Below, piece by piece: positions 1 through 64,000 of a stretch of DNA of 64,000 bases (the first letter of the stretch is position 1; the number at the start of each line of letters is the position of its first letter). The notes beneath the pieces were generated by a model. It worked only from the letters and a program-made list of their open reading frames with translations. It was not told where the DNA came from and searched no databases. The stretch is from a bacterium BMS3Abin06 (lineage in GTDB: Bacteria; Nitrospirota; Thermodesulfovibrionia; UBA6902), in contig BDSY01000019.1 in assembly GCA_002897895.1 (NCBI GenBank), positions 1 to 64,000 on the forward strand, in the 5' to 3' direction. The position numbers and the translations under genes are program-made.

Positions 1-129
1 AACCAGGGAGAACCGTAAAAACAATCTTGTAGTTATTTTAAATCCGTAGTGTCAAAATCACTTTTTTCAGGAGCATAACCTATTGATATTACATGATTAT
101 TTTTTGGGGAGCATGAAGTTGGGTTAATA

Positions 130-150
130 AACCGGACTTACGTCCGGTGC
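130..150. terminator. small hairpin ACCGGAC-ttac-GTCCGGT, possible terminator
   Basis: inverted repeat read directly in aaccggacttacgtccggtgc; no strong U-tract. Confidence 0.3.
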
Positions 151-345
151 ACTTTATTCCCGTGATCAGGTCTTCACAAATTATTAACATTTCCTTTATT
201 AGAGGAGTCCACCTGACCCTTGTCCTTTTTTACTCTACCCTTATTTTTCTCATGAAAATGGTTATATTTTTGGAATAGATTCATTGTATAGCCAATAAGT
301 TGTAAAATATTAACACGCCGTACCATACAGATATTCTCTATCAGA

Positions 346-798
346 ATGATTGATATGATCATCAATAACATTAAGATAATTGCTGCTTCTATCTTGTTGG
401 CTTCTTTTGTCGGTTATATTGCCTGGCGTGATAGACGACAAAAAAAAATTGCCCGGGCTCAGGCTGCTATTGTATTCAGGAGTAAAATCCTGGCTGAATT
501 AGAAGGATTGTATCCCGTTCCCCGATACCTGAAAGATGATGTATTTAAGAGGTTCAGAGAGTCGATTCCCGGGATAGAATCCGCTGCTGCTGAATTCAGA
601 CATTTCGTACCATCCTGCAGCAAAAACTCTTTTGACACTGCATTGAAAAATTACTGCGAGCATTGCAATAAAATTACATGGGAATCTTGCGTTACGTTTA
701 ACATTTTACCAGGTGAGGGAAAACCGGAAGATATAGGACCGAAAGAAATATTTAGACAGAATGTTAATGCCTTATTATTTTTTGCAAAAAAAACATAA
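346..798 (+). CDS. hypothetical protein with N-terminal hydrophobic segment
   Basis: 150-aa ORF, N-terminal TM-like stretch IIAASILLASFVGYIAW; no family recognised. Confidence 0.5.
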   Translation: MIDMIINNIKIIAASILLASFVGYIAWRDRRQKKIARAQAAIVFRSKILAELEGLYPVPRYLKDDVFKRFRESIPGIESAAAEFRHFVPSCSKNSFDTALKNYCEHCNKITWESCVTFNILPGEGKPEDIGPKEIFRQNVNALLFFAKKT

Positions 799-1096
799 TG
801 CAGGCAGTAGTCTCGAATGCAAGCCGGCAGCAAAAAACAAAGGGATCAGGCCCCGACAGAAGACAAATTAATATGCGATTAAATCTTCGAATGTCTTTTG
901 TCGGTGGGAATCCCGTGATGCTTGTTCTCGACGGTAACACCAAGCCATGCATTTACCGGGGACTTATATGTTTTAAAAAATCCACCATACGGTCGGCCGT
1001 CGTTGAATCGTCGTTGACTTATTGCTTGCTTAAGTAGCAAAACCTATAGTATATTTAAAAGCTTTATCAAAGACATGTTTTGGAGAAGTTGTCAAT

Positions 1097-2575
1097 ATGC
1101 AAGTTTTATTTGAAAATAAGAGTATTGTTTCGCCAAAGGTAAGCATCATCCTGCTTGACTGGTCCTGCCGGGAAAGTTTTCATGTTTTTCATTATATAAA
1201 CAATCAAACAGTTCCCAGAGATCAATATGAGGTCATTTGGATCGAATATTACGAGAGGCGCTCACCTGAAATTACAGCGGAACTAAAGTCATGTGAAAAC
1301 TTGAACAAACTGCCAATTGTGGACCAATGGATAGTTATGGATATAGCGAGTAATGTTTATTATCATAAACATCTCATGTACAACGTTGGTATAGTTGCAA
1401 GTAAAGGGGAAATAGTCGTTCTCTGTGATTCTGATGCAATGATGAAACCGACATTTGTGGAAACCATTATTAAATCGTTTGAAGAGGACCCCGATATTGT
1501 ATTACATATGGATGAAGTACGGAATGTTAATAAGAAATTTTATCCTTTTAATTATCCATCAATTGAGGACGTATTGGGGGAGGGTTGTATTAACTGGAAA
1601 GACGGTAAGACTACCGGGTTACTTGACAAGGATGATACTCTGCACACACGTAATTATGGCGCCTGTTTTTGTGCCCTTAAAGAAGATTTGATACATATTG
1701 GCGGTGCAGATGAGCATATAGATTATCTTGGGCATATTTGTGGGCCTTATGATATGACATTCAGGTTAGTCAACCTGGGCAAGAGAGAGATATGGCATCA
1801 ATAGGAGTTTCTTTATCATTTATGGCATCCTGGAACAGATGGTGACAATAATTATATGGGTCCTCATGACGGTCGTAATATGTCCACTACTGCATTGGAT
1901 GCAGTCAGGACGGGACGTGTGATGCCTCTTATAGAAAATCCAGCCATAAATATACTCAGGCTCAAGCAGGACGACATTATCTATGAACCACTACTTTTAC
2001 AAGCCATTCCTGAAAAAGATATAAAGGACTGGTCAGTAGAAAAGTTGAGAGAAGGCACAAAATTAAAATCTTTATGGAACTTGGGAAATTTTTCTAAACA
2101 TCCTATATTCAGTTTTCAACTTATTACAGTTTTTTTCAAGATGCTCATCAATCAATTTACTATGAAGGCAACCAAATTCTCAAGACAGTCAAAATCCCTT
2201 AAGGATCTAATTGGGAAAATATCTAAGACTTATGATTTCTTTAAAAATATGTCCCAATATAATAATTATATTATAGAGCGATCTGATAAGTGTCTCAAAA
2301 AATTTGCCTCGAATGATACTAAGGAGTTCGCTGTTTATGGCACTAGTGATATAGCTGAGGTTCTATATATATTATCACTTCATGCTCCAGTAAAGATTAA
2401 AGCATTTTATGATAGATTGGGAGACAAAAAGTTTCACAAGTTTAATGTTATGCCTTTAGAGGCAATAAAATCTTACAGTGGAAAGGTTGTTATTGCTGCT
2501 CTGGTTGGAGCAGAAGATATGGTTGAATTATTAAAGATACAGGGCTTAAAGCGTAATCAAATTGTACTTTTATAA
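1097..2575 (+). pseudogene. family 2 (GT-A) glycosyltransferase with C-terminal Rossmann-like domain, split by in-frame TAG at 1802-1804
   Basis: ORF 1097-1804 (SIILLDWSCRESF..., VLCDSDAMMKPTFVETI) ends ...REIWHQ*; same frame continues EFLYHLWHPGTDGDNNYMGPHDGRNMSTTALDAV into ORF 1856-2575. Confidence 0.75.
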
Positions 2576-2756
2576 AAAATTATTAAACTACAATTACTTA
2601 ACAATAAATAATTCTACTATACTGCTTACGGGTTCATCTCGATTAAATCAGAAAATTTTTTTAATAAGTAAAAAGTGAATTAGTATCATAATTAATTTAA
2701 CCTGGGAAGTTGCAGTAAATCTGATTATAAGTCAAATATAAAAGCCTGTAATAACA

Positions 2757-3872
2757 ATGGAAGAAGTTGAAATTACAATTATTGGGGCCGGAGTAATCGG
2801 CCTGGCAATTGCTTCAGAGCTATCAGAGAAATATAACAACATAGTTATACTGGAAAAGCATGATAGCTTTGGACAAGAAATAAGCAGCCGTAATAGCGAA
2901 GTAATACATACAGGTATATATTATCCTCACGGCTCATTGAAGGCTAAATTATGTATTGAAGGGTTAGAATATTTATATGAAATTTGTGGTAAATACTCTA
3001 TTGCTCACAGAAAGTTAGGCAAGCTGATCGTTGCAACAGATCAGACAGAATTAATACCTCTTGAAGATTTATTTAAAAAAGGAAAAACGAACGGCGTAAA
3101 TGACCTGGCCTTACTTGATAAGGGTGATATTGACAAAATTGAACCCAATACTAATGCAATAGCAGCTATTTATTCTCCGCATACCGGTATTATTGATTCA
3201 CATTCCCTCATGAAACATTTTCTTAGTGTAGCTGAGGATAAAGGGGTGATAGTTTCATATAATAGTGAAGTTGAACTAATAGATAAAGAAAATAAAGGAT
3301 ATATAGTAGGCATTAAACAAGAAAACTATCGTTTTTTATCTAAAATACTTATTAATTGTTCCGGACTCTCATCAGATTATATCGCTGCTTTGGCGGGTAT
3401 AGATATTAATAAGTGCGGTTATAAAATACATTTATGTAAAGGTTCATATTTTACCTATGAAAAGTCTTCACCCGTTAAGTCCCTCATATATCCTGTTCCA
3501 CATAAAAACTTAACAGGCCTTGGGGTACACGCAACATTGGATTTAGGGTTCAGGCTTCGTTTTGGTCCTGACACGGAATATATTGATTCTATCGACTACA
3601 ATGTTAATTTTAATAAAAAAGACATATTTTACGAAAGTGCTTTAAAAATTATACCTGGACTTGAAAAGGATGCATTCAAACCTGATATGGCTGGAATTCG
3701 TCCCAAATTGCAGGGTCATGGTGAAAAAACAAGGGATTTTGTTATTACTGATGAAGCGGAAAAGGGATTGCCATCTCTTATCAACTTAATCGGTATCGAG
3801 TCCCCGGGACTGACAGCCGCACCTGCGATAGCAAGAATGGTTTCTGGTATCGTATCAGAAATAATGAATTGA
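2757..3872 (+). CDS. FAD-dependent oxidoreductase, L-2-hydroxyglutarate oxidase (LhgO)-like / DAO family
   Basis: N-terminal GAGVIGLAIASEL dinucleotide-binding motif; SSRNSEVIHTGIYYPHGSLKAKLC; C-terminal GIESPGLTAAPAIARMV. Confidence 0.85.
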   Translation: MEEVEITIIGAGVIGLAIASELSEKYNNIVILEKHDSFGQEISSRNSEVIHTGIYYPHGSLKAKLCIEGLEYLYEICGKYSIAHRKLGKLIVATDQTELIPLEDLFKKGKTNGVNDLALLDKGDIDKIEPNTNAIAAIYSPHTGIIDSHSLMKHFLSVAEDKGVIVSYNSEVELIDKENKGYIVGIKQENYRFLSKILINCSGLSSDYIAALAGIDINKCGYKIHLCKGSYFTYEKSSPVKSLIYPVPHKNLTGLGVHATLDLGFRLRFGPDTEYIDSIDYNVNFNKKDIFYESALKIIPGLEKDAFKPDMAGIRPKLQGHGEKTRDFVITDEAEKGLPSLINLIGIESPGLTAAPAIARMVSGIVSEIMN

Positions 3873-3903
3873 CATTATAAAAGCCAGGCTCACAGGAGAC
3901 AGA

Positions 3904-4422
3904 GTGATAAAAAGCAGACTTCAAAAAACCTTGGATAATTGCAATAAACTCTTGAAAGATGATCAACTTATAAAACTTATTTCAGAAACAGCTGATTTGA
4001 TTACTGATGCAGTTAAATCCGGGAACAAATTGATGATTTGCGGCAATGGAGGGAGTGCTGCGGATGCACAACATATAGCTGGTGAATTTGTATGCAGGTT
4101 TTATGTAGATAGAAAGCCGATGCCTGCTATTGCGCTATCCACTGACACTTCGATTTTGACATCTATTTCAAATGATTATTCTTATGATGATATCTTTAGT
4201 CGTCAGGTGATGGCCATTGGGAAAAGTGGTGATGTCCTCCTTGGTATCAGCACAAGCGGAAGCTCCGTGAATGTTCTTAAGGCATTTAAGGTAGCTAAAG
4301 AACTAAATATCAAGGCCTTACTTTTTACAGGCAACGTGGAAAGAGAAATAGCCAGGTTTAGTGATATAGTAATTAAAGCTCCTTCTAATGATACACCCCG
4401 TATTTGTTGTTTTGCACATTAA
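3904..4422 (+). CDS. gmhA: D-sedoheptulose 7-phosphate isomerase, C-terminus truncated or replaced
   Basis: SIS domain CGNGGSAADAQHIAGEFVCRF, STDTSILTSISNDYSYDDIFSRQV; ends SNDTPRICCFAH* where the family normally continues. Confidence 0.85.
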   Translation: MIKSRLQKTLDNCNKLLKDDQLIKLISETADLITDAVKSGNKLMICGNGGSAADAQHIAGEFVCRFYVDRKPMPAIALSTDTSILTSISNDYSYDDIFSRQVMAIGKSGDVLLGISTSGSSVNVLKAFKVAKELNIKALLFTGNVEREIARFSDIVIKAPSNDTPRICCFAH

Positions 4423-4598
4423 ACTGTCTCAAAAAAGGGGGTTTTATTCAAATTAAAGTAACCTGATAAATTCATTTTCCTTCGGAACCCTTTCACCCTA
4501 AATTGAAGGGTTTTGAAGGAAAATGAATGGATTAATCCAAAGATATTCGGGTTATTATAATTTGACTATTTCAGTCAAAATAATTCGCAATACAACAA
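4404..4598. mobile_element. MITE-like non-autonomous element overlapping the gmhA 3' end
   Basis: ends TTGTTGTTTTGC (4404-4415) and GCAATACAACAA (4587-4598) are inverted repeats, 11/12 match; internal long hairpin 4471-4527. Confidence 0.45.
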
Positions 4599-4634
4599 GA
4601 ACTCTCTTGAAAGAAGCCGCTTGCGGCATGAGTT

Positions 4635-5084
4635 ATGGAAAAAATTGTTGCTACTAACAGAAAGGCGTACCATGAATATTTTATACAGGAGACTTATGAA
4701 GCCGGTATTTCTCTTCTCGGCACTGAGGTAAAATCTTTAAGAGAAGGAAAGGCTAATCTTAAAGAGAGCTATGCCCTTATAAAAGACGGTGAGGCATTTC
4801 TTCTGAATTGCCATATCAGTCCTTACAGCCACGGAAATATTCAGAACCATGAGCCATTAAGAACAAGAAAACTTCTCCTTCATAAAAAGGAAATTGAGAG
4901 GCTATGGGGGAATATCAGCCGGAAGGGTTTCACTCTCGTCCCTCTTAGAATATATTTTAAAAGGGGAAAAGCAAAGGTCGAACTGGGGCTTGCCAGGGGC
5001 AAGAGACAATATGAGAAGAGGGCGACGATAAAAGAGAAAGAGGCACGGAGGGAGATTGAGCGGCATTTGAAAAGAGACCGATAA
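4635..5084 (+). CDS. smpB: SsrA-binding protein
   Basis: [39 protein letters not shown]... typical SmpB. Confidence 0.97.
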
Positions 5085-5118
5085 AATAATAAGCAGATTT
5101 TAAGTTTTATTGAAATTT

Positions 5119-6342
5119 TTATTTATCCGTTAATGCAACGAGTCCGGGAAGGTCTTTTCCTTCAAGAAGCTCCAGGGCTGCTCCACCGCCGGTTGAGATA
5201 AATGATATGCTTTCTGAAACTCCTGCCCTGCTGACAGCCAGGTCCGTATCTCCACCGCCGACTATCGTCAATGCGTAGGCGTCGGCAACTGAATGCGCCA
5301 TTGCAAATGTCCCGCGTGAAAAGGCATCGACCTCGAAGACCCCCATGGGGCCGTTCCATAAAATAGTTTTAGCGCTTTCCAGCGCCTCCGAGAAAAGCTT
5401 TACAGATGCGGGACCGATATCAACCGCTTTCCAGCCGTTGGGTATCTCCTGTGCAGTGACAAGTTTAGTTTCAGCCCCGGGTTCTATACTCTGCGCAATA
5501 ACACAATCTACAGGAAGATAAAATTTTATTCCCTTTGATACGACACCTCTCCTTATATCATTGGCAAGCTCAAGCATGTCATTTTCTACAAGGGAGTCAC
5601 CGACATTATATCCCATGGCCTTTAAGAATGTGAATGCCATTCCTCCACCTACAATGACTTTGTCGACCTTGTCCTCAAGATTCCTGATAACATCTATTTT
5701 GCCGGATACCTTTGCCCCGCCTAAAATAGCGACAAAGGGTCTGACCGGATTGTTGACAACACCCAGCAGATATTCTATCTCCTTTTGAAGAAGGAAACCC
5801 ACAGCGGCCGGCAGAAATTTTGTTATTCCGACTATCGAGGCATGGCTTCTATGGGCAGCTCCGAAGGCATCGTTTACATAAAAATCTGCAAGTTTTGCCA
5901 GTGATCTGCTGAATTCTTCATTGTTTTCCTCTTCTTCAGCGTGAAACCGCAGGTTTTCAAGCAGTACAATATCTCCATCAGACATTTTACTAACAGTATC
6001 CTCAACCTGCGGGCCGATACAATCAGGAAGAAAGGTCACCTCTTTTTTAATCAGCCGCTGCAGTCTTCTTGCAACGGAAGCAAGGCTGTATCTTTTGTCA
6101 GCCTTGCCTTTAGGCCTTCCGAGATGTGACGCGAGAATGACCTTGCTCCCTTCGTCTATTGCGTAGTTTATGGTTGGGAGGGTCGAGCGAATTCTTCTGT
6201 CATCCGTTATATTGAGATTCTCATCAAGGGGCACATTGAAGTCAACACGTATGAAAAGCCTCTTACCGCTGATGTTGAGATCTTTAATAGAGAGCTTATT
6301 TAAAACACCCTTGATTGGCCGTGAATGTCCTTCTTCCATCAT
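5119..6342 (-). CDS. pgk: phosphoglycerate kinase; start trimmed from ORF 6405 to avoid overlap with gap
   Basis: RLFIRVDFNVPLDENLNITDDRRIRSTLPTI, ASHLGRPKG, GGGDTDLAVS. Confidence 0.96.
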   Translation of the reverse strand: MMEEGHSRPIKGVLNKLSIKDLNISGKRLFIRVDFNVPLDENLNITDDRRIRSTLPTINYAIDEGSKVILASHLGRPKGKADKRYSLASVARRLQRLIKKEVTFLPDCIGPQVEDTVSKMSDGDIVLLENLRFHAEEEENNEEFSRSLAKLADFYVNDAFGAAHRSHASIVGITKFLPAAVGFLLQKEIEYLLGVVNNPVRPFVAILGGAKVSGKIDVIRNLEDKVDKVIVGGGMAFTFLKAMGYNVGDSLVENDMLELANDIRRGVVSKGIKFYLPVDCVIAQSIEPGAETKLVTAQEIPNGWKAVDIGPASVKLFSEALESAKTILWNGPMGVFEVDAFSRGTFAMAHSVADAYALTIVGGGDTDLAVSRAGVSESISFISTGGGAALELLEGKDLPGLVALTDK

Positions 6343-6347
6343 CGCCT

Positions 6348-7352
6348 TTACCTCTTGCTGTTTATATAAAGCATTAAATCTTTGAGACGAGTGCTGTAAC
6401 CCCATTCATTGTCATACCATGAGAGAACTTTTACCATATTCCCTTCGAGTACTTTTGTCAACGGCGCATCAAGTATTGAGGAATGCGGGTTGCCGTTGAG
6501 GTCTATTGAAACAATCGGCTCTTCGGAATATTGCAGTATCCCTTTAAGTGGACCGGATGCAGCCTCTTTCAATGCGGCATTTACGGCTTCTGCGGTTGTC
6601 TCTTTTTCGAGATCAGCCACAAGATCCACAACAGAGACATTGGGAGTCGGCACCCTTATCGCCATGCCGTCGAGTCTGCCTTTTAAGTGTGGCAGCACAA
6701 GCCCGACAGCCCTTGCCGCGCCTGTTGTTGTCGGTATCATTGAAAGTGTGGCAGCGCGTGCCCTCCTCAGGTCTTTGTGCGGAAGATCAAGTATGCGCTG
6801 GTCATTTGTATAAGAATGGATTGTGGTCATGAGGCCGCGCTTTATTGTGAATTCCCGGTCGATGACCTTTGCGATTGGTGCGAGGCAGTTTGTTGTACAT
6901 GATGCGTTTGATATGATTTTGTGTTTTTCCACGTCAAGGCTTTCTTCATTAACGCCCATGCATATTGTGGCATCAGGCTCTTTGGCGGGAGCTGATATGA
7001 TGACCCATCCTGCGCCGGCGGATAAATGTTTTGATGCGCCGTCTCTGTCAACAAATCTCCCTGTGGATTCAAGCGCTGCGTCAATATTCAGGTCTTTCCA
7101 GGGAAGCTGCGCAGGGTCTGTTATTGACGTGACCCCGATTTCCCTGCCGTTGACGACAAGATTGTTTCCATTAACCTGAATATCAGCATCCAGAATTCCA
7201 TGAACAGAATCATAACGCAGCAGATGAGCCAGTGTTTTCGCATCCGTAAGGTCGTTTATTCCGACAATTTCAATTGCATCATCTCCAAGACATGTCCTTA
7301 AAAAGTTCCTTCCGATCCTTCCAAATCCATTGATACCGACACGTAGAGCCAT
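6348..7352 (-). CDS. gap: type I glyceraldehyde-3-phosphate dehydrogenase
   Basis: RVGINGFGRIGRNFLR, SNASCTTNCLAPIAKV, WYDNEWGYSTRL. Confidence 0.98.
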   Translation of the reverse strand: MALRVGINGFGRIGRNFLRTCLGDDAIEIVGINDLTDAKTLAHLLRYDSVHGILDADIQVNGNNLVVNGREIGVTSITDPAQLPWKDLNIDAALESTGRFVDRDGASKHLSAGAGWVIISAPAKEPDATICMGVNEESLDVEKHKIISNASCTTNCLAPIAKVIDREFTIKRGLMTTIHSYTNDQRILDLPHKDLRRARAATLSMIPTTTGAARAVGLVLPHLKGRLDGMAIRVPTPNVSVVDLVADLEKETTAEAVNAALKEAASGPLKGILQYSEEPIVSIDLNGNPHSSILDAPLTKVLEGNMVKVLSWYDNEWGYSTRLKDLMLYINSKR

Positions 7353-7469
7353 AACATCCTCCTTTGGTATAAGGTTCTTTATACCTGACTACCCCGATTT
7401 TTAAAGCAATTACACATATTATTTTTCTGTGCAACCAGGATCATTAAATCTGTGTAATCAAGCTTTCCG

Positions 7470-8027
7470 CTATACTTCCATTACCTCTTCTTCTTTATGA
7501 GAAACTGTCTCATCGACTTTTTTTATGTAAGAATCCGTGATTTTCTGTATTTCTTCTATTGCGCGTTTGGTTTCATCTTCACTGATATGCTCTTCTTTTT
7601 CAATTTTTCTCATCTCATCATTAACGTCGCGCCGAATGTTCCTTAATGCAATCTTCGCCTCTTCACCTCTTTTATATACCTGCTTAACAATTTCTTTTCT
7701 GCGCTCTTCAGTAAGCTGGGGAATAGCTATTCTGATAATTTTCCCGTCATTGCCCGGATTTAAACCGAGGTCGGATTTCCGGATTGCTTTTTCAATCTCG
7801 GGTATTGTTTTTGGATCCCATGGTTGAATTGTGATCAATCTGCTTTCAGGCACGCTTAATGTTGCAACATGATTGATTGGTGCAGGTGTTCCGAAATAAT
7901 CAACCATTATCCCGTCAAATATAGCCAGAGAGGCGCGGCCTGTCCTTATGCCTGCAAGGTCTTTTTTCAGGACATCAATTGTCCTCTCCATTTTTTCAAT
8001 CAGTCTTTTTTTCGCCTCTTTTTGCAT
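7470..8027 (-). CDS. frr: ribosome recycling factor
   Basis: [37 protein letters not shown]-like block. Confidence 0.98.
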
Positions 8028-8033
8028 AAGGAT

Positions 8034-8759
8034 TTATTCTCCTTTCACTATAGTCCCGATCTCCTTGCCTTCCAATATTTTTTTAATATTGTTTTTCTTC
8101 ATCAGACCGAAAACAATTATCGGCAGATTGTTTTCCATGCAAAGCGATATAGCGGTGGAGTCCATTACCCTGAGACCTTTCTTAAGCACATCCATGTGAG
8201 TAATTTTACGGTATTTTTTTGCATGAGGATTTTTCACGGGGTCACTGCTGTAAACGCCATCGACTTTTGTGGCCTTGAGTATGATATCCGCCCCGATCTC
8301 GACTGCCCTCAAAGATGCTGCGGTATCCGTGGTAAAATAGGGGTTGCCTGTGCCGCAGGCAAATATGACAAACCGCCCCTTTTCAAGGTGCCTGACCGCT
8401 CTCCTCCTGATATACGGTTCCGCAAGTTCACGCATTTCTATTGCTGAGAGCACTCTTGTGGGCATCCCGTTAATTTCAAGGGCATTCTGCAGGGCAAGGG
8501 CATTAAGCGCTGTTGCCAGCATCCCCATATAATCGGCAGCAGTTCTCTCCATCCCTTCAGCGCTTGCTTCAAGACCACGGAATATATTGCCGCCTCCTAT
8601 AACTATGGCAATCTGAGTGCCTGATTTTGAAATTCCTTTAAGCTCACTTGCTATGTACTGGACAACCTTCTGGTCGATTCCAAACTGCCTGTCGCCCATG
8701 AGGGCCTCGCCGCTCAGTTTTAACAGGACTCTTTTGAATTTTGGCTTTCGGGTCTTCAT
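8034..8759 (-). CDS. pyrH: UMP kinase
   Basis: [38 protein letters not shown]. Confidence 0.98.
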
Positions 8760-8765
8760 TTAAAT

Positions 8766-9368
8766 TTATTCGCTTATTTTCTCCCCAAGCTGGAACCTTG
8801 CAAAGCGTTTGATCAAAATATTTTCTCCAAGTCTGGCAACTTTTTCTACAATCAGATCTTTAATTTTTTGCTTGCCGTCAGGGTCTTTCACAAAAACCTG
8901 ATCCATAAGGCACATGTCACTGTAAAATTTTTCGAGCTTCCCCTCAATGATCTTTTCAACTACCTGCGGGGGTTTATTTTCTACCTGGGATGCATATATT
9001 GTCTTTTCCTTCTCTATAACTTCAGCTGGAATCTCCTCCCTCCTGACATAAAAAGGATTTGATGCAGCAATATGCATGGCAATATCCTTGACAAGTTCCC
9101 TGAAGTCGTCTGTCTTCGCAACAAAATCGGTTTCGCAATTAACCTCCACAAGAACACCGATTTTGCCCATATGGATATAAGAGCCTATTAATCCCTCGGA
9201 TGCCTCTCTTGATGCCTTTTTAGCAGCCATTGCAAGACCTTTCTGCCTGAGGATATCCATTGCTTTTTCAATGTCCCCGGCTGCCTCGGTAAGGGCATGC
9301 TTGCAGTCCATCATGCCCACGCCTGTCTGTTCTCTTAATTCTTTTATGGTGCCTGCTGTAATATTCAT
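8766..9368 (-). CDS. tsf: translation elongation factor Ts
   Basis: [34 protein letters not shown]. Confidence 0.98.
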
Positions 9369-10147
9369 CCGGTTACTTCCTCCTTCTCCTCTTTATCCTG
9401 CTTCTCTTCTTCAGCAATCTTTTCTTCAATAGCTTTCTTTTCAGCCGCTTCTTCAATAGTCTTATTTAAAATACTTCTGCCCTCAAGAACCGCTTCAGCC
9501 ATTTTGGATGTCATCAGTCTTATTGATCTGATCGCATCGTCATTGCCGGGCACCACATAGTCTATTTCATCCGGGTTGCAGTTGGTATCAACAAGGGCGA
9601 CAATCGGAATTGCCAGCTTTCTGGCTTCTGCAACGGCAATGGACTCTTTCTTGGGATCGATAATAATGATCGCCCCCGGCAGGGCATTCATCTCCTTTAC
9701 TCCACTGAGGTTTTTCTCAAGGCGCTGCCTCTCGGTTTCATATTTCGATACCTCTTTTTTGGTCAGGAGCCCGTAAGTGCCGTCCTCGTTCATCTTTTCG
9801 ATTTTCCTGAGTTTTTGTATTCCCTGCCTGACAGTCTTGAAATTCGTAAGCATGCCCCCGAGCCAGCGCTGGTTGACAAAATATGACTGTGATCTTTGAG
9901 ACTCCTCGATTATCACGTCCTGTGCCTGTTTTTTTGTCCCCACAAAAAGCACGGATTCCCCTTTGCTCGAAAGGTCTTTTACGAAGTTGTATGCGACTTC
10001 AAACATCTTGACGGTTTTCTGGAGATCAATAATATAAATGCCGTTACGCTGACCAAAGATATATTTTTTCATCTTTGGATTCCAGCGCTTGACCTGATGC
10101 CCGAAGTGGACACCGGCCTCCAGAAGCTCTTTCATAGTTACTACCAT
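9365..10147 (-). CDS. rpsB: 30S ribosomal protein S2
   Basis: [35 protein letters not shown]. Confidence 0.98.
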
Positions 10148-10460
10148 AAATACCTCCTCAGTTTTGCCTCCGTCCTTCCTCCCTAAATCCCGATAAGCCG
10201 GAACACTGATAGAGAGAAGATTAGATGGACGTGTGTTTTATATTGAAAATTTATCTTCTGACTCCGGGTAATAATAAGACTATCATATGTAAAGGTGTCA
10301 TTGCAATAAATTTCCCTGTTTCAGCGTTAATTTTACCTTGCGCTTGCATAAAATCATCATTATCGTCCAATATTGATAAAGATCCGGTTTGTTTGTGCCG
10401 AATAACAAGGAGGCCGTGTCTTTAAGCTGAAAAGCTTCAAATAAAAGAGGGAGGAACAGA

Positions 10461-11087
10461 ATGTTTAAAAAATGGGCATCGGAATCGGAGATGGAAGAAG
10501 TCAAAACAGATAATAATGGAAAAGATATTATTAGTGATATCAACAAAAAGACCGGCAAAGAGATCCGGCATGAAACTGGCGGGGACGAAAAAGTAAATAC
10601 CATCCTGAAGGGAAGCAAATTAATAGGCAATATCAATGTATCCTGCGATCTGGAATTGAGCGGGGATGTTGAAGGCAATATAACATCCGAAGGGAGTTCC
10701 AATATTGTTATTAAAGGCACGTGTAAAGGCAACATTAAAACAAAAGAAGGCAATGTCAATATTGAGGGTGAGTTAAATACCGGAAATATTACCGCAGGCA
10801 ATGATGTGAAAATCACGGGCAAATTTAACGGGGGAGAGGTAAAGGCAAAAGGCAGGATATATATAAACGGGGAATTTAACGGCAAGCTGGAAGGGAATGA
10901 AATAGAAATAGGACCCGACGCCAGCGGCAAAGGAGAGCTGTTTTACAGGGAATACATTGCTGTTTCCAGAGGGGCTAAAGTCGAAGGACAGATTTGCCGG
11001 ATTCAGAAGGAACTGACGCTTGTAAAGGATTCTCCTGAAAAAAAGGTGGTAGACTTTAAGACGCCTGCCGGGGAAATAAAAAAGTAA
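10461..11087 (+). CDS. bactofilin / polymer-forming cytoskeletal protein
   Basis: Gly/Val/Ile-rich beta-helix repeats GSKLIGNINVSCDLELSGDVEGNI..., short charged termini. Confidence 0.85.
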   Translation: MFKKWASESEMEEVKTDNNGKDIISDINKKTGKEIRHETGGDEKVNTILKGSKLIGNINVSCDLELSGDVEGNITSEGSSNIVIKGTCKGNIKTKEGNVNIEGELNTGNITAGNDVKITGKFNGGEVKAKGRIYINGEFNGKLEGNEIEIGPDASGKGELFYREYIAVSRGAKVEGQICRIQKELTLVKDSPEKKVVDFKTPAGEIKK

Positions 11088-11117
11088 CGCGAGGTTTCTT
11101 GATTTTTATGCATATGG

Positions 11118-12155
11118 TTACTCAGCCGCTTCTTCTACGGCCGATATCTTGCCGAAAGAAATATTTTCTTTCAGAGCAAAAATTGCTCCGATAATAACGG
11201 TGGTTCCCATTGCAACAAGCCATGCAACAATGCCGAAGCTCAGTGCAATTGCCTTCTGAATGCCGAATATTCCGTGCAGCGCAGTGACGCACCCTAAATG
11301 ATATGACCCGAGAAATCCGGGTGTTGGAGCAACAGTTATAAAAATAGCAACAGTCAGGCAGAGCACAATGAGCGAACTTATAACCGGAAGACTCTCCTCT
11401 ATGCCGAATGCCAGATAAAGCGGATAATAGGTGAAAATAAATGTAGCCCATATAAGAAAAGTGAGGGAAGCTGTGGCAAAAAATCCGCGCCGGTCCCTGA
11501 TAATCTTCAGACCTTCACTGAATGAGTGCACTAATCCAATGATTTTTTCACCCCATTTCCGGGGGAATGGTTTAACACATACTTCTACGGCTTTCATTGT
11601 CCAGTTATTTTTATATTGAAGGAGGAAAGAAAACAGGAAAATGAAGAGGCAGAGTGAAACACTGACCATTCCGAAAATCTTAACTTTAACGAGTAATTGA
11701 TTCCCGGTTGCGGCATCTCCCGAGACAAAGGCTTCCGGCATAAAAACAAGCACAAAAACCAGCAGAAGCAGCACCAGAGTCAGATCAAACAGCCGCTCGA
11801 TAAAGATAGTGGCAAAAGAAGAACTGAAGCTGATCCGCGCTTTTTTGCTGAGCAGGTATGCCCTGATGAACTCGCCAGCCCTTGCCGGGAGCATATTGGC
11901 CATAAACCCCACCATTAATGGTGAAAAGAGGTCAGAGGTCTTTACTTCCTTTACAGAACGAACAAAATAACGCCACCGCATTGCCCTTAACAGATAACTC
12001 AGGATAACCAGGGATATTGCAGGGAAAAGATAGATGTAATGTACTGAAAGAAGCGCGTTCCCGAGTTCAGCGATCTTTACGCCCCGGAAGGCATAAAATA
12101 AGGACAAAGCTATAATAACAAGGCCTATAACAAGATGAAGATATTTTTTATTCAT
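11118..12155 (-). CDS. lysylphosphatidylglycerol synthase TM / flippase-like (UPF0104) membrane protein
   Basis: multi-TM; LLRAMRWRYFVRS, LPARAGEFIRAYLL, PGFLGSYHLGCVTAL. Confidence 0.8.
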   Translation of the reverse strand: MNKKYLHLVIGLVIIALSLFYAFRGVKIAELGNALLSVHYIYLFPAISLVILSYLLRAMRWRYFVRSVKEVKTSDLFSPLMVGFMANMLPARAGEFIRAYLLSKKARISFSSSFATIFIERLFDLTLVLLLLVFVLVFMPEAFVSGDAATGNQLLVKVKIFGMVSVSLCLFIFLFSFLLQYKNNWTMKAVEVCVKPFPRKWGEKIIGLVHSFSEGLKIIRDRRGFFATASLTFLIWATFIFTYYPLYLAFGIEESLPVISSLIVLCLTVAIFITVAPTPGFLGSYHLGCVTALHGIFGIQKAIALSFGIVAWLVAMGTTVIIGAIFALKENISFGKISAVEEAAE

Positions 12156-12669
12156 GGAGTCTCCGCTTGGATTATTATAGTATAGCTGTAAAAATCATTA
12201 ACAAGCAAGCAGACCCCAAGTCATTTTTACACGGGGAAGCGAACTAATAAAGATGGGATTTTGCAGGTTTTTGTATACACTGATATTGCTGCCTGCTCAG
12301 ATAATCAGGCCAAGACGAAAGATAGTATATCGATTGCATGGGTATAATCCTTTTCAGCAGACTTTTGATTCAAAGATATCCAATTCTCAAAAGTCAATTT
12401 CCTGTCCCGGTTGCCCCTGGCTATTCAATGGACTTTTGAGTTATTTATGGTTATTATTATCTATAAAGCAAGATTTGGTATTAAGGCAAGCGTTCAGTTA
12501 TCAGCTTTCAGCAAAGGCATGATATTGCTGGAAAGTGCTCAGGTTCTATCTGTTATCTATCATCAAAGTAACCGATTATTTATTTTAAATATTGATAGCT
12601 GAACTATTCAGGATTTGTTATTTAGATGGCATTGAGAGAAGATAAGCCGGAAAGCTCGGGTAAAACCTC

Positions 12670-14961
12670 ATGATATTTGAAACACCTCAGGACACATATA
12701 ATGCCTACCAGCGGTTTTTGAAAAAGGGGCAATTCAAAAAGGCATACCGCTGTCTTGAAAAAATGCTGCACGAGTTCCCTGATGATGAAGAACTTTTAGA
12801 TAATATTGTTGATCTCTGTCTTGTTTTCTGGGAAAATCCCAGGATGGCGCGGCCGTGGTTACAGAAGCTCATAACCATGCGGACTTTCTGGATTGATTAT
12901 ACTTCTTTAAGCCAGGTGGAGGCTTCACTGGAAAATATTACAAAGGCAAAGGAGTATCTCAAGACAGCAAGAAAACTGCAGAAAAAGCAGTCCCGGATAA
13001 TGCCTCCCAAAGAGAATCCCAAAAAAGTTTTTGCCGGAATTGAAGATTTTATTAAATTCAAGGAATGGAATCTGCTTGCAAAACAGGATATTAAAATAAA
13101 AACCGATGTTATGACCACGGATACAGAGGTCAGGTTTAAAAAAGAACGAAAGATAAATATCAGTGAGAAGGTGAAGAAACCTCCGACAAAGGTTGTTCCC
13201 GCAGATGCCGTTAAAGCAATGCCCTTGCCTGAGCCGGAACCAATTCCCGCGTATACCATCCCTCTGAAAATATCCCCCTTTAATGAAGAGAAGTTCAGGC
13301 CGTTTATTGAGGGCGGGAAGTCAACGCTGAATGAATGCCGGCTTTTAACTGATTACATGCAGATGACTGTCCGGAGCGGCTTTGATGATCTTTTGTGCAT
13401 AGATGCGATGACCGGCATTGAAAAATACTGGTATCAGGTTGAAACAGTCAAAAAGGTGCTCAAGCAATTTCACGGAAGGGTGCTTTTGTGTGACGAGGTG
13501 GGGCTCGGGAAGACTATAGAGGCAGGGATGCTCATAAAAGAATACCTGATGAGAGGCATGATTAAAAATGTCCTTATACTTACCCCTGCGCCTCTCGTAT
13601 CCCAGTGGAAGGAGGAGATGCTCTCCAAATTTCATATCGAGTTTCTGACAACGGACGATGTTGAATTTCAGGCGGACTCCGATAGCTTCTGGAAGAACAG
13701 ATTCATAATTGCATCTATTAATACGGCAAAGAGCAGCAAAAATAAGCCGTCGGTAATTGAACGGTTCTATGACCTCGTGGTTGTTGATGAGGCGCATCAC
13801 CTGAGAAACAGGCGCACCCTGTCGTGGAAACTCGTTAATCAGATTAAAAAGAAATTCATCTTTCTCCTGAGCGCAACGCCGGTGCAGAACAATCTCATTG
13901 AGCTTTTCAATCTTATTACTCTTTTGAAGCCCGGACAGTTCAAGACAGAGAAGCTCTTCAAGCAGGAGTATGTGAAAAGGGGCAATCAGAAGGTCCCGGC
14001 CAATAAAGAAAAATTGAGAGAGCTCTTAAGGGATGTGATGATAAGAAATACAAGGAGCGCCATAGACCTGAAGCTCCCGAAGAGATTTGCCACAACTATC
14101 AGGGTCGAGCCTACGGATATTGAAAGGAAAGTTTACGGCATTATCAGCGGTTATCTCAGAAGAGATGATTTAAAAAAACCGGTGATCAATCTCCTTCTGA
14201 AAGAGGCGGGCAGCAGCCCGTTTGCATTAAAGAAAAGCCTTATGAAAATCATGCCATCTGATAAAGGGGGGCAGGGGGGATTAAAGGATATCATTGATGC
14301 CCTCAATGATACCGGGGACATCAGCAAAGGCAAGGCCCTTCTGGAAATACTCATGAAAAATCCCCGTGAAAAAAAGATTATCTTTACACAGTACATAAAG
14401 ACCATGGACTACATTACCGACCTGCTGGCAAGGGAGGAAATCCCTTATGTTACTTTCAGCGGCAGTATGAATGTGAAGCAGAAGGATGCGGCAATTGCAA
14501 GATTCAGGGATGACATGCCCGTCCTTGTCTCCACCGAGTCCGGCGGGGAAGGAAGGAATATGCAGTTCTGCAATACAATCATAAACTTCGACCTCCCATG
14601 GAACCCGATGAAAATCGAACAGCGAATCGGGAGGCTTCACAGGATCGGGCAGACCAGGGATGTGTTTATATTCAACCTTTCCGTAAAGGACACGCTCGAG
14701 AATTATATCATAGACATACTTGACAGCAAGATAAACATGTTTGAGATGGTCATAGGAGAGATAGAGCCTATTCTCGGGCATCTTGGTGAAGAGCGGGACT
14801 TTGAAGACATAATTATGGAACTCTGGCTTAAAAGCAAAGATGAGGATGCCCTTAAACAGGGCTTTGACCGGCTCGGCAATGAGATGGTAAATGCCAAGGC
14901 CGAATATATTAAATCAAAGGCGCTCGATGAAGAGATATTCGGCGAGGACTATGAGACGTAA
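12670..14961 (+). CDS. SNF2-family DEAD/DEAH helicase with N-terminal helical (TPR-like) region
   Basis: LLCDEVGLGKTIEAGMLIKEYL (Walker A), VVDEAHHLRNR (DEAH), LLSATPVQNNLIELF, C-terminal STESGGEGRNMQFCNTIINFDLPWNPMKIEQRIGRLHRIGQ. Confidence 0.93.
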   Translation: MIFETPQDTYNAYQRFLKKGQFKKAYRCLEKMLHEFPDDEELLDNIVDLCLVFWENPRMARPWLQKLITMRTFWIDYTSLSQVEASLENITKAKEYLKTARKLQKKQSRIMPPKENPKKVFAGIEDFIKFKEWNLLAKQDIKIKTDVMTTDTEVRFKKERKINISEKVKKPPTKVVPADAVKAMPLPEPEPIPAYTIPLKISPFNEEKFRPFIEGGKSTLNECRLLTDYMQMTVRSGFDDLLCIDAMTGIEKYWYQVETVKKVLKQFHGRVLLCDEVGLGKTIEAGMLIKEYLMRGMIKNVLILTPAPLVSQWKEEMLSKFHIEFLTTDDVEFQADSDSFWKNRFIIASINTAKSSKNKPSVIERFYDLVVVDEAHHLRNRRTLSWKLVNQIKKKFIFLLSATPVQNNLIELFNLITLLKPGQFKTEKLFKQEYVKRGNQKVPANKEKLRELLRDVMIRNTRSAIDLKLPKRFATTIRVEPTDIERKVYGIISGYLRRDDLKKPVINLLLKEAGSSPFALKKSLMKIMPSDKGGQGGLKDIIDALNDTGDISKGKALLEILMKNPREKKIIFTQYIKTMDYITDLLAREEIPYVTFSGSMNVKQKDAAIARFRDDMPVLVSTESGGEGRNMQFCNTIINFDLPWNPMKIEQRIGRLHRIGQTRDVFIFNLSVKDTLENYIIDILDSKINMFEMVIGEIEPILGHLGEERDFEDIIMELWLKSKDEDALKQGFDRLGNEMVNAKAEYIKSKALDEEIFGEDYET

Positions 14962-15019
14962 AAACAGGGTGCAGGGTTCGGGAATAGAAAGACATTAAGA
15001 CACAAAGTAATAGATAACT

Positions 15020-16162
15020 ATGAATAAGACATTGTCTGAAGTTATAGCTGACATATTGATACACAACGGCGCTGTTATAGAAAAGAAGGATGACGGGTGT
15101 CTTGAATTTCTTGCCACTGAGACACTTGCAGACAAACTCGGTCTTCCTGATTACGGCAGGCTGCGGTTTGGCTACAATGACTCATCAGGGGATGCAATCT
15201 CTGCGACATATGATTCCGAGCTGTTTAAGGCAATGGCAAAATTGTTGAAAGGCAAAGGAGAATTTTCTGTTGCTTCATTCGAATCCTCCTGCCCGAATAC
15301 CGGAAAACTGCTTAAGAACCTGAATGAGACGATAGTCCTGAACAATGCTGCCTTCCGCCTGGAAAAGTCAGAGACAAAAGAGATTTCTTATTTATTATGC
15401 TATTTCAAATACACGGCCATATCCGATGAAAAGCGTGAGGGCATTGCACAGGTCCTGATAAATGAGCTGAATCTTTCCGCCATACCGTTTGAAGACGGTC
15501 TTCCCGGACTTGAAGATTCAGGAGAAGGATCAGCAGGTATTGAGAGACAAGACATCGAGACAGTATTCCGGTCCTCGTATTCCGCCGGGGTTGAAATGGT
15601 AAAGGAAAGGCTTAAGGACTTTGTCAGGAGCCTTGAGAGGAGGCTTAACCGCGATATACGCAGGGTGCATGAATATTATGAGATCCTCAAAAATGAGGCA
15701 GGAATTGCAATAGAAAAGAAAACAGCTTCCACAGGAGACCGGAGAGTCAGGGAAGAAGAGATTGAGAGGCAGCTGAAAAAGAAGATAAACGCCATTGAAA
15801 CAGAGTGCAAATGGAAGGTCCAGGACCTGATAACCAAATACTCCCTGAATATACAAATAGAACCGCTCTCAATTATTCGCATAGAGACACAATCACCCGT
15901 ATTATGGATAAACATAAGGAGAAGGCTCGCCTCAAGGTCATTCCCCGTTACTTATAATCCGCTAATTAAAGAGCTGGATGCTTTGCCGTGCGAGTTATGT
16001 TTTAACCCGAAGAAGCCTTATTTTATATGCGACAACAAACTTCACATCATTTGCAGCACATGTTTTAAAATATGCCCTGACTGCGGAAAACAATACTGCG
16101 GAGCTTGTCATATAAACGGATGCCCTAAATGCGGCAATAAAATAAAATCCGGCAGGAAGTGA
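15020..16162 (+). CDS. hypothetical protein with central coiled coil and C-terminal Zn-binding Cys clusters
   Basis: CELC...CSTCFKICPDCGKQYCGACHINGCPKCG at C-terminus; charged helical middle; follows SNF2 gene by 58 nt. Confidence 0.7.
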   Translation: MNKTLSEVIADILIHNGAVIEKKDDGCLEFLATETLADKLGLPDYGRLRFGYNDSSGDAISATYDSELFKAMAKLLKGKGEFSVASFESSCPNTGKLLKNLNETIVLNNAAFRLEKSETKEISYLLCYFKYTAISDEKREGIAQVLINELNLSAIPFEDGLPGLEDSGEGSAGIERQDIETVFRSSYSAGVEMVKERLKDFVRSLERRLNRDIRRVHEYYEILKNEAGIAIEKKTASTGDRRVREEEIERQLKKKINAIETECKWKVQDLITKYSLNIQIEPLSIIRIETQSPVLWINIRRRLASRSFPVTYNPLIKELDALPCELCFNPKKPYFICDNKLHIICSTCFKICPDCGKQYCGACHINGCPKCGNKIKSGRK

Positions 16163-16217
16163 CAGTTTAATATTTTTTTCGATATTTCAGTATCCTAACT
16201 ATATCGGAGAACACATA

Positions 16218-18467
16218 TCAGGCAGTCTGGACAATCGCTTTCCCGGCCCTGTTGATAGTTTCCTGTATGTCCTCTGCATTCATGGCCACACGATCAAGAA
16301 ATTCTATCATATCTTCCCGCTCACTGCCTTTTTTCTCCATCATCATCTCCAATACCTTTACATCTGCATTGTATGATTGAAACCGCTCAATCAGAAGCTG
16401 GTGGAGATATTCCACTGCTGCATTGAGGAGCCTGGAGACATATTGAAATTTAAAATTTTCGCGGTAATTTTCAAAATGAAATACGATAGCTTTCTCGGTT
16501 TCGCGTTTAATAAGCATAAACCCGTCGGCCAGGGCAAGCATCTGTTCTTCTTTCTCCTGTTCCGGGGTTTTTTTAAATGCCTTTTTAATAAATTTTTTCA
16601 GAGAATAGAAACCGAGGCGCATTACAGCGCCGGTTCTCACTTTTGCGGAATATCGCAGGGCGGCAGTGGATGAAGGCAATGATAAGCCGGCTACCCTCTT
16701 TATAATATTAATATCCAGGAGGTGCTGCACATCATCGGCAAAGCCGTTGATTTCACTGAAAGAGTTGTTGATAACGGCCTTTAATTCAGCGATGTCATCT
16801 GATGCCAGGGACTGGTAAGGTCCGGCAATAGACTCCAGAGATGACTGGATACGGCCTTCTATTCCCTTGGAAAACCGGGCAATTTCCGGGTTAACGGTAT
16901 TAGTCATAAACGCATCCAGTGCCTGCTTGAATTCCTGGAATACGTGGTAAAGGGTATTTGAAAACCCGGAAGCCGTCAGCTTTTCCCTGTAGTCTTCAGT
17001 TGAAATCGTATATTGCCGCACAAAGTTTGAAGTCTGCTCTACAATACTGCCCGAATAGATATTGAAAAACTTGTCGATCTCCGCTTTCAGTTCCCTCATG
17101 ACTTTGTCTTTGGCGCCGCTCAGTGTGTTTTTTACCAGGGATTTGATCTGTTCCATCCGCTCCTGGTGATGTTTCATTTTTTTAATGATTGACGAGGCCC
17201 CCTCAACATCCTTCCTCATGAGTTCCTTATTCATGAGTGCCCAGCGCTCGGCACCGGCAGCCATTACCTCCATTCGTGCAAGGTGATTCTTTATCAGAAG
17301 GTCGAACCGGTCGCGGGTGAGTTTGCTGTTCAGGTAAGTCTCAAATCTCTCTGTTTCATTGTTTGAAAAGGCCACCACGTCTTTTTCCGCCATCCACTGA
17401 TCGAGGCGAAGGCTGTCGCGTTTAGTTAAGTTTACGGACGAGACACTGAACAGGTTGAACAATGCAGAAAATGTGTAGAGATCCGGGTCCGGCCTTATCA
17501 GGGCCAGTTCTTCCCTGGCCTTGTCTACAACTTTGTTCAGATCTTCCAGAGACTCATGTTCACTTAAATCGATATTCACGACAAAAAGAATATTTTCCAG
17601 TATCCCCATTTTCTTTATCATTGAGAGAAACCGGATATCCGCCTGCCGGAGCCCTGTGCGGCTGCTGATAACATATACAATAAGATGGGTTCGCAGCAGA
17701 TAGTCCTGGATCATGGCAAGATGAAGCGGGTTGGGGGAATCACTCCCCTGGCAGTCGGCGATCTCAATGGAGCGGTCAATAGTGTCATCGTTGATTTCAA
17801 GTTCTATGTCTTTTAAATAAACGGCTAATGCATCATCACCGACATAAGTCCGGTGCTCGGGAAAACGCTCGCCACTGAATTCGGTAGTCATGGATTCAGC
17901 GGAGATCATCTCATTGACAAGGTCGTACCCTTTTAAGTACAGGGAGAGCAGTATGCTGTTGGTATTGCGGACCCCGTCCGTAATGAGCAGGTCATTGCTC
18001 AATCCCTCCAGGGCGCGGCGAAGAGACCGACGGTCCCGTTCACGCCGGATGTCAAATGGCTTATCATCCGCCTGGCGTTCCCACGAAGGCAGCATGACCA
18101 GGGCCTGTTCAATATCTGCGTTTATCTCATCCCATGACTTAAAAAAGAGAACGGCCTTTAAGTTTTTTCCACTGCGGATGCGGGTAACAATTGATGTCAC
18201 AATCCCCGCGCCCCTTTTCAGATAGTCGCCCCTGAAAAGCGAATTGACGAATGTGCTTTTGCCGGATTTGACCGCACCGACTACAGCAACGCGAACCACC
18301 TCCTCGCTGATCTGGTGATGAATGTCTTTACAGGCCTTATGCCACTCGTGAAACCGGCTGTCCGCAATATCCGGCCTGCTTTGTACGGTGGACAACAAAG
18401 AAGAGAGCGATTCATTAATACCGAGCAATTCTTCCTTGAGGCTGCTATATGTTTCTTTCATCGTCAT
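16218..18467 (-). CDS. dynamin-family GTPase; ORF opens at 18599, start probably near 18461-18467
   Basis: P-loop VAVVGAVKSGKSTFVNSLF, switch GIVTSIVTRI, DCQGSD, NIDLSE; helical tail. Confidence 0.85.
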   Translation of the reverse strand: MTMKETYSSLKEELLGINESLSSLLSTVQSRPDIADSRFHEWHKACKDIHHQISEEVVRVAVVGAVKSGKSTFVNSLFRGDYLKRGAGIVTSIVTRIRSGKNLKAVLFFKSWDEINADIEQALVMLPSWERQADDKPFDIRRERDRRSLRRALEGLSNDLLITDGVRNTNSILLSLYLKGYDLVNEMISAESMTTEFSGERFPEHRTYVGDDALAVYLKDIELEINDDTIDRSIEIADCQGSDSPNPLHLAMIQDYLLRTHLIVYVISSRTGLRQADIRFLSMIKKMGILENILFVVNIDLSEHESLEDLNKVVDKAREELALIRPDPDLYTFSALFNLFSVSSVNLTKRDSLRLDQWMAEKDVVAFSNNETERFETYLNSKLTRDRFDLLIKNHLARMEVMAAGAERWALMNKELMRKDVEGASSIIKKMKHHQERMEQIKSLVKNTLSGAKDKVMRELKAEIDKFFNIYSGSIVEQTSNFVRQYTISTEDYREKLTASGFSNTLYHVFQEFKQALDAFMTNTVNPEIARFSKGIEGRIQSSLESIAGPYQSLASDDIAELKAVINNSFSEINGFADDVQHLLDINIIKRVAGLSLPSSTAALRYSAKVRTGAVMRLGFYSLKKFIKKAFKKTPEQEKEEQMLALADGFMLIKRETEKAIVFHFENYRENFKFQYVSRLLNAAVEYLHQLLIERFQSYNADVKVLEMMMEKKGSEREDMIEFLDRVAMNAEDIQETINRAGKAIVQTA

Positions 18468-18645
18468 GGTTTCAACTGCCTTATAGCCTGAAATTTTTTT
18501 CAAGAAAAAAACTATTATATCACGACAACGGCAATTAAGAAAACTTCCCGACAAATTGGACAAGATGATAGTGATTTCAGTAAAATCAAAGACAGACAAG
18601 CAACTTTACAGGTAAATACTCTTTAACCGGGCCGGATAACATAAA

Positions 18646-19377
18646 ATGTCGGAAATGGGTTACATAACAGCTTTATTGGGCGGAGTTCTTTCGTTTCTTT
18701 CACCCTGCGTGCTTCCCCTTATTCCCTCTTATGTCTCCTTTATCACGGGAATATCCTTTGAAGACTTCAAGACCGGCGACAGGGCGCGGATAAGAAAGCT
18801 CACCATAATAAACTCCTCTGCTTTTGTTCTCGGATTTTCTACAGTATTTATTTTGCTCGGTGTCTCTTCTACGTACATCGGAAAATTTTTTGCAGTTTAT
18901 TATGATCAGATAAGGATTATCGGCGGGATCATTATCATCCTGTTCGGTCTTTATGTAATGGGTGTTTTAAAATTAAACTTTCTTGCCTCAGACAGGAGAA
19001 TCCACCTCCGGTCAAAGCCCAGGGGACATTTCGGGGCATTCATTGTAGGCCTTACATTCGGAGCAGGCTGGACCCCGTGTATCGGTCCCATACTCGGCTC
19101 TATCCTGCTTATTGCAAGTACAACAGGTTCTGCGATGCAGGGATTCAAACTATTAGTTGTATATTCGGCAGGTCTCGCTATCCCCTTTGTGACTACAGCG
19201 CTGCTTATAAATACTTTTCTCAGCCATTTCAGCGCAATTCAGAAGTATATGAGGCTCATAATGATTCTGAGCGGCCTGCTGCTGATTGGCTTTGGCATAA
19301 TCTTATTGACCGATAATGTTCCTCTCCTGTTAGGTATGGCCCCGGATCTGGGCGTTGAAGAGCTGGTTGCGCCTTAA
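18646..19377 (+). CDS. ccdA: cytochrome c biogenesis protein CcdA-like
   Basis: GGVLSFLSPCVLPLIPSYVSFITG and GLTFGAGWTPCIGPILGSIL motifs. Confidence 0.93.
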   Translation: MSEMGYITALLGGVLSFLSPCVLPLIPSYVSFITGISFEDFKTGDRARIRKLTIINSSAFVLGFSTVFILLGVSSTYIGKFFAVYYDQIRIIGGIIIILFGLYVMGVLKLNFLASDRRIHLRSKPRGHFGAFIVGLTFGAGWTPCIGPILGSILLIASTTGSAMQGFKLLVVYSAGLAIPFVTTALLINTFLSHFSAIQKYMRLIMILSGLLLIGFGIILLTDNVPLLLGMAPDLGVEELVAP

Positions 19378-19639
19378 GGTTATTTGGAATTTGACAAATT
19401 TCGGCAGGAATTTGTTATACTTTTATTAAATCCCGGGACACTTGCAGAATGCCGCCCAGATAAACCGAAGGGCCTTATAACCTGATATTTAGCCGGATGT
19501 TCTGACTTTTTGTAAGCGCCCGTCCGTAAAATATATTTACATATTCCATGGAAAATCCGAAAAAGACGAAAACACTCTTATTACCCCCCCTCACGTTTAA
19601 AAACCGGATGCTCAAATCTTACCTGGACGTATTAAACAG

Positions 19640-20608
19640 ATGAGGATATTAATTACCGGTATCGCGGGGTTTATGGGCTCGCATCTTGCCGGGTACTTAA
19701 TAAAGAATGGCCATAATCATATAAGCGGCATAATCAGGTCCGGTTCCGACCGGATAAGCAGCATCGATTTTATTGAGTCAAAATTAGATATCCATGAATG
19801 TGACTTGCTGGATGCAGCCACCCTTGAACCCATTATTTCAAAAGTAAAACCCGACCTGGTTTTTCATCTTGCCTCGGAGCTTCCACGAGCCAATTTTACC
19901 GGCAATCCCGTCAATATGTATCTCAGCAATATCATAGGAACCCTTAATCTTCTTGAAAGCATCAGGACGCACGGTACGGAGACAAAGATTATCATGGCCG
20001 GATCCAGCAGGGAATATGGCGCTATTTTGCCTGGTGAGTGTCCGGTCAAAGAGGACCATCCGCTTAATCCTGCTGATCCGTATGCTTTATCCAAGGCTGC
20101 GCAGTTTTTCATGGGATCTGAATACGTTAAGCATTTCGGGATGAAAATATTTTTTGCAAGGGTCTTCTACCTGACAGGCCCCGGACAGCCTGCCGGATTT
20201 GTCTGCTCTTCGATTGCCAGACAGGCTGTTCTGGTCAAAAAAGGTCTGGCGCCTAATATTGTTATAGGAAACCGTGAAGTCAGAAGAGATTTTGTGGATG
20301 TCAGGGATGTGGTCGAAGCCCTTTTTCTCATAAGTGAACGGGGCAGGCCCGGAGAGGTTTATAACGTCTGCTCGGTCAAGGGCCACCGTATTGAGGATGT
20401 TCTTAATATTATTAAAAATCTGCTTCAGTTAGACGACGTAACAGTTTACAACGAGCCTGCTCTTACGAGAAAAAATGAGTCACCCGTAATCACCGGGGAC
20501 AACTCCAAAATATCTTCCGAGACAGGCTGGAGCCCTCTGATAACATTGGAAAAATCCCTCGAGGATCTGCTGCGGGATATTGAGAGACAGACAGCAGGTA
20601 AAGATTAG
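19640..20608 (+). CDS. NAD-dependent epimerase/dehydratase, GDP-6-deoxymannose reductase (Rmd)-like
   Basis: ILITGIAGFMGSHLAGYL, YALSK catalytic motif. Confidence 0.85.
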   Translation: MRILITGIAGFMGSHLAGYLIKNGHNHISGIIRSGSDRISSIDFIESKLDIHECDLLDAATLEPIISKVKPDLVFHLASELPRANFTGNPVNMYLSNIIGTLNLLESIRTHGTETKIIMAGSSREYGAILPGECPVKEDHPLNPADPYALSKAAQFFMGSEYVKHFGMKIFFARVFYLTGPGQPAGFVCSSIARQAVLVKKGLAPNIVIGNREVRRDFVDVRDVVEALFLISERGRPGEVYNVCSVKGHRIEDVLNIIKNLLQLDDVTVYNEPALTRKNESPVITGDNSKISSETGWSPLITLEKSLEDLLRDIERQTAGKD

Positions 20609-20679
20609 GCAACGGTTCACGGTTCGCAGTTACCGGTTACAAAAATTTATTTTCAGGTTAATAAAATTTACATTAAGAC

Positions 20680-21402
20680 ATGAATGCCTTAAATGATAAA
20701 CAGAAATCTTTAATAGTAATCCCTACATACAATGAAAAAGAGAATATCGTCAGGCTTGTCAAAGCCATTCTGGAATTGCCCTTTGACATTTCGGCGCTTA
20801 TAGTCGATGATAATTCTCCTGACGGAACAGGTGTCATAGCTGATGAACTTGCCCGGAAGTACGATAAAGTGGACGTCATTCATCGTAAGGGAAAAGGTGG
20901 AAGAGGGTCGGCATGTCTGGCCGGCTTTCGCTATGCTGCTTCCTTAGACGTGGACTATATATTTGAAATGGATGCAGACCTCTCACACGATCCAAAGGAG
21001 ATTCCTGAATTTCTGGAGAAGATAAAAAATTACGATGCGGTCATCGGATCGAGGTATGCTGAGGGGAGCAGGATAATAAACTGGGGAATATTGAGGCGCA
21101 TTTTCAGCAGGCTTGCCAATTTCTATGCAGGGCTCCTTCTTGGAATTCCCATTACCGACTATACAAACGGATACAGATGTTACAGAAAAGAGGTTCTGGA
21201 TGATCTGGATATTGATAAAATAGATTCATCGGGATATATTGTCCTTAGTGAAGTTGCTTATCAACTCGCAAGGAAAGGCTGCACAATAGGAGAGATCCCG
21301 ACCGTATTTGTAAACAGGAGACGTGGTGAGTCAAATCTTTCAATCAAAGAGATAACGGATGCCTTTGTATCCTTATTAAGAATCAGATCCAGATACAGTT
21401 AA
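20680..21402 (+). CDS. polyprenol monophosphomannose synthase-like GT2
   Basis: VIPTYNEKENIVRLVKAIL, DDNSPDGTG, EMDADLSHDPKEIP. Confidence 0.9.
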   Translation: MNALNDKQKSLIVIPTYNEKENIVRLVKAILELPFDISALIVDDNSPDGTGVIADELARKYDKVDVIHRKGKGGRGSACLAGFRYAASLDVDYIFEMDADLSHDPKEIPEFLEKIKNYDAVIGSRYAEGSRIINWGILRRIFSRLANFYAGLLLGIPITDYTNGYRCYRKEVLDDLDIDKIDSSGYIVLSEVAYQLARKGCTIGEIPTVFVNRRRGESNLSIKEITDAFVSLLRIRSRYS

Positions 21403-21416
21403 AAGGATGTAACTAC

Positions 21417-24092
21417 ATGACCGCATCAAGATTGAAATCCCCTTTCCCGGTTTATTTATTAATTATCGGCCTTCCGTTTCTGATCCTCTACTGGCTGGTT
21501 CCCTTTTTGGGCAGCCTCTCGATCGGGAATGATTATCAGTCATATGGGATCCAGAATCAAATGGAGCTTCTCTTCTCCATAAAAACCGGTTCGTTTCCTT
21601 TATACTCGCCGGGGTATTCATTGGGCCATTCTTCAATTGCCCTGACCTGGTCCCAGATTTTTCATCCGCTCTCATATCTTGCATCAATAATGCCGGGATA
21701 CTGGAGCGGAAAAGCACTCCACTGGAATACGTTCTGGAGGCTCTTTTCCCTGGGTCTTACACAACTTGTATTATTCATATTTCTCAGGAAAATAAATCTG
21801 AATTCCATCTTTGCCTTCCTCCTTTCCCTGATAACAGTATATAACCTCCGGATGCTGGACATGTTCAGGTATAGTGTAACCTTGGAGGCATACACGGCAT
21901 ATCTTCTCCTCTGTGCGGCGATCGGCTGGTATTGGATTTATCCCTCAAGATTAACCGGCCCCCTCGGCATCATAATCTCCACATACCTGCTTATTGTCAG
22001 CGGCCATCCCCAGATGATGTATTATGGCCTTCTCGGTTCAGGGCTGTTTTTAATTATTGCGCCGTTTTTTCTTTCGGATATGCTTCCTGATAAGCGCATT
22101 GATTTTAAAGAGGCATTAAAATTCTGGGGCAAATCCGGATTTCTTCTGACAACCGGCATATTGCTTTCCGCTGTCTACATTCTGCCGTTTTATTTTGATT
22201 TCTATGTCTCAAATGCAGGACGCGTAGGGAGTTCCTATAAATGGAGTCTGGGAGGAGACACTCAAAGTCTGTTCGGTGTATTGAGCAATTTTTTCATACC
22301 GTTCCTTTCTGATGTACACGGGGCGTTCGGCGGCTCTTCCATAATCCTTCTGGCAGCCCTCTTGCCTGTACTGCGGTGGTTCAGGGTAAGGATACCCCGT
22401 TCCGTCTGGATCATCTGGGGAATAGTATTGATTTTGTTTTTATATATGCTGGGGCAAAGAACCCCGGTACACAGATGGGCGTGGGAATATCTGCCCCTTA
22501 TGTCGGCTTTCCGGAATCCGGGGAAAATCTCCATGATTATACCAATCTTCCTGATGATGATTTTAGCCTGGATAATAAAAAAGGACAAGCCCTTATTCAG
22601 CCTGAAAAGTCTCTCCGCAAAATTGACCCCGTATTCCCTGCTTGCCCTGATCGCATTAGTATTAATCCCGTTATTCGCCCTGACATTTTATATATTCAGG
22701 CCGGCTCTCGGATATTTGCCTCCTGTGTTTATTAATAAAATTCCTTTCGGAATATTATTATTCATTTCAGGTTCCGGAGTTGTTTCACTTATCCTCCTTG
22801 TTCTCTGCGGAGCATCTCACAGGCTGTCCCGTATAGCAGGGATTTTTCTATGTCTGGCAACAGTGTTACAGATCAGCGCGCTTTTGAGGTACGGAACATT
22901 TATTGAACCGGCAAAAGAGCAGCCGACTTTTGAACAGATGCAGGCTCAAAAAAAAGAAAAGCTTGACTACCGTTATCATGACCTTCCCGGTATGCAGACC
23001 TCCGCAGTTATAACGCAGCTTGAACATTCTTTTATGGAACCGTTTCTTGGGAAAATATTTACCCGGATTATACCGGTGCAAAACCAGGATGATGCCTATA
23101 ACAGAATGGCGCGTGAGCGTTTGCCCCAACAGCTTTTTATTGAAGAATACGACCCTGAAAAGGCAAAGACTCTAACAGAAGGGGCAGGGGATATGAAGGA
23201 AGGCTCGGTGAAACTGGTTTACAGTTCATTCAACCGAATGCAGTTCAATGTTAATTCTCAGGCGCCTGCAGTCGTCGGCTTTTCCTATCCGTTCACAGGC
23301 CACTGGAGGGCATGGGTAAATGGGGAAAAAGTCCGCCGGGTCTACCGGGCTAACGGAGCTGCCCATGCAGTTGAAATCCCTGCAGGTGAGAGCCTGGTAG
23401 AATTCAGGTACTGGAGCAATGCCTTTTTCCTGGGGATGTTGATAAGCTGTGCAACACTTGCACTGATCGGGTTTTTTGCCTGTTTTCGCGGGCTGAACGG
23501 TTTACCTCGAATTACAGGGATGATTTTTGTGTTGATAATAAGTGCAGGGGTATTTATGCTCTGGTACCACAGCCTGTACACAGGGAATAATCTTGAAACA
23601 GAGTACTCCTGGACTTACTCACCTCCATTGAAAACACGCAATCTTGCCTACGGGAAAAAAACCTCCGGTTATTCTTTACCCAGCACTTCCAATTTGCAGT
23701 ACCACGGCAGCAGGGCAATAGACGGAGATACCGGGCCGGGGTCGGGTTTTACGCTTAAACCTTCTGATGAAAGAGGCCTGATAATTGATCTGAACCGGAA
23801 TGAAGAAATTAAAAGGATAGTGTTGTATGGAAAAATAAAGACCCTGCCCTTAATTACCCTGTCACAAGACGGAAAGCAATGGTATAAGATTACGCCTCTT
23901 ATCCCGGAAGGTGAGAATTACACTGATGTCCTGCGCATTGTTTCTGAAAAACCTCTGATTGCGCGGTTTGTTGAGGTAAAGGCTTCGGGCTCTGAATTGG
24001 GTATTGATGAGGTGGAGGTTTATGGTTCGGGGCATAAAAAGGAAGTCAGCAAGCTGCGGGAATATAACCCTCAGAAGCGCCTTAGTCCTTAA
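21417..24092 (+). CDS. large multi-TM membrane protein (YfhO-like) with C-terminal discoidin-like (F5/8 C) domain
   Basis: about 12 hydrophobic segments; C-terminus [34 protein letters not shown]...[18 protein letters not shown]...[22 protein letters not shown]. Confidence 0.7.
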
Positions 24093-26529
24093 ACAGGTTC
24101 CCGCTCGGGTCGCTCTCGTCCACTTCTTTTTCTGCTACACGGGCTATGCTGACGACTTTGTCGTTTTTGGCAAGGTCTATAAGCCTTACTCCCTGGGTAG
24201 CACGGCCGATAATGGAAATATTCGATGCCCTCAGGCGAATTAATTTACCGCTGCTCGCAATGATTATTATCTCATCATCATCAGTAACCCGGAGTACTCC
24301 GACGACCTTTCCGTTTTTCTTCGTTACCTTTATGGTGAAAATTCCCTTTCCGCCCCTGCCCTGGATCCTGTACTCTTTTGCCCTGGTTCTCTTGCCGTAT
24401 CCCTTTTCCGTTATGGTCAGGAGCGTTGTATCCTCTTCTACAATACCGACGGAAACGACTTCGTCGTCTCCCTTGAGCCTGATACCTATGACCCCGCGGG
24501 CAACCCTTCCCACCTCTCTCACATCCTGCTCATTGAACCTGATTGAAAGGCCATTCCGTGTGCTGAGTGTAATGTCTTTTTGACCGTCAGTCAGTCTGAC
24601 ACCTATCAGCTCGTCTTCAGTATCGATCTTGATTGCATTGATTCCTGTAGACCGGGGATTGCTGTATGCTGATAATGCCGTCTTTTTGACAATGCCTTTT
24701 TTCGTAGCCATAAAGAGGGAAAGGCCTTCCTTAAACTCCTTTATCGGGAAAACGGCTGACAGCCTTTCTTTTGGGGAAATCTGCAACAGGTTAACAATAG
24801 CCCTGCCCCTCGCAGCCCTGCCCATTTCAGGTATCTGGTAGACCTTGAGCCAGTAAAGGCGTCCGAAGTTTGTAAAGAAGAGGACATAATCGTGAGTTGA
24901 TGCAGTAAAGAGGTCTTCTACAAAATCCTCCTCCCTCGTTTCCATCCCGAGCAGGCCTTTGCCGCCCCTGTGCTGGCTTCTGTAGATGTCCAGGGAATTC
25001 CTCTTAATATACCCCTGATGGGAAATGGTTACTACCATTTCTTCCTCTGTGATGAGGTCCTCGACAGTTAGCTCTAATGCTTCAGCCATTATCTCAGTGC
25101 GCCTTTTGTCAGCATACTTTTTCCTGATTTCAAGGAGCTCTTCTTTAATTATGTTGTCAACGAGCGCAGGGCTTGCCAGAATAGACTTGAGCCGCTCAAT
25201 CTCTTTAATGGTGTTTTCGTAATCTGCAACGATCTTATCCCTTTCTAATCCGGTCAGTCTCTGCAATCTCATATCGAGAATCGCTTGAGCCTGAGCCTTT
25301 GTCAGTGGAAAATTCCCCATCAATCCATTGAGGGCATCTTCCGGGGACTTGGAACTGCGGATCAATTTTATTATTTTGTCCAGATTATCGAGGGCAATTT
25401 TAAGGCCTTCAAGGATGTGGGCCTTTTCTTCCGCTTTCCTGAGTTCAAATTTCGTTTTTCTGACTGTGACATCCCGTCTGTGCTGGAGAAAAAGGGAAAG
25501 AATCCTTGTAAGGTTTAACACCTTTGGCTGGCCGTTGACGATTGCGAGCATGATAATGCCAAAGGTGGATTCCATCGCTGTATGCTTGTACAACTGGTTC
25601 AGGATTACCTGCGGGATCTCTCCGCGTTTTACCTCAAGCACTACCCTGATTCCCTCCCTGTCGGATTCATCCCTGAGATCAGACAGGCCTTCAATCTTCT
25701 TGTGGCGCACAAGTTCCGCAATCTTTTCAATGAGCCTTGCCTTGTTGACCTGGTACGGAAGTTCTGAAATTATGATGCTCTGCCCTCTTTTATTTTCCTC
25801 AAAGCCTACTTTTGCCCTCATTTTTACCTTACCTCTGCCGGTATGGTAGGCGTCAATGATTCCCTGTTTCCCGTGAATTGTGCTGCCTGTCGGGAAATCA
25901 GGCCCCTTGATCTTTTTCATCAATTCATTAATCGTAACATCCGGATTTTCTATCATCATCACAAGCCCGTCAACCACCTCTCCGAGATTGTGAGGCGGTA
26001 TATTGGTGGCCATGCCGACTGCGATTCCCGATGATCCGTTGATGAGCAGGTTAGGCACTCTTGCCGGCAGGACTACAGGCTCCTGTGTCGTTTCATCAAA
26101 GTTAGGAGAATAATCCACTGTTTCCTTATCAATATCAATAAGCATCTCCTCGGCAATCTTTGTGAGACGCGCCTCTGTGTAACGGTATGCTGCTGCAGGG
26201 TCGCCGTCTATGGAGCCGAAGTTGCCCTGGCCGTCAACAAGCACATAACGCATGTTAAAATCCTGCGCCAGTCTTACGAGGGCGTCATATACTGCAGAGT
26301 CGCCGTGGGGATGATATTTTTTCAGCACTTCCCCTACAACACCCGCACATTTGGAATACTTTTTCCCGGGCGTCAGTCCTTCCCTGAGCATTGCATAGAG
26401 TATACGGCGCTGAACAGGTTTGAGCCCGTCTTTCACATCCGGCAGCGCCCTCCCGACAATTACGCTCATAGCATAATCGAGATAGGAAGTTTTCATCTCT
26501 TCTTCAATATTTAAAGTAAGTCTCGCCAT
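24082..26529 (-). CDS. gyrA: DNA gyrase subunit A
   Basis: [33 protein letters not shown]-terminal GxxGKG beta-pinwheel repeats. Confidence 0.97.
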
Positions 26530-26710
26530 TTATTCTCCTTGATATTGCCCGGCAGTGAAACATAAAAGAGTTTCACAGACATTTTTTGTTATAAAAAATC
26601 TTAATATTATACATACTGTTGACATGGAAAATAAAGCGGGCATCATCCCCGCCGGTGCCCCTTGATTTGCAAAGAGCCGCTAAGTTATGCTGAGACAGTT
26701 CGTATCAATT

Positions 26711-26860
26711 ATGGAAAATAATATTAAAATTTGCGATGTTTGTGAAAGACCTGCTGATAAATGTATCTGCTGCGCTGAATGCGGCCATATCTGCAGTCTT
26801 GACTATGGAGAACTTTACTGCCCTGTCTGTTTCCCTGAAAAGCAATCAGATGATAAATAA
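26711..26860 (+). CDS. small cysteine-rich putative Zn-binding protein (49 aa), not in supplied ORF track
   Basis: MENNIKICDVCERPADKCICCAECGHICSLDYGELYCPVCFPEKQSDDK*; 9 Cys; stop overlaps tadA start. Confidence 0.65.
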   Translation: MENNIKICDVCERPADKCICCAECGHICSLDYGELYCPVCFPEKQSDDK

Positions 26861-27311
26861 TGAATATTTCATGCGTCTTGCCCTTAATGAGGCAGAGACG
26901 GCATTTGCAGAAGGAGAAGTCCCTGTCGGGGCAGTTCTTGTAACAGAAAACAGGGTTATAGTCTCGGCTCATAATAAAAAAGAAGCATCAGCAGACCCAA
27001 CCGCACATGCAGAACTGACCGTTATCAGAGAAGGAGCAATAAAGACAGGCAATTGGCGTTTAACCGACGCAACTCTTTATGTAACCAAAGAACCATGCGT
27101 CATGTGCGCAGGGGCAATGGTTAATGCAAGGCTTGGAAAACTGGTTTACGGGTGCAGGGATGAAAAATATGGAGCTGTAACAAGCCGGTATCAAATAGTT
27201 TATGATCCTTTGCTCAACCACCGGGTCAGGGTGGCATCCGGGGTACTGGAAAATGAATGTGCAGGTATTTTAAAGAGATTTTTTGTAAAATTAAGAGACG
27301 GTTCTGATTAA
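26850..27311 (+). CDS. tadA: tRNA adenosine(34) deaminase; start trimmed from ORF 26736
   Basis: PTAHAELTVIREGA and EPCVMCAGAMVNARLGKLVYG zinc motifs. Confidence 0.95.
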   Translation: MINNEYFMRLALNEAETAFAEGEVPVGAVLVTENRVIVSAHNKKEASADPTAHAELTVIREGAIKTGNWRLTDATLYVTKEPCVMCAGAMVNARLGKLVYGCRDEKYGAVTSRYQIVYDPLLNHRVRVASGVLENECAGILKRFFVKLRDGSD

Positions 27312-27322
27312 AAAATACATCT

Positions 27323-27413
27323 GGAGGAGTGGCCGAGCGGTTTAAGGCGGCGGTCTCGAAAACCGTTTCCCGGTTTCGCCGGGACGCAGGTTCGAATCCT
27401 GCCTCCTCCGCCA
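27323..27413 (+). tRNA. tRNA-Ser(CGA)
   Basis: GGAGGAG/CTCCTCC acceptor, long variable arm, loop CTCGAAA, GGTTCGAATCC T-arm, encoded CCA. Confidence 0.95.
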
Positions 27414-27526
27414 CTGAACCACACGGGGTTCAGCGGTATGTAATCAGGTCAAAAGTTGATATTTAATGAAAAATGAAGCCTTGAGAGCAGATTTGAAATA
27501 TTAATTTTTTGTAAATATCTCTCACT

Positions 27527-30526
27527 TCACTTAGTCCCCTCAGCCCTGATCTGCTCATAAACCTGCTTCGTAAGATGCTTCCCGACTATATTCTGAAAAT
27601 CTTTTTCATTCATGAATTTTGCAGTGATCTCTTCGTTCTGGTCCATGCGGTCAATAAATAATCCTTCAAGTGCCTTCAAGAACACGTAGCCGAAGTTTTC
27701 AAGGGTGTTTGCCTTTGCCGCCTGCTTTAATGCTGGATTGGCTACAGCATCCTCTTTTATCGAATCAAAAAATAACTGGTCTGCTGGTTTGAACTCTGTT
27801 CCGAACCGGTCATTGATAATGTCAATAAGTTGCGACAGTTCAATCTTTTCTCCGTGCTTAATGCCGGTTCCTGCTTCTACCGGCCCGGAAACCTCTCCTC
27901 CTTCACCCGGTGTATACACAATCGAACCCTCACTGACCTTCTGGATTCTGTAATATTTCAGCTCCACTTCATCGGCAAAATTATACACAGGCCCAGGGGT
28001 CCGCTTTGGAAGCTTTGTTAGTAAAAATCTTATGTAGGAGTACAGCTTCTCAAGGTCTGAATCCTGAAAGGGAATAATCTGTGAAAGAAAAGAATAGAGA
28101 CTTCTATAAGCAGCAAGAACCTTGCGAAACTCCTCCTGCTTTTCCTCATCAAGCTGTCTGAACCGGTTTACTGCCGGATCAATGCACGCATTCATCTTTG
28201 CGTGATCCGACGGTGTCTGCGCCCTGGCAGGTTTGTAAAAAACCCTGCTGAATTCCTCCACTTCTGTTTTGTAATAGACCTGATATCCGTCGAGACGCGC
28301 CTGCAGTTCATACAGGTGTCCGGCTTCCGCCCGCTCACCGACAGATGTTGTTTCATAATAGGGCTTGAAAGATTCATGGATTTCCTGTTGTTCATTAACG
28401 AAGTCCAGAACAAAGGTGTCTTCCTTGCCCGCATGTATCCGGTTTAAACGTGAAAGGGTCTGGACTGCCTGGATTCCGGACAGGCGCTTATCAACATACA
28501 TGGTATGAAGCAGCGGCTGGTCGAATCCGGTCTGGTACTTTTCGGCAACAAGCAGTATTTGATATTTGTCGGATGCAAATTTTTCAGGAAGTTCTTTTTC
28601 CTTTATGCCCTGGTTCATGCCGGTTTCAGTGTATTCCGGATCAGGGACATCGGGATCAATCACTGTTCCTGAAAAGGCAACCAGCGTCTTTATGTCACTG
28701 TATCCCTTCTCTCCAATGTATTTGTCAAAGGCCTGCTTATACCGGACAGCATGCAGCCTTGAGGATGTGACAACCAGGGCCTTCGCCCTTCCGCCGATCT
28801 TGTGTCTCGTGTGCTTCCTGAAGTGCTCAATCATTACTTCTGTTTTCTGTGAAATATTGTAGGGATGGAAGCTTAAAAATCTCGCAAGAGCTTTTGCAGC
28901 CTTTTTTTTGTCCACTTCCGGATCATCTTCTATGGATTTAATGATCCTGAAATAGGTCTTGTACGTTGTATAGTATTTGAGCACGTCATGGATGAACTTC
29001 TCCTCAATTGCCTGCCTCATGCTGTATAGATGGAATGGCCCCGGCTTTCCATCAGTTCCAGGATAACCGAATACCTCAAGGGTTTTATATTTCGGGGTTG
29101 CGGTAAATGCAAAGAAGCTGATGTTGGGCTGCCTGCCGCGCTTTGCCATGGTCTGGAGGATTTCTTCCTGATAGTCCGGTAATCCTTCTTCCTCAGCTTT
29201 TGCCTTAGCCTCCTCTTTTATTGCAGCCCCTGCAAGAACTCCCTTGAGTTCCGTAGCGCTCTCACCACCCTGTGAGCTATGGGCTTCATCGATGATTACA
29301 GCGTATTTTCTCGCAGGAAGTTCCCCTATCTTTTCGGTGACATAGGGGAATTTCTGCAAGGTAGTGATGACGATTGGGACACTTGTTGCAAGAGCCTGTG
29401 CAAGCTGGGTGGAGTCAATATCTATTTTCTGTACAACACCCTGTTTGTGCTCGAATTGATAAATTGTATTCTGTAATTGCTGGTCAAGAACGATCCTGTC
29501 GGTTATGACAATAATAGAGTCAAAGACCTTTTCGTCCTTATCGTTATAAAGGGTCGCCAGCCGGTGAGCAAGCCAGGCAATGGAGTTGCTCTTGCCGCTT
29601 CCTGCCGAGTGCTGGACAAGATAATTATGGCCGACACCCTTTTGACGGGCATCATCCACAATCTTTCTCACTGCATCAAGCTGGTGATAGCGGGGGAAGA
29701 TCATGGTCTCTTTTTTAATCCTCTTCCCGTCTATTTTCTTCTCTTTAATCTCAAGGTGAATAAATCGAGCAAGAATATCAAGAAAGCTGTCCCGCTGCCA
29801 GATGTATTCCCATAGGTAATACGTTTTGTATCCACCCGGATTTTCCGGATTTCCGGCGCCGAGGTTATTGCCAAGGTTAAACGGCAGGAAGTGCGTGGAT
29901 TTGCCTGCAAGTTTTGTCGTCATATATACTTCATCAGGATCAACAGCAAAGTGAACGAGCGTCCTTTTCCTGAACTGAAAGATCAGGTCTTTCGGGTCAC
30001 GGTCATGCCGGTACTGGTAAATGGCATTTTTCCAGGTCTGCCCGGTCATTGGGTTTTTGAGTTCAGCCGTTGCAACCGGGATGCCATTGAGACTCAGAAC
30101 AACATCAAGAGTGTTATTGTGTTTGTCGCTGTATTTGAGCTGCCGTGTCATAGTTAGGCGGTTTGCTTCGTATAATTTTTGAATGTCAGGATTGAGGCCG
30201 CTTGCCGGTGCAAAATAGGCAACCCTGAACTCTTTTCCAAAACACTTAAACCCATGCCGGAGGACTTTCAGGCATCCTTCATGCTCAGAATTAAGAGCCC
30301 TGCAAAGGTCGTCCAGAAGTGTGTCTTCGGCTTTGTCTTTCTGCAGGTTTTCCAGATACTCCCACTCTTTGGGCTGAGTCTCCTTGATGAAGTCAATAAG
30401 GATGGCTGGGTTAAGCGCGCGTGACGCATCATAAGTGCCGGGATTACCTTTGACGTATCCGCCCATTGTGAGGAGATTATCTTCTATGGCGGATTCAAAT
30501 GTCCCCTCTGTATGTATTCCGGGCAT
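27527..30526 (-). CDS. hsdR: type I restriction endonuclease subunit R
   Basis: NYLVQHSAGSGKSNSIAWLAHRL, VIIDEAHSSQGGESA, FFAFTATPK, QTGFDQPLLHTMYVDKRLSG. Confidence 0.96.
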   Translation of the reverse strand: MPGIHTEGTFESAIEDNLLTMGGYVKGNPGTYDASRALNPAILIDFIKETQPKEWEYLENLQKDKAEDTLLDDLCRALNSEHEGCLKVLRHGFKCFGKEFRVAYFAPASGLNPDIQKLYEANRLTMTRQLKYSDKHNNTLDVVLSLNGIPVATAELKNPMTGQTWKNAIYQYRHDRDPKDLIFQFRKRTLVHFAVDPDEVYMTTKLAGKSTHFLPFNLGNNLGAGNPENPGGYKTYYLWEYIWQRDSFLDILARFIHLEIKEKKIDGKRIKKETMIFPRYHQLDAVRKIVDDARQKGVGHNYLVQHSAGSGKSNSIAWLAHRLATLYNDKDEKVFDSIIVITDRIVLDQQLQNTIYQFEHKQGVVQKIDIDSTQLAQALATSVPIVITTLQKFPYVTEKIGELPARKYAVIIDEAHSSQGGESATELKGVLAGAAIKEEAKAKAEEEGLPDYQEEILQTMAKRGRQPNISFFAFTATPKYKTLEVFGYPGTDGKPGPFHLYSMRQAIEEKFIHDVLKYYTTYKTYFRIIKSIEDDPEVDKKKAAKALARFLSFHPYNISQKTEVMIEHFRKHTRHKIGGRAKALVVTSSRLHAVRYKQAFDKYIGEKGYSDIKTLVAFSGTVIDPDVPDPEYTETGMNQGIKEKELPEKFASDKYQILLVAEKYQTGFDQPLLHTMYVDKRLSGIQAVQTLSRLNRIHAGKEDTFVLDFVNEQQEIHESFKPYYETTSVGERAEAGHLYELQARLDGYQVYYKTEVEEFSRVFYKPARAQTPSDHAKMNACIDPAVNRFRQLDEEKQEEFRKVLAAYRSLYSFLSQIIPFQDSDLEKLYSYIRFLLTKLPKRTPGPVYNFADEVELKYYRIQKVSEGSIVYTPGEGGEVSGPVEAGTGIKHGEKIELSQLIDIINDRFGTEFKPADQLFFDSIKEDAVANPALKQAAKANTLENFGYVFLKALEGLFIDRMDQNEEITAKFMNEKDFQNIVGKHLTKQVYEQIRAEGTK

Positions 30527-31050
30527 TAGCTTGGTCTTCTCCAGTCATAGCTAACATTCAGCTCAGTGAGCACTAAGAAAATATCCTTATAGATTATGTT
30601 GAAATGCGAGCAAACATCTGGTAAAAGAATGCGATTCCTGGCCTGAGGACGCGGCTGCTCATTCGTTACGACAGTGCCGTTATGAGCCATCGCATATGCA
30701 ACAAGCCAGCCGTCTGCTTCAGTCGCGAATTTTGCCTTTGCATGATCATAATATTGCTGGTTGCGTTGTACCCACAGCATGACTTCTGTATAGGCGCTCA
30801 TAACGCCCTCGTCATCCGTGTCAATGAAAAATTCGGGCGGCAGTTTATTCTTTACCCATTGGACAAGGTCTTCGGTTTTGCGTCCGGCAAGCAGCTCGCC
30901 TTTAACCTTGTCAATACTGAAAATGTTTCCCTCACCATTATGGTAAATCAGACTGTCCCAGAAACCAGGGCAAATTGCGAATGCGTAGTAGCTGTTTTTC
31001 GCTGCTATAAATACGTCCGAGTCCAATAGGTAGGAGGTTTTTGGGCTCAT
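30526..31050 (-). CDS. DUF4411 family PIN-like putative toxin
   Basis: YLLDSDVFIAAKNSYYAFAICPGFWD..., KGELL, ADGWLVAYAMAHNGTVVTNE. Confidence 0.88.
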   Translation of the reverse strand: MSPKTSYLLDSDVFIAAKNSYYAFAICPGFWDSLIYHNGEGNIFSIDKVKGELLAGRKTEDLVQWVKNKLPPEFFIDTDDEGVMSAYTEVMLWVQRNQQYYDHAKAKFATEADGWLVAYAMAHNGTVVTNEQPRPQARNRILLPDVCSHFNIIYKDIFLVLTELNVSYDWRRPS

Positions 31051-32195
31051 GGAAGATCGACCCCCAGGCGATGCGCATATTCCTGGAAAGTCCCCCCATG
31101 TAGCCCGGTCAGATCATAAGCTTCCCTGAAACTCAGGCGTCCGCCCTTTGCGGCACGTATAACGTGCGTGGCAAACATTTCGCACACTCGTGTATTCTGG
31201 TTGTTGTAGAAATCGCCCTTACCCCCGGCAGGACGTTGCCTGTGTTCTTTTGCAATGTATTCCTTGTAGAATTCAAAAAAAGTATCCCGCTCCACAAGGC
31301 GGAGATCCATCGCACGACGACCTGCAACAATGGGGCTGACTTTAAACCTTCGGGCAGCTTTTTCGAAGCGAGTTTCTTCGTGCCTGACATCAGGCCAGTA
31401 TGCTTTCAGTTCCCGTGCCGGGACAAGGAATTCCGCTGCCGCCTGGTCACACCACGATTCGATGTTCTCCGATGGCTGAGACATCAATCCGGCATCCGTC
31501 AAGGCGCTTTTTCCAAGCCAGATATGCGCCAGTTCGTGTACCAGAGTGAACATCTGTGCAGACTTTGCATCAGCTCCATTGATGAAAATAAGGGGAGCAT
31601 ACTCATCACTGAGCGCAAAACCTCGAAACTCCTCAACGTTCAGTTTCCGATGCGTATTGTTTCCAACAATGCCATTGATGACCGCCATAATGCTTAAATG
31701 TTCAAAAGCACGGCGCAGCTCGCCGACTGCCTCCTGCCATGTGCGGACGGTCGAGGCCCAGCCATCGTCCAGGCCGGCCATGCGTCGCATTTCGCGTCCG
31801 ACGTCTTCCGGATCGTCCTTCAGGCGAGCGCTTCCCACAAAGTCCAGCGGCTCCGCCTCGCAGTCGATCAGCTCCTCGCGAAGCCAAGCCTGGCGCCTCT
31901 GCATCGCATAGATCGTATCCAGCAGATCGGGACTCGGGGTTCTGAATTTCCGGGTGCGAATAGTTCGAAGGTCCGGGATCGGAAGCTGCTCCTCAGGCGG
32001 TTCGGGCAGAAACAGATAGCCCACGGGTACCCGCACAGCCTTGGCGAACGCTTCAAGCTGCTTAAATGTGGGACTGACCTCACCTTGCTCCCATTGACCA
32101 ATTTTAGAAAACTTCTTATGCAGGTCATCGGCGCTCAGGCCAGCCCGATCCATTGCCCAACGGAACATATCCGGTTTGACGCTCACCCTCATCAT
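31047..32195 (-). CDS. XRE HTH + ImmA/IrrE metallopeptidase, putative antitoxin partner of DUF4411
   Basis: N-terminal HTH; LVHELAHIWLG (HExxH) and QAAAEFLVPARE. Confidence 0.93.
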   Translation of the reverse strand: MMRVSVKPDMFRWAMDRAGLSADDLHKKFSKIGQWEQGEVSPTFKQLEAFAKAVRVPVGYLFLPEPPEEQLPIPDLRTIRTRKFRTPSPDLLDTIYAMQRRQAWLREELIDCEAEPLDFVGSARLKDDPEDVGREMRRMAGLDDGWASTVRTWQEAVGELRRAFEHLSIMAVINGIVGNNTHRKLNVEEFRGFALSDEYAPLIFINGADAKSAQMFTLVHELAHIWLGKSALTDAGLMSQPSENIESWCDQAAAEFLVPARELKAYWPDVRHEETRFEKAARRFKVSPIVAGRRAMDLRLVERDTFFEFYKEYIAKEHRQRPAGGKGDFYNNQNTRVCEMFATHVIRAAKGGRLSFREAYDLTGLHGGTFQEYAHRLGVDLP

Positions 32196-33514
32196 GCTGT
32201 TTCCTCCCTCACGTCTATTTTACCAGTAACCGCGGCGGAAATCAGGGCGGAGCGGTATTCACGGAGTTTTTCAATGGACTTTTCAATTTTCTGCTGTAAT
32301 AAACTATATTCCCCGGTTTCCTTTATTATTGATTTCAAGATTTCACGTTGCTCTTGAGGCGGCGGATAAGGCAATCGAATCTCAAAGAATGCCTCTGGAT
32401 ATAGACGAAGTCTTGATGACCATACACCCTTTGATTGGCAAATTACCTCTGCAATGAATCTGCCCGTGCGAAACATGTAATCATAAAATCCAGGATCAAT
32501 ATCTGAAGTTCGGGGCCTATATACATTATAAGAGGGACTAACGATTCCGGGTTCGAAAGCAATCCCCATAGCACCCATCCATGCCCACATGGTATTAATC
32601 ACTAAATCACCCGGCTCACATTTTTTGTAACCTTCCAGTGACTCAGCCATAAACATATTCACATTCTTTTCTGATCTTTTTGTCACCCCTGTTATGTGTG
32701 AGACTGAGAGCAATTCTTCTTCACCGGTTGTAGAACGATCATTGATTTCTTTAAATAAAACCTTAGCCCTATAAATATCCCAATGTTCCGGTATTTCCCC
32801 CAGCCACTCAATCCCCGAATCCTTCATCCTAACATTGGGGTCGAGTCCTTTGGTAACGGCATGGCTTATGAGGGCGGAGCGTTTTTCCTGCAGGAGATCG
32901 ATCTGACGTTGTTTTTTGGCAATAAGGGAATCAATGCGTTCAGTTTCGCGGTCGAGGAAAGAGGCGATGGCGGTTTGTTCGTCCTTCGGAGGTAATAAAA
33001 ATAATGCATTATCAAGCCAGTACTTACCCAGCCCATATCGAGTAACACCGGTTGCTTCTACTTTAAATTGGTCATTCATTACAGAAGAACAAAATGCTCG
33101 GAATATATATTTCCCACAGGCCACCTTAATATTAGGCCTGATTTGAGCAAGATGATATCCGCAAAGTACTCCTTCAAAGTCTGTGTTAACATATGCAGGA
33201 ACAGCAATATCATCCCAAGACTCCGAATCCTTCGTAATAAGTATGTCCCCTTTTTTTAAAGCAAACTTATCAATTTCAGCCTTAGTGGCTGTTGCTTTCA
33301 TTAATTCAAGGTCATTATTGATAAAATCGTTATAGTAAACATCAACATAATTACAAAGAGACACTGGAATCTCTTCTTTTTTGGTATGCTTATCAACATT
33401 ACTGAACTTAATGGAAGCTATATACTTCAGCTTTTGAATCGTCCAGCCCTCTGGTATCTCCCCCAGCCATTCAACACCGGAATCTTTGTATCCGGGATAT
33501 CTAGGATATATCAT
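32192..33514 (-). CDS. hsdS: type I restriction specificity subunit S
   Basis: two TRDs introduced by WLGEIPEGW and WLGEIPEHWD; conserved helices EQTAIASFLDRETERIDSLIAKKQRQIDLLQEKRSALI. Confidence 0.95.
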   Translation of the reverse strand: MIYPRYPGYKDSGVEWLGEIPEGWTIQKLKYIASIKFSNVDKHTKKEEIPVSLCNYVDVYYNDFINNDLELMKATATKAEIDKFALKKGDILITKDSESWDDIAVPAYVNTDFEGVLCGYHLAQIRPNIKVACGKYIFRAFCSSVMNDQFKVEATGVTRYGLGKYWLDNALFLLPPKDEQTAIASFLDRETERIDSLIAKKQRQIDLLQEKRSALISHAVTKGLDPNVRMKDSGIEWLGEIPEHWDIYRAKVLFKEINDRSTTGEEELLSVSHITGVTKRSEKNVNMFMAESLEGYKKCEPGDLVINTMWAWMGAMGIAFEPGIVSPSYNVYRPRTSDIDPGFYDYMFRTGRFIAEVICQSKGVWSSRLRLYPEAFFEIRLPYPPPQEQREILKSIIKETGEYSLLQQKIEKSIEKLREYRSALISAAVTGKIDVREETA

Positions 33515-34416
33515 GCATTCCCCTTCCAGATGGATAGTTCATGCCATTTATCCGGAAACCCCATTACAGACGGATCAACCAGGCCAGTCTCGATGATAAG
33601 CCCCTTCAATCGCGCAGGCCATGTAGTGCCGGGACTCATGAGGGCAAGCAAATAGCAAAGCATCGCAAGTGTATTATAAATTTTCCGCTCTTTATGAGGA
33701 TTAAATGATTCTGATATAACAGCAGGGGAACGTGGAATGCGCATGGTGAAAGTCAAACGGCGATTCCAGAGACGGCTGTGATGTGCTACGAGATTTCGAA
33801 CATGTGTTAAATGGTGCATGAACGAGCCAAGCACTCTTTCATCGATCTTGTACACATCAGCGATTGCCTTGCGGTCTGCGTGATATTTAAGATTCTGATA
33901 CCATTTTGATAGCTGACCGAAAGACATGACTTCGCAAACAGCCCATATAGGTGGTAGTTCTGGTTCAGAATATTTTGACTTGTAGTGCTCAATAAATGTC
34001 TCCCTGCTTCGATTAAGTTCCTCCTGCAGGCTTGTAATACATTGCTGATACTTATCCGGCGATTTGAAGTGGTCCGGGTTAAGGTATGCGTGACTGCCGT
34101 ATTTATTCCCCAGCACATATGCAAATCGGGTTCTGAAAGATACCTCAATGCGCTCAATTGCTTCAAGTACAAGAAGACGGAATTTGCGGTCGAAGATATA
34201 TAATGTCAGCGCGTCCTCGAATTTTGTGTCTGCTTTGAATATATGATCTTCGTTCCCTGTGGATTCCTCAAAGGGCAGCCAATATGCCCGCAAACGGTAG
34301 TAATTTATATGGGAGAGATATCGGGCCGCTCGGGCACGGTCAGGAATTGAGATGCCGCGTGATATCAGGAGGTTAATCTGCTCGTCGATAGCAAGAGGGG
34401 GCTTAGTGTATTTCAT
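33511..34416 (-). CDS. Abi_2 (AbiD/AbiF-like) abortive-infection HEPN protein
   Basis: PPLAIDEQINLLISRGI; HEPN R-x4-H in VRNLVAHHSRLWNRRLTF (33778-33798). ATG at 34416; GTG alternative at 34419. Confidence 0.93.
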   Translation of the reverse strand: MKYTKPPLAIDEQINLLISRGISIPDRARAARYLSHINYYRLRAYWLPFEESTGNEDHIFKADTKFEDALTLYIFDRKFRLLVLEAIERIEVSFRTRFAYVLGNKYGSHAYLNPDHFKSPDKYQQCITSLQEELNRSRETFIEHYKSKYSEPELPPIWAVCEVMSFGQLSKWYQNLKYHADRKAIADVYKIDERVLGSFMHHLTHVRNLVAHHSRLWNRRLTFTMRIPRSPAVISESFNPHKERKIYNTLAMLCYLLALMSPGTTWPARLKGLIIETGLVDPSVMGFPDKWHELSIWKGNA

Positions 34417-34429
34417 CACTAAGCCCCCT
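34396..34429 (-). promoter_or_regulatory. translation-initiation hairpin of the Abi_2 gene: SD in 5' arm, AUG in loop
   Basis: minus strand AGGGGGCTTAGTG-ATGAAATA-CACTAAGCCCCCT, perfect 13-bp stem, 8-nt loop beginning at ATG. Confidence 0.75.
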
Positions 34430-34459
34430 TGAAAAAGTAACCCACCGGGGTGCGCTTTT

Positions 34460-34473
34460 CCGGCCGAAGCCGG
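34460..34473 (-). promoter_or_regulatory. cUUCGg tetraloop hairpin in Abi_2 leader
   Basis: minus strand CCGGC-TTCG-GCCGG. Confidence 0.6.
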
Positions 34474-34511
34474 CAGAGGCGAGGCGGGTGTTGTTCAGGT
34501 TATATATTCTA

Positions 34512-34540
34512 TATTTAATAAAACTACGTAATAATGTCAA
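34512..34540 (-). promoter_or_regulatory. candidate sigma70 promoter internal to the RM operon, upstream of Abi_2
   Basis: minus strand TTGACA (34540-34535), 17-nt spacer, TAAATA (34517-34512). Confidence 0.55.
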
Positions 34541-34584
34541 GTTGATAAACCCGTCGCGCAGTAGAAATCTGAATAAATGAAACC

Positions 34585-36597
34585 TCATTCCGTAACCTCC
34601 GATAGCATATCAGCAATCTCCCTCTCAATCTGCTTTAGATCGCCTTCAATCTCTTCCAAAGGACGTGGAGGCGTATATTTGTAAAAATACCGGTTGAAGT
34701 TGATCTCATAGCCTGTTTTTGTTTTACTCTCATCCACCCATGCATCAGGCACATGAGAAAGGACCTCACGCTTCATGTATTTATGGATATCTTCCTTGAG
34801 AGGTACATTTTCATAATCTCTCAATTCAGGATCAGGCTCAGGATTGCCTTTATTATCCTTACAAATATCCGCTGCTTCATCCCGCTCTGACAGCGCCATG
34901 AGAACGGCTTTAAAAAGCGCCGCTGGCACCGCAACATTAGCTTTTTTGAATGCGCTTTTCATAGCCTCACTGAATTTTGCCCGGTTCTTAACAACGCCCA
35001 GAGATTCAAGATTCTTTAGCGCCCCAACAATTGCCGCCTGCATCTCTTTCCCTTTCTCAATCTCCATCTGTGCAGCTTTCGAGTCCTTCCGTTTTTTACT
35101 TGTCGCCGGATTAATAAATGCCTTCGTCTCTTTAAGACGCTCCAGTCTCTCATCATTGATCGCGAAATTCAGTCTCAACGGCCTTTCTACTGTTATACGC
35201 CGGTACCCGAAATCCGCATTGTCAAAAATCCGGACGTATTCGCCTTTTTTAAAGTTGCCGTACAGGCGCGTAATGGCATCAATGTCTTCAGGGCTGATTT
35301 CATTTCTTTTGTTCCCGAGACTCTTCCGCATCTTTTTAAAAAACCCGGTTCCATTGATTAACTGTATCTTCCCGCGCCGGGACTTTCCCTTCCGGTTTGT
35401 AACCACAAATATATAGGTTAAAATGCCTGTGTTATAAAAGAGCTGGTCAGGAAGGGCGATGATCGCCTCAAGCCAGTCGTTTTCTATTATCCATTTTCTG
35501 ATTTCGCTCTCACCCGATCCCACGCTGCCGGTGAACAGGGGCGAGCCGTTGAAAACGATAGCGAGGCGGGTACCGCCGTCTTTTGAATCTTTCATCTTGC
35601 TGATCATATGCTGAAGGAACAGCAGGGAGCCGTCATTTATTCTCGGAAGCCCTGCGCCGAATCGTCCGCCATAGCCCTGCTCTTCGTGTTCCTTCCTGAT
35701 TAACTTTTCCTCAGGCTTCCACTCAACACCGAAAGGGGGATTGGCGAGTAAATAATCAAACTGATGAGAAGGAAACCGGTCGCCGGTGAAGCTGTCACCG
35801 AACTGGATATGATCAATATTCTGCCCTTTGATCATCATGTCGGAGCCGCATACAGCATAGGCCTGATCATTATAATCCTGTCCAAAAACTTCAAGGCTTC
35901 CGTCCGGATTCAGTTCCCGGAGATATTCCTCTGATATGGACAGCATCCCGCCTGTGCCGCAGGCCGGATCGTAGAGAGTCTTGACGATTCCTCTGGTTGT
36001 GAGAACATCGTTGTCCGGGGCAAAGATCAGATTGACCATGAGGCGGATAACCTCGCGCGGTGTAAAATGATCACCGGCCTCCTCATTGCTGGCTTCATTG
36101 AATCTTCTTATCAGCTCTTCAAAAATATATCCCATCTCAATATTTGAAACAACATCAGGATGGAGGTCTATCTCACAGAACTTTGAAACCAGCAGATAAA
36201 GACGGTCTGCCTTATCGAGTTTCACAATCTGTTCCTCAAATCCGAAGTGGTCGATAATATCGCGGGCACGGCTGGAAAAAGCCTTAATATAATGGGTCAG
36301 GTTGGCAGCGATGTTGTTTGGATCGCCTTTCAGTTTTTCAAAGGTAAACTTGCTTGTATTGTGAAAGGACTGTTTAGCAACCTTGTTGAGGATAAGCTCT
36401 ACGTTCTTGTACTTGCTTTCCTTCAGAGACTTAAGCTTTGCCAGAACTTTGTCTTTTGTAGGCTCCAGCACACAATCAAGCCGCCTGAGAACGGTCAGGG
36501 GCAGCATGACATCTTTGTATTGATTGGGACGGTATGGCCCCCGCAACAGGTCGGCTACCGACCAGATAAAACTGACCTTTCCGTTGAAATTATTCAA
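34585..36597 (-). CDS. hsdM: type I restriction DNA methyltransferase subunit M
   Basis: DPACGTGGMLSISEEYL and YLLANPPFGVEW motifs; GDHFTPREVIRLMV. Confidence 0.97.
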   Translation of the reverse strand: MNNFNGKVSFIWSVADLLRGPYRPNQYKDVMLPLTVLRRLDCVLEPTKDKVLAKLKSLKESKYKNVELILNKVAKQSFHNTSKFTFEKLKGDPNNIAANLTHYIKAFSSRARDIIDHFGFEEQIVKLDKADRLYLLVSKFCEIDLHPDVVSNIEMGYIFEELIRRFNEASNEEAGDHFTPREVIRLMVNLIFAPDNDVLTTRGIVKTLYDPACGTGGMLSISEEYLRELNPDGSLEVFGQDYNDQAYAVCGSDMMIKGQNIDHIQFGDSFTGDRFPSHQFDYLLANPPFGVEWKPEEKLIRKEHEEQGYGGRFGAGLPRINDGSLLFLQHMISKMKDSKDGGTRLAIVFNGSPLFTGSVGSGESEIRKWIIENDWLEAIIALPDQLFYNTGILTYIFVVTNRKGKSRRGKIQLINGTGFFKKMRKSLGNKRNEISPEDIDAITRLYGNFKKGEYVRIFDNADFGYRRITVERPLRLNFAINDERLERLKETKAFINPATSKKRKDSKAAQMEIEKGKEMQAAIVGALKNLESLGVVKNRAKFSEAMKSAFKKANVAVPAALFKAVLMALSERDEAADICKDNKGNPEPDPELRDYENVPLKEDIHKYMKREVLSHVPDAWVDESKTKTGYEINFNRYFYKYTPPRPLEEIEGDLKQIEREIADMLSEVTE

Positions 36598-37081
36598 TGA
36601 GATGCTCCTTTTGGATGTTTATTGGTGGCTACATAACTCCCCGGATTAGCCCGTACAATCAAGATGCTTCATTTTAACGGAAACTGAGGCATTCGGCAAG
36701 CAGAAAGTATTGTTTTGAAGGCTGTAAGTCGAAAAATACACTTATAAAATATATAAACGATGGCAGCATATACGCAGGAAGGCTAAGGGAAAAATGGTAT
36801 GCAGACTGTGAGAGTATGGATAATTTCATGCTCCGGTCCCTTCATTCTCCGGTACCCGGTAAAGATGCATCCATGCATCCGGCAAGGTTGCGATTTGTGA
36901 GATGAATGTAATAAAATTTCCTGTTATGAGACGTTACAAAAAAACCGCATGTTTTGTCTTGTTAGAAGTATTCCTTGGAAGTATCAGGGAAGTTCAGGAA
37001 ATATGCTGATAAGGCAGGACTGAAAAATGTTAAACTACATGACATGAGGCAAATCTCTATTTTGAGCGATTCTGTTTGATT

Positions 37082-37109
37082 TTGACAAATTTGCCTTCAA
37101 GCATATAAG
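37082..37109 (+). promoter_or_regulatory. candidate sigma70 promoter for tRNA-Ser(GGA), palindrome over -10
   Basis: TTGACA-N16-TATAAG; flanking TCAAGCA...TGCTTGA inverted repeat. Confidence 0.4.
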
Positions 37110-37149
37110 TGCTTGAAATATAATGCTTATGTTGATTTTTAAAGCAGTT

Positions 37150-37241
<92 letters not shown>

Positions 37242-37354
37242 TGAAAGAGAGGGATCATCTGTCAGCTATTATCAGCTATAAGTTTGATATAATTGTTTTT
37301 TTGTATAACTCTTTTGCTATTTGCTGAAAGCTGATCGCTGATAACTGTATTTGA

Positions 37355-37468
37355 CAGTCAGGCCATTGGGCCCTGTGCGACAGGGTGCTGTGAACTCCGC
37401 CAGGTCCGGAAGGAAGCAACGGTAAGCGGTTACTCTGGGTGCCGCAGGATTACCTGACGGCCTGGCTG
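37355..37468 (+). ncRNA. ffs: small (4.5S-like) signal recognition particle RNA
   Basis: CCAGGTCCGGAAGGAAGCAACGGTAAGC core with terminal stem CAGTCAGGCC/GGCCTGGCTG. Confidence 0.93.
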
Positions 37469-37551
37469 TTTAAAAAAAACATGGTTCAAGGGGGCATTTA
37501 TTAGTAAAGTTTTCTCAAACCCTTGAATCCTTGAATCCTATTTTATAAATT

Positions 37552-39165
37552 ATGAGCTACATCGTACTTGCACGGAAATGGCGGCCTCAGGGTTTTGACG
37601 ACCTTATCGGCCAGGAAGCGGTAGTTAAAACCTTCAAGAATGCGCTGTCAGGTGAAAAGATAGTGCATGCGTATTTATTCTCAGGCCCGAGAGGTGTAGG
37701 CAAAACCTCTTCAGCGCGGATTCTGGCCAAGGCCCTTAATTGTGAGCAAAGATCCGGCAGTGAGCCCTGCGGCAAATGCCGGAGCTGCAAGGCCATAACT
37801 GAAGGCGCGTCAGTAGATGTGTTTGAAATTGACGGAGCATCCAATAACAGCGTTGAGGCTGTAAGGGAATTAAGAGAGACTGTAAAGTATGCCCCTTCAG
37901 GCGGGAAATATAAAATATACATAATTGACGAAGTTCATATGTTAAGCTCATCGGCTTTTAATGCGCTCCTGAAAACCCTTGAAGAGCCGCCGCCCCACGT
38001 GATCTTTATTTTTGCCACAACTGAACCAAAGAAAATACCAACTACAATTCTGTCTCGCTGCCAGCATCATGCATTTCGGAGGATAACGAAAAACAGGATA
38101 AAAGAGCAGCTCAGGAAAATTACGGACACGGAAAAGATCAACATCAAAGAAGGCGCCCTTGAAATGATAGCAAAGGCTGCGGACGGCGGCATGAGAGACG
38201 CCCTTACCCTTTTAGACCAGGCATTTTCTTTCAGCGATGAGATCACGGAAAAAGAGCTTCAAACCCTTCTGGGCCTGCCGGAGACCGACATTATACTGAA
38301 TCTTTCGGAAACCATTCTTTCAGGCGATATATCGAGGACATTATCCATAATAAAAGAATTGTCGGACAGGGGGAGCGATCTGAGGCAGTTGACTAAGGAA
38401 CTCGTTGAACATTTCAGAAACATAGCTGTAGTAAAGGTAACTGAAGATGCTGAAGGACTCCTGGAGTTTAACCGGGAGGAGGTACAGAGACTGCAGAGTC
38501 TTTCATCAGGCACCAATATAGAAAAACTGACCCTGCTCCTGACAGAACTTCTCAGGCTTGAAGGCGAGGTCAGAAATGCCGTAAATCCGAGATATTCACT
38601 CGAACTCGGCCTATTAAGAATGTCTTTTATAAAGGGCATGGCATCCGTCGAAGACATATTAAAAATGATAGACGGCTCAGGCGTACCCGAAGATGTCCGG
38701 TCACCGGAACCTTTATCCAGGGATACTGTTTCTGTTACGGAAAAAAAAACGGAAATACCGAAACCTCCTGCTGCAGGCACTAAATCAGGCATGCCCGCAA
38801 AGGAAGAGGTATGGCAGAGATTACTTGAAAAAATCGATTCTGAAGATCACCTTCTTGCCTGCAAACTTGCAGAGGCAAAAGTCATGAACATTAATGAAAC
38901 AGAGCTTGCGATAGGATTCAATGGAGGAATGTCGGTACTTGCAGATTCCATAAAGAGCAAATCCTCGATCATAAAACCTGTACTGAAGCAAATAAGCGGG
39001 CACAACCTTAAATTGAAAATCCTCTCTTTACCCAAAGAAGAATCGAAAAAAGATATCAAAAAGATAAAAGAAGAGGTTTTCTCAGAACCTGTAGTCAAAG
39101 ATGCAATGAGGATATTCAACGCTTCCCTGTTAAAGGTCAAGCCGTTTGAGGAGAATTCAGAGTAG
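37552..39165 (+). CDS. dnaX: DNA polymerase III subunit gamma/tau
   Basis: SYIVLARKWRPQGFDDLIGQEAVVKTF, LFSGPRGVGKTSSARILAKALNC, CGKCRSC. Confidence 0.97.
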   Translation: MSYIVLARKWRPQGFDDLIGQEAVVKTFKNALSGEKIVHAYLFSGPRGVGKTSSARILAKALNCEQRSGSEPCGKCRSCKAITEGASVDVFEIDGASNNSVEAVRELRETVKYAPSGGKYKIYIIDEVHMLSSSAFNALLKTLEEPPPHVIFIFATTEPKKIPTTILSRCQHHAFRRITKNRIKEQLRKITDTEKINIKEGALEMIAKAADGGMRDALTLLDQAFSFSDEITEKELQTLLGLPETDIILNLSETILSGDISRTLSIIKELSDRGSDLRQLTKELVEHFRNIAVVKVTEDAEGLLEFNREEVQRLQSLSSGTNIEKLTLLLTELLRLEGEVRNAVNPRYSLELGLLRMSFIKGMASVEDILKMIDGSGVPEDVRSPEPLSRDTVSVTEKKTEIPKPPAAGTKSGMPAKEEVWQRLLEKIDSEDHLLACKLAEAKVMNINETELAIGFNGGMSVLADSIKSKSSIIKPVLKQISGHNLKLKILSLPKEESKKDIKKIKEEVFSEPVVKDAMRIFNASLLKVKPFEENSE

Positions 39166-39226
39166 TGCAAATATACGCTTTCAGGCGTGTTTGCAATTAT
39201 CAGCAATAACAAAAACGGAGGTTTTT

Positions 39227-39559
39227 ATGTCTAAGAAAATGCTTGGAGACCTTATGAAACAGGCCCAGAAAATGCAGCAGGAAATGGGAAAAATCCAGGA
39301 AGAATCGAAAAAGAAGACCGTTGAGGCGGCTGCCGGAGGAGGCATGGTTGTTGCCGTTGCAAATGGTGCGATGGAGATCGTTTCCATTAAAATTGAGAAG
39401 GGTGTTGTAAATCCGGATGATATTGAAATGCTTCAGGACCTCGTGGTTGCCGCTGTAAATGAAGCCCTGCGCAGGGCGCAGCAAATGGTAAGTGATGACA
39501 TGGGCAAGATTACGGGGGGCATGAACATCCCGGGCATGGGAAACCTGTTCGGCGGATGA
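39227..39559 (+). CDS. ybaB: YbaB/EbfC nucleoid-associated protein; start trimmed from ORF 39146
   Basis: MLGDLMKQAQKMQQEMGKIQEE...NIPGMGNLFGG. Confidence 0.95.
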   Translation: MSKKMLGDLMKQAQKMQQEMGKIQEESKKKTVEAAAGGGMVVAVANGAMEIVSIKIEKGVVNPDDIEMLQDLVVAAVNEALRRAQQMVSDDMGKITGGMNIPGMGNLFGG

Positions 39560-40152
39560 GCGGCGGTGTTGTTGAAAACCTCATAATCGAGCTCACGAGG
39601 CTTCCGGGCATTGGAAGGAAAACCGCCCAGAGGCTCGCCTTTTTCATTATGGGAATGCCTGGTGAAGAAGCGCTCTCCATGGCCAATGCCATCATTAAAA
39701 TAAAGGAAAAGGCGCGTTTCTGCAAGCATTGTTTTAATATAACCGAAGATGAAGTCTGTTCACTCTGCACCGACCCCCGCAGAAACCGGGAGAAGATATG
39801 TGTAGTCGAGGAGCCGAGCAACCTCATAGTTATTGAAAATACGAAAATCTACAACGGACTCTACCACGTGCTTCTCGGGGCGCTTTCCCCTATTGACGGC
39901 ATCACTCCCGAAAGGCTCAGGATAAACGAATTAGTTGAAAGAGTCAAAGAGGGCAACATATCGGAAGTCATTATTGCGACAAATCCGAATACAAAAGGCG
40001 AAACCACCGCCCAGTATATATCACAGGTTTTGAAACCCGCAGGAGTGAAAGTCAGCCGGATTGCCTATGGTCTGCCGATCGGCGGAGATATTGAATTCGC
40101 AGATGAAGTGACTCTCTCAAAGGCCCTTGAAGGCAGAAACGAGATGAAGTAG
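39556..40152 (+). CDS. recR: recombination mediator RecR
   Basis: LTRLPGIGRKTAQRLAF, CKHCFNITEDEVCSLC, VVEEPSNLIVIENT. Confidence 0.97.
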   Translation: MSGGVVENLIIELTRLPGIGRKTAQRLAFFIMGMPGEEALSMANAIIKIKEKARFCKHCFNITEDEVCSLCTDPRRNREKICVVEEPSNLIVIENTKIYNGLYHVLLGALSPIDGITPERLRINELVERVKEGNISEVIIATNPNTKGETTAQYISQVLKPAGVKVSRIAYGLPIGGDIEFADEVTLSKALEGRNEMK

Positions 40153-40160
40153 CGATGCAG

Positions 40161-40180
40161 GGGCAATTCATGAATTGCCC
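40161..40180. repeat. perfect 20-bp palindrome GGGCAATTCATGAATTGCCC
   Basis: read directly; same core recurs at 50375-50408. Confidence 0.85.
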
Positions 40181-40640
40181 ATGCTTACCTGCCCTTTTTT
40201 TGCAATATTATTAAGGTCAATAATATCCTTCCGGTCTAAAACCCGAAAAGATTATCGGCCATGAACATATAACAGATAATCAGGACAGGCAGGCTCACCG
40301 TTTTGCCGCAGGCTTCCCGATGCGGGTCTTCTCTGAGAGTCGCTTTGACCTCCGGACAAAACCTCACCGATTTTGTCCTGCGAACCGGGTCTTCGACTTG
40401 CCTTAGGCTAATACTTTTGCTAATATTAATAAACCTTGCAGAGTTCATCTACAGGAATCTTTCGCCCCTTTAGTTCACGCCCATGCCGGGCGTACACAGA
40501 GTGCAGTGACTGCAGACCACAGTTGTAGATCTGGATTTTGATGGTTTTTATTTTTTAAAAAGTTTCAGGCATTTTAATATCCTAAAGGTCTGCATCACTG
40601 ACTCAGGCCGGGTCTAAATTATATATAGAAAGGGAAAATA

Positions 40641-41423
40641 ATGAAAAAACGACACAGAATACAGTTCCCCAAAAGAGAAACAGAAGAACTTGAGCAGGAT
40701 GAAGTATTTTTTTATTTAATTGAGCCTGCAGGAAAGAAGAAAATCCGTTTTCATGATTATGATGTCATCTATAATAAACCAGGTTTATATGAACAACTGT
40801 TCTATGAGCGATTGAAATGTCAATCTCCAACAAAGGTATCAGAAATCCTGAAACATAGCCTGAGTCAATCTGAATACAATCTTAGCGAGTTACGGGTTTT
40901 AGATCTTGGTGCAGGCAATGGAATGATGGGAGAAACATTAAAAAAGCATGGTGTTTCGAGGTTAATTGGTGTGGATATCATTGATGAAGCACAGCAAGCA
41001 ACAGAAAGAGACCGATTAGGGGTTTATGATGCGTATTATGTTGCAGACTTTTGTAATCTTAATGAAGATCTTCACGATGAAATAGCGTCATGGATGCCGG
41101 ACTGCTTAACAACAGTTGCAGCTCTTGGTTTTGGTGATATCCCGCCTAAGGCTTTTCTTACAGCTTTCAACCTTATCCAGAGTGAAGGATGGGTTGCTTT
41201 TAATATCAAAGAGACTTTTTTAGATCATACGGACACATCGGGATTTTCACGAATGATTCGGGAACTGATATTTTCAAAGTATCTGGATATTTACCATTTG
41301 GAACGCTACCGCCACAGAATGTCAATGGATGGTAAGCCTTTGTACTATTTTGGTCTTTCAGGAAGAAAACATTCTGATATCCCTGATGGTTTCTTAGAGA
41401 AATATAACCTGACAAACTGCTAA
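40641..41423 (+). CDS. class I SAM-dependent methyltransferase
   Basis: ELRVLDLGAGNGMMGETLKKHGVSRLIGVDI motif I. Confidence 0.8.
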   Translation: MKKRHRIQFPKRETEELEQDEVFFYLIEPAGKKKIRFHDYDVIYNKPGLYEQLFYERLKCQSPTKVSEILKHSLSQSEYNLSELRVLDLGAGNGMMGETLKKHGVSRLIGVDIIDEAQQATERDRLGVYDAYYVADFCNLNEDLHDEIASWMPDCLTTVAALGFGDIPPKAFLTAFNLIQSEGWVAFNIKETFLDHTDTSGFSRMIRELIFSKYLDIYHLERYRHRMSMDGKPLYYFGLSGRKHSDIPDGFLEKYNLTNC

Positions 41424-41570
41424 AGTGAATGCGGGATAGCAAAGACCTTTTGGGCTTTGATTATTTTTTAGTTTGTGAGAGGAGGTCATTATTACATATC
41501 GTGGACGTCCCTGTGCCAGGCTTGTTCGGCTTGAGCAAGGCTCGAAGATAAAAAAATGAAAGAAAATGAA

Positions 41571-42185
41571 TTAAATTCTTATTTTCCTCCAAACTGCTAT
41601 TACCTTTCCTATTATTTTGTAGTTCTTATCAAGTTTGAGAGCTGGATATTCAGGATTATCGCTGATTAAAAAAACTTTCATATTCTTTTTGCGATATCTT
41701 CTAAGTATGGATTCACCCCACTCGTCATTTACTACTACAATGTCTCCGGTTCTAATATCTTCATCCGGCACGAAAACAACATAATCACTATCCCGTATAG
41801 CAGGAGACATGCTTTCCCCTTTGAGAATTATAGAATAGGCTCCCCGGGGTATATCCGGGAGGCTTATGTATTCAATAATTTCCTCGGAAACATGTTCAGG
41901 AAAGTCATCCGGAACTCTACTAATAACAGGAATTTGGATTACTGATATTGCTTTCGGAACAGACTCTCTAACAGGCTTTCCGCTTTCGCCTGTAAGCAGC
42001 CAGCCGGGATCACATCCAAGAAGCTTAGTCATATGGCTAAGAAGCACAGCATTCGGCACTCTGTGCCCCCGTTCATATTTATTTAACGTGGGATAAGTAA
42101 TACCAAGCTTTTTAGCGAGCTCGCCCTGAGTAAAACCTGCCTTTATCCTCGCCAATTTTATCCGTTCGCATAAATTAATAGACAT
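41571..42185 (-). CDS. XRE HTH + S24 (LexA/CI-like) peptidase-fold repressor
   Basis: LARIKAGFTQGELAKKLGITYPTLNKYERG; GESMSPAI Ser motif. Confidence 0.9.
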   Translation of the reverse strand: MSINLCERIKLARIKAGFTQGELAKKLGITYPTLNKYERGHRVPNAVLLSHMTKLLGCDPGWLLTGESGKPVRESVPKAISVIQIPVISRVPDDFPEHVSEEIIEYISLPDIPRGAYSIILKGESMSPAIRDSDYVVFVPDEDIRTGDIVVVNDEWGESILRRYRKKNMKVFLISDNPEYPALKLDKNYKIIGKVIAVWRKIRI

Positions 42186-42547
42186 AGGTAAATTTTACTT
42201 GACAATAATTTAATCATTCGTTTATATTCTTCTAATGTATTAATACTCAATTTTTTGAGATAAAAAGGGGATAGGCGAAAGATTATGATATTAACGACGC
42301 ATAAAGATATCAAGCCGGCTCGTGCTGCAAGCAAGTTTCTTTTCTCTACAGTCAAATTAAGTCTTATCGAAGGTATCCTTGAATACAAACCAATTAAACA
42401 ATTTATAGACAGGGTATTCGATAAAAAAAGATTGCTCCCGGGCCGTTCAATAAGGACAGGATTCAAAAAGGTGGCGTGGCAATATTTTCCATTATATAAC
42501 AAATTTTATCTCCGGGAGCATCATGGCTTTGCCTGATGCTTCTTTTT

Positions 42548-42580
42548 AGGGCGAAGGGTGGTGGAAACCCTTCGCTCTAC
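42548..42580 (+). terminator. rho-independent-like terminator
   Basis: GGGCGAAGGGT-ggtggaa-ACCCTTCGCTCT hairpin followed by T-rich tract. Confidence 0.6.
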
Positions 42581-42783
42581 ATTTTATATTTTTTTGACAG
42601 GGGCGTCAATGGAACCTGGGAAAAGGGTTTATTAAACCGACACTCTTCCCGGTAGTAAGAAAAATAAAAAAAACAAAACGAGACAGCAATAAAGTATATG
42701 TGCATAGTTGAATATTCCAGGGGATAAAAATTCAGATTTCAATAGAATTAAAAGTTTTAATTTTTCAAGGGGAGGGAAATACT

Positions 42784-43167
42784 GTGTCCGGAATACCAAA
42801 GATTCTAATAGTTGATGATGAACGGGACCTGCGGGAGTCTCTCAGGTTAACACTGGAAGATAAGTATGCCGTTGCCACAGCCGCCGAAGCAGAAGATGCC
42901 TTTAAATATATGGCTGATTATTCGGTTAACCTGGTATTACTTGACTTTAAGATGCCAAGAATAGATGGGATAACGGCCCTGGGGGAAATAAAGAAGAGGC
43001 ATCCTGATACAGAAGTTATCATGATGACTGCTTATGCGCCCCCTGAAACAATACGAAAAGTCTTCAGCTTAGGTGCGTTTGCGTTCGTTATGAAACCATT
43101 TGACATTGATAAACTTATTAATACTATAGACGAGGCACTTCTGAAAAGGACATTGAGGATATCTTGA
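42784..43167 (+). CDS. single-domain response regulator (receiver only), GTG start
   Basis: ILIVDDERDLRESL, LLDFKMPRIDGI, MMTAYA, FAFVMKPFDIDKL. Confidence 0.92.
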   Translation: MSGIPKILIVDDERDLRESLRLTLEDKYAVATAAEAEDAFKYMADYSVNLVLLDFKMPRIDGITALGEIKKRHPDTEVIMMTAYAPPETIRKVFSLGAFAFVMKPFDIDKLINTIDEALLKRTLRIS

Positions 43168-43299
43168 ATCCGGACATGTTGGCAAATCAGCATACAATTA
43201 CTTAAAAAATTGATATTCTTTACTCAATGTTTCCAACTTAAGAGTACCGAGTTCTCTTTTAACAGGTTGATTCTAAAGAAAACGTCATGACCACGCAGT

Positions 43300-43368
43300 T
43301 GTCATTCCCGCTTGTCGGGAATCCGGGAAAATCAAAGGGTTATAGATTCCGGACAAGCCGGAATGACA
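43300..43368. repeat. interspersed palindromic repeat TGTCATTCCCGCTTGTCGGGAATC...GATTCCGGACAAGCCGGAATGACA
   Basis: inverted arms visible directly. Confidence 0.75.
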
Positions 43369-43481
43369 GAACTCGCTACTGTCGAGTTTCCAACAATCCC
43401 CTGGAAAACTCTCCAAATTTCCCTTTTATCACCGCAGACTATAAGTCTATCAAACGAAAGGGAAAGGGCTTTAAAAATATA

Positions 43482-43558
43482 TGGTGGCGGTGGCTGGATT
43501 TGAACCAGCGACGCCGCGGATATGAGCCGCGTGCTCTGACCGACTGAGCTACACCGCC
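43482..43558 (-). tRNA. tRNA-Met(CAT)
   Basis: revcomp GGCGGTGTAGCTCAGTCGGTCAGAGC...CTCATAT loop...GGTTCAAATCC...CACCGCCACCA. Confidence 0.93.
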
Positions 43559-43604
43559 GTGAAGTAAAAGAATAACGGTAAACCTGAATAAATAACAGAT
43601 TATT

Positions 43605-44141
43605 TTATTTTTTAATTCCTTCCTTCAATGTTAATCCGTAACGCTCATGCTGGAAAGAGTGCACAGTGGGGAACTTTGCGTACAGCCAGCCCCACTCACC
43701 GGAGGCAGGAAAGAGTTTTTTCCCGTCTTCAAAGACTGCCACTCCTACGGTAGGATTATTCGGCTCATTAGAAGATGAGGTAATGACGGTACCGCTCATT
43801 TTAAAGTCCGGTAGAAACGGCCCTGTTTTAACAGTTAATTTTGAGCCGGGAATTTTAAGCTCATCACCAATGTTTAAAGTGAACTCCTCTTTCCTGTTTT
43901 CTTTTTTATCTTCGACAATTATGGTTACCTGCGACCATTCTTCTTTTACATCAGGGGGCACAACCACCTGGAATTCGGTTTTCTGCCCCGGTGTCCCATG
44001 CCCCGGCGGTGCAGACGGAGTCTCCATGACCGGCCCTGCCGGCGCCGGGCTTTCTGAAACTGTTTGTTCTTCCTGCTTCTTACATGCCCAGAATGAAAAA
44101 AGAAAGACGGTTATTGATAGTATTAAAAAAAAATTTTTCAT
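43605..44141 (-). CDS. DUF2155-like lipoprotein
   Basis: lipobox-like FSFWACKKQ; VTIIVEDKKENRKEEFTLNIGDELKI..., GVAVFEDGKKLFPASGEWGWLYAKFPTVHSFQHERYGL. Confidence 0.7.
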   Translation of the reverse strand: MKNFFLILSITVFLFSFWACKKQEEQTVSESPAPAGPVMETPSAPPGHGTPGQKTEFQVVVPPDVKEEWSQVTIIVEDKKENRKEEFTLNIGDELKIPGSKLTVKTGPFLPDFKMSGTVITSSSNEPNNPTVGVAVFEDGKKLFPASGEWGWLYAKFPTVHSFQHERYGLTLKEGIKK

Positions 44142-44254
44142 GTTATCCCTCCCTGAATGATTTTTATTAAATCTGATTACATAAATTTTTCAATTTATGA
44201 TTATACAGTTTTGAACATGTAATTGTTCAGACATTCTTCCTGGGAATGTCTTTA

Positions 44255-44346
44255 TGGCGGAGAGGCAGGGATTTGAACCCTGGGTGGAGTTTGACCCCCA
44301 CAACCGCTTAGCAGGCGGCTGCCTTAAACCGCTCGGCCACCTCTCC
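44255..44346 (-). tRNA. tRNA-Ser(GCT)
   Basis: revcomp GGAGAGGTGGCCGAGCGG...CCTGCTAAGCGG...GGGTTCAAATCCCTGCCTCTCCGCCA. Confidence 0.94.
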
Positions 44347-44578
44347 ATACAGAAGGTCAATATCAGCGCAAGCGCTCTTTAAAGACAATAGATTGCCTCC
44401 AAATCCACCATTGAATATTACCCAATTGAGGTTTGTTTTGTAAACCTTTGGCAGTTGATCCGATATTGCAGGAGGTTAATAAATGCGGATAAATGAGACC
44501 TGTCCCGGTACTCTCTTTTTATGATTATATAAATAAGGCAATATCATGTTGACAATACAAATTTAATCGCATTAATGA

Positions 44579-44705
44579 GGCAACTATTCAGGTAGGCGCA
44601 AAGGCACAAAGTGGCAAAGGCACAAAGTAAAAAAAAGGATGAAAAACTTTTCTTGTATTTCTGTAACCCTTTGTGCCTTTGTGCCTTTGCCACTTTGCGA
44701 CTGAG
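44579..44705. repeat. large imperfect inverted repeat built of (A/G)GGCACAAAG/GGCAAA units
   Basis: aactattcaggtaggcgcaaaggcacaaagtggcaaaggcacaaagt ... ctttgtgcctttgtgcctttgccactttgcgactgagtagtt. Confidence 0.75.
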
Positions 44706-44708
44706 TAG

Positions 44709-45053
44709 TTACTTAATGAGCTTCTTAATGGTATTTTTTAATTCACTGAGATCAGACGATTTTACAATATAGGCCTCGGATGCCCAGACTGCGAAGTCAT
44801 CCCTGTAGTCATAGGCTGTTGACATTATAATCGGGATATCCGGACGCTGTTCCTTCATTTTTCTTAAAAGACTTATTCCGTCAATATCAGGCATGAGTAT
44901 ATCCAGTGTGACAATATCCGGATTTTCTTTCTCAAACATTTCCAGTGCATCCTTTCCCGTGCTGGCAATAACGACATCATATCCTTCCTCCTCTAGCTCC
45001 TCTTTGTAGAGACGCTGGATATTTGTGTCATCATCAACTATTAGAAGTTTCAT
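44709..45053 (-). CDS. single-domain response regulator; start trimmed from ORF 45086
   Basis: MKLLIVDDDTNIQRLYKEEL, TLDILMPDIDGISLLRKM, MSTAYD. Confidence 0.93.
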   Translation of the reverse strand: MKLLIVDDDTNIQRLYKEELEEEGYDVVIASTGKDALEMFEKENPDIVTLDILMPDIDGISLLRKMKEQRPDIPIIMSTAYDYRDDFAVWASEAYIVKSSDLSELKNTIKKLIK

Positions 45054-45140
45054 ACTGCCTCCCCCCTTCTTTGAAATGTCTTTCAAAATATATGTTTCTG
45101 TTCATAATTAAATATCCCTTAATTGCTGCCTGTTGAACAA

Positions 45141-48100
45141 TCAATCAGGTTGCCCCTCCTCTAACGGAAGATAGATTCTGAAAGCAGTCCCGCCGCCCCA
45201 TATGCTTTCAACTTTAATTTTACCATTGTGTTCCTGGATAATTTTGTGTGTTACCGCAAGACCCAGTCCTGTGCCCTGCGCTTTGGTTGTAAAGAAAGGG
45301 TTAAAGATATTCTTGAGGTCTTCATCTCTGATGCCGCAGCCTGTGTCTGTAAGCTCGATAACCGCTTCATTGTCTTCTATCCCCGTTCTTATCCTGATTG
45401 TTCCGTGATCGGTTGCCTGGGCAGCATTTGAAACGATATTCAATATTGCCTCTTTTATTCTGTCAGGGTCTATGAGTACCATGATCGGCACTTCTGAAAA
45501 TTCCCTGATTATTTTATTTTCCTTTTCATCCATTTCAGGTGTAATAAAGTCGATAACATTATTCATCAGATCATTTATGTTCACACTGCTTTTGTTGACC
45601 TTTGAGCTTTTTACAAAACCTAATATTTCCTTAAGTATATTTTCAAGTCTGCTCACTTCATTAACGATAATCTTTGCATATTCCTGGGAGTTGCCTGTGA
45701 GTTTCTTGTCAAGCCTTCTGGCAAAGCCCCCTATAGATATAAGAGGATTTCTTATTTCATGCGCTACCCTTGCGGCTAATTCTCCGAGAGCGGCCATTCT
45801 CTCGGCGTGAACAACCCTTTCCCTGAGATTGCGAAGCTCTGTGACATCACGTGAAATATGGACAGTCCCCACAAAATTTCCGGATGAATCAAAAATCGGA
45901 GAGCTTGAGACAACAAAAGTGCCGCCGAGATAAGGGTCTTCAAGTTCTCCCACATAAGGCTTTTTTGAGTTTTCCGATCTGAAATGTGGACACATCTCCC
46001 ACGGTTCTTCTTTCCCATGAAATATTTTGTAGCATTTCCCCCCGATTATCTCTTCTTCCGGTTTCCCGATTTTCTTCACTACAGCCTGGTTAATGCGCTT
46101 TACAGTGTAATCTTTGTCAGTGAAGTAGACCATGTCCGATATTGATTCAAATATGTTTCTGAGTTCGGCCCGGGCAAGGGAGACATTCTCAAAGAGTCTG
46201 GCATTCTCTATAGCTGAAGCAATGTGGCTCGAAAACCCCATCAGGAATTGCAGGTCTTCGTCTTTGATGGGCCTGCCCGTAAAAAGATTATCAACCCAGA
46301 TCAGACCTATTACCTTATCTCTTGAGATAAGAGGAACAATGCCGAATGATTCGGCTCCAAGCATCTGGATCAGATAAGGAGTTACCAGTGGTTCTGTTTT
46401 TGCATTGCTGATATTGAAAGGCCTCTTCTCCTTTATGCAGCGGGAGAGAATACAATCTCCGTCAATTTTTATACTTAATCTCCGGCTCAGTCTGTCGAGA
46501 TGGGAATCGAGATGCACAGGGCCGCTTTCTATTTCTTCAATAATTGCACCCAGGCTCTTGCCTTCCATGGAAAGCCATATGTTTTTCGCTTCTTCAGGAT
46601 TTGCCGGGCCGACTCCCAGTTTCCCCTGCAGTAGCTTCTTTGACTCATCGACAAGAAAAAGTATTGCCCTGTTAAATCCCAGTCCGTCGCCCATTGTAAC
46701 AACGGTAAGCACCATTTTAAGAAGCCTGTCTAATTCAAGTGTGCTCCTTACTACGGAATTTATAAAGAATAACCTTGATAATTCCTGGTTTTTTCTGATT
46801 AACTCCTTCTCGACCATTTTCCTTTCGGATATATCCCTGGAGATACCGCTTATAGCAGTGACATTTCCTGAAGAGTCAAGTATTGGAGAGAGAGTCAGGC
46901 TTACTTCAATAAGTCTGCCGTTCTTTGTCTGTCTTATTGTTTCCAGATTTCTTAATGTCTCTTTTTGTTGTATCTGGCGTATAAAATTTTTTTCTTCTTC
47001 GATAAGAAAGGGGGGTACCATAGGGAGAAACTTGCCTATTACTTCATCTTCAGTATAGCCATAAATATTTTCAGCGCCTTTGTTCCATGAAGTGATAATG
47101 CCTTCGGTATCCGATGTAATGATGGCGTCGGCAGAATCGTCTATGAGACTTTTCAGATAATCTTTTGTTTGTGTAACCTCTTTTTCCTTTTCTATCTCCG
47201 CCCTGTACAGTCTTGCATTCTCAATTGCAATGGCTGAGACAGAGGCAAAGGTCATTAAAGAGTCCAGATCATCCTGTGTGAAAATTGCAAGCCCCCATTC
47301 GTCTTTTTTATCATAGAGTCCCAGTGTGCCGATAATACGCTCGCCGATTGTAAGCGGAACACAAATTACGGATGTCGCCTCAATCCCCGGTACACGCAAA
47401 TTATCAGGCAGCCTGGAGGTGTCATCTATCAACAGTGCTTCACCCGTCAGCGCCACATATCCCGCTATTCCTTCTCCGAGCTGGAAATCCGTTTCCTGTT
47501 TGATCTTGTCCGGCAATCCATACGCGGCCTTTATCTGAAGATTTTCTCCCTCAATGAGCCTGAGGATGCATCCCGTTACATTAAAAACTTTTGATACCTC
47601 TTTGCATATGTGGGGGAGCAGGTCATCAATATTCAGGATAGAGGTGATAGCCTTGCCGATTTCATGTATAACCTTCAGCTCGTCAAGCTGGGTTTTGACA
47701 TTTCTGTAAAGCTCTGCATTCCGGATGGCGGCGCTGATATTATGGGAGATGATTGTAAGAAGGTTTATCTCCTCCCGGCTGTAAATATAAGTCTCTCTCG
47801 TCTGAAACATAAGAATGCCTATCGGTTCATTTTCTCTTATGATCGGGACTGCGAGCAAAGAAAGCAGGTCATCCGCCTCAGGTTTGAGAATCGCCTTGAT
47901 GTGAGGGGCCTTTCTGATATCTTCCAGTACTATTGGTTTGAGGTCTTTAAACATATTATTAATGGTTCCATCGTCATCCTTAAGGCAAAACACCGTAATG
48001 GACTCTTTGCTCACGCCTTTTGCAGCCTCAATACAGATAACATTCCTTTCCGGTTTAATCAGACAGATGGAGCAGACATCTTTATTAAGGGTGTTTGCCA

Positions 48101-48242
48101 GAACATGGGTGATTGTATCGAGGATTTCTCTCAGCTCAAGCGTTGAGCTCGCAATCTGTGCAATCCTGATCAGAATTTCCGTTTCCAGGGATTTATCCAT
48201 TTGCCGCTTTCTTTCAGTCAATTCAGCCATATTCCAGATCAA
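45141..48242 (-). CDS. multi-GAF/PAS hybrid-input sensor histidine kinase (1033 aa)
   Basis: several GAF blocks, PAS blocks (IITSWNKGAENIYGYTEDEVIG; YFTDKDYTVKRINQ), HisKA RVAHEIRNPLISIGGFARRL, HATPase GTGLGLAVTHKII. Confidence 0.93.
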   Translation of the reverse strand: MIWNMAELTERKRQMDKSLETEILIRIAQIASSTLELREILDTITHVLANTLNKDVCSICLIKPERNVICIEAAKGVSKESITVFCLKDDDGTINNMFKDLKPIVLEDIRKAPHIKAILKPEADDLLSLLAVPIIRENEPIGILMFQTRETYIYSREEINLLTIISHNISAAIRNAELYRNVKTQLDELKVIHEIGKAITSILNIDDLLPHICKEVSKVFNVTGCILRLIEGENLQIKAAYGLPDKIKQETDFQLGEGIAGYVALTGEALLIDDTSRLPDNLRVPGIEATSVICVPLTIGERIIGTLGLYDKKDEWGLAIFTQDDLDSLMTFASVSAIAIENARLYRAEIEKEKEVTQTKDYLKSLIDDSADAIITSDTEGIITSWNKGAENIYGYTEDEVIGKFLPMVPPFLIEEEKNFIRQIQQKETLRNLETIRQTKNGRLIEVSLTLSPILDSSGNVTAISGISRDISERKMVEKELIRKNQELSRLFFINSVVRSTLELDRLLKMVLTVVTMGDGLGFNRAILFLVDESKKLLQGKLGVGPANPEEAKNIWLSMEGKSLGAIIEEIESGPVHLDSHLDRLSRRLSIKIDGDCILSRCIKEKRPFNISNAKTEPLVTPYLIQMLGAESFGIVPLISRDKVIGLIWVDNLFTGRPIKDEDLQFLMGFSSHIASAIENARLFENVSLARAELRNIFESISDMVYFTDKDYTVKRINQAVVKKIGKPEEEIIGGKCYKIFHGKEEPWEMCPHFRSENSKKPYVGELEDPYLGGTFVVSSSPIFDSSGNFVGTVHISRDVTELRNLRERVVHAERMAALGELAARVAHEIRNPLISIGGFARRLDKKLTGNSQEYAKIIVNEVSRLENILKEILGFVKSSKVNKSSVNINDLMNNVIDFITPEMDEKENKIIREFSEVPIMVLIDPDRIKEAILNIVSNAAQATDHGTIRIRTGIEDNEAVIELTDTGCGIRDEDLKNIFNPFFTTKAQGTGLGLAVTHKIIQEHNGKIKVESIWGGGTAFRIYLPLEEGQPD

Positions 48243-48338
48243 ACCTTGAACTTTTAATTATTCAATTGCAAATCCCGAAAAATCAAAATAAATTTAAATA
48301 GATTAAAACACTTCAGTATCTGAATATTTATTTTAATT

Positions 48339-49331
48339 CTATATCTCGGCTTCCCTCAAAAATTTTGCAGCCTCTTCAGGAGGCGTCGGGTTGATATAAA
48401 AACCTGAACCCCATTCAAAACCTGCAATCTTTGTGAGTTTCGGTATTATTTCCATGTGCCAGTGATAATATTCATTTTCCTCGTTTTTAAAAGGCGATGT
48501 ATGGATCATCATGTTGTATGGAGGCAGGTCAAGGATTTTATCTATCTGCTTCAATGTTTGCTGGAGGAGTTGAGCTAAAAGGCTGAATTTGCCGTCAGGC
48601 AGATAACTGGATTCATGTCTTTTCGGCAATATCATTGTTTCAAACGGTGAGCGCGGTGCAAATGGTGCAAGGGCAATAAAGTCATCATTTTCCGAAATGA
48701 CCCTTTTTTTGTCTGCTGTCTCCTGATGTATTATGTCGCAAAAAATACATCTTTCTTTATATTCATAATACTGTTTTGCCTGAAAGAGCTCTTCCTCAAC
48801 CAGGTGGGGAACAATAGGCAGGGCTATAAGCTGGGAGTGGGTATGTTCAAGAGACGAACCGGCCTCATCGCCTTCATTTTTGAAGACAAGAACATACCTG
48901 AAGCGACTGTCTTTTTTGAGGTCCGTGATTCTATGGTGAAATGCCCATAAAACGTCTTCCACGGATTTCAGGGACATTGTTGAAAGTGTGAGATTGTGAT
49001 CCGGACATTCTATTATTACTTCATGAGCGCCGACACCGTTCATTTTGTCAAATATACCATCGCCTGATCTGTTTAGCTGCCCTTCGACGTTCAGGGCCGG
49101 GAATTTATTGGATACAACTCTCAATGTCCAGCCAGGGGTATTCGGTTCCCCCTTATCAGACCTGAAGGCTAATATCTCGGGCGGGGTAGTGTGTTCGTTC
49201 CCTTCGCAGAAAGCGCAAAAGCCGCCTTTTTTTGGCGAAACCCGCATGCCGAAGTCAGACGGGCGCTTGCCCCTTTCAATTGAAATAATAACCCATCTGC
49301 CGGAAATGGGATCTTTTCTTAGTTCAGGCAT
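48339..49331 (-). CDS. galT: galactose-1-phosphate uridylyltransferase
   Basis: RKDPISGRWVIISIERGKRPSDF, SSLEHTHSQLIALPIVP, HWHMEIIPK. Confidence 0.93.
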   Translation of the reverse strand: MPELRKDPISGRWVIISIERGKRPSDFGMRVSPKKGGFCAFCEGNEHTTPPEILAFRSDKGEPNTPGWTLRVVSNKFPALNVEGQLNRSGDGIFDKMNGVGAHEVIIECPDHNLTLSTMSLKSVEDVLWAFHHRITDLKKDSRFRYVLVFKNEGDEAGSSLEHTHSQLIALPIVPHLVEEELFQAKQYYEYKERCIFCDIIHQETADKKRVISENDDFIALAPFAPRSPFETMILPKRHESSYLPDGKFSLLAQLLQQTLKQIDKILDLPPYNMMIHTSPFKNEENEYYHWHMEIIPKLTKIAGFEWGSGFYINPTPPEEAAKFLREAEI

Positions 49332-49413
49332 TCAAACCTCCCTGAGGAATTGTTATCGGTTAATCGATTAATGACGTGTTCATATTATATCATTAATTAG
49401 GCTATAATTTTCC

Positions 49414-50394
49414 ATGAAACCTTCTTTCCATACAAGGCTTCTCAACGGACCTTTTGATGACCCCGGTCTCTATGTCAGGGTCATCAGGGAGGGGCGGGCA
49501 TTGATGTTTGATCTGGGGTTTACTACGAGTCTTTCTCCGGGGGACATTCTCAAGACAACCGATATTTTTGTATCGCACACACATATTGACCATTTCATCG
49601 GTTTTGACAATATATTAAGGGTCAGCCTGAAAAAAGAAGGCCCTTTAAGATTTTACGGCCCAAAAGGGTTCATAAACTGTGTGGAGGGCAAGCTGAGAAG
49701 TTATACATGGAATCTCACAGGGGATTATCCTTTTGTTATTCAGGTTGCGGAAGTTGAGGATAAACTCATAAAAAAAGCGGTTTTCAGGGCAAAAAACTTT
49801 TTCAGGCGCGAGGACTTAAAGGCAGAGCCCTTTTACGGCTCGCTTATGAAAGATTCTTTTTGTTCGGTTTCGGCTGTAATCCTTGACCATCAAATTCAGT
49901 GCCTGGCATTCAGCCTTGAGGAGGACTCTCATATAAACATTGATAAGGCTGAACTGGGCAGGTTGAATCTTCCGGTCGGCCCATGGCTCAGGGAACTCAA
50001 GACAGCCATTCGGGAAAATACGGATGACAGGGTTTTTACGATCAACGGAAAGGCTTATGCTTTTTCAGAGTTGAGGCATGTGGCAAATATAACGAGGGGG
50101 CAAAAACTCTCCTATGTTGTTGATGCTGCCGGCAGTGAGGAAAATACAGAAAAAATTGTTAACCTGGCAAGGGGCTCGGATATTCTTTACATAGAAACCT
50201 ATTTTTCAGATGAAGACAGAGACAGGGCAAAAGAGCGTTATCATTTGACTGCCAAAGAAGCCGGCAGGATTGCCGGAAAAGCCGGAGCAGGAAGGCTTGA
50301 AGCAATCCATTTTTCACCGAGATATATGAATGACCCTGCGCGACTGGTGCAGGAGGCGGAAGAAGAATTTAACAGCAGCAGGGGCAATTCATGA
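49414..50394 (+). CDS. ribonuclease Z-like MBL-fold hydrolase
   Basis: FVSHTHIDHFIGFDNILR zinc motif; YVVDAAGSEENTEKIVNLARGSDILYIETYF. Confidence 0.83.
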   Translation: MKPSFHTRLLNGPFDDPGLYVRVIREGRALMFDLGFTTSLSPGDILKTTDIFVSHTHIDHFIGFDNILRVSLKKEGPLRFYGPKGFINCVEGKLRSYTWNLTGDYPFVIQVAEVEDKLIKKAVFRAKNFFRREDLKAEPFYGSLMKDSFCSVSAVILDHQIQCLAFSLEEDSHINIDKAELGRLNLPVGPWLRELKTAIRENTDDRVFTINGKAYAFSELRHVANITRGQKLSYVVDAAGSEENTEKIVNLARGSDILYIETYFSDEDRDRAKERYHLTAKEAGRIAGKAGAGRLEAIHFSPRYMNDPARLVQEAEEEFNSSRGNS

Positions 50395-50408
50395 ATTACC
50401 CCTGCTGC
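50375..50408. repeat. 34-bp near-perfect palindrome, second copy of GGGCAATTCATGAATTRCCC family
   Basis: GCAGCAGGGGCAATTCATGAATTACCCCTGCTGC, one mismatched pair; contains the stop of the RNase Z-like ORF. Confidence 0.85.
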
Positions 50409-50425
50409 CTGAATCATTCATACCC

Positions 50426-50587
50426 TTATTCGACTTTTTCAAACTGGTCTTTTGCGGCCCCGCAGACAGGGCAGACCCAGTCATCGGGGATTTTATCAAA
50501 AGGTGTATTGGGCGCTATCCCATTGTCAGGGTCCCCTGTTTCAGGATCATAAACATAGCCGCAAACAGTACATTCCCATTTCTCCAT
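50426..50587 (-). CDS. rubredoxin (53 aa), not in supplied ORF track
   Basis: revcomp translates [53 protein letters not shown]; CxxCGY...CPxCG. Confidence 0.97.
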
Positions 50588-50693
50588 TTTTTACCTCCTT
50601 GATGGATTTAGATTATTGTAGAGATTATACGGCAAATAGGTCAATAAGGGCGGAGGGGTGAAAAATACGCTATTAGCGTGATAAACTGATTCC

Positions 50694-51614
50694 ATGATAT
50701 ATCTTAATAATAAACTCGTTCCAAAGGGCAAGGCCCTGATCTCTGTTTTTGACCATGGATTTCTCTATGGTGACGGGGTTTATGAAACCCTGAGGGCATA
50801 TAAAGGGACGGTTTTTATGCTTGATGAGCATATGGACAGACTTTTCCGCTCCGCCTCAATGATCGGCCTCACGATTCCCCCAAAACCGGGTACGATAAAA
50901 AAAGCTGTTTATAAGACAATGGAAGCAAACAGGCTTGATGATGCAGTAATAAGAATAACAGTATCAAGAGGTGCAGGGCCGCCGGGACTGGACCCTGATC
51001 TGTGCCCAAAACCGACTTTTGTTATATTCTCCTCTGCTTTCAAAAAATACCCTGGGCAATATTACCGGAAAGGGGTCAAGGTTGCGATTGTCAATACAAG
51101 GCGAAATTACAATAAAGCGCTTGACCCGCAAATAAAATCCCTCAATTTTCTAAATAATATCCTTGCAAAAATAGAGGCCAAAAAGGCGGATGCCTATGAA
51201 GCGATAATGCTGAATTACAGGGGCTGCATTGCAGAAGGGACGGTTTCGAATATTTTCTTTGCAAGAAATAATGTCCTTTGTACACCGTCAATAAATACCG
51301 GCATTTTAGATGGAATAACAAGAAGGATAATACTGGATATTGCAAAGGAATTAAACATTAAAACCATGGAAGGAAAATTCAAGCCTGAAGAAATATACAA
51401 TGCACAGGAAATCTTTATCTCAAACACCACAATGGAGGTTATGCCTGTAACAGAAATAGACAATAAGAAAATAAGCCCGGTGCCGGGCAAAATCACAAAA
51501 ATGCTTAACCGGGCGTACAGGAGAAAAGTTGCAGACTATATCAAAGGTAATAGTTCACCTATAGGGAAAATATTTACCAGGAAGTCAGTAGTCAGGAGTC
51601 AGGAGTCAGAATGA
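50694..51614 (+). CDS. ilvE: class IV (branched-chain) aminotransferase
   Basis: FDHGFLYGDGVYETLRAYKG, KSLNFLNNILAKIEAKKADAYEAIMLN, TEGxVSN-like block. Confidence 0.87.
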   Translation: MIYLNNKLVPKGKALISVFDHGFLYGDGVYETLRAYKGTVFMLDEHMDRLFRSASMIGLTIPPKPGTIKKAVYKTMEANRLDDAVIRITVSRGAGPPGLDPDLCPKPTFVIFSSAFKKYPGQYYRKGVKVAIVNTRRNYNKALDPQIKSLNFLNNILAKIEAKKADAYEAIMLNYRGCIAEGTVSNIFFARNNVLCTPSINTGILDGITRRIILDIAKELNIKTMEGKFKPEEIYNAQEIFISNTTMEVMPVTEIDNKKISPVPGKITKMLNRAYRRKVADYIKGNSSPIGKIFTRKSVVRSQESE

Positions 51615-51674
51615 AAAGAGAAAAAGCTAAAGACTAACAATTCCGGATTCCGGCTACTGACTCCTGACTTCTTC
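51581..51674. repeat. inverted repeat of AGTCAGGAGTCAGGAGTCAG type
   Basis: gaagtcagtagtcaggagtcaggagtcag ... ggctactgactcctgacttcttc. Confidence 0.75.
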
Positions 51675-51698
51675 ACCAGGCATTTAAGGAGATCATTA

Positions 51699-53432
51699 TT
51701 GAAAGTTAAGCTTGCCAAAACCGCCGGTTTCTGCATGGGAGTGCGGCGGGCAATGAACATCGTCCTTGACACAGCCAACAGAAAAAAAGGAAAGCTGTAT
51801 ACTTACGGTCCCCTGGTTCACAACCCCCAGGCAGTAGAAATGCTTAAACAAAAGGGCGTGGAGATCCTCGGCAATAATTCCGCCTCAAATGCAACTGTAA
51901 TTTTAAGGGCGCATGGAGTGGCCCCTGAAGAGCGGAAAAAAATAAAGGATGCGGGCAATGTCATATGTGATGCCACCTGCCCTCATGTTGCAAGGGCGCA
52001 TGCCATATTAAAAAAGGAGATAAGGGGAGGATATAAAGCAATTATTGTCGGAGACAGGGGACATGCCGAGGTGAACGGCCTGCTTGGATATGCAGGTGGA
52101 AAAGGTTTTGTTGTTGAAAATATCGCCGATGCTGAGAACCTGCCGGAAATGGATAAAGCCTGTATTATTGCACAGACAACGCAGGACAGAAAAATTTTCC
52201 AGGGAATAGTTGAAAAAATAAGGAGCAAAATACCCGACATCAAGATTTTTGACACCATTTGTGATTCGACCAGTATGAGGCAAAGAGAGGTTCTGGAGCT
52301 TGCGGAAGAGGTTGATGCAATGGTTATTGTAGGGGGCAAAAACAGCGCCAATACAAGAAGACTGTACGAGATATCCCTTTCTACCGGGGTACCCTCTTTT
52401 CATATTGAAGAGGAAGGCGAGCTTGATCGTCTCGGTCTGGAGAAATATGAGAATATCGGGGTAATGGCCGGGGCCTCCACTCCCAACTGGGTCATCAATA
52501 AAGTAATCGATAGAATAAAATATCTCTTAAAAAAGAGAAAGAGCGGATTATACAGGTTCTTTGAAAATATCGGGGAATTCATGGTCGAAAGCACTCTGTA
52601 TTTGAGCCTCGGCGCTGTCAGCATGTGTTATGCAAGCCTGGTATTTCAGGGGATTAAGCCTTCTGCCACTATTTTATCCATTGCCTTCTTTTATGTCTTT
52701 GCCGTGCATGCTTTCAACAGATATAATGAGAGATTAAAAGACGAATTTTTTGACCCCGCGCGAACGAGATTCTTCAAGGATTATGAAAAAATTCTCATCG
52801 TTTCCGCAATTATAGCATCACTTGCCGCTTTATCTCTCTCGTATATACTTGGATTTATGGATTTTATTTTTCTTTTGTTTTCCTATTTAATGGGCATCAT
52901 ATACAGTATAAGAATTGTCCCCGAAAGGCTGCAGTCTTACATTAAATACAAGAGACTTAAAGATTTGCCCGGTTCAAAAGATTTCCTCGTATCATTGGCC
53001 TGGGCGTGGGTAATAGTCCTGATTCCTATTTTGAACCGGGAAGTTTATTTCTCTTATAAGTCCATGTCGGTTTTAGTCTTTGTTGTTTTAACGGTATTTA
53101 TAAGGTCAATTGTATTTGATATTGTCAGCATTGAAGGAGACAGAATAGTAGGCAGGGAAACCATCCCCATAATTATAGGCCCGAAGCAGACACAGCTGAT
53201 GCTGCTGATTCTCGCTATTATTACAGGAACATTTATGTTTTTATCCGCCGCCTTTGAGCTTGTGCCGACCCTGGGCTACTATTTAATCCTTTCTCCGGCC
53301 TTCATAGTAATCTGTTTTTTTGTTTTCCAGAAACGGAGAGTCCAGCCGGGCACGTTATTCGAGGCAATTATTGACAGCAATTTTATATTTACAGGTCTCA
53401 TTACGTTCCTGTGGCAGTTAGCAGGCGGATAA
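51699..53432 (+). CDS. ispH: IspH (HMBPP reductase) fused to C-terminal UbiA-like membrane prenyltransferase domain
   Basis: IspH: AKTAGFCMGVRRAMNIV, LRAHGVAPE, CDATCPHVARAH, GASTPNWVI; UbiA-like: NRYNERLKDEFFDP, VFDIVSIEGDRIVGRETIPIIIG within multi-TM region. Confidence 0.88.
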   Translation: MKVKLAKTAGFCMGVRRAMNIVLDTANRKKGKLYTYGPLVHNPQAVEMLKQKGVEILGNNSASNATVILRAHGVAPEERKKIKDAGNVICDATCPHVARAHAILKKEIRGGYKAIIVGDRGHAEVNGLLGYAGGKGFVVENIADAENLPEMDKACIIAQTTQDRKIFQGIVEKIRSKIPDIKIFDTICDSTSMRQREVLELAEEVDAMVIVGGKNSANTRRLYEISLSTGVPSFHIEEEGELDRLGLEKYENIGVMAGASTPNWVINKVIDRIKYLLKKRKSGLYRFFENIGEFMVESTLYLSLGAVSMCYASLVFQGIKPSATILSIAFFYVFAVHAFNRYNERLKDEFFDPARTRFFKDYEKILIVSAIIASLAALSLSYILGFMDFIFLLFSYLMGIIYSIRIVPERLQSYIKYKRLKDLPGSKDFLVSLAWAWVIVLIPILNREVYFSYKSMSVLVFVVLTVFIRSIVFDIVSIEGDRIVGRETIPIIIGPKQTQLMLLILAIITGTFMFLSAAFELVPTLGYYLILSPAFIVICFFVFQKRRVQPGTLFEAIIDSNFIFTGLITFLWQLAGG

Positions 53433-53493
53433 ATTCCCCTCTCCTGAGAGGCCTGAAAAGGAAACTGTTTCCTGAGCTTCCCTGATTCAAACG

Positions 53494-53982
53494 CTATGAC
53501 AGCGTCATCTCCCGGATTCTGAGTTTGGCTTCAATGAAGTCCTTGTGGGAGACATGTATAAGGCCGGCAATCTTGCGCACCATATATTCTTCATGTTTAT
53601 CCAGGATTGCATCTGCAAAGGCAACATCCCATAAGTGCTCGATTACTTTTATCTTCTGCTCATACGTAAAACCCCTGTTAATCATGGAAGTAAATTCAAA
53701 ATAGCCGGTAGCTTCCCGGATTTCTTCTTCAGCAAGCTTTAGCAGTGCGCCGGTTTCTTCTTCGTTGAGACCGAACTTTGACCTGATAGTATTTGTGATC
53801 GTCCTTTGTTCATCCTGGCTGATCTTTGTATCAGCCCTCATCATTTCTATAAGGAGCGCAGCTGTTGCAATGCGGACAGAATGTTCAGACACTTTGTCCG
53901 GACTGACGGAATGGGGTTTTACATGTTTTTCAAAAAATTGCATGATAGCATTAACCATTATAATATAGTCACCTCGAATCAT
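53494..53982 (-). CDS. TerB-like family protein
   Basis: ATAALLIEMMRADTKISQDEQRTI...AFADAILDKHEEYMVRKIAGLIHVS. Confidence 0.88.
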   Translation of the reverse strand: MIRGDYIIMVNAIMQFFEKHVKPHSVSPDKVSEHSVRIATAALLIEMMRADTKISQDEQRTITNTIRSKFGLNEEETGALLKLAEEEIREATGYFEFTSMINRGFTYEQKIKVIEHLWDVAFADAILDKHEEYMVRKIAGLIHVSHKDFIEAKLRIREMTLS

Positions 53983-54005
53983 TTTGGAATTACAAACTAT
54001 CTGAT

Positions 54006-54605
54006 CTATTTACGCCTGCGCATCAGGCAGGCCCAGCCCCGGGGCGCTTCCGGAAGGTTTGTGTCCAGGTAAATAACTTTAAGGGAAATAATTTCAAACC
54101 GGGATTCAACCGCTGATGCAATATCAAAAACAGATCTTCTTGGCGGTCCATGTTCACGCTCTGCCCCATCCGTACTGCCAATGATACTGAACCAGTATCC
54201 ATGAGGTTTCAGGTGGTTCCGGATGATCTCAACCAGATGTGACCTTTCTTCCGGCAGATCAAAGATATGAAAACAGCCGCGGTCGAATACAAAATCAAAA
54301 GGGCCCGGTGGAATCTTATCCTTCAGGACGTCTGCAACAATAAATTCAATCCGGACGCCGGCATCTGCGGCTTTCCTGCGTGCAATCTCTACAGCAGTAG
54401 GAGAAATATCCATGGCTGTTATTTTAAATCCCTGTCTGGCCAGCCAGACTGCATCACTGCCTGCGCCTGCTCCGAGCTCCAGTACGGAACACGGCGGGAT
54501 AGAGTGTTCTTTTATTACCTGCTCCAGGTTTTTATCATGCTTGCCTGTGTCCCAGGGCAGGTCACCCTTCCTGTATCGTTCTTCAAAGTCTTTTGTCTTG
54601 CTCAT
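54006..54605 (-). CDS. class I SAM-dependent methyltransferase (TehB/TPMT-like)
   Basis: WDTGKHDKNLEQVIKE, VLELGAGAGSDAVWLARQGFKITAMDISPTA. Confidence 0.88.
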   Translation of the reverse strand: MSKTKDFEERYRKGDLPWDTGKHDKNLEQVIKEHSIPPCSVLELGAGAGSDAVWLARQGFKITAMDISPTAVEIARRKAADAGVRIEFIVADVLKDKIPPGPFDFVFDRGCFHIFDLPEERSHLVEIIRNHLKPHGYWFSIIGSTDGAEREHGPPRRSVFDIASAVESRFEIISLKVIYLDTNLPEAPRGWACLMRRRK

Positions 54606-55012
54606 CTTATAACCGGCCTTTTTCTTTGACGGATTCTTTCAAATGTTATTTTGTCAGGTATTTTGAATGATATTTGCATTCAGAAAATCCTTTGATTTTT
54701 TTAATCATAACATAAAAAGCCTCTCACCATCCCGCTCTTGCTATTATTACTCCCTGTTGTCTGAATCACAGGAGGGAAGATAATTTTTATTGCAAAGCGA
54801 GCTGTTATATGTTATATTGATTATATCAACTCTTAGTGAAATCAAACTATTTTTATATAGATACATTCAACAATAATTTCGTATATTAAGACAGGAAAGC
54901 GAAAAAAAGATAAAAATTATTTTATCATTTTTCTGTTGGCGCTATTCCTTGATAAATTTTCAATAACATAAGACAGTGTGTCTGTAAATATCATAAGGGG
55001 GGGTAAAAAACA

Positions 55013-55681
55013 ATGAGGTCTAAACGAATTTTTTTAACAACCATTTTGGCTGTAGCTTTTCTGTTCCTGCCGGTAATAGCAGGCGCTGACACAGTTCCCT
55101 GGTTATCCGAGCAATATACTGCAATCGCGAGGGGTGAGAGTAGTACGGACACGCAATATGGGCCACCACTTCCGGTAAGTGCTTCTGAAGCCTATAATTC
55201 ATCCGGTTATATAAATGAAATCACCAGCACCATCACAAGTTCTGACATGAATATAAACGGCTATCTGGATTACTGGTCTGAAGTTGGTGCGTCGGCAGAA
55301 TTTTCAGGAACATATACAGCAACCTCGACCAATCCTTTATTCATTTTTACTTATTCTCTGACATCTGTCTCCTCTGACGCCGCCGTTAGTTATTGGCTAT
55401 ATGTTAATGATCTGACTGATGGTACAAGTCTCTATAATTCCGGATTATCTCTCAGTAACGATCCAATATCTATAATTGTTTCTACAACACCTGGAAATGA
55501 AATTTCGGTTGATTTTGGAGTATCCGCTGATGTTGCCTCTCACATTGGTGCAGCGAGTTTCGATACAACACTGGCCTACAGTACAGCCGTGGCCCCCGAG
55601 CCGATAAGTTCTATTTTATTTATTGCCGGCGGAACACTATTAGCAGGAAGGCGATACTTTAAAAGAAACAGGAGAGCATAG
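55013..55681 (+). CDS. secreted PEP-CTERM-type protein
   Basis: signal peptide FLTTILAVAFLFLPVIAGA; C-terminal APEPISSILFIAGGTLLAGRRYFKRNRR. Confidence 0.7.
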   Translation: MRSKRIFLTTILAVAFLFLPVIAGADTVPWLSEQYTAIARGESSTDTQYGPPLPVSASEAYNSSGYINEITSTITSSDMNINGYLDYWSEVGASAEFSGTYTATSTNPLFIFTYSLTSVSSDAAVSYWLYVNDLTDGTSLYNSGLSLSNDPISIIVSTTPGNEISVDFGVSADVASHIGAASFDTTLAYSTAVAPEPISSILFIAGGTLLAGRRYFKRNRRA

Positions 55682-55786
55682 TCTGGTAAGGGAAGGCTTT
55701 TTTAAGAGTCTCTAAAAGGGCCTTCCCTGTCCCTTCCTGTTCTCTTACATATCTCCGTATCTCATACACTATTGTCTTTAGGAACT

Positions 55787-55825
55787 CTCCAATGTAATTA
55801 AAATTGAATATCAATTACATTGGAG
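55787..55825. repeat. inverted repeat CTCCAATGTAATT...AATTACATTGGAG (hairpin)
   Basis: 13-bp perfect arms, 13-nt spacer. Confidence 0.7.
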
Positions 55826-55860
55826 TCTAATTGTATAAAAATAGCAATGGAGCGCAGAAG

Positions 55861-56736
55861 TTATGTGCTCCCCATCTGCAGATATCTTTCCGGATTTTCA
55901 GATATAGCCTTTAAAACAATCTCTTCATCCAGTCCCATGCGGATTAATCTCTCTGCTGATTCATTAATCGTCATGGCACCGCCGAGGAGTTTGTTTTCTT
56001 CATTGGTAATCCCGTGAGAAACGGACTCTGTCTTTGCATTTTTTACTGTGTCTGAAATAATGATTATTCTTTCAGGATTCTTTACTGAGAAAATAAACTC
56101 AATTATCTTTGGTTCAAGGTGGAAGGGATCGCCGATTACCTCAATATAAATATCTTTATTCATTAGCCCGAAGCCTGCAATGCCCGGTTCCCTGTGATGA
56201 ATGCCCCTCATTGCATTGAAGATATGAGTGATCCCCTTTGCACCTGCATGAAAACCGGCTTCTGCTTCGGAATATGTGGCATCCGAATGACCCATGCTTG
56301 CGATAATTCCCGTATCAGTTATGGTTTTAATAAGTTTTGTAGCTCCTTCAAGCTCCGGCGCAACAGTTATTATTTTTACTGCATCCTCGAATCCGTTAAT
56401 GATTTTTTGAAAATCTTTTTCATTCGGTTTAATGAATGAGCCTGCATGAAGCGCTCCGCACCTGGCAGGGTTAAGAAAGGGGCCTTCAAGATGAATACCG
56501 ATAATTTCTGCTTCTGCCTTCTGCTTTTTGCCTCCTGTTTTTTGAACTTCCATTGCCCTTTTAATTGCGAGCATATTCTCACGCATCGTTTCAACAGAGG
56601 AAGGGTATACGGTGGGAATAATTCCTGAAACTCCAATGCCTCCCTGTATTTCTGCGATTTGAAGTATCCGGTTTTCTGATGATGTTATCGTGTCAAAGCC
56701 GCCTATGCCGTGGGTATGGATATCAATAATTTTCAT
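55861..56736 (-). CDS. nagA: N-acetylglucosamine-6-phosphate deacetylase-like amidohydrolase
   Basis: DIHTHGIGGFDT, IGIHLEGPFLNPARCGAL, HSDATYSEAEAGFHAGAKGITHIFNAM. Confidence 0.83.
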   Translation of the reverse strand: MKIIDIHTHGIGGFDTITSSENRILQIAEIQGGIGVSGIIPTVYPSSVETMRENMLAIKRAMEVQKTGGKKQKAEAEIIGIHLEGPFLNPARCGALHAGSFIKPNEKDFQKIINGFEDAVKIITVAPELEGATKLIKTITDTGIIASMGHSDATYSEAEAGFHAGAKGITHIFNAMRGIHHREPGIAGFGLMNKDIYIEVIGDPFHLEPKIIEFIFSVKNPERIIIISDTVKNAKTESVSHGITNEENKLLGGAMTINESAERLIRMGLDEEIVLKAISENPERYLQMGST

Positions 56737-58112
56737 GGTGTTATGATACCACTGAGGGCCGGGTTTGCTTCTGCCGGTTTTTTTCCGTTTCCGCCCCCGA
56801 TGGATTTCCTGTCAAGAACCAGCGCGTTTGCAACGAGATTTACAAGCTGGGTAACCTTCATCCCAAGCTTGTAGTGGCCTATGAGATCGGCCAGCCCGTC
56901 AACACAGTTATGGCAGGATGTAACGACGATATTCGCGCCTGTTGCATTGAGCTGGTCCGCTTTGATCTTGCCTGATTTAAGGCGTCTCTCTCTGTATTCA
57001 GGCATTGACATGGCTCCGCCGCCGCCGGTGCAGCAGTAATTTTCAGCGCGGTTCGGGTACATTTCCCTGAAATCCTTGACTACAAGGCTGAGGAGCTCTC
57101 GCGGCTCTTCAGTCATACCGCAGCTTCTCGCATTGTTGCAGGAATCGTGAAATGTATATATCCCGGGGTTTTTTGATTTGTCGACTTTTATCTTTCCCTC
57201 TTTGATGTATCTCAGCATGGTGATGACAGAGCTTTCTATCTCGAAATCATTGATATCTCTTTTGCCCCAGTTGGGGCCTTCACACCGTGTTGACCTGTAA
57301 CCGTGTCCGCATTCGGAAATAACAAGTCTCTTTCCCCTGAGTTCCTCAATTTTATCATAAATGCGGTTTGCAACAGCGCCGCCCAGATCATCGTCTCCGT
57401 TAAAGAGAGCGAAGTTCGTCATATCCCATCCCTCGCCCGGCATGGTCCAGTCTTCTCCTGCTGCATAAAAAATCTTTGCGGCATCCAGGATCGACCTCGG
57501 ATCGTGCTTAACTTCACGGGGATTGATTGTGTAGACTATATTTGCATCCATCCTGTCTACCGGGATCTTTGCAGCCGGATCGTTCATCTCTTCCTGAAGC
57601 TCCTCTTCCTGCCATTCAATCGTTTCAAGATAATCTTCCCTGAGAATGCCCATCTGGTTTCCGATTTCCCACTGCTCTTTAGCCACATGTGCGATGCCTT
57701 CCGGCATAATGCCTACATGCACGAGAAGACCTCTTGCCATCCTGTTGAACGTTGCAAGGTCAACGCCCATCGGGCAGTTGATTGAGCACCTCCTGCAGTT
57801 CGTGCATTTGCCGAAGACAGTATCTTTCAGCTCTTCCAGGTCCTTGTCGGTATAAACGCTTTTCGCCCCGACCCACCATGGAAATACCTTGCCGGTCCAG
57901 TCATAATGGCTCTTAAAAAGCTTCCTGATCCGGTCTGCTTTATATGCCGGCGCATATGTGGGATCATCGGGATTTGCAAGGACATAATGGCATGAATCCG
58001 TACACATGCCGCAGTGGACACACGCGGCAAGTGACCCGACTATCTGACGCGTCAATTTTTTGCCCATTCTCTCAATTACCTTCTCTGCTTTATGTGATCT
58101 TTCACTGCTCAT
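56733..58112 (-). CDS. (Fe-S)-binding heterodisulfide-reductase-related protein, TmcB/HmcF-like
   Basis: CVHCGMCTDSCHY, CTNCRRCSINCPMG; CCG-like domains HDSCNNARSCG and NYCCTGGGGAM. Confidence 0.85.
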   Translation of the reverse strand: MSSERSHKAEKVIERMGKKLTRQIVGSLAACVHCGMCTDSCHYVLANPDDPTYAPAYKADRIRKLFKSHYDWTGKVFPWWVGAKSVYTDKDLEELKDTVFGKCTNCRRCSINCPMGVDLATFNRMARGLLVHVGIMPEGIAHVAKEQWEIGNQMGILREDYLETIEWQEEELQEEMNDPAAKIPVDRMDANIVYTINPREVKHDPRSILDAAKIFYAAGEDWTMPGEGWDMTNFALFNGDDDLGGAVANRIYDKIEELRGKRLVISECGHGYRSTRCEGPNWGKRDINDFEIESSVITMLRYIKEGKIKVDKSKNPGIYTFHDSCNNARSCGMTEEPRELLSLVVKDFREMYPNRAENYCCTGGGGAMSMPEYRERRLKSGKIKADQLNATGANIVVTSCHNCVDGLADLIGHYKLGMKVTQLVNLVANALVLDRKSIGGGNGKKPAEANPALSGIITP

Positions 58113-58147
58113 TTAAACCTCCGGTATTTTATTTGTTTGATAATTCA

Positions 58148-58837
58148 TTATTTGCCTGTTTGATAAGCCGGCTTCTTCCTGATTGGATAAACCCCTCTCC
58201 GTCCAAAATGTTTCCCAAGGTAAAACCTTGTGAAGGGGTAGTAGAGATAATGCGATATCTTGCTGAAAGGGACGTATACCAGGAAGAAAGCGGTCAGGAT
58301 AAAATAGGCCAGCAGGATGCCTTCTCCCCCGGAAATGTCATTCGGCGCTGCCAGGAATGCAAACGCAAACCATGCGGTCAGGAGTATCAGAGAGAAATAA
58401 TCGTCGGGTGAACTTATGGCGCGGATATAGGTGTCTGATAATCTCCGGATGATGCGCATGACTCCAACTACAAAAGCGGCCCCGGTCAGTACCTGAAGCA
58501 GAGCCGCAAATCCGGATGAATCAAGAAGCCCCGGGCTGTAAGGAATGATAAATGAAAGTGAAATTGAAGCAACCACACCCAGATGGAAGATGACGAACTG
58601 GGCATACATAAGCGGTCTGGTTCGTGTGCTCTCCATGTCCCACGGCCTGACAATGTTTGCCAAAGAATATCTGCTGCCTTTTTTGGGGTTCGTATCTCCC
58701 AGTCCGGTTGGGGGCTGGCGCTCTTTTGCGAGGGTAAACCCGAGATACCACCTGATCCTGAAAAAATAAATGGTTGCCATAAATAAAAGGGCAACTTCCT
58801 GCAGTGTGTGTTCTGAAAAATGTAATAATTGGCTCAT
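58148..58837 (-). CDS. cytochrome b-type / NarI-like membrane subunit, TmcC-like
   Basis: 5 TM segments, QFVIFHLGVVASISL, follows TmcB-like gene. Confidence 0.75.
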   Translation of the reverse strand: MSQLLHFSEHTLQEVALLFMATIYFFRIRWYLGFTLAKERQPPTGLGDTNPKKGSRYSLANIVRPWDMESTRTRPLMYAQFVIFHLGVVASISLSFIIPYSPGLLDSSGFAALLQVLTGAAFVVGVMRIIRRLSDTYIRAISSPDDYFSLILLTAWFAFAFLAAPNDISGGEGILLAYFILTAFFLVYVPFSKISHYLYYPFTRFYLGKHFGRRGVYPIRKKPAYQTGK

Positions 58838-58849
58838 GGCTGCTCCTTT

Positions 58850-59377
58850 TTAATTTAATTTATCAAGTTCCGCCTGGATCGGCTTGTATTCTCTATTGTC
58901 CAGGGCACAAATGACAACGTCTTTGATCGATGAGCCGTTTTTCAGATGTCCGGCAATTGTCTGCACGGTAATTCTGGCGCTCACATCCAGAGGCACTCCG
59001 TAAAACCCGGCTCCCATCGGTGGAAATGCAATGCTCCGCACACCCTTTTCTTCAGCGCATTTCAGGGCGTTTATGATCGTGTTTTTCAATTTCTCCTCTG
59101 TGCTTCCCTCCTGGAATTTGGGACCGTTTGCGTGAATGATAAATTTGGACTTCATGTTTCCCGCAGATGTTGCCACTGCGCCGGTCACTTTTAATGGTCC
59201 CAGACCTTCAAGCTCCTTTCGTATCGAGGGCCCGCCTCTGAGGGCGATTGCCGTTCCGAAGCCGGAGCCCAGTTTAAGGTCATCATTGGCGTAAAACACG
59301 AATGCATCGAGATCGAGATTGGTGAGGTCTCCCTTCATTACACTCAATCTGTTTTCATTGATCTTTTTTTTGTGCAT
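58850..59377 (-). CDS. macro domain (ADP-ribose-binding) protein
   Basis: MKGDLTNLDLDAFVFYANDDLKLGSGFGTAIALRGG, IAFPPMGAGFYGVPLDVSARI. Confidence 0.9.
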   Translation of the reverse strand: MHKKKINENRLSVMKGDLTNLDLDAFVFYANDDLKLGSGFGTAIALRGGPSIRKELEGLGPLKVTGAVATSAGNMKSKFIIHANGPKFQEGSTEEKLKNTIINALKCAEEKGVRSIAFPPMGAGFYGVPLDVSARITVQTIAGHLKNGSSIKDVVICALDNREYKPIQAELDKLN

Positions 59378-59540
59378 TATTGCATCTCCTTGACTATTTA
59401 AGATTTAATAGACTGTATTGGACTCATTTGCAATTTCTTTTATTTATTTATCGGCTTTTTTATTTTTTTTATAAATTTGAGACTACGCAGCGGTCTCTGC
59501 CGCAGGCACCTTATGCGGGGCATTACTCCTTAATGTTAAA

Positions 59541-60299
59541 ATGATATCCGGTGATATGAGAGAGCAAATAAATTCAGGCAAGTGGACGGAAGAGGAATTG
59601 GATATTCTTCTGAAAGAATCCTCCGGTATAAGTGATCCGGGAGAACGGATAGACTTTCTCTCAAAACAATTTCTGAAAATAAAATATCAGGAATCTACAT
59701 TAATCGGTGATATAAATACGCATGAGGTTTTTGTTATTAACCTTGAAGGAGTCGACTGTTTCACATTTATTGAATATATCGAGGCGATGAGGAGGTCGGG
59801 GTCCTTTAATGAATTCAGGGAAAACCTGAGGAAAGTGAGATACCTCTCAGGCAGGATTGCCTTTGAAAACAGAAACCATTTCTTTACTGACTGGAAGGCA
59901 TTCAATCCGGATTTCGTGGTTGATATCACAAAATATATAAGCAGTGGAAAAAGCAAAGAGGTCAGCAAAATACTGAACAAAAGAGATGACGGAACACTTT
60001 TTCTTCCCGGTCTTTCCTGCAGACTGCGCGGGCTTACGTATATCCCTTCAATATATGTTGATGATGCGGTTATTGAAAAGTTAAAAACAGGTGACTATGC
60101 CGGGATATATTCTGAAACAGGGGGGCTCGATGTATCACATGTCGGGATTATAATCAGGGAACAAAATGCAGTTAAATTAAGGCATGCCTCTTCGGTGGGA
60201 AAATACATGGAGGTAGTAGATGAGGATTTCAAGGATTACCAGGAGGCTAAACCGGGAATTATCGTGTTAAGGCCAAGGGGGATGCAGGGGGGATCTTAG
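59541..60299 (+). CDS. DUF1460 (N-acetylmuramoyl-L-alanine amidase-like) protein
   Basis: VDCFTFIEYIEAM Cys motif, SHVGIIIREQNAVKLRHASSVGK. Confidence 0.83.
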   Translation: MISGDMREQINSGKWTEEELDILLKESSGISDPGERIDFLSKQFLKIKYQESTLIGDINTHEVFVINLEGVDCFTFIEYIEAMRRSGSFNEFRENLRKVRYLSGRIAFENRNHFFTDWKAFNPDFVVDITKYISSGKSKEVSKILNKRDDGTLFLPGLSCRLRGLTYIPSIYVDDAVIEKLKTGDYAGIYSETGGLDVSHVGIIIREQNAVKLRHASSVGKYMEVVDEDFKDYQEAKPGIIVLRPRGMQGGS

Positions 60300-60308
60300 G
60301 ATAAATAT

Positions 60309-61535
60309 ATGCAACATTCAATGATTAAAACAATCTTCAGCCGGCGTATGCTGGTTTCGTTTATCATGGGCTTTGCCTGCGGCCTGCCCCTGCTTTTGAC
60401 AAAAGGCGTGTTACAGGCATGGATGAAAAAGGAAGGGATAGATCTGTCTTTGATTGGATTGACAAACCTGCTTGCCATTCCTTATTCAATAAAGTTTCTA
60501 TGGGCACCTTTCCTTGACCGTTATTCGATTTCTTTTTTCGGCAGGAGAAGAGGCTGGCTGCTGATTGCACAACTTGCACTCATGCTTTCAATTGCCGCTA
60601 TGGGACTCAGCAACCCGAAGAACACCCCTATATTGTTAGTTTTGGCAGCGCTTACGGTAACTTTTTTCAGCGCATCCCAGGATATTGTAGTGGACGCATA
60701 CCGGAGGGAAGACCTTGCTGATGAAGAGCTTGGCTTAGGCTCAGCCTTATATGTATTAGGGTATCGTACAGGTATGCTGCTTGCTTCCGGCGGCGGCCTT
60801 ATCATGGCTGACTATGTGTCATTTAATACAGTCTACCTCATTATAGCAGCTTGTATGTTGCCGGCGATAATCACTACCCTTATGACGCCGGAACCTCATA
60901 TTACTGCAATCCCGAAGACTATCAGGGAAGCGGTTATTGATCCTTTAGTTGAATATTTCAGCCGCCGGGGGGCGTTATGGATATTGGCCTTTATACTTAT
61001 GTATAAAATAGGCGATATAATGGCAAGCAATATAACGACTCCTTTTTATATGGAGATGGGTTTCTCCCTGACGGAGATCGGCGCTATTACGAAGTTGCTG
61101 GGTTTCTGGGCTATTATTGCAGGCGCCTCAATCGGCGGTGTTATCATGCTTCGTATAGGAATCAACCGCTCTCTCTGGGTATTCGGCATTCTTCAGGCGA
61201 TATCAACAGCAGGTTTCGCTGTTCTTGCGCGTATTGGGCACAGTATCCCCGGACTTGCTGCAGTCATAGGTTTTGAAAACCTCAGCGCCGGCATGGGCAC
61301 TGCAGCATTCATGGCATTCATGGCAAGCATTACCAATAAAAAATTTACTGCAACGCAGTACGCACTCTTAACAAGCTTTATGGCATTCGGCAGGGATGTA
61401 CTTTCAGCTCCAACCGGCTTCCTTGCAAAGCACATGGGTTGGGAAAACTTTTTTATAGGCTGCGTCCTGATCGCCATTCCCGGCATGCTGCTCTTGCTGA
61501 AATTTGCACCGTGGAATTCAAAAGAGGGTTTTTGA
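60309..61535 (+). CDS. MFS transporter, AmpG-like
   Basis: FACGLPLLLTKGVLQAWM, LIGLTNLLAIPYSIKFLWAPFLDRY, SASQDIVVDAYR. Confidence 0.9.
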   Translation: MQHSMIKTIFSRRMLVSFIMGFACGLPLLLTKGVLQAWMKKEGIDLSLIGLTNLLAIPYSIKFLWAPFLDRYSISFFGRRRGWLLIAQLALMLSIAAMGLSNPKNTPILLVLAALTVTFFSASQDIVVDAYRREDLADEELGLGSALYVLGYRTGMLLASGGGLIMADYVSFNTVYLIIAACMLPAIITTLMTPEPHITAIPKTIREAVIDPLVEYFSRRGALWILAFILMYKIGDIMASNITTPFYMEMGFSLTEIGAITKLLGFWAIIAGASIGGVIMLRIGINRSLWVFGILQAISTAGFAVLARIGHSIPGLAAVIGFENLSAGMGTAAFMAFMASITNKKFTATQYALLTSFMAFGRDVLSAPTGFLAKHMGWENFFIGCVLIAIPGMLLLLKFAPWNSKEGF

Positions 61536-61597
61536 CGGGATTTCACAGGTTGCCGGGGTATCAAGGCCATAGAGAAAGAAATCAAAAAAGGCCTGAA

Positions 61598-63073
61598 TCA
61601 CTGCAATGATATACTGGCCGATTTTCCAAAAATGTATTTAAAGTCTTCATCTTCAAATTTTATCCCGGCGCCGACATATACCCCTCTGCGGTTGGAATTC
61701 AACAGGTTATCAATACCGCCGCTGACAAAAATGAATTTAAAAATTCTATAATCAACCCCTATTCTTGCATGTGCCCTGTCTGCCTCCACTTCTTTGTCAT
61801 TGAGGTCCCAGATATCAAGTTTTATTCTGCCGCTGTCATTATTGAAAAAATAGTCCGATCCAAATCCGAAAGTGTTTTCCATCAGCCCGATTCTCAGGGC
61901 CAGATCATCAAATCTCTTTGCAAATTGCGCTGTAAATTCAAGCTTGCTTTCAATTCTCTCTTCGGTTGTTTTGGAACCGTTTATTATTGTCTCGATTGTA
62001 TCTACCGACCCTTTCGGGTCAGAAACAACTCCAAGTATATAATACTTATCCCTTCTTGGCTGCAAGGTCAGATCAAAATAACCCTTCCACTTAGATTCAC
62101 CGGTATTGTATTCACTATGGAAATCCATAAAAGTCCTCAGGCGGCCGACAACATCAAGCGACTTGCTTGCTTCTATTGAGACCTTTGTCAATGAGTCGTA
62201 AAGCTCGCCATCCTTTAAAAGTTTCCCTAATGTGCCTTCTCCCCTCTCTAACTTCCGGGCAATAGTGCTTGCTGATGCTGAAGCAGTTCTGATATTCTCC
62301 ATGCTCTCTTTAAATGCATATCTGTTTTCTACAATCACCTCGTTCAGTCCACTCGCGGCATTGTTCAGGTTATCAATAAGCTCCGGGCCTTTATCGCCTA
62401 ATTTCTTTGCCACCTTTCTTATGTCATCCATAAGTCCCGGACCTTTATCACTGAGAGCTTCCGTGAAATCTTCAAGCTGAGCAATGACCCGCTGCAAAGG
62501 CTCTTTGTTTACTGTTGAAATTTCCCGGAGATTCCCGGTAACGACTTTCAGGTTATTAATCGATTCCCTGATCTCCTCCCTTTGGGTCTCTCCGAATATA
62601 CTGTTAATATTTTTCGTCAAATCACTTATATAAACAGCGGCGGATGAAAGCTTATTCGCAAGCTCCCCAATATCAACGGAAGGCACGGTATTAGTTATCG
62701 TGTCCCCGTATTCAAGCACCGGTTTATCGGATGTACCTGTTGACAACGCAAGATACTTGTCGCCTAAAAGACCCGACATCCTCAAATACGCCTTTGCATT
62801 TCTGTATACCTTCACATCAGGATTCATCAGGAGTGTAAGTTTCGCCTTCCCGTCTTCAAGCCTGATTTTCTCTACTACCCCGGCCTCAACGCCTGCAACC
62901 TTGATTCGCGACTGTTCATCGAGGCCGCTTATGTCGTCAAACTCCACATAGAGCCTGTAACCCTTCTCCCATATAAGGGGCAGGCTGCCGACTTTAAAGG
63001 TCATGTAAGAAAGAAAAAATATAACTATTATCGCAAAGATTCCGACTTTCAGTTCCGTGGAAAAATTATTCAT
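61598..63073 (-). CDS. mlaD: MlaD/MCE-domain substrate-binding protein with extended C-terminal region
   Basis: LKVGIFAIIVIFFLSYMTFKVG...YRLYVEFDDISGLDEQSRIKVAGVEAGVVEKIRL. Confidence 0.9.
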   Translation of the reverse strand: MNNFSTELKVGIFAIIVIFFLSYMTFKVGSLPLIWEKGYRLYVEFDDISGLDEQSRIKVAGVEAGVVEKIRLEDGKAKLTLLMNPDVKVYRNAKAYLRMSGLLGDKYLALSTGTSDKPVLEYGDTITNTVPSVDIGELANKLSSAAVYISDLTKNINSIFGETQREEIRESINNLKVVTGNLREISTVNKEPLQRVIAQLEDFTEALSDKGPGLMDDIRKVAKKLGDKGPELIDNLNNAASGLNEVIVENRYAFKESMENIRTASASASTIARKLERGEGTLGKLLKDGELYDSLTKVSIEASKSLDVVGRLRTFMDFHSEYNTGESKWKGYFDLTLQPRRDKYYILGVVSDPKGSVDTIETIINGSKTTEERIESKLEFTAQFAKRFDDLALRIGLMENTFGFGSDYFFNNDSGRIKLDIWDLNDKEVEADRAHARIGVDYRIFKFIFVSGGIDNLLNSNRRGVYVGAGIKFEDEDFKYIFGKSASISLQ

Positions 63074-63840
63074 TTACCGATTCCCTCTAAAACTATGGGG
63101 CCTTTTGCCCGGCCCTCAATAAACTGCCTCACTACAGGATTTGAAGTATTCTGTATCTCTTCAGGTGAACCACTGTCAATAATTACACCATTATAAAGCA
63201 TGGCAATCGTATCTGCAATCTTATACGCGCTTTTCATATCATGAGTGATGGCAACAGACGTTACTTTGAGTTTTTCCCTCATCTTGATAATCAATTCATT
63301 GATTGCATCAGCCATTATAGGATCAAGACCCGTTGTGGGTTCATCGTAAAGAAGGATTTCCGGCTCCATGGCAATAGCCCTGGCAAGGCCGACCCTTTTG
63401 CGCATGCCGCCTGAAAGCTCCGACGGCATTTCATCTTCGATACCTACAAGTCCGACCATCCTGAGCTTCCGGACAGCAACTTCTTTTATCTCCGGGGCGG
63501 TCATACGGGTGTGGCGTTTCAGGCCGAATCCCACATTCTCCCATACTTTCATGGAATCAAACAGGGCTGCTGACTGGAAAAGCATGCCGAATTTTTTCCT
63601 GATCTCATTCAATCCCTCTTCATCAAGCAGCGACAGGTCCGTTGAATCGATCACTACTGTTCCCCTGTCGGGTTTAAGGAGACCTATTATATGTTTCAGG
63701 AGCACACTTTTTCCTGAACCGCTGCCCCCGATAACGACAAGGCTCTCACCCTTTTCCACTTTCAGGTCAGCTCCGCGAAGGACATAATTCCCCTCAAAAG
63801 ATTTATGTATATCCCTCAGCTCTATCATTTGAACAGCCAT
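63070..63840 (-). CDS. mlaF: MlaF-like ABC transporter ATPase
   Basis: VIGGSGSGKSVLLKHIIGLLKPDRG, SELSGGMRKRVGLARAIAMEPEILLYDEPTTGLDP. Confidence 0.95.
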   Translation of the reverse strand: MAVQMIELRDIHKSFEGNYVLRGADLKVEKGESLVVIGGSGSGKSVLLKHIIGLLKPDRGTVVIDSTDLSLLDEEGLNEIRKKFGMLFQSAALFDSMKVWENVGFGLKRHTRMTAPEIKEVAVRKLRMVGLVGIEDEMPSELSGGMRKRVGLARAIAMEPEILLYDEPTTGLDPIMADAINELIIKMREKLKVTSVAITHDMKSAYKIADTIAMLYNGVIIDSGSPEEIQNTSNPVVRQFIEGRAKGPIVLEGIGK

Positions 63841-64000
63841 GTAGAGAGAAAATAATCCGATATAAGTATTGTCATCGATGAAAAAACAACAGCGCCCGTT
63901 GTTGCCCTGCCGACACCCTCAGCGCCTCCCCTTGTATAAAAACCCTTGTAACAACTGATAAGTGTAAACGCTGCCCCGAAAAAACACGCCTTGATGAGGC
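63825..64000 (-). CDS. mlaE: MlaE-like ABC permease, C-terminal part only (cut by window edge)
   Basis: revcomp reads LIKACFFGAAFTLISCYKGFYTRGGAEGVGRATTGAVVFSSMTILISDYFLSTWLFK*. Confidence 0.9.
   Translation of the reverse strand, partial: LIKACFFGAAFTLISCYKGFYTRGGAEGVGRATTGAVVFSSMTILISDYFLSTWLFK

Follow-up and report, generated by a model that had tools for sequence, protein, structure and literature searches.

The gap between the hsdM and Abi_2 genes of bacterium BMS3Abin06 (Nitrospirota) very probably combines a private promoter with a structured RNA of the abiF class (AbiFr/RCd22 type), which would serve as the RNA antitoxin of the adjacent AbiF HEPN RNase in a type III-like toxin–antitoxin module. 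The locus lies on the minus strand of the window, a 64,000-nt stretch (positions 1 to 64,000) of contig BDSY01000019.1 (assembly GCA_002897895.1), and its features are listed in Table 1. Membership of the gap RNA in the known abiF class is nearly certain. The antitoxin role of this particular copy, argued by analogy with characterised relatives, is highly likely.

Table 1. Features of the abiF locus and its host operon (window coordinates)
Feature	Position	Strand	Basis or remark
hsdM, type I methyltransferase	34585..36597	-	first operon gene
Private promoter: -35 TTGACA 34540-34535, N17, -10 TAAATA 34517-34512	34512..34540	-	sequence; predicted TSS ~34505
abiF-type small RNA, predicted ~75 nt; model match 34498-34431	34431..34505	-	covariance model R1
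Helix 1: CCCGCC 34488-34483 with GGUGGG 34446-34441	34441..34488	-	two-sided changes at 4/6 pairs, 34 homologue RNAs
Helix 2: CGC 34481-34479 with GCG 34455-34453, conserved CUC and CACC strands at its borders	34453..34481	-	
Apical hairpin CCGGC-UUCG-GCCGG, variable	34460..34473	-	insert of variable length
U-rich tract UUACUUUUU immediately 3' of helix 1, putative intrinsic termination site/RNA 3' end	34432..34440	-	
13-bp hairpin AGGGGGCUUAGUG-AUGAAAUA-CACUAAGCCCCCU over Shine–Dalgarno (AGGGGG, 34429-34424) and start codon(s)	34396..34429	-	
abiF/Abi_2, HEPN RNase toxin, 301 aa, motif R207-N-L-V-A-H212	33511..34416	-	Pfam, PADLOC, PDB, AlphaFold
hsdS, specificity subunit	32192..33514	-	4-nt overlap with abiF
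M78/IrrE-like gene	31047-32195	-	remainder of operon
DUF4411 gene	30526-31050	-	remainder of operon
hsdR	27527-30526	-	remainder of operon; M78/DUF4411/hsdR block spans 27527..32195

The gap extends for 165–168 nt from the hsdM stop codon (34585) to the Abi_2 start codon (GTG 34419 or ATG 34416). The genes downstream of the Abi_2 start overlap one another by 1–4 nt, and the operon is ordered hsdM–abiF–hsdS–M78–DUF4411–hsdR. The earlier note had remarked on a gap of about 165 nt among tightly packed genes and had placed in it a TTGACA-N17-TAAATA promoter, a CCGGC-UUCG-GCCGG hairpin inside an outer ACCC...GGGT pairing and an RNA segment ending just before a start-codon hairpin. All of these elements were found on the minus strand where the note had put them.

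The six-gene order of the window is identical at locus L088 of genome G346. Besides the window, type I restriction operons host at least 14 of 54 homologue loci, a lower bound because the flanks were short and the window's own Hsd proteins were used for detection. Approximately ten of the restriction-linked loci are ordered hsdM–RNA–abi, and others hsdM–hsdS–abi–hsdR, with plasmid annotation as part of the evidence. The embedding of Abi2/AbiF/AbiD genes in restriction-modification operons was already listed by Anantharaman et al. 2013 (PMC3710099), and a search of the available literature found no paper that describes an Abi_2 gene flanked by hsdM and hsdS and accompanied by an RNA. The M78/IrrE-like and DUF4411 pair (30526-32195), located between hsdS and hsdR, resembles a second toxin–antitoxin module, and its order is kept in G346. 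Beside the restriction operon, the window contains a tRNA gene (37150-37237, +) and a bacterial small SRP RNA (37364-37462, +). A tRNA placed beside defence genes in this way may indicate an integration site.

In the gap RNA, the outer pairing including a flanking pair joins ACCCGCC (34489-34483) to GGUGGGU (34446-34440). Helix 2 changes jointly between RNA subtypes, from CGC/GCG to AGG/CCU or AGC/GCU. In the close clade, all five pairs of the apical hairpin are kept in 5/5 sequences, with two-sided changes at two pairs. A UUACUUUUUU-like tract after the stem is conserved among homologues; a strict terminator scan did not call the U-tract at 34432..34440. The RNA segment folds with a z-score of -1.72 (8 of 200 shuffles were equally good), and the promoter weight-matrix score is equalled by 4 of 100 shuffles. 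By themselves, the signals in the gap are only modestly unusual.

The RNA was identified through Rfam and through a covariance model made from homologues. At the gathering threshold, Rfam yielded no match in the gap or in the homologue loci, and none of 17 whole genomes (the genome of the window and 16 with Abi_2 homologues) contained a match at the RF03085 cut-off. A permissive search aligned RF03085 (abiF) with 34488–34440 at 20.1 bits (cut-off 37), and intermediate homologue RNAs scored 29-37 bits with the same model. Other permissive Rfam matches in the gap (RNAI, a ribozyme and microRNAs) had low scores without homologue support and were rejected.

Abi_2 homologues were fetched by protein from GTDB genomes, the window's phylum, the class of homologue genome G419 and plasmids, and their upstream DNA was then read. 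Nearly all of them are preceded by AACAACA-CCCnCC-A-[CGC]CTC...[GCG]CACC-nn-GGnGGG-TTACTTTTT or by a sister form with an AGG...CCT or AGC...GCT inner helix. Covariance model R1 is based on 34 of the RNAs that precede Abi_2 homologues, with the window excluded. In the 64-kb window, R1 gives a single match, at 34498–34431 on the minus strand (63.2 bits, E=2e-11), and in a search of the whole genome the window element has an E value of 8.9e-10. R1 also recovers 16 held-out homologue RNAs. The model spans the Rfam-like (AGC..GCUCAAA) and GCGCACC subtypes, and the window RNA fits it. A covariance search across Abi_2 homologues had been proposed in the earlier note, which suggested that the gap could encode an RNA of the AbiF-associated type or a cis-regulatory leader; the search revealed conserved structure, and a matching RNA is present in the gap.

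By Rfam's own rule, the gap RNA lies outside RF03085 because its 20.1 bits fall below the cut-off of 37; judged by structure, covariation and position, it is of the same class. Both RNAs have an outer CCCGCC/GGCGGGU helix, an inner 3-bp helix and 5' CUCU and 3' CA.. strands, and both are located immediately upstream of Abi_2 genes on the same strand. The window RNA differs from RF03085 in its long apical hairpin and in a GCGCACC 3' strand that replaces GCUCAAAUC. A GCGCACC-type subfamily, which scores below the Rfam threshold and accompanies Abi_2 genes of Nitrospirota MAGs, Proteobacteria and Bacteroidota, is added here to the abiF RNA class. The class itself is known; the new elements are this subtype, missed by the public model, and a start hairpin of unusual strength that is confined to the clade.

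The structure of the RNA is conserved through compensating changes. In alignment A2, two-sided changes occur at 6/9 pairs, and 31 two-sided cells were counted versus 6.2 in shuffles. Pairing in A2 reaches 99%, compared with <50% for slid structures, a percentage that is inflated and partly obtained by construction because the stems were selected with six pairs; the held-out matches are unaffected by this choice. An R1 RNA lies directly upstream of the Abi_2 gene in 49 of 53 homologue loci, which were selected by protein alone, and is absent at four (L016, L063, L064 and L066). Among 396 genomes of the phylum, six carry Abi_2, each with R1 directly upstream (hypergeometric P=5e-12), and three R1 matches without Abi_2 were observed (G073, G016 and contig C73 of the window's own genome).

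A GC stem and a U-tract past the end of hsdM, with a modest folding z-score, could also be an ordinary hsdM intergenic terminator followed by an internal promoter, with a chance likeness to abiF RNA. The comparative sequence evidence is decisive in pointing to a gap RNA beyond chance, because R1, an independent model made without the window, matches with E=2e-11 and because promoter spacing and structure are conserved in homologues. Moreover, the same element is found ahead of abi genes that have no upstream hsdM. A chance terminator is very unlikely on these data, with a probability that is close to negligible.

The promoter occupies a conserved position relative to the RNA. A strict promoter scan of the gap made no call because TAAATA lacks the final T. 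The best -10 element ends 12-14 nt ahead of the RNA stem at 37 of the 48 homologue loci. In the window clade (the window, L002, L003, L021 and L022), this distance is 23-24 nt, an upstream shift of ~10 nt relative to most homologues.

The product of the Abi_2 gene is, by sequence and predicted fold, an AbiF with an intact HEPN motif. The protein matches Pfam Abi_2 (8.1e-62) and PADLOC AbiD (3.3e-79), and its top PDB sequence match is 8vz6 (PbAbiF–ncRNA; E=1.6e-49, 32% identity). The AlphaFold2 model (pLDDT 87.9) has 8vz6 as its sole significant fold match (TM 0.87). Abi_2 is the only domain in the 301-aa protein, and an ABC ATPase module is absent. R207 and H212 of the R-N-L-V-A-H motif (HEPN R-N-xxx-H) are invariant in the homologue alignment and align with R210 and H215 of PbAbiF, whose double mutant is inactive according to PMC12373285, which cites the Cell 2025 work. 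The likeness to PbAbiF-AbiFr (PDB 8VZ6), including the aligned catalytic pair, concerns the protein. RNase activity and toxicity of the window AbiF would be expected from its relatives. A search of viral contigs found no relative of the window protein.

The start-codon hairpin is the strongest single structure of the gap (-25.2 kcal/mol, z=-5.92) and the only perfect hairpin of at least 11 bp (loop 3-12) in the 64 kb. The U-rich tract of the RNA ends at 34432, and the Shine–Dalgarno sequence AGGGGG begins at 34429. Among the homologues, L002 and L022 have a strong form of the hairpin and L003 and L021 a weaker one; the others lack it. Two-sided changes at two pairs within the clade (five sequences) are suggestive of hairpin conservation. 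By analogy with lactococcal AbiD1, the hairpin is probably a translational lock. In the lactococcal abiD1 leader, an RBS-sequestering stem-loop likewise follows directly after a terminator poly-U, a position that is predicted for the window, and abiD1 translation is activated by phage Orf1 (PMC2661086). The AbiD1 stem-loop has a stability of -9.1 kcal/mol (PMC2661086) versus -25 kcal/mol in the window, where the start codon is also covered.

Decay is observed in some homologues: the abi gene of G028 is interrupted by a stop, and G073 keeps the RNA but has lost the abi frame, with a Fic gene in its place. The RNA and toxin of the window could likewise be relics of a degenerate or inactive module in the restriction operon. 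However, the window abi gene encodes a full-length protein that retains every motif residue, the score of its RNA is on par with those of intact homologues, and the start hairpin is maintained with two-sided changes. A relic is highly improbable.

The closest characterised system is RCd22-AbiFCd of Clostridioides difficile phi027 (PMC12373285). The RNA of this system, RCd22, comes with a promoter and a terminator of its own, yields a short terminated RNA and a readthrough mRNA into abiF, binds AbiF and neutralises it in cis and in trans; R202 and H207 of the AbiFCd R-phi-xxx-H motif are required for toxicity (PMC12373285). The window resembles this system in its promoter-like pair, a predicted short terminated RNA with predicted readthrough into abiF, and an R-phi-xxx-H toxin. 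RCd22, which resides in a prophage lysis module, has a pair of abiF motifs and a terminator separate from them (PMC12373285), whereas the window has one motif with its own stem ahead of the U-tract, a type I restriction operon as host and a start-codon hairpin. The layout at the locus would be type III-like: the RNA lies directly upstream of the toxin gene, with a promoter-like pair and a U-tract that strict scans for promoters and terminators did not call. The link of AbiF/Abi_2 HEPN proteins to RNA antitoxins and to Cas13 ancestry, which the earlier note had mentioned, is correct according to PMC12373285 and PMC12165695, and according to Zilberzwige-Tal et al. (Cell 2025) as reported in PMC12373285 and PMC12737573.

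The element could instead function solely as a cis leader, with the RNA attenuating transcription, the second hairpin switching abiF translation, and no antitoxin role of the short RNA in trans. It is indeed placed in the 5' leader, where the U-tract abuts the Shine–Dalgarno sequence and the RBS-sequestering hairpin comes next, and AbiD1 translation is regulated via a similar leader (PMC2661086). However, the most conserved positions extend beyond the terminator stem and include unpaired strands and the small internal helix, as expected for protein binding. Moreover, those abiF RNAs that have been characterised bind AbiF and neutralise it (PMC12373285, PMC12737573). A leader acting only in cis is improbable. 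The antitoxin RNA and a cis leader are compatible, because RCd22 combines the two roles, being a terminated leader that also acts in trans as an antitoxin.

In the preferred reading as an antitoxin RNA, transcription from TTGACA-TAAATA would mostly halt at the GC stem and U-tract that belong to the RNA itself. The ~75-nt RNA would bind the AbiF dimer and block its RNase site, and toxin mRNA would arise from readthrough or from transcription starting at the hsdM promoter. In the window clade, AbiF translation would also be held low until the hairpin that sequesters the Shine–Dalgarno sequence and start codon is opened. If a phage caused the short RNA to be lost, or if the lock were relieved, AbiF would be free to cut RNA and arrest the cell. 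Termination, binding, inhibition and toxicity at the window locus are inferred from the relatives.

The trigger and any coupling to restriction are speculative. PrrC-EcoprrI is similar to the window in having a HEPN RNase gene within a type I restriction operon as a possible second defence line (PMC3710099, PMC9296519). PrrC, a HEPN anticodon nuclease, includes an ABC ATPase part, and its restriction enzyme keeps it inactive (PMC3710099, PMC9296519), whereas the window AbiF has a predicted RNA partner and a predicted promoter of its own. AbiF arrest might serve as a backup to the restriction system of the shared operon, although such coupling is doubtful. It is likewise rather unlikely that the AbiF–RNA pair belongs functionally to the restriction system, as an RNA-restrained counterpart of PrrC that fires as a second-line guard when restriction is blocked, with an antitoxin RNA under its private promoter, a lock opened by a phage signal and a toxin slot swapped (Fic) in some operons while the RNA stays. 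The predicted antitoxin RNA, the U-tract and the RBS-locking hairpin are packed into 110 nt within the type I restriction operon, a compact natural construct that is suited to asking what triggers chromosomal AbiF. Adding the GCGCACC subfamily to the class also helps to chart the RNA partners of toxins thought to be ancestral to Cas13.

Several abiF-like RNAs were observed outside the standard arrangement. The genome of the window contains a second one on contig C73 (G000:C73:26912-26852, minus strand; locus L085, 6853-6913), which scores 38.9 bits with R1 and 32.8 bits with RF03085. It has a -10-like TATACT upstream and no Abi_2 gene, and it is followed by a short frame that by eye resembles a DUF1016 remnant (no Pfam match) and by a 1190-aa ORF without a Pfam match. 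Locus L131 (G016:C16) carries two promoter-plus-RNA copies (198-301 and 2510-2613; 90% identical), one preceding a TcmP-DUF5131 pair and the other preceding small ORFs that resemble a toxin–antitoxin pair; further partial copies of this unit occur in G002. The L131 copies may be orphan antitoxin RNAs or a dispersed repeat. A general placement of abiF-like RNAs ahead of TcmP genes was rejected, with a significant RNA match in 1 of 30 TcmP loci, the starting one in G016. In L086 (G073:C16, 5025-5079), ordered hsdM–abiF RNA–Fic–hsdS, the RNA is well kept (55.6 bits) and the abi frame is missing; the first abi codons seem recognisable in comparison with G097, and the remainder is not significant.

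Paired RNAs were also found. L059 has two abiF-type RNAs (2456-2510 and 2609-2671) in tandem ahead of abi, similar to the two motifs of RCd22, and L006 has two at 2908-2966 and 4448-4506. Ca. Magnetaquicoccus contains a second AbiF locus, L093 (5886-5828), with an RNA of the GCGCACC subtype, and the RNA of its first locus, L007, is of the CUCAAA subtype; these are possibly two orthogonal RNA–toxin pairs in one cell.
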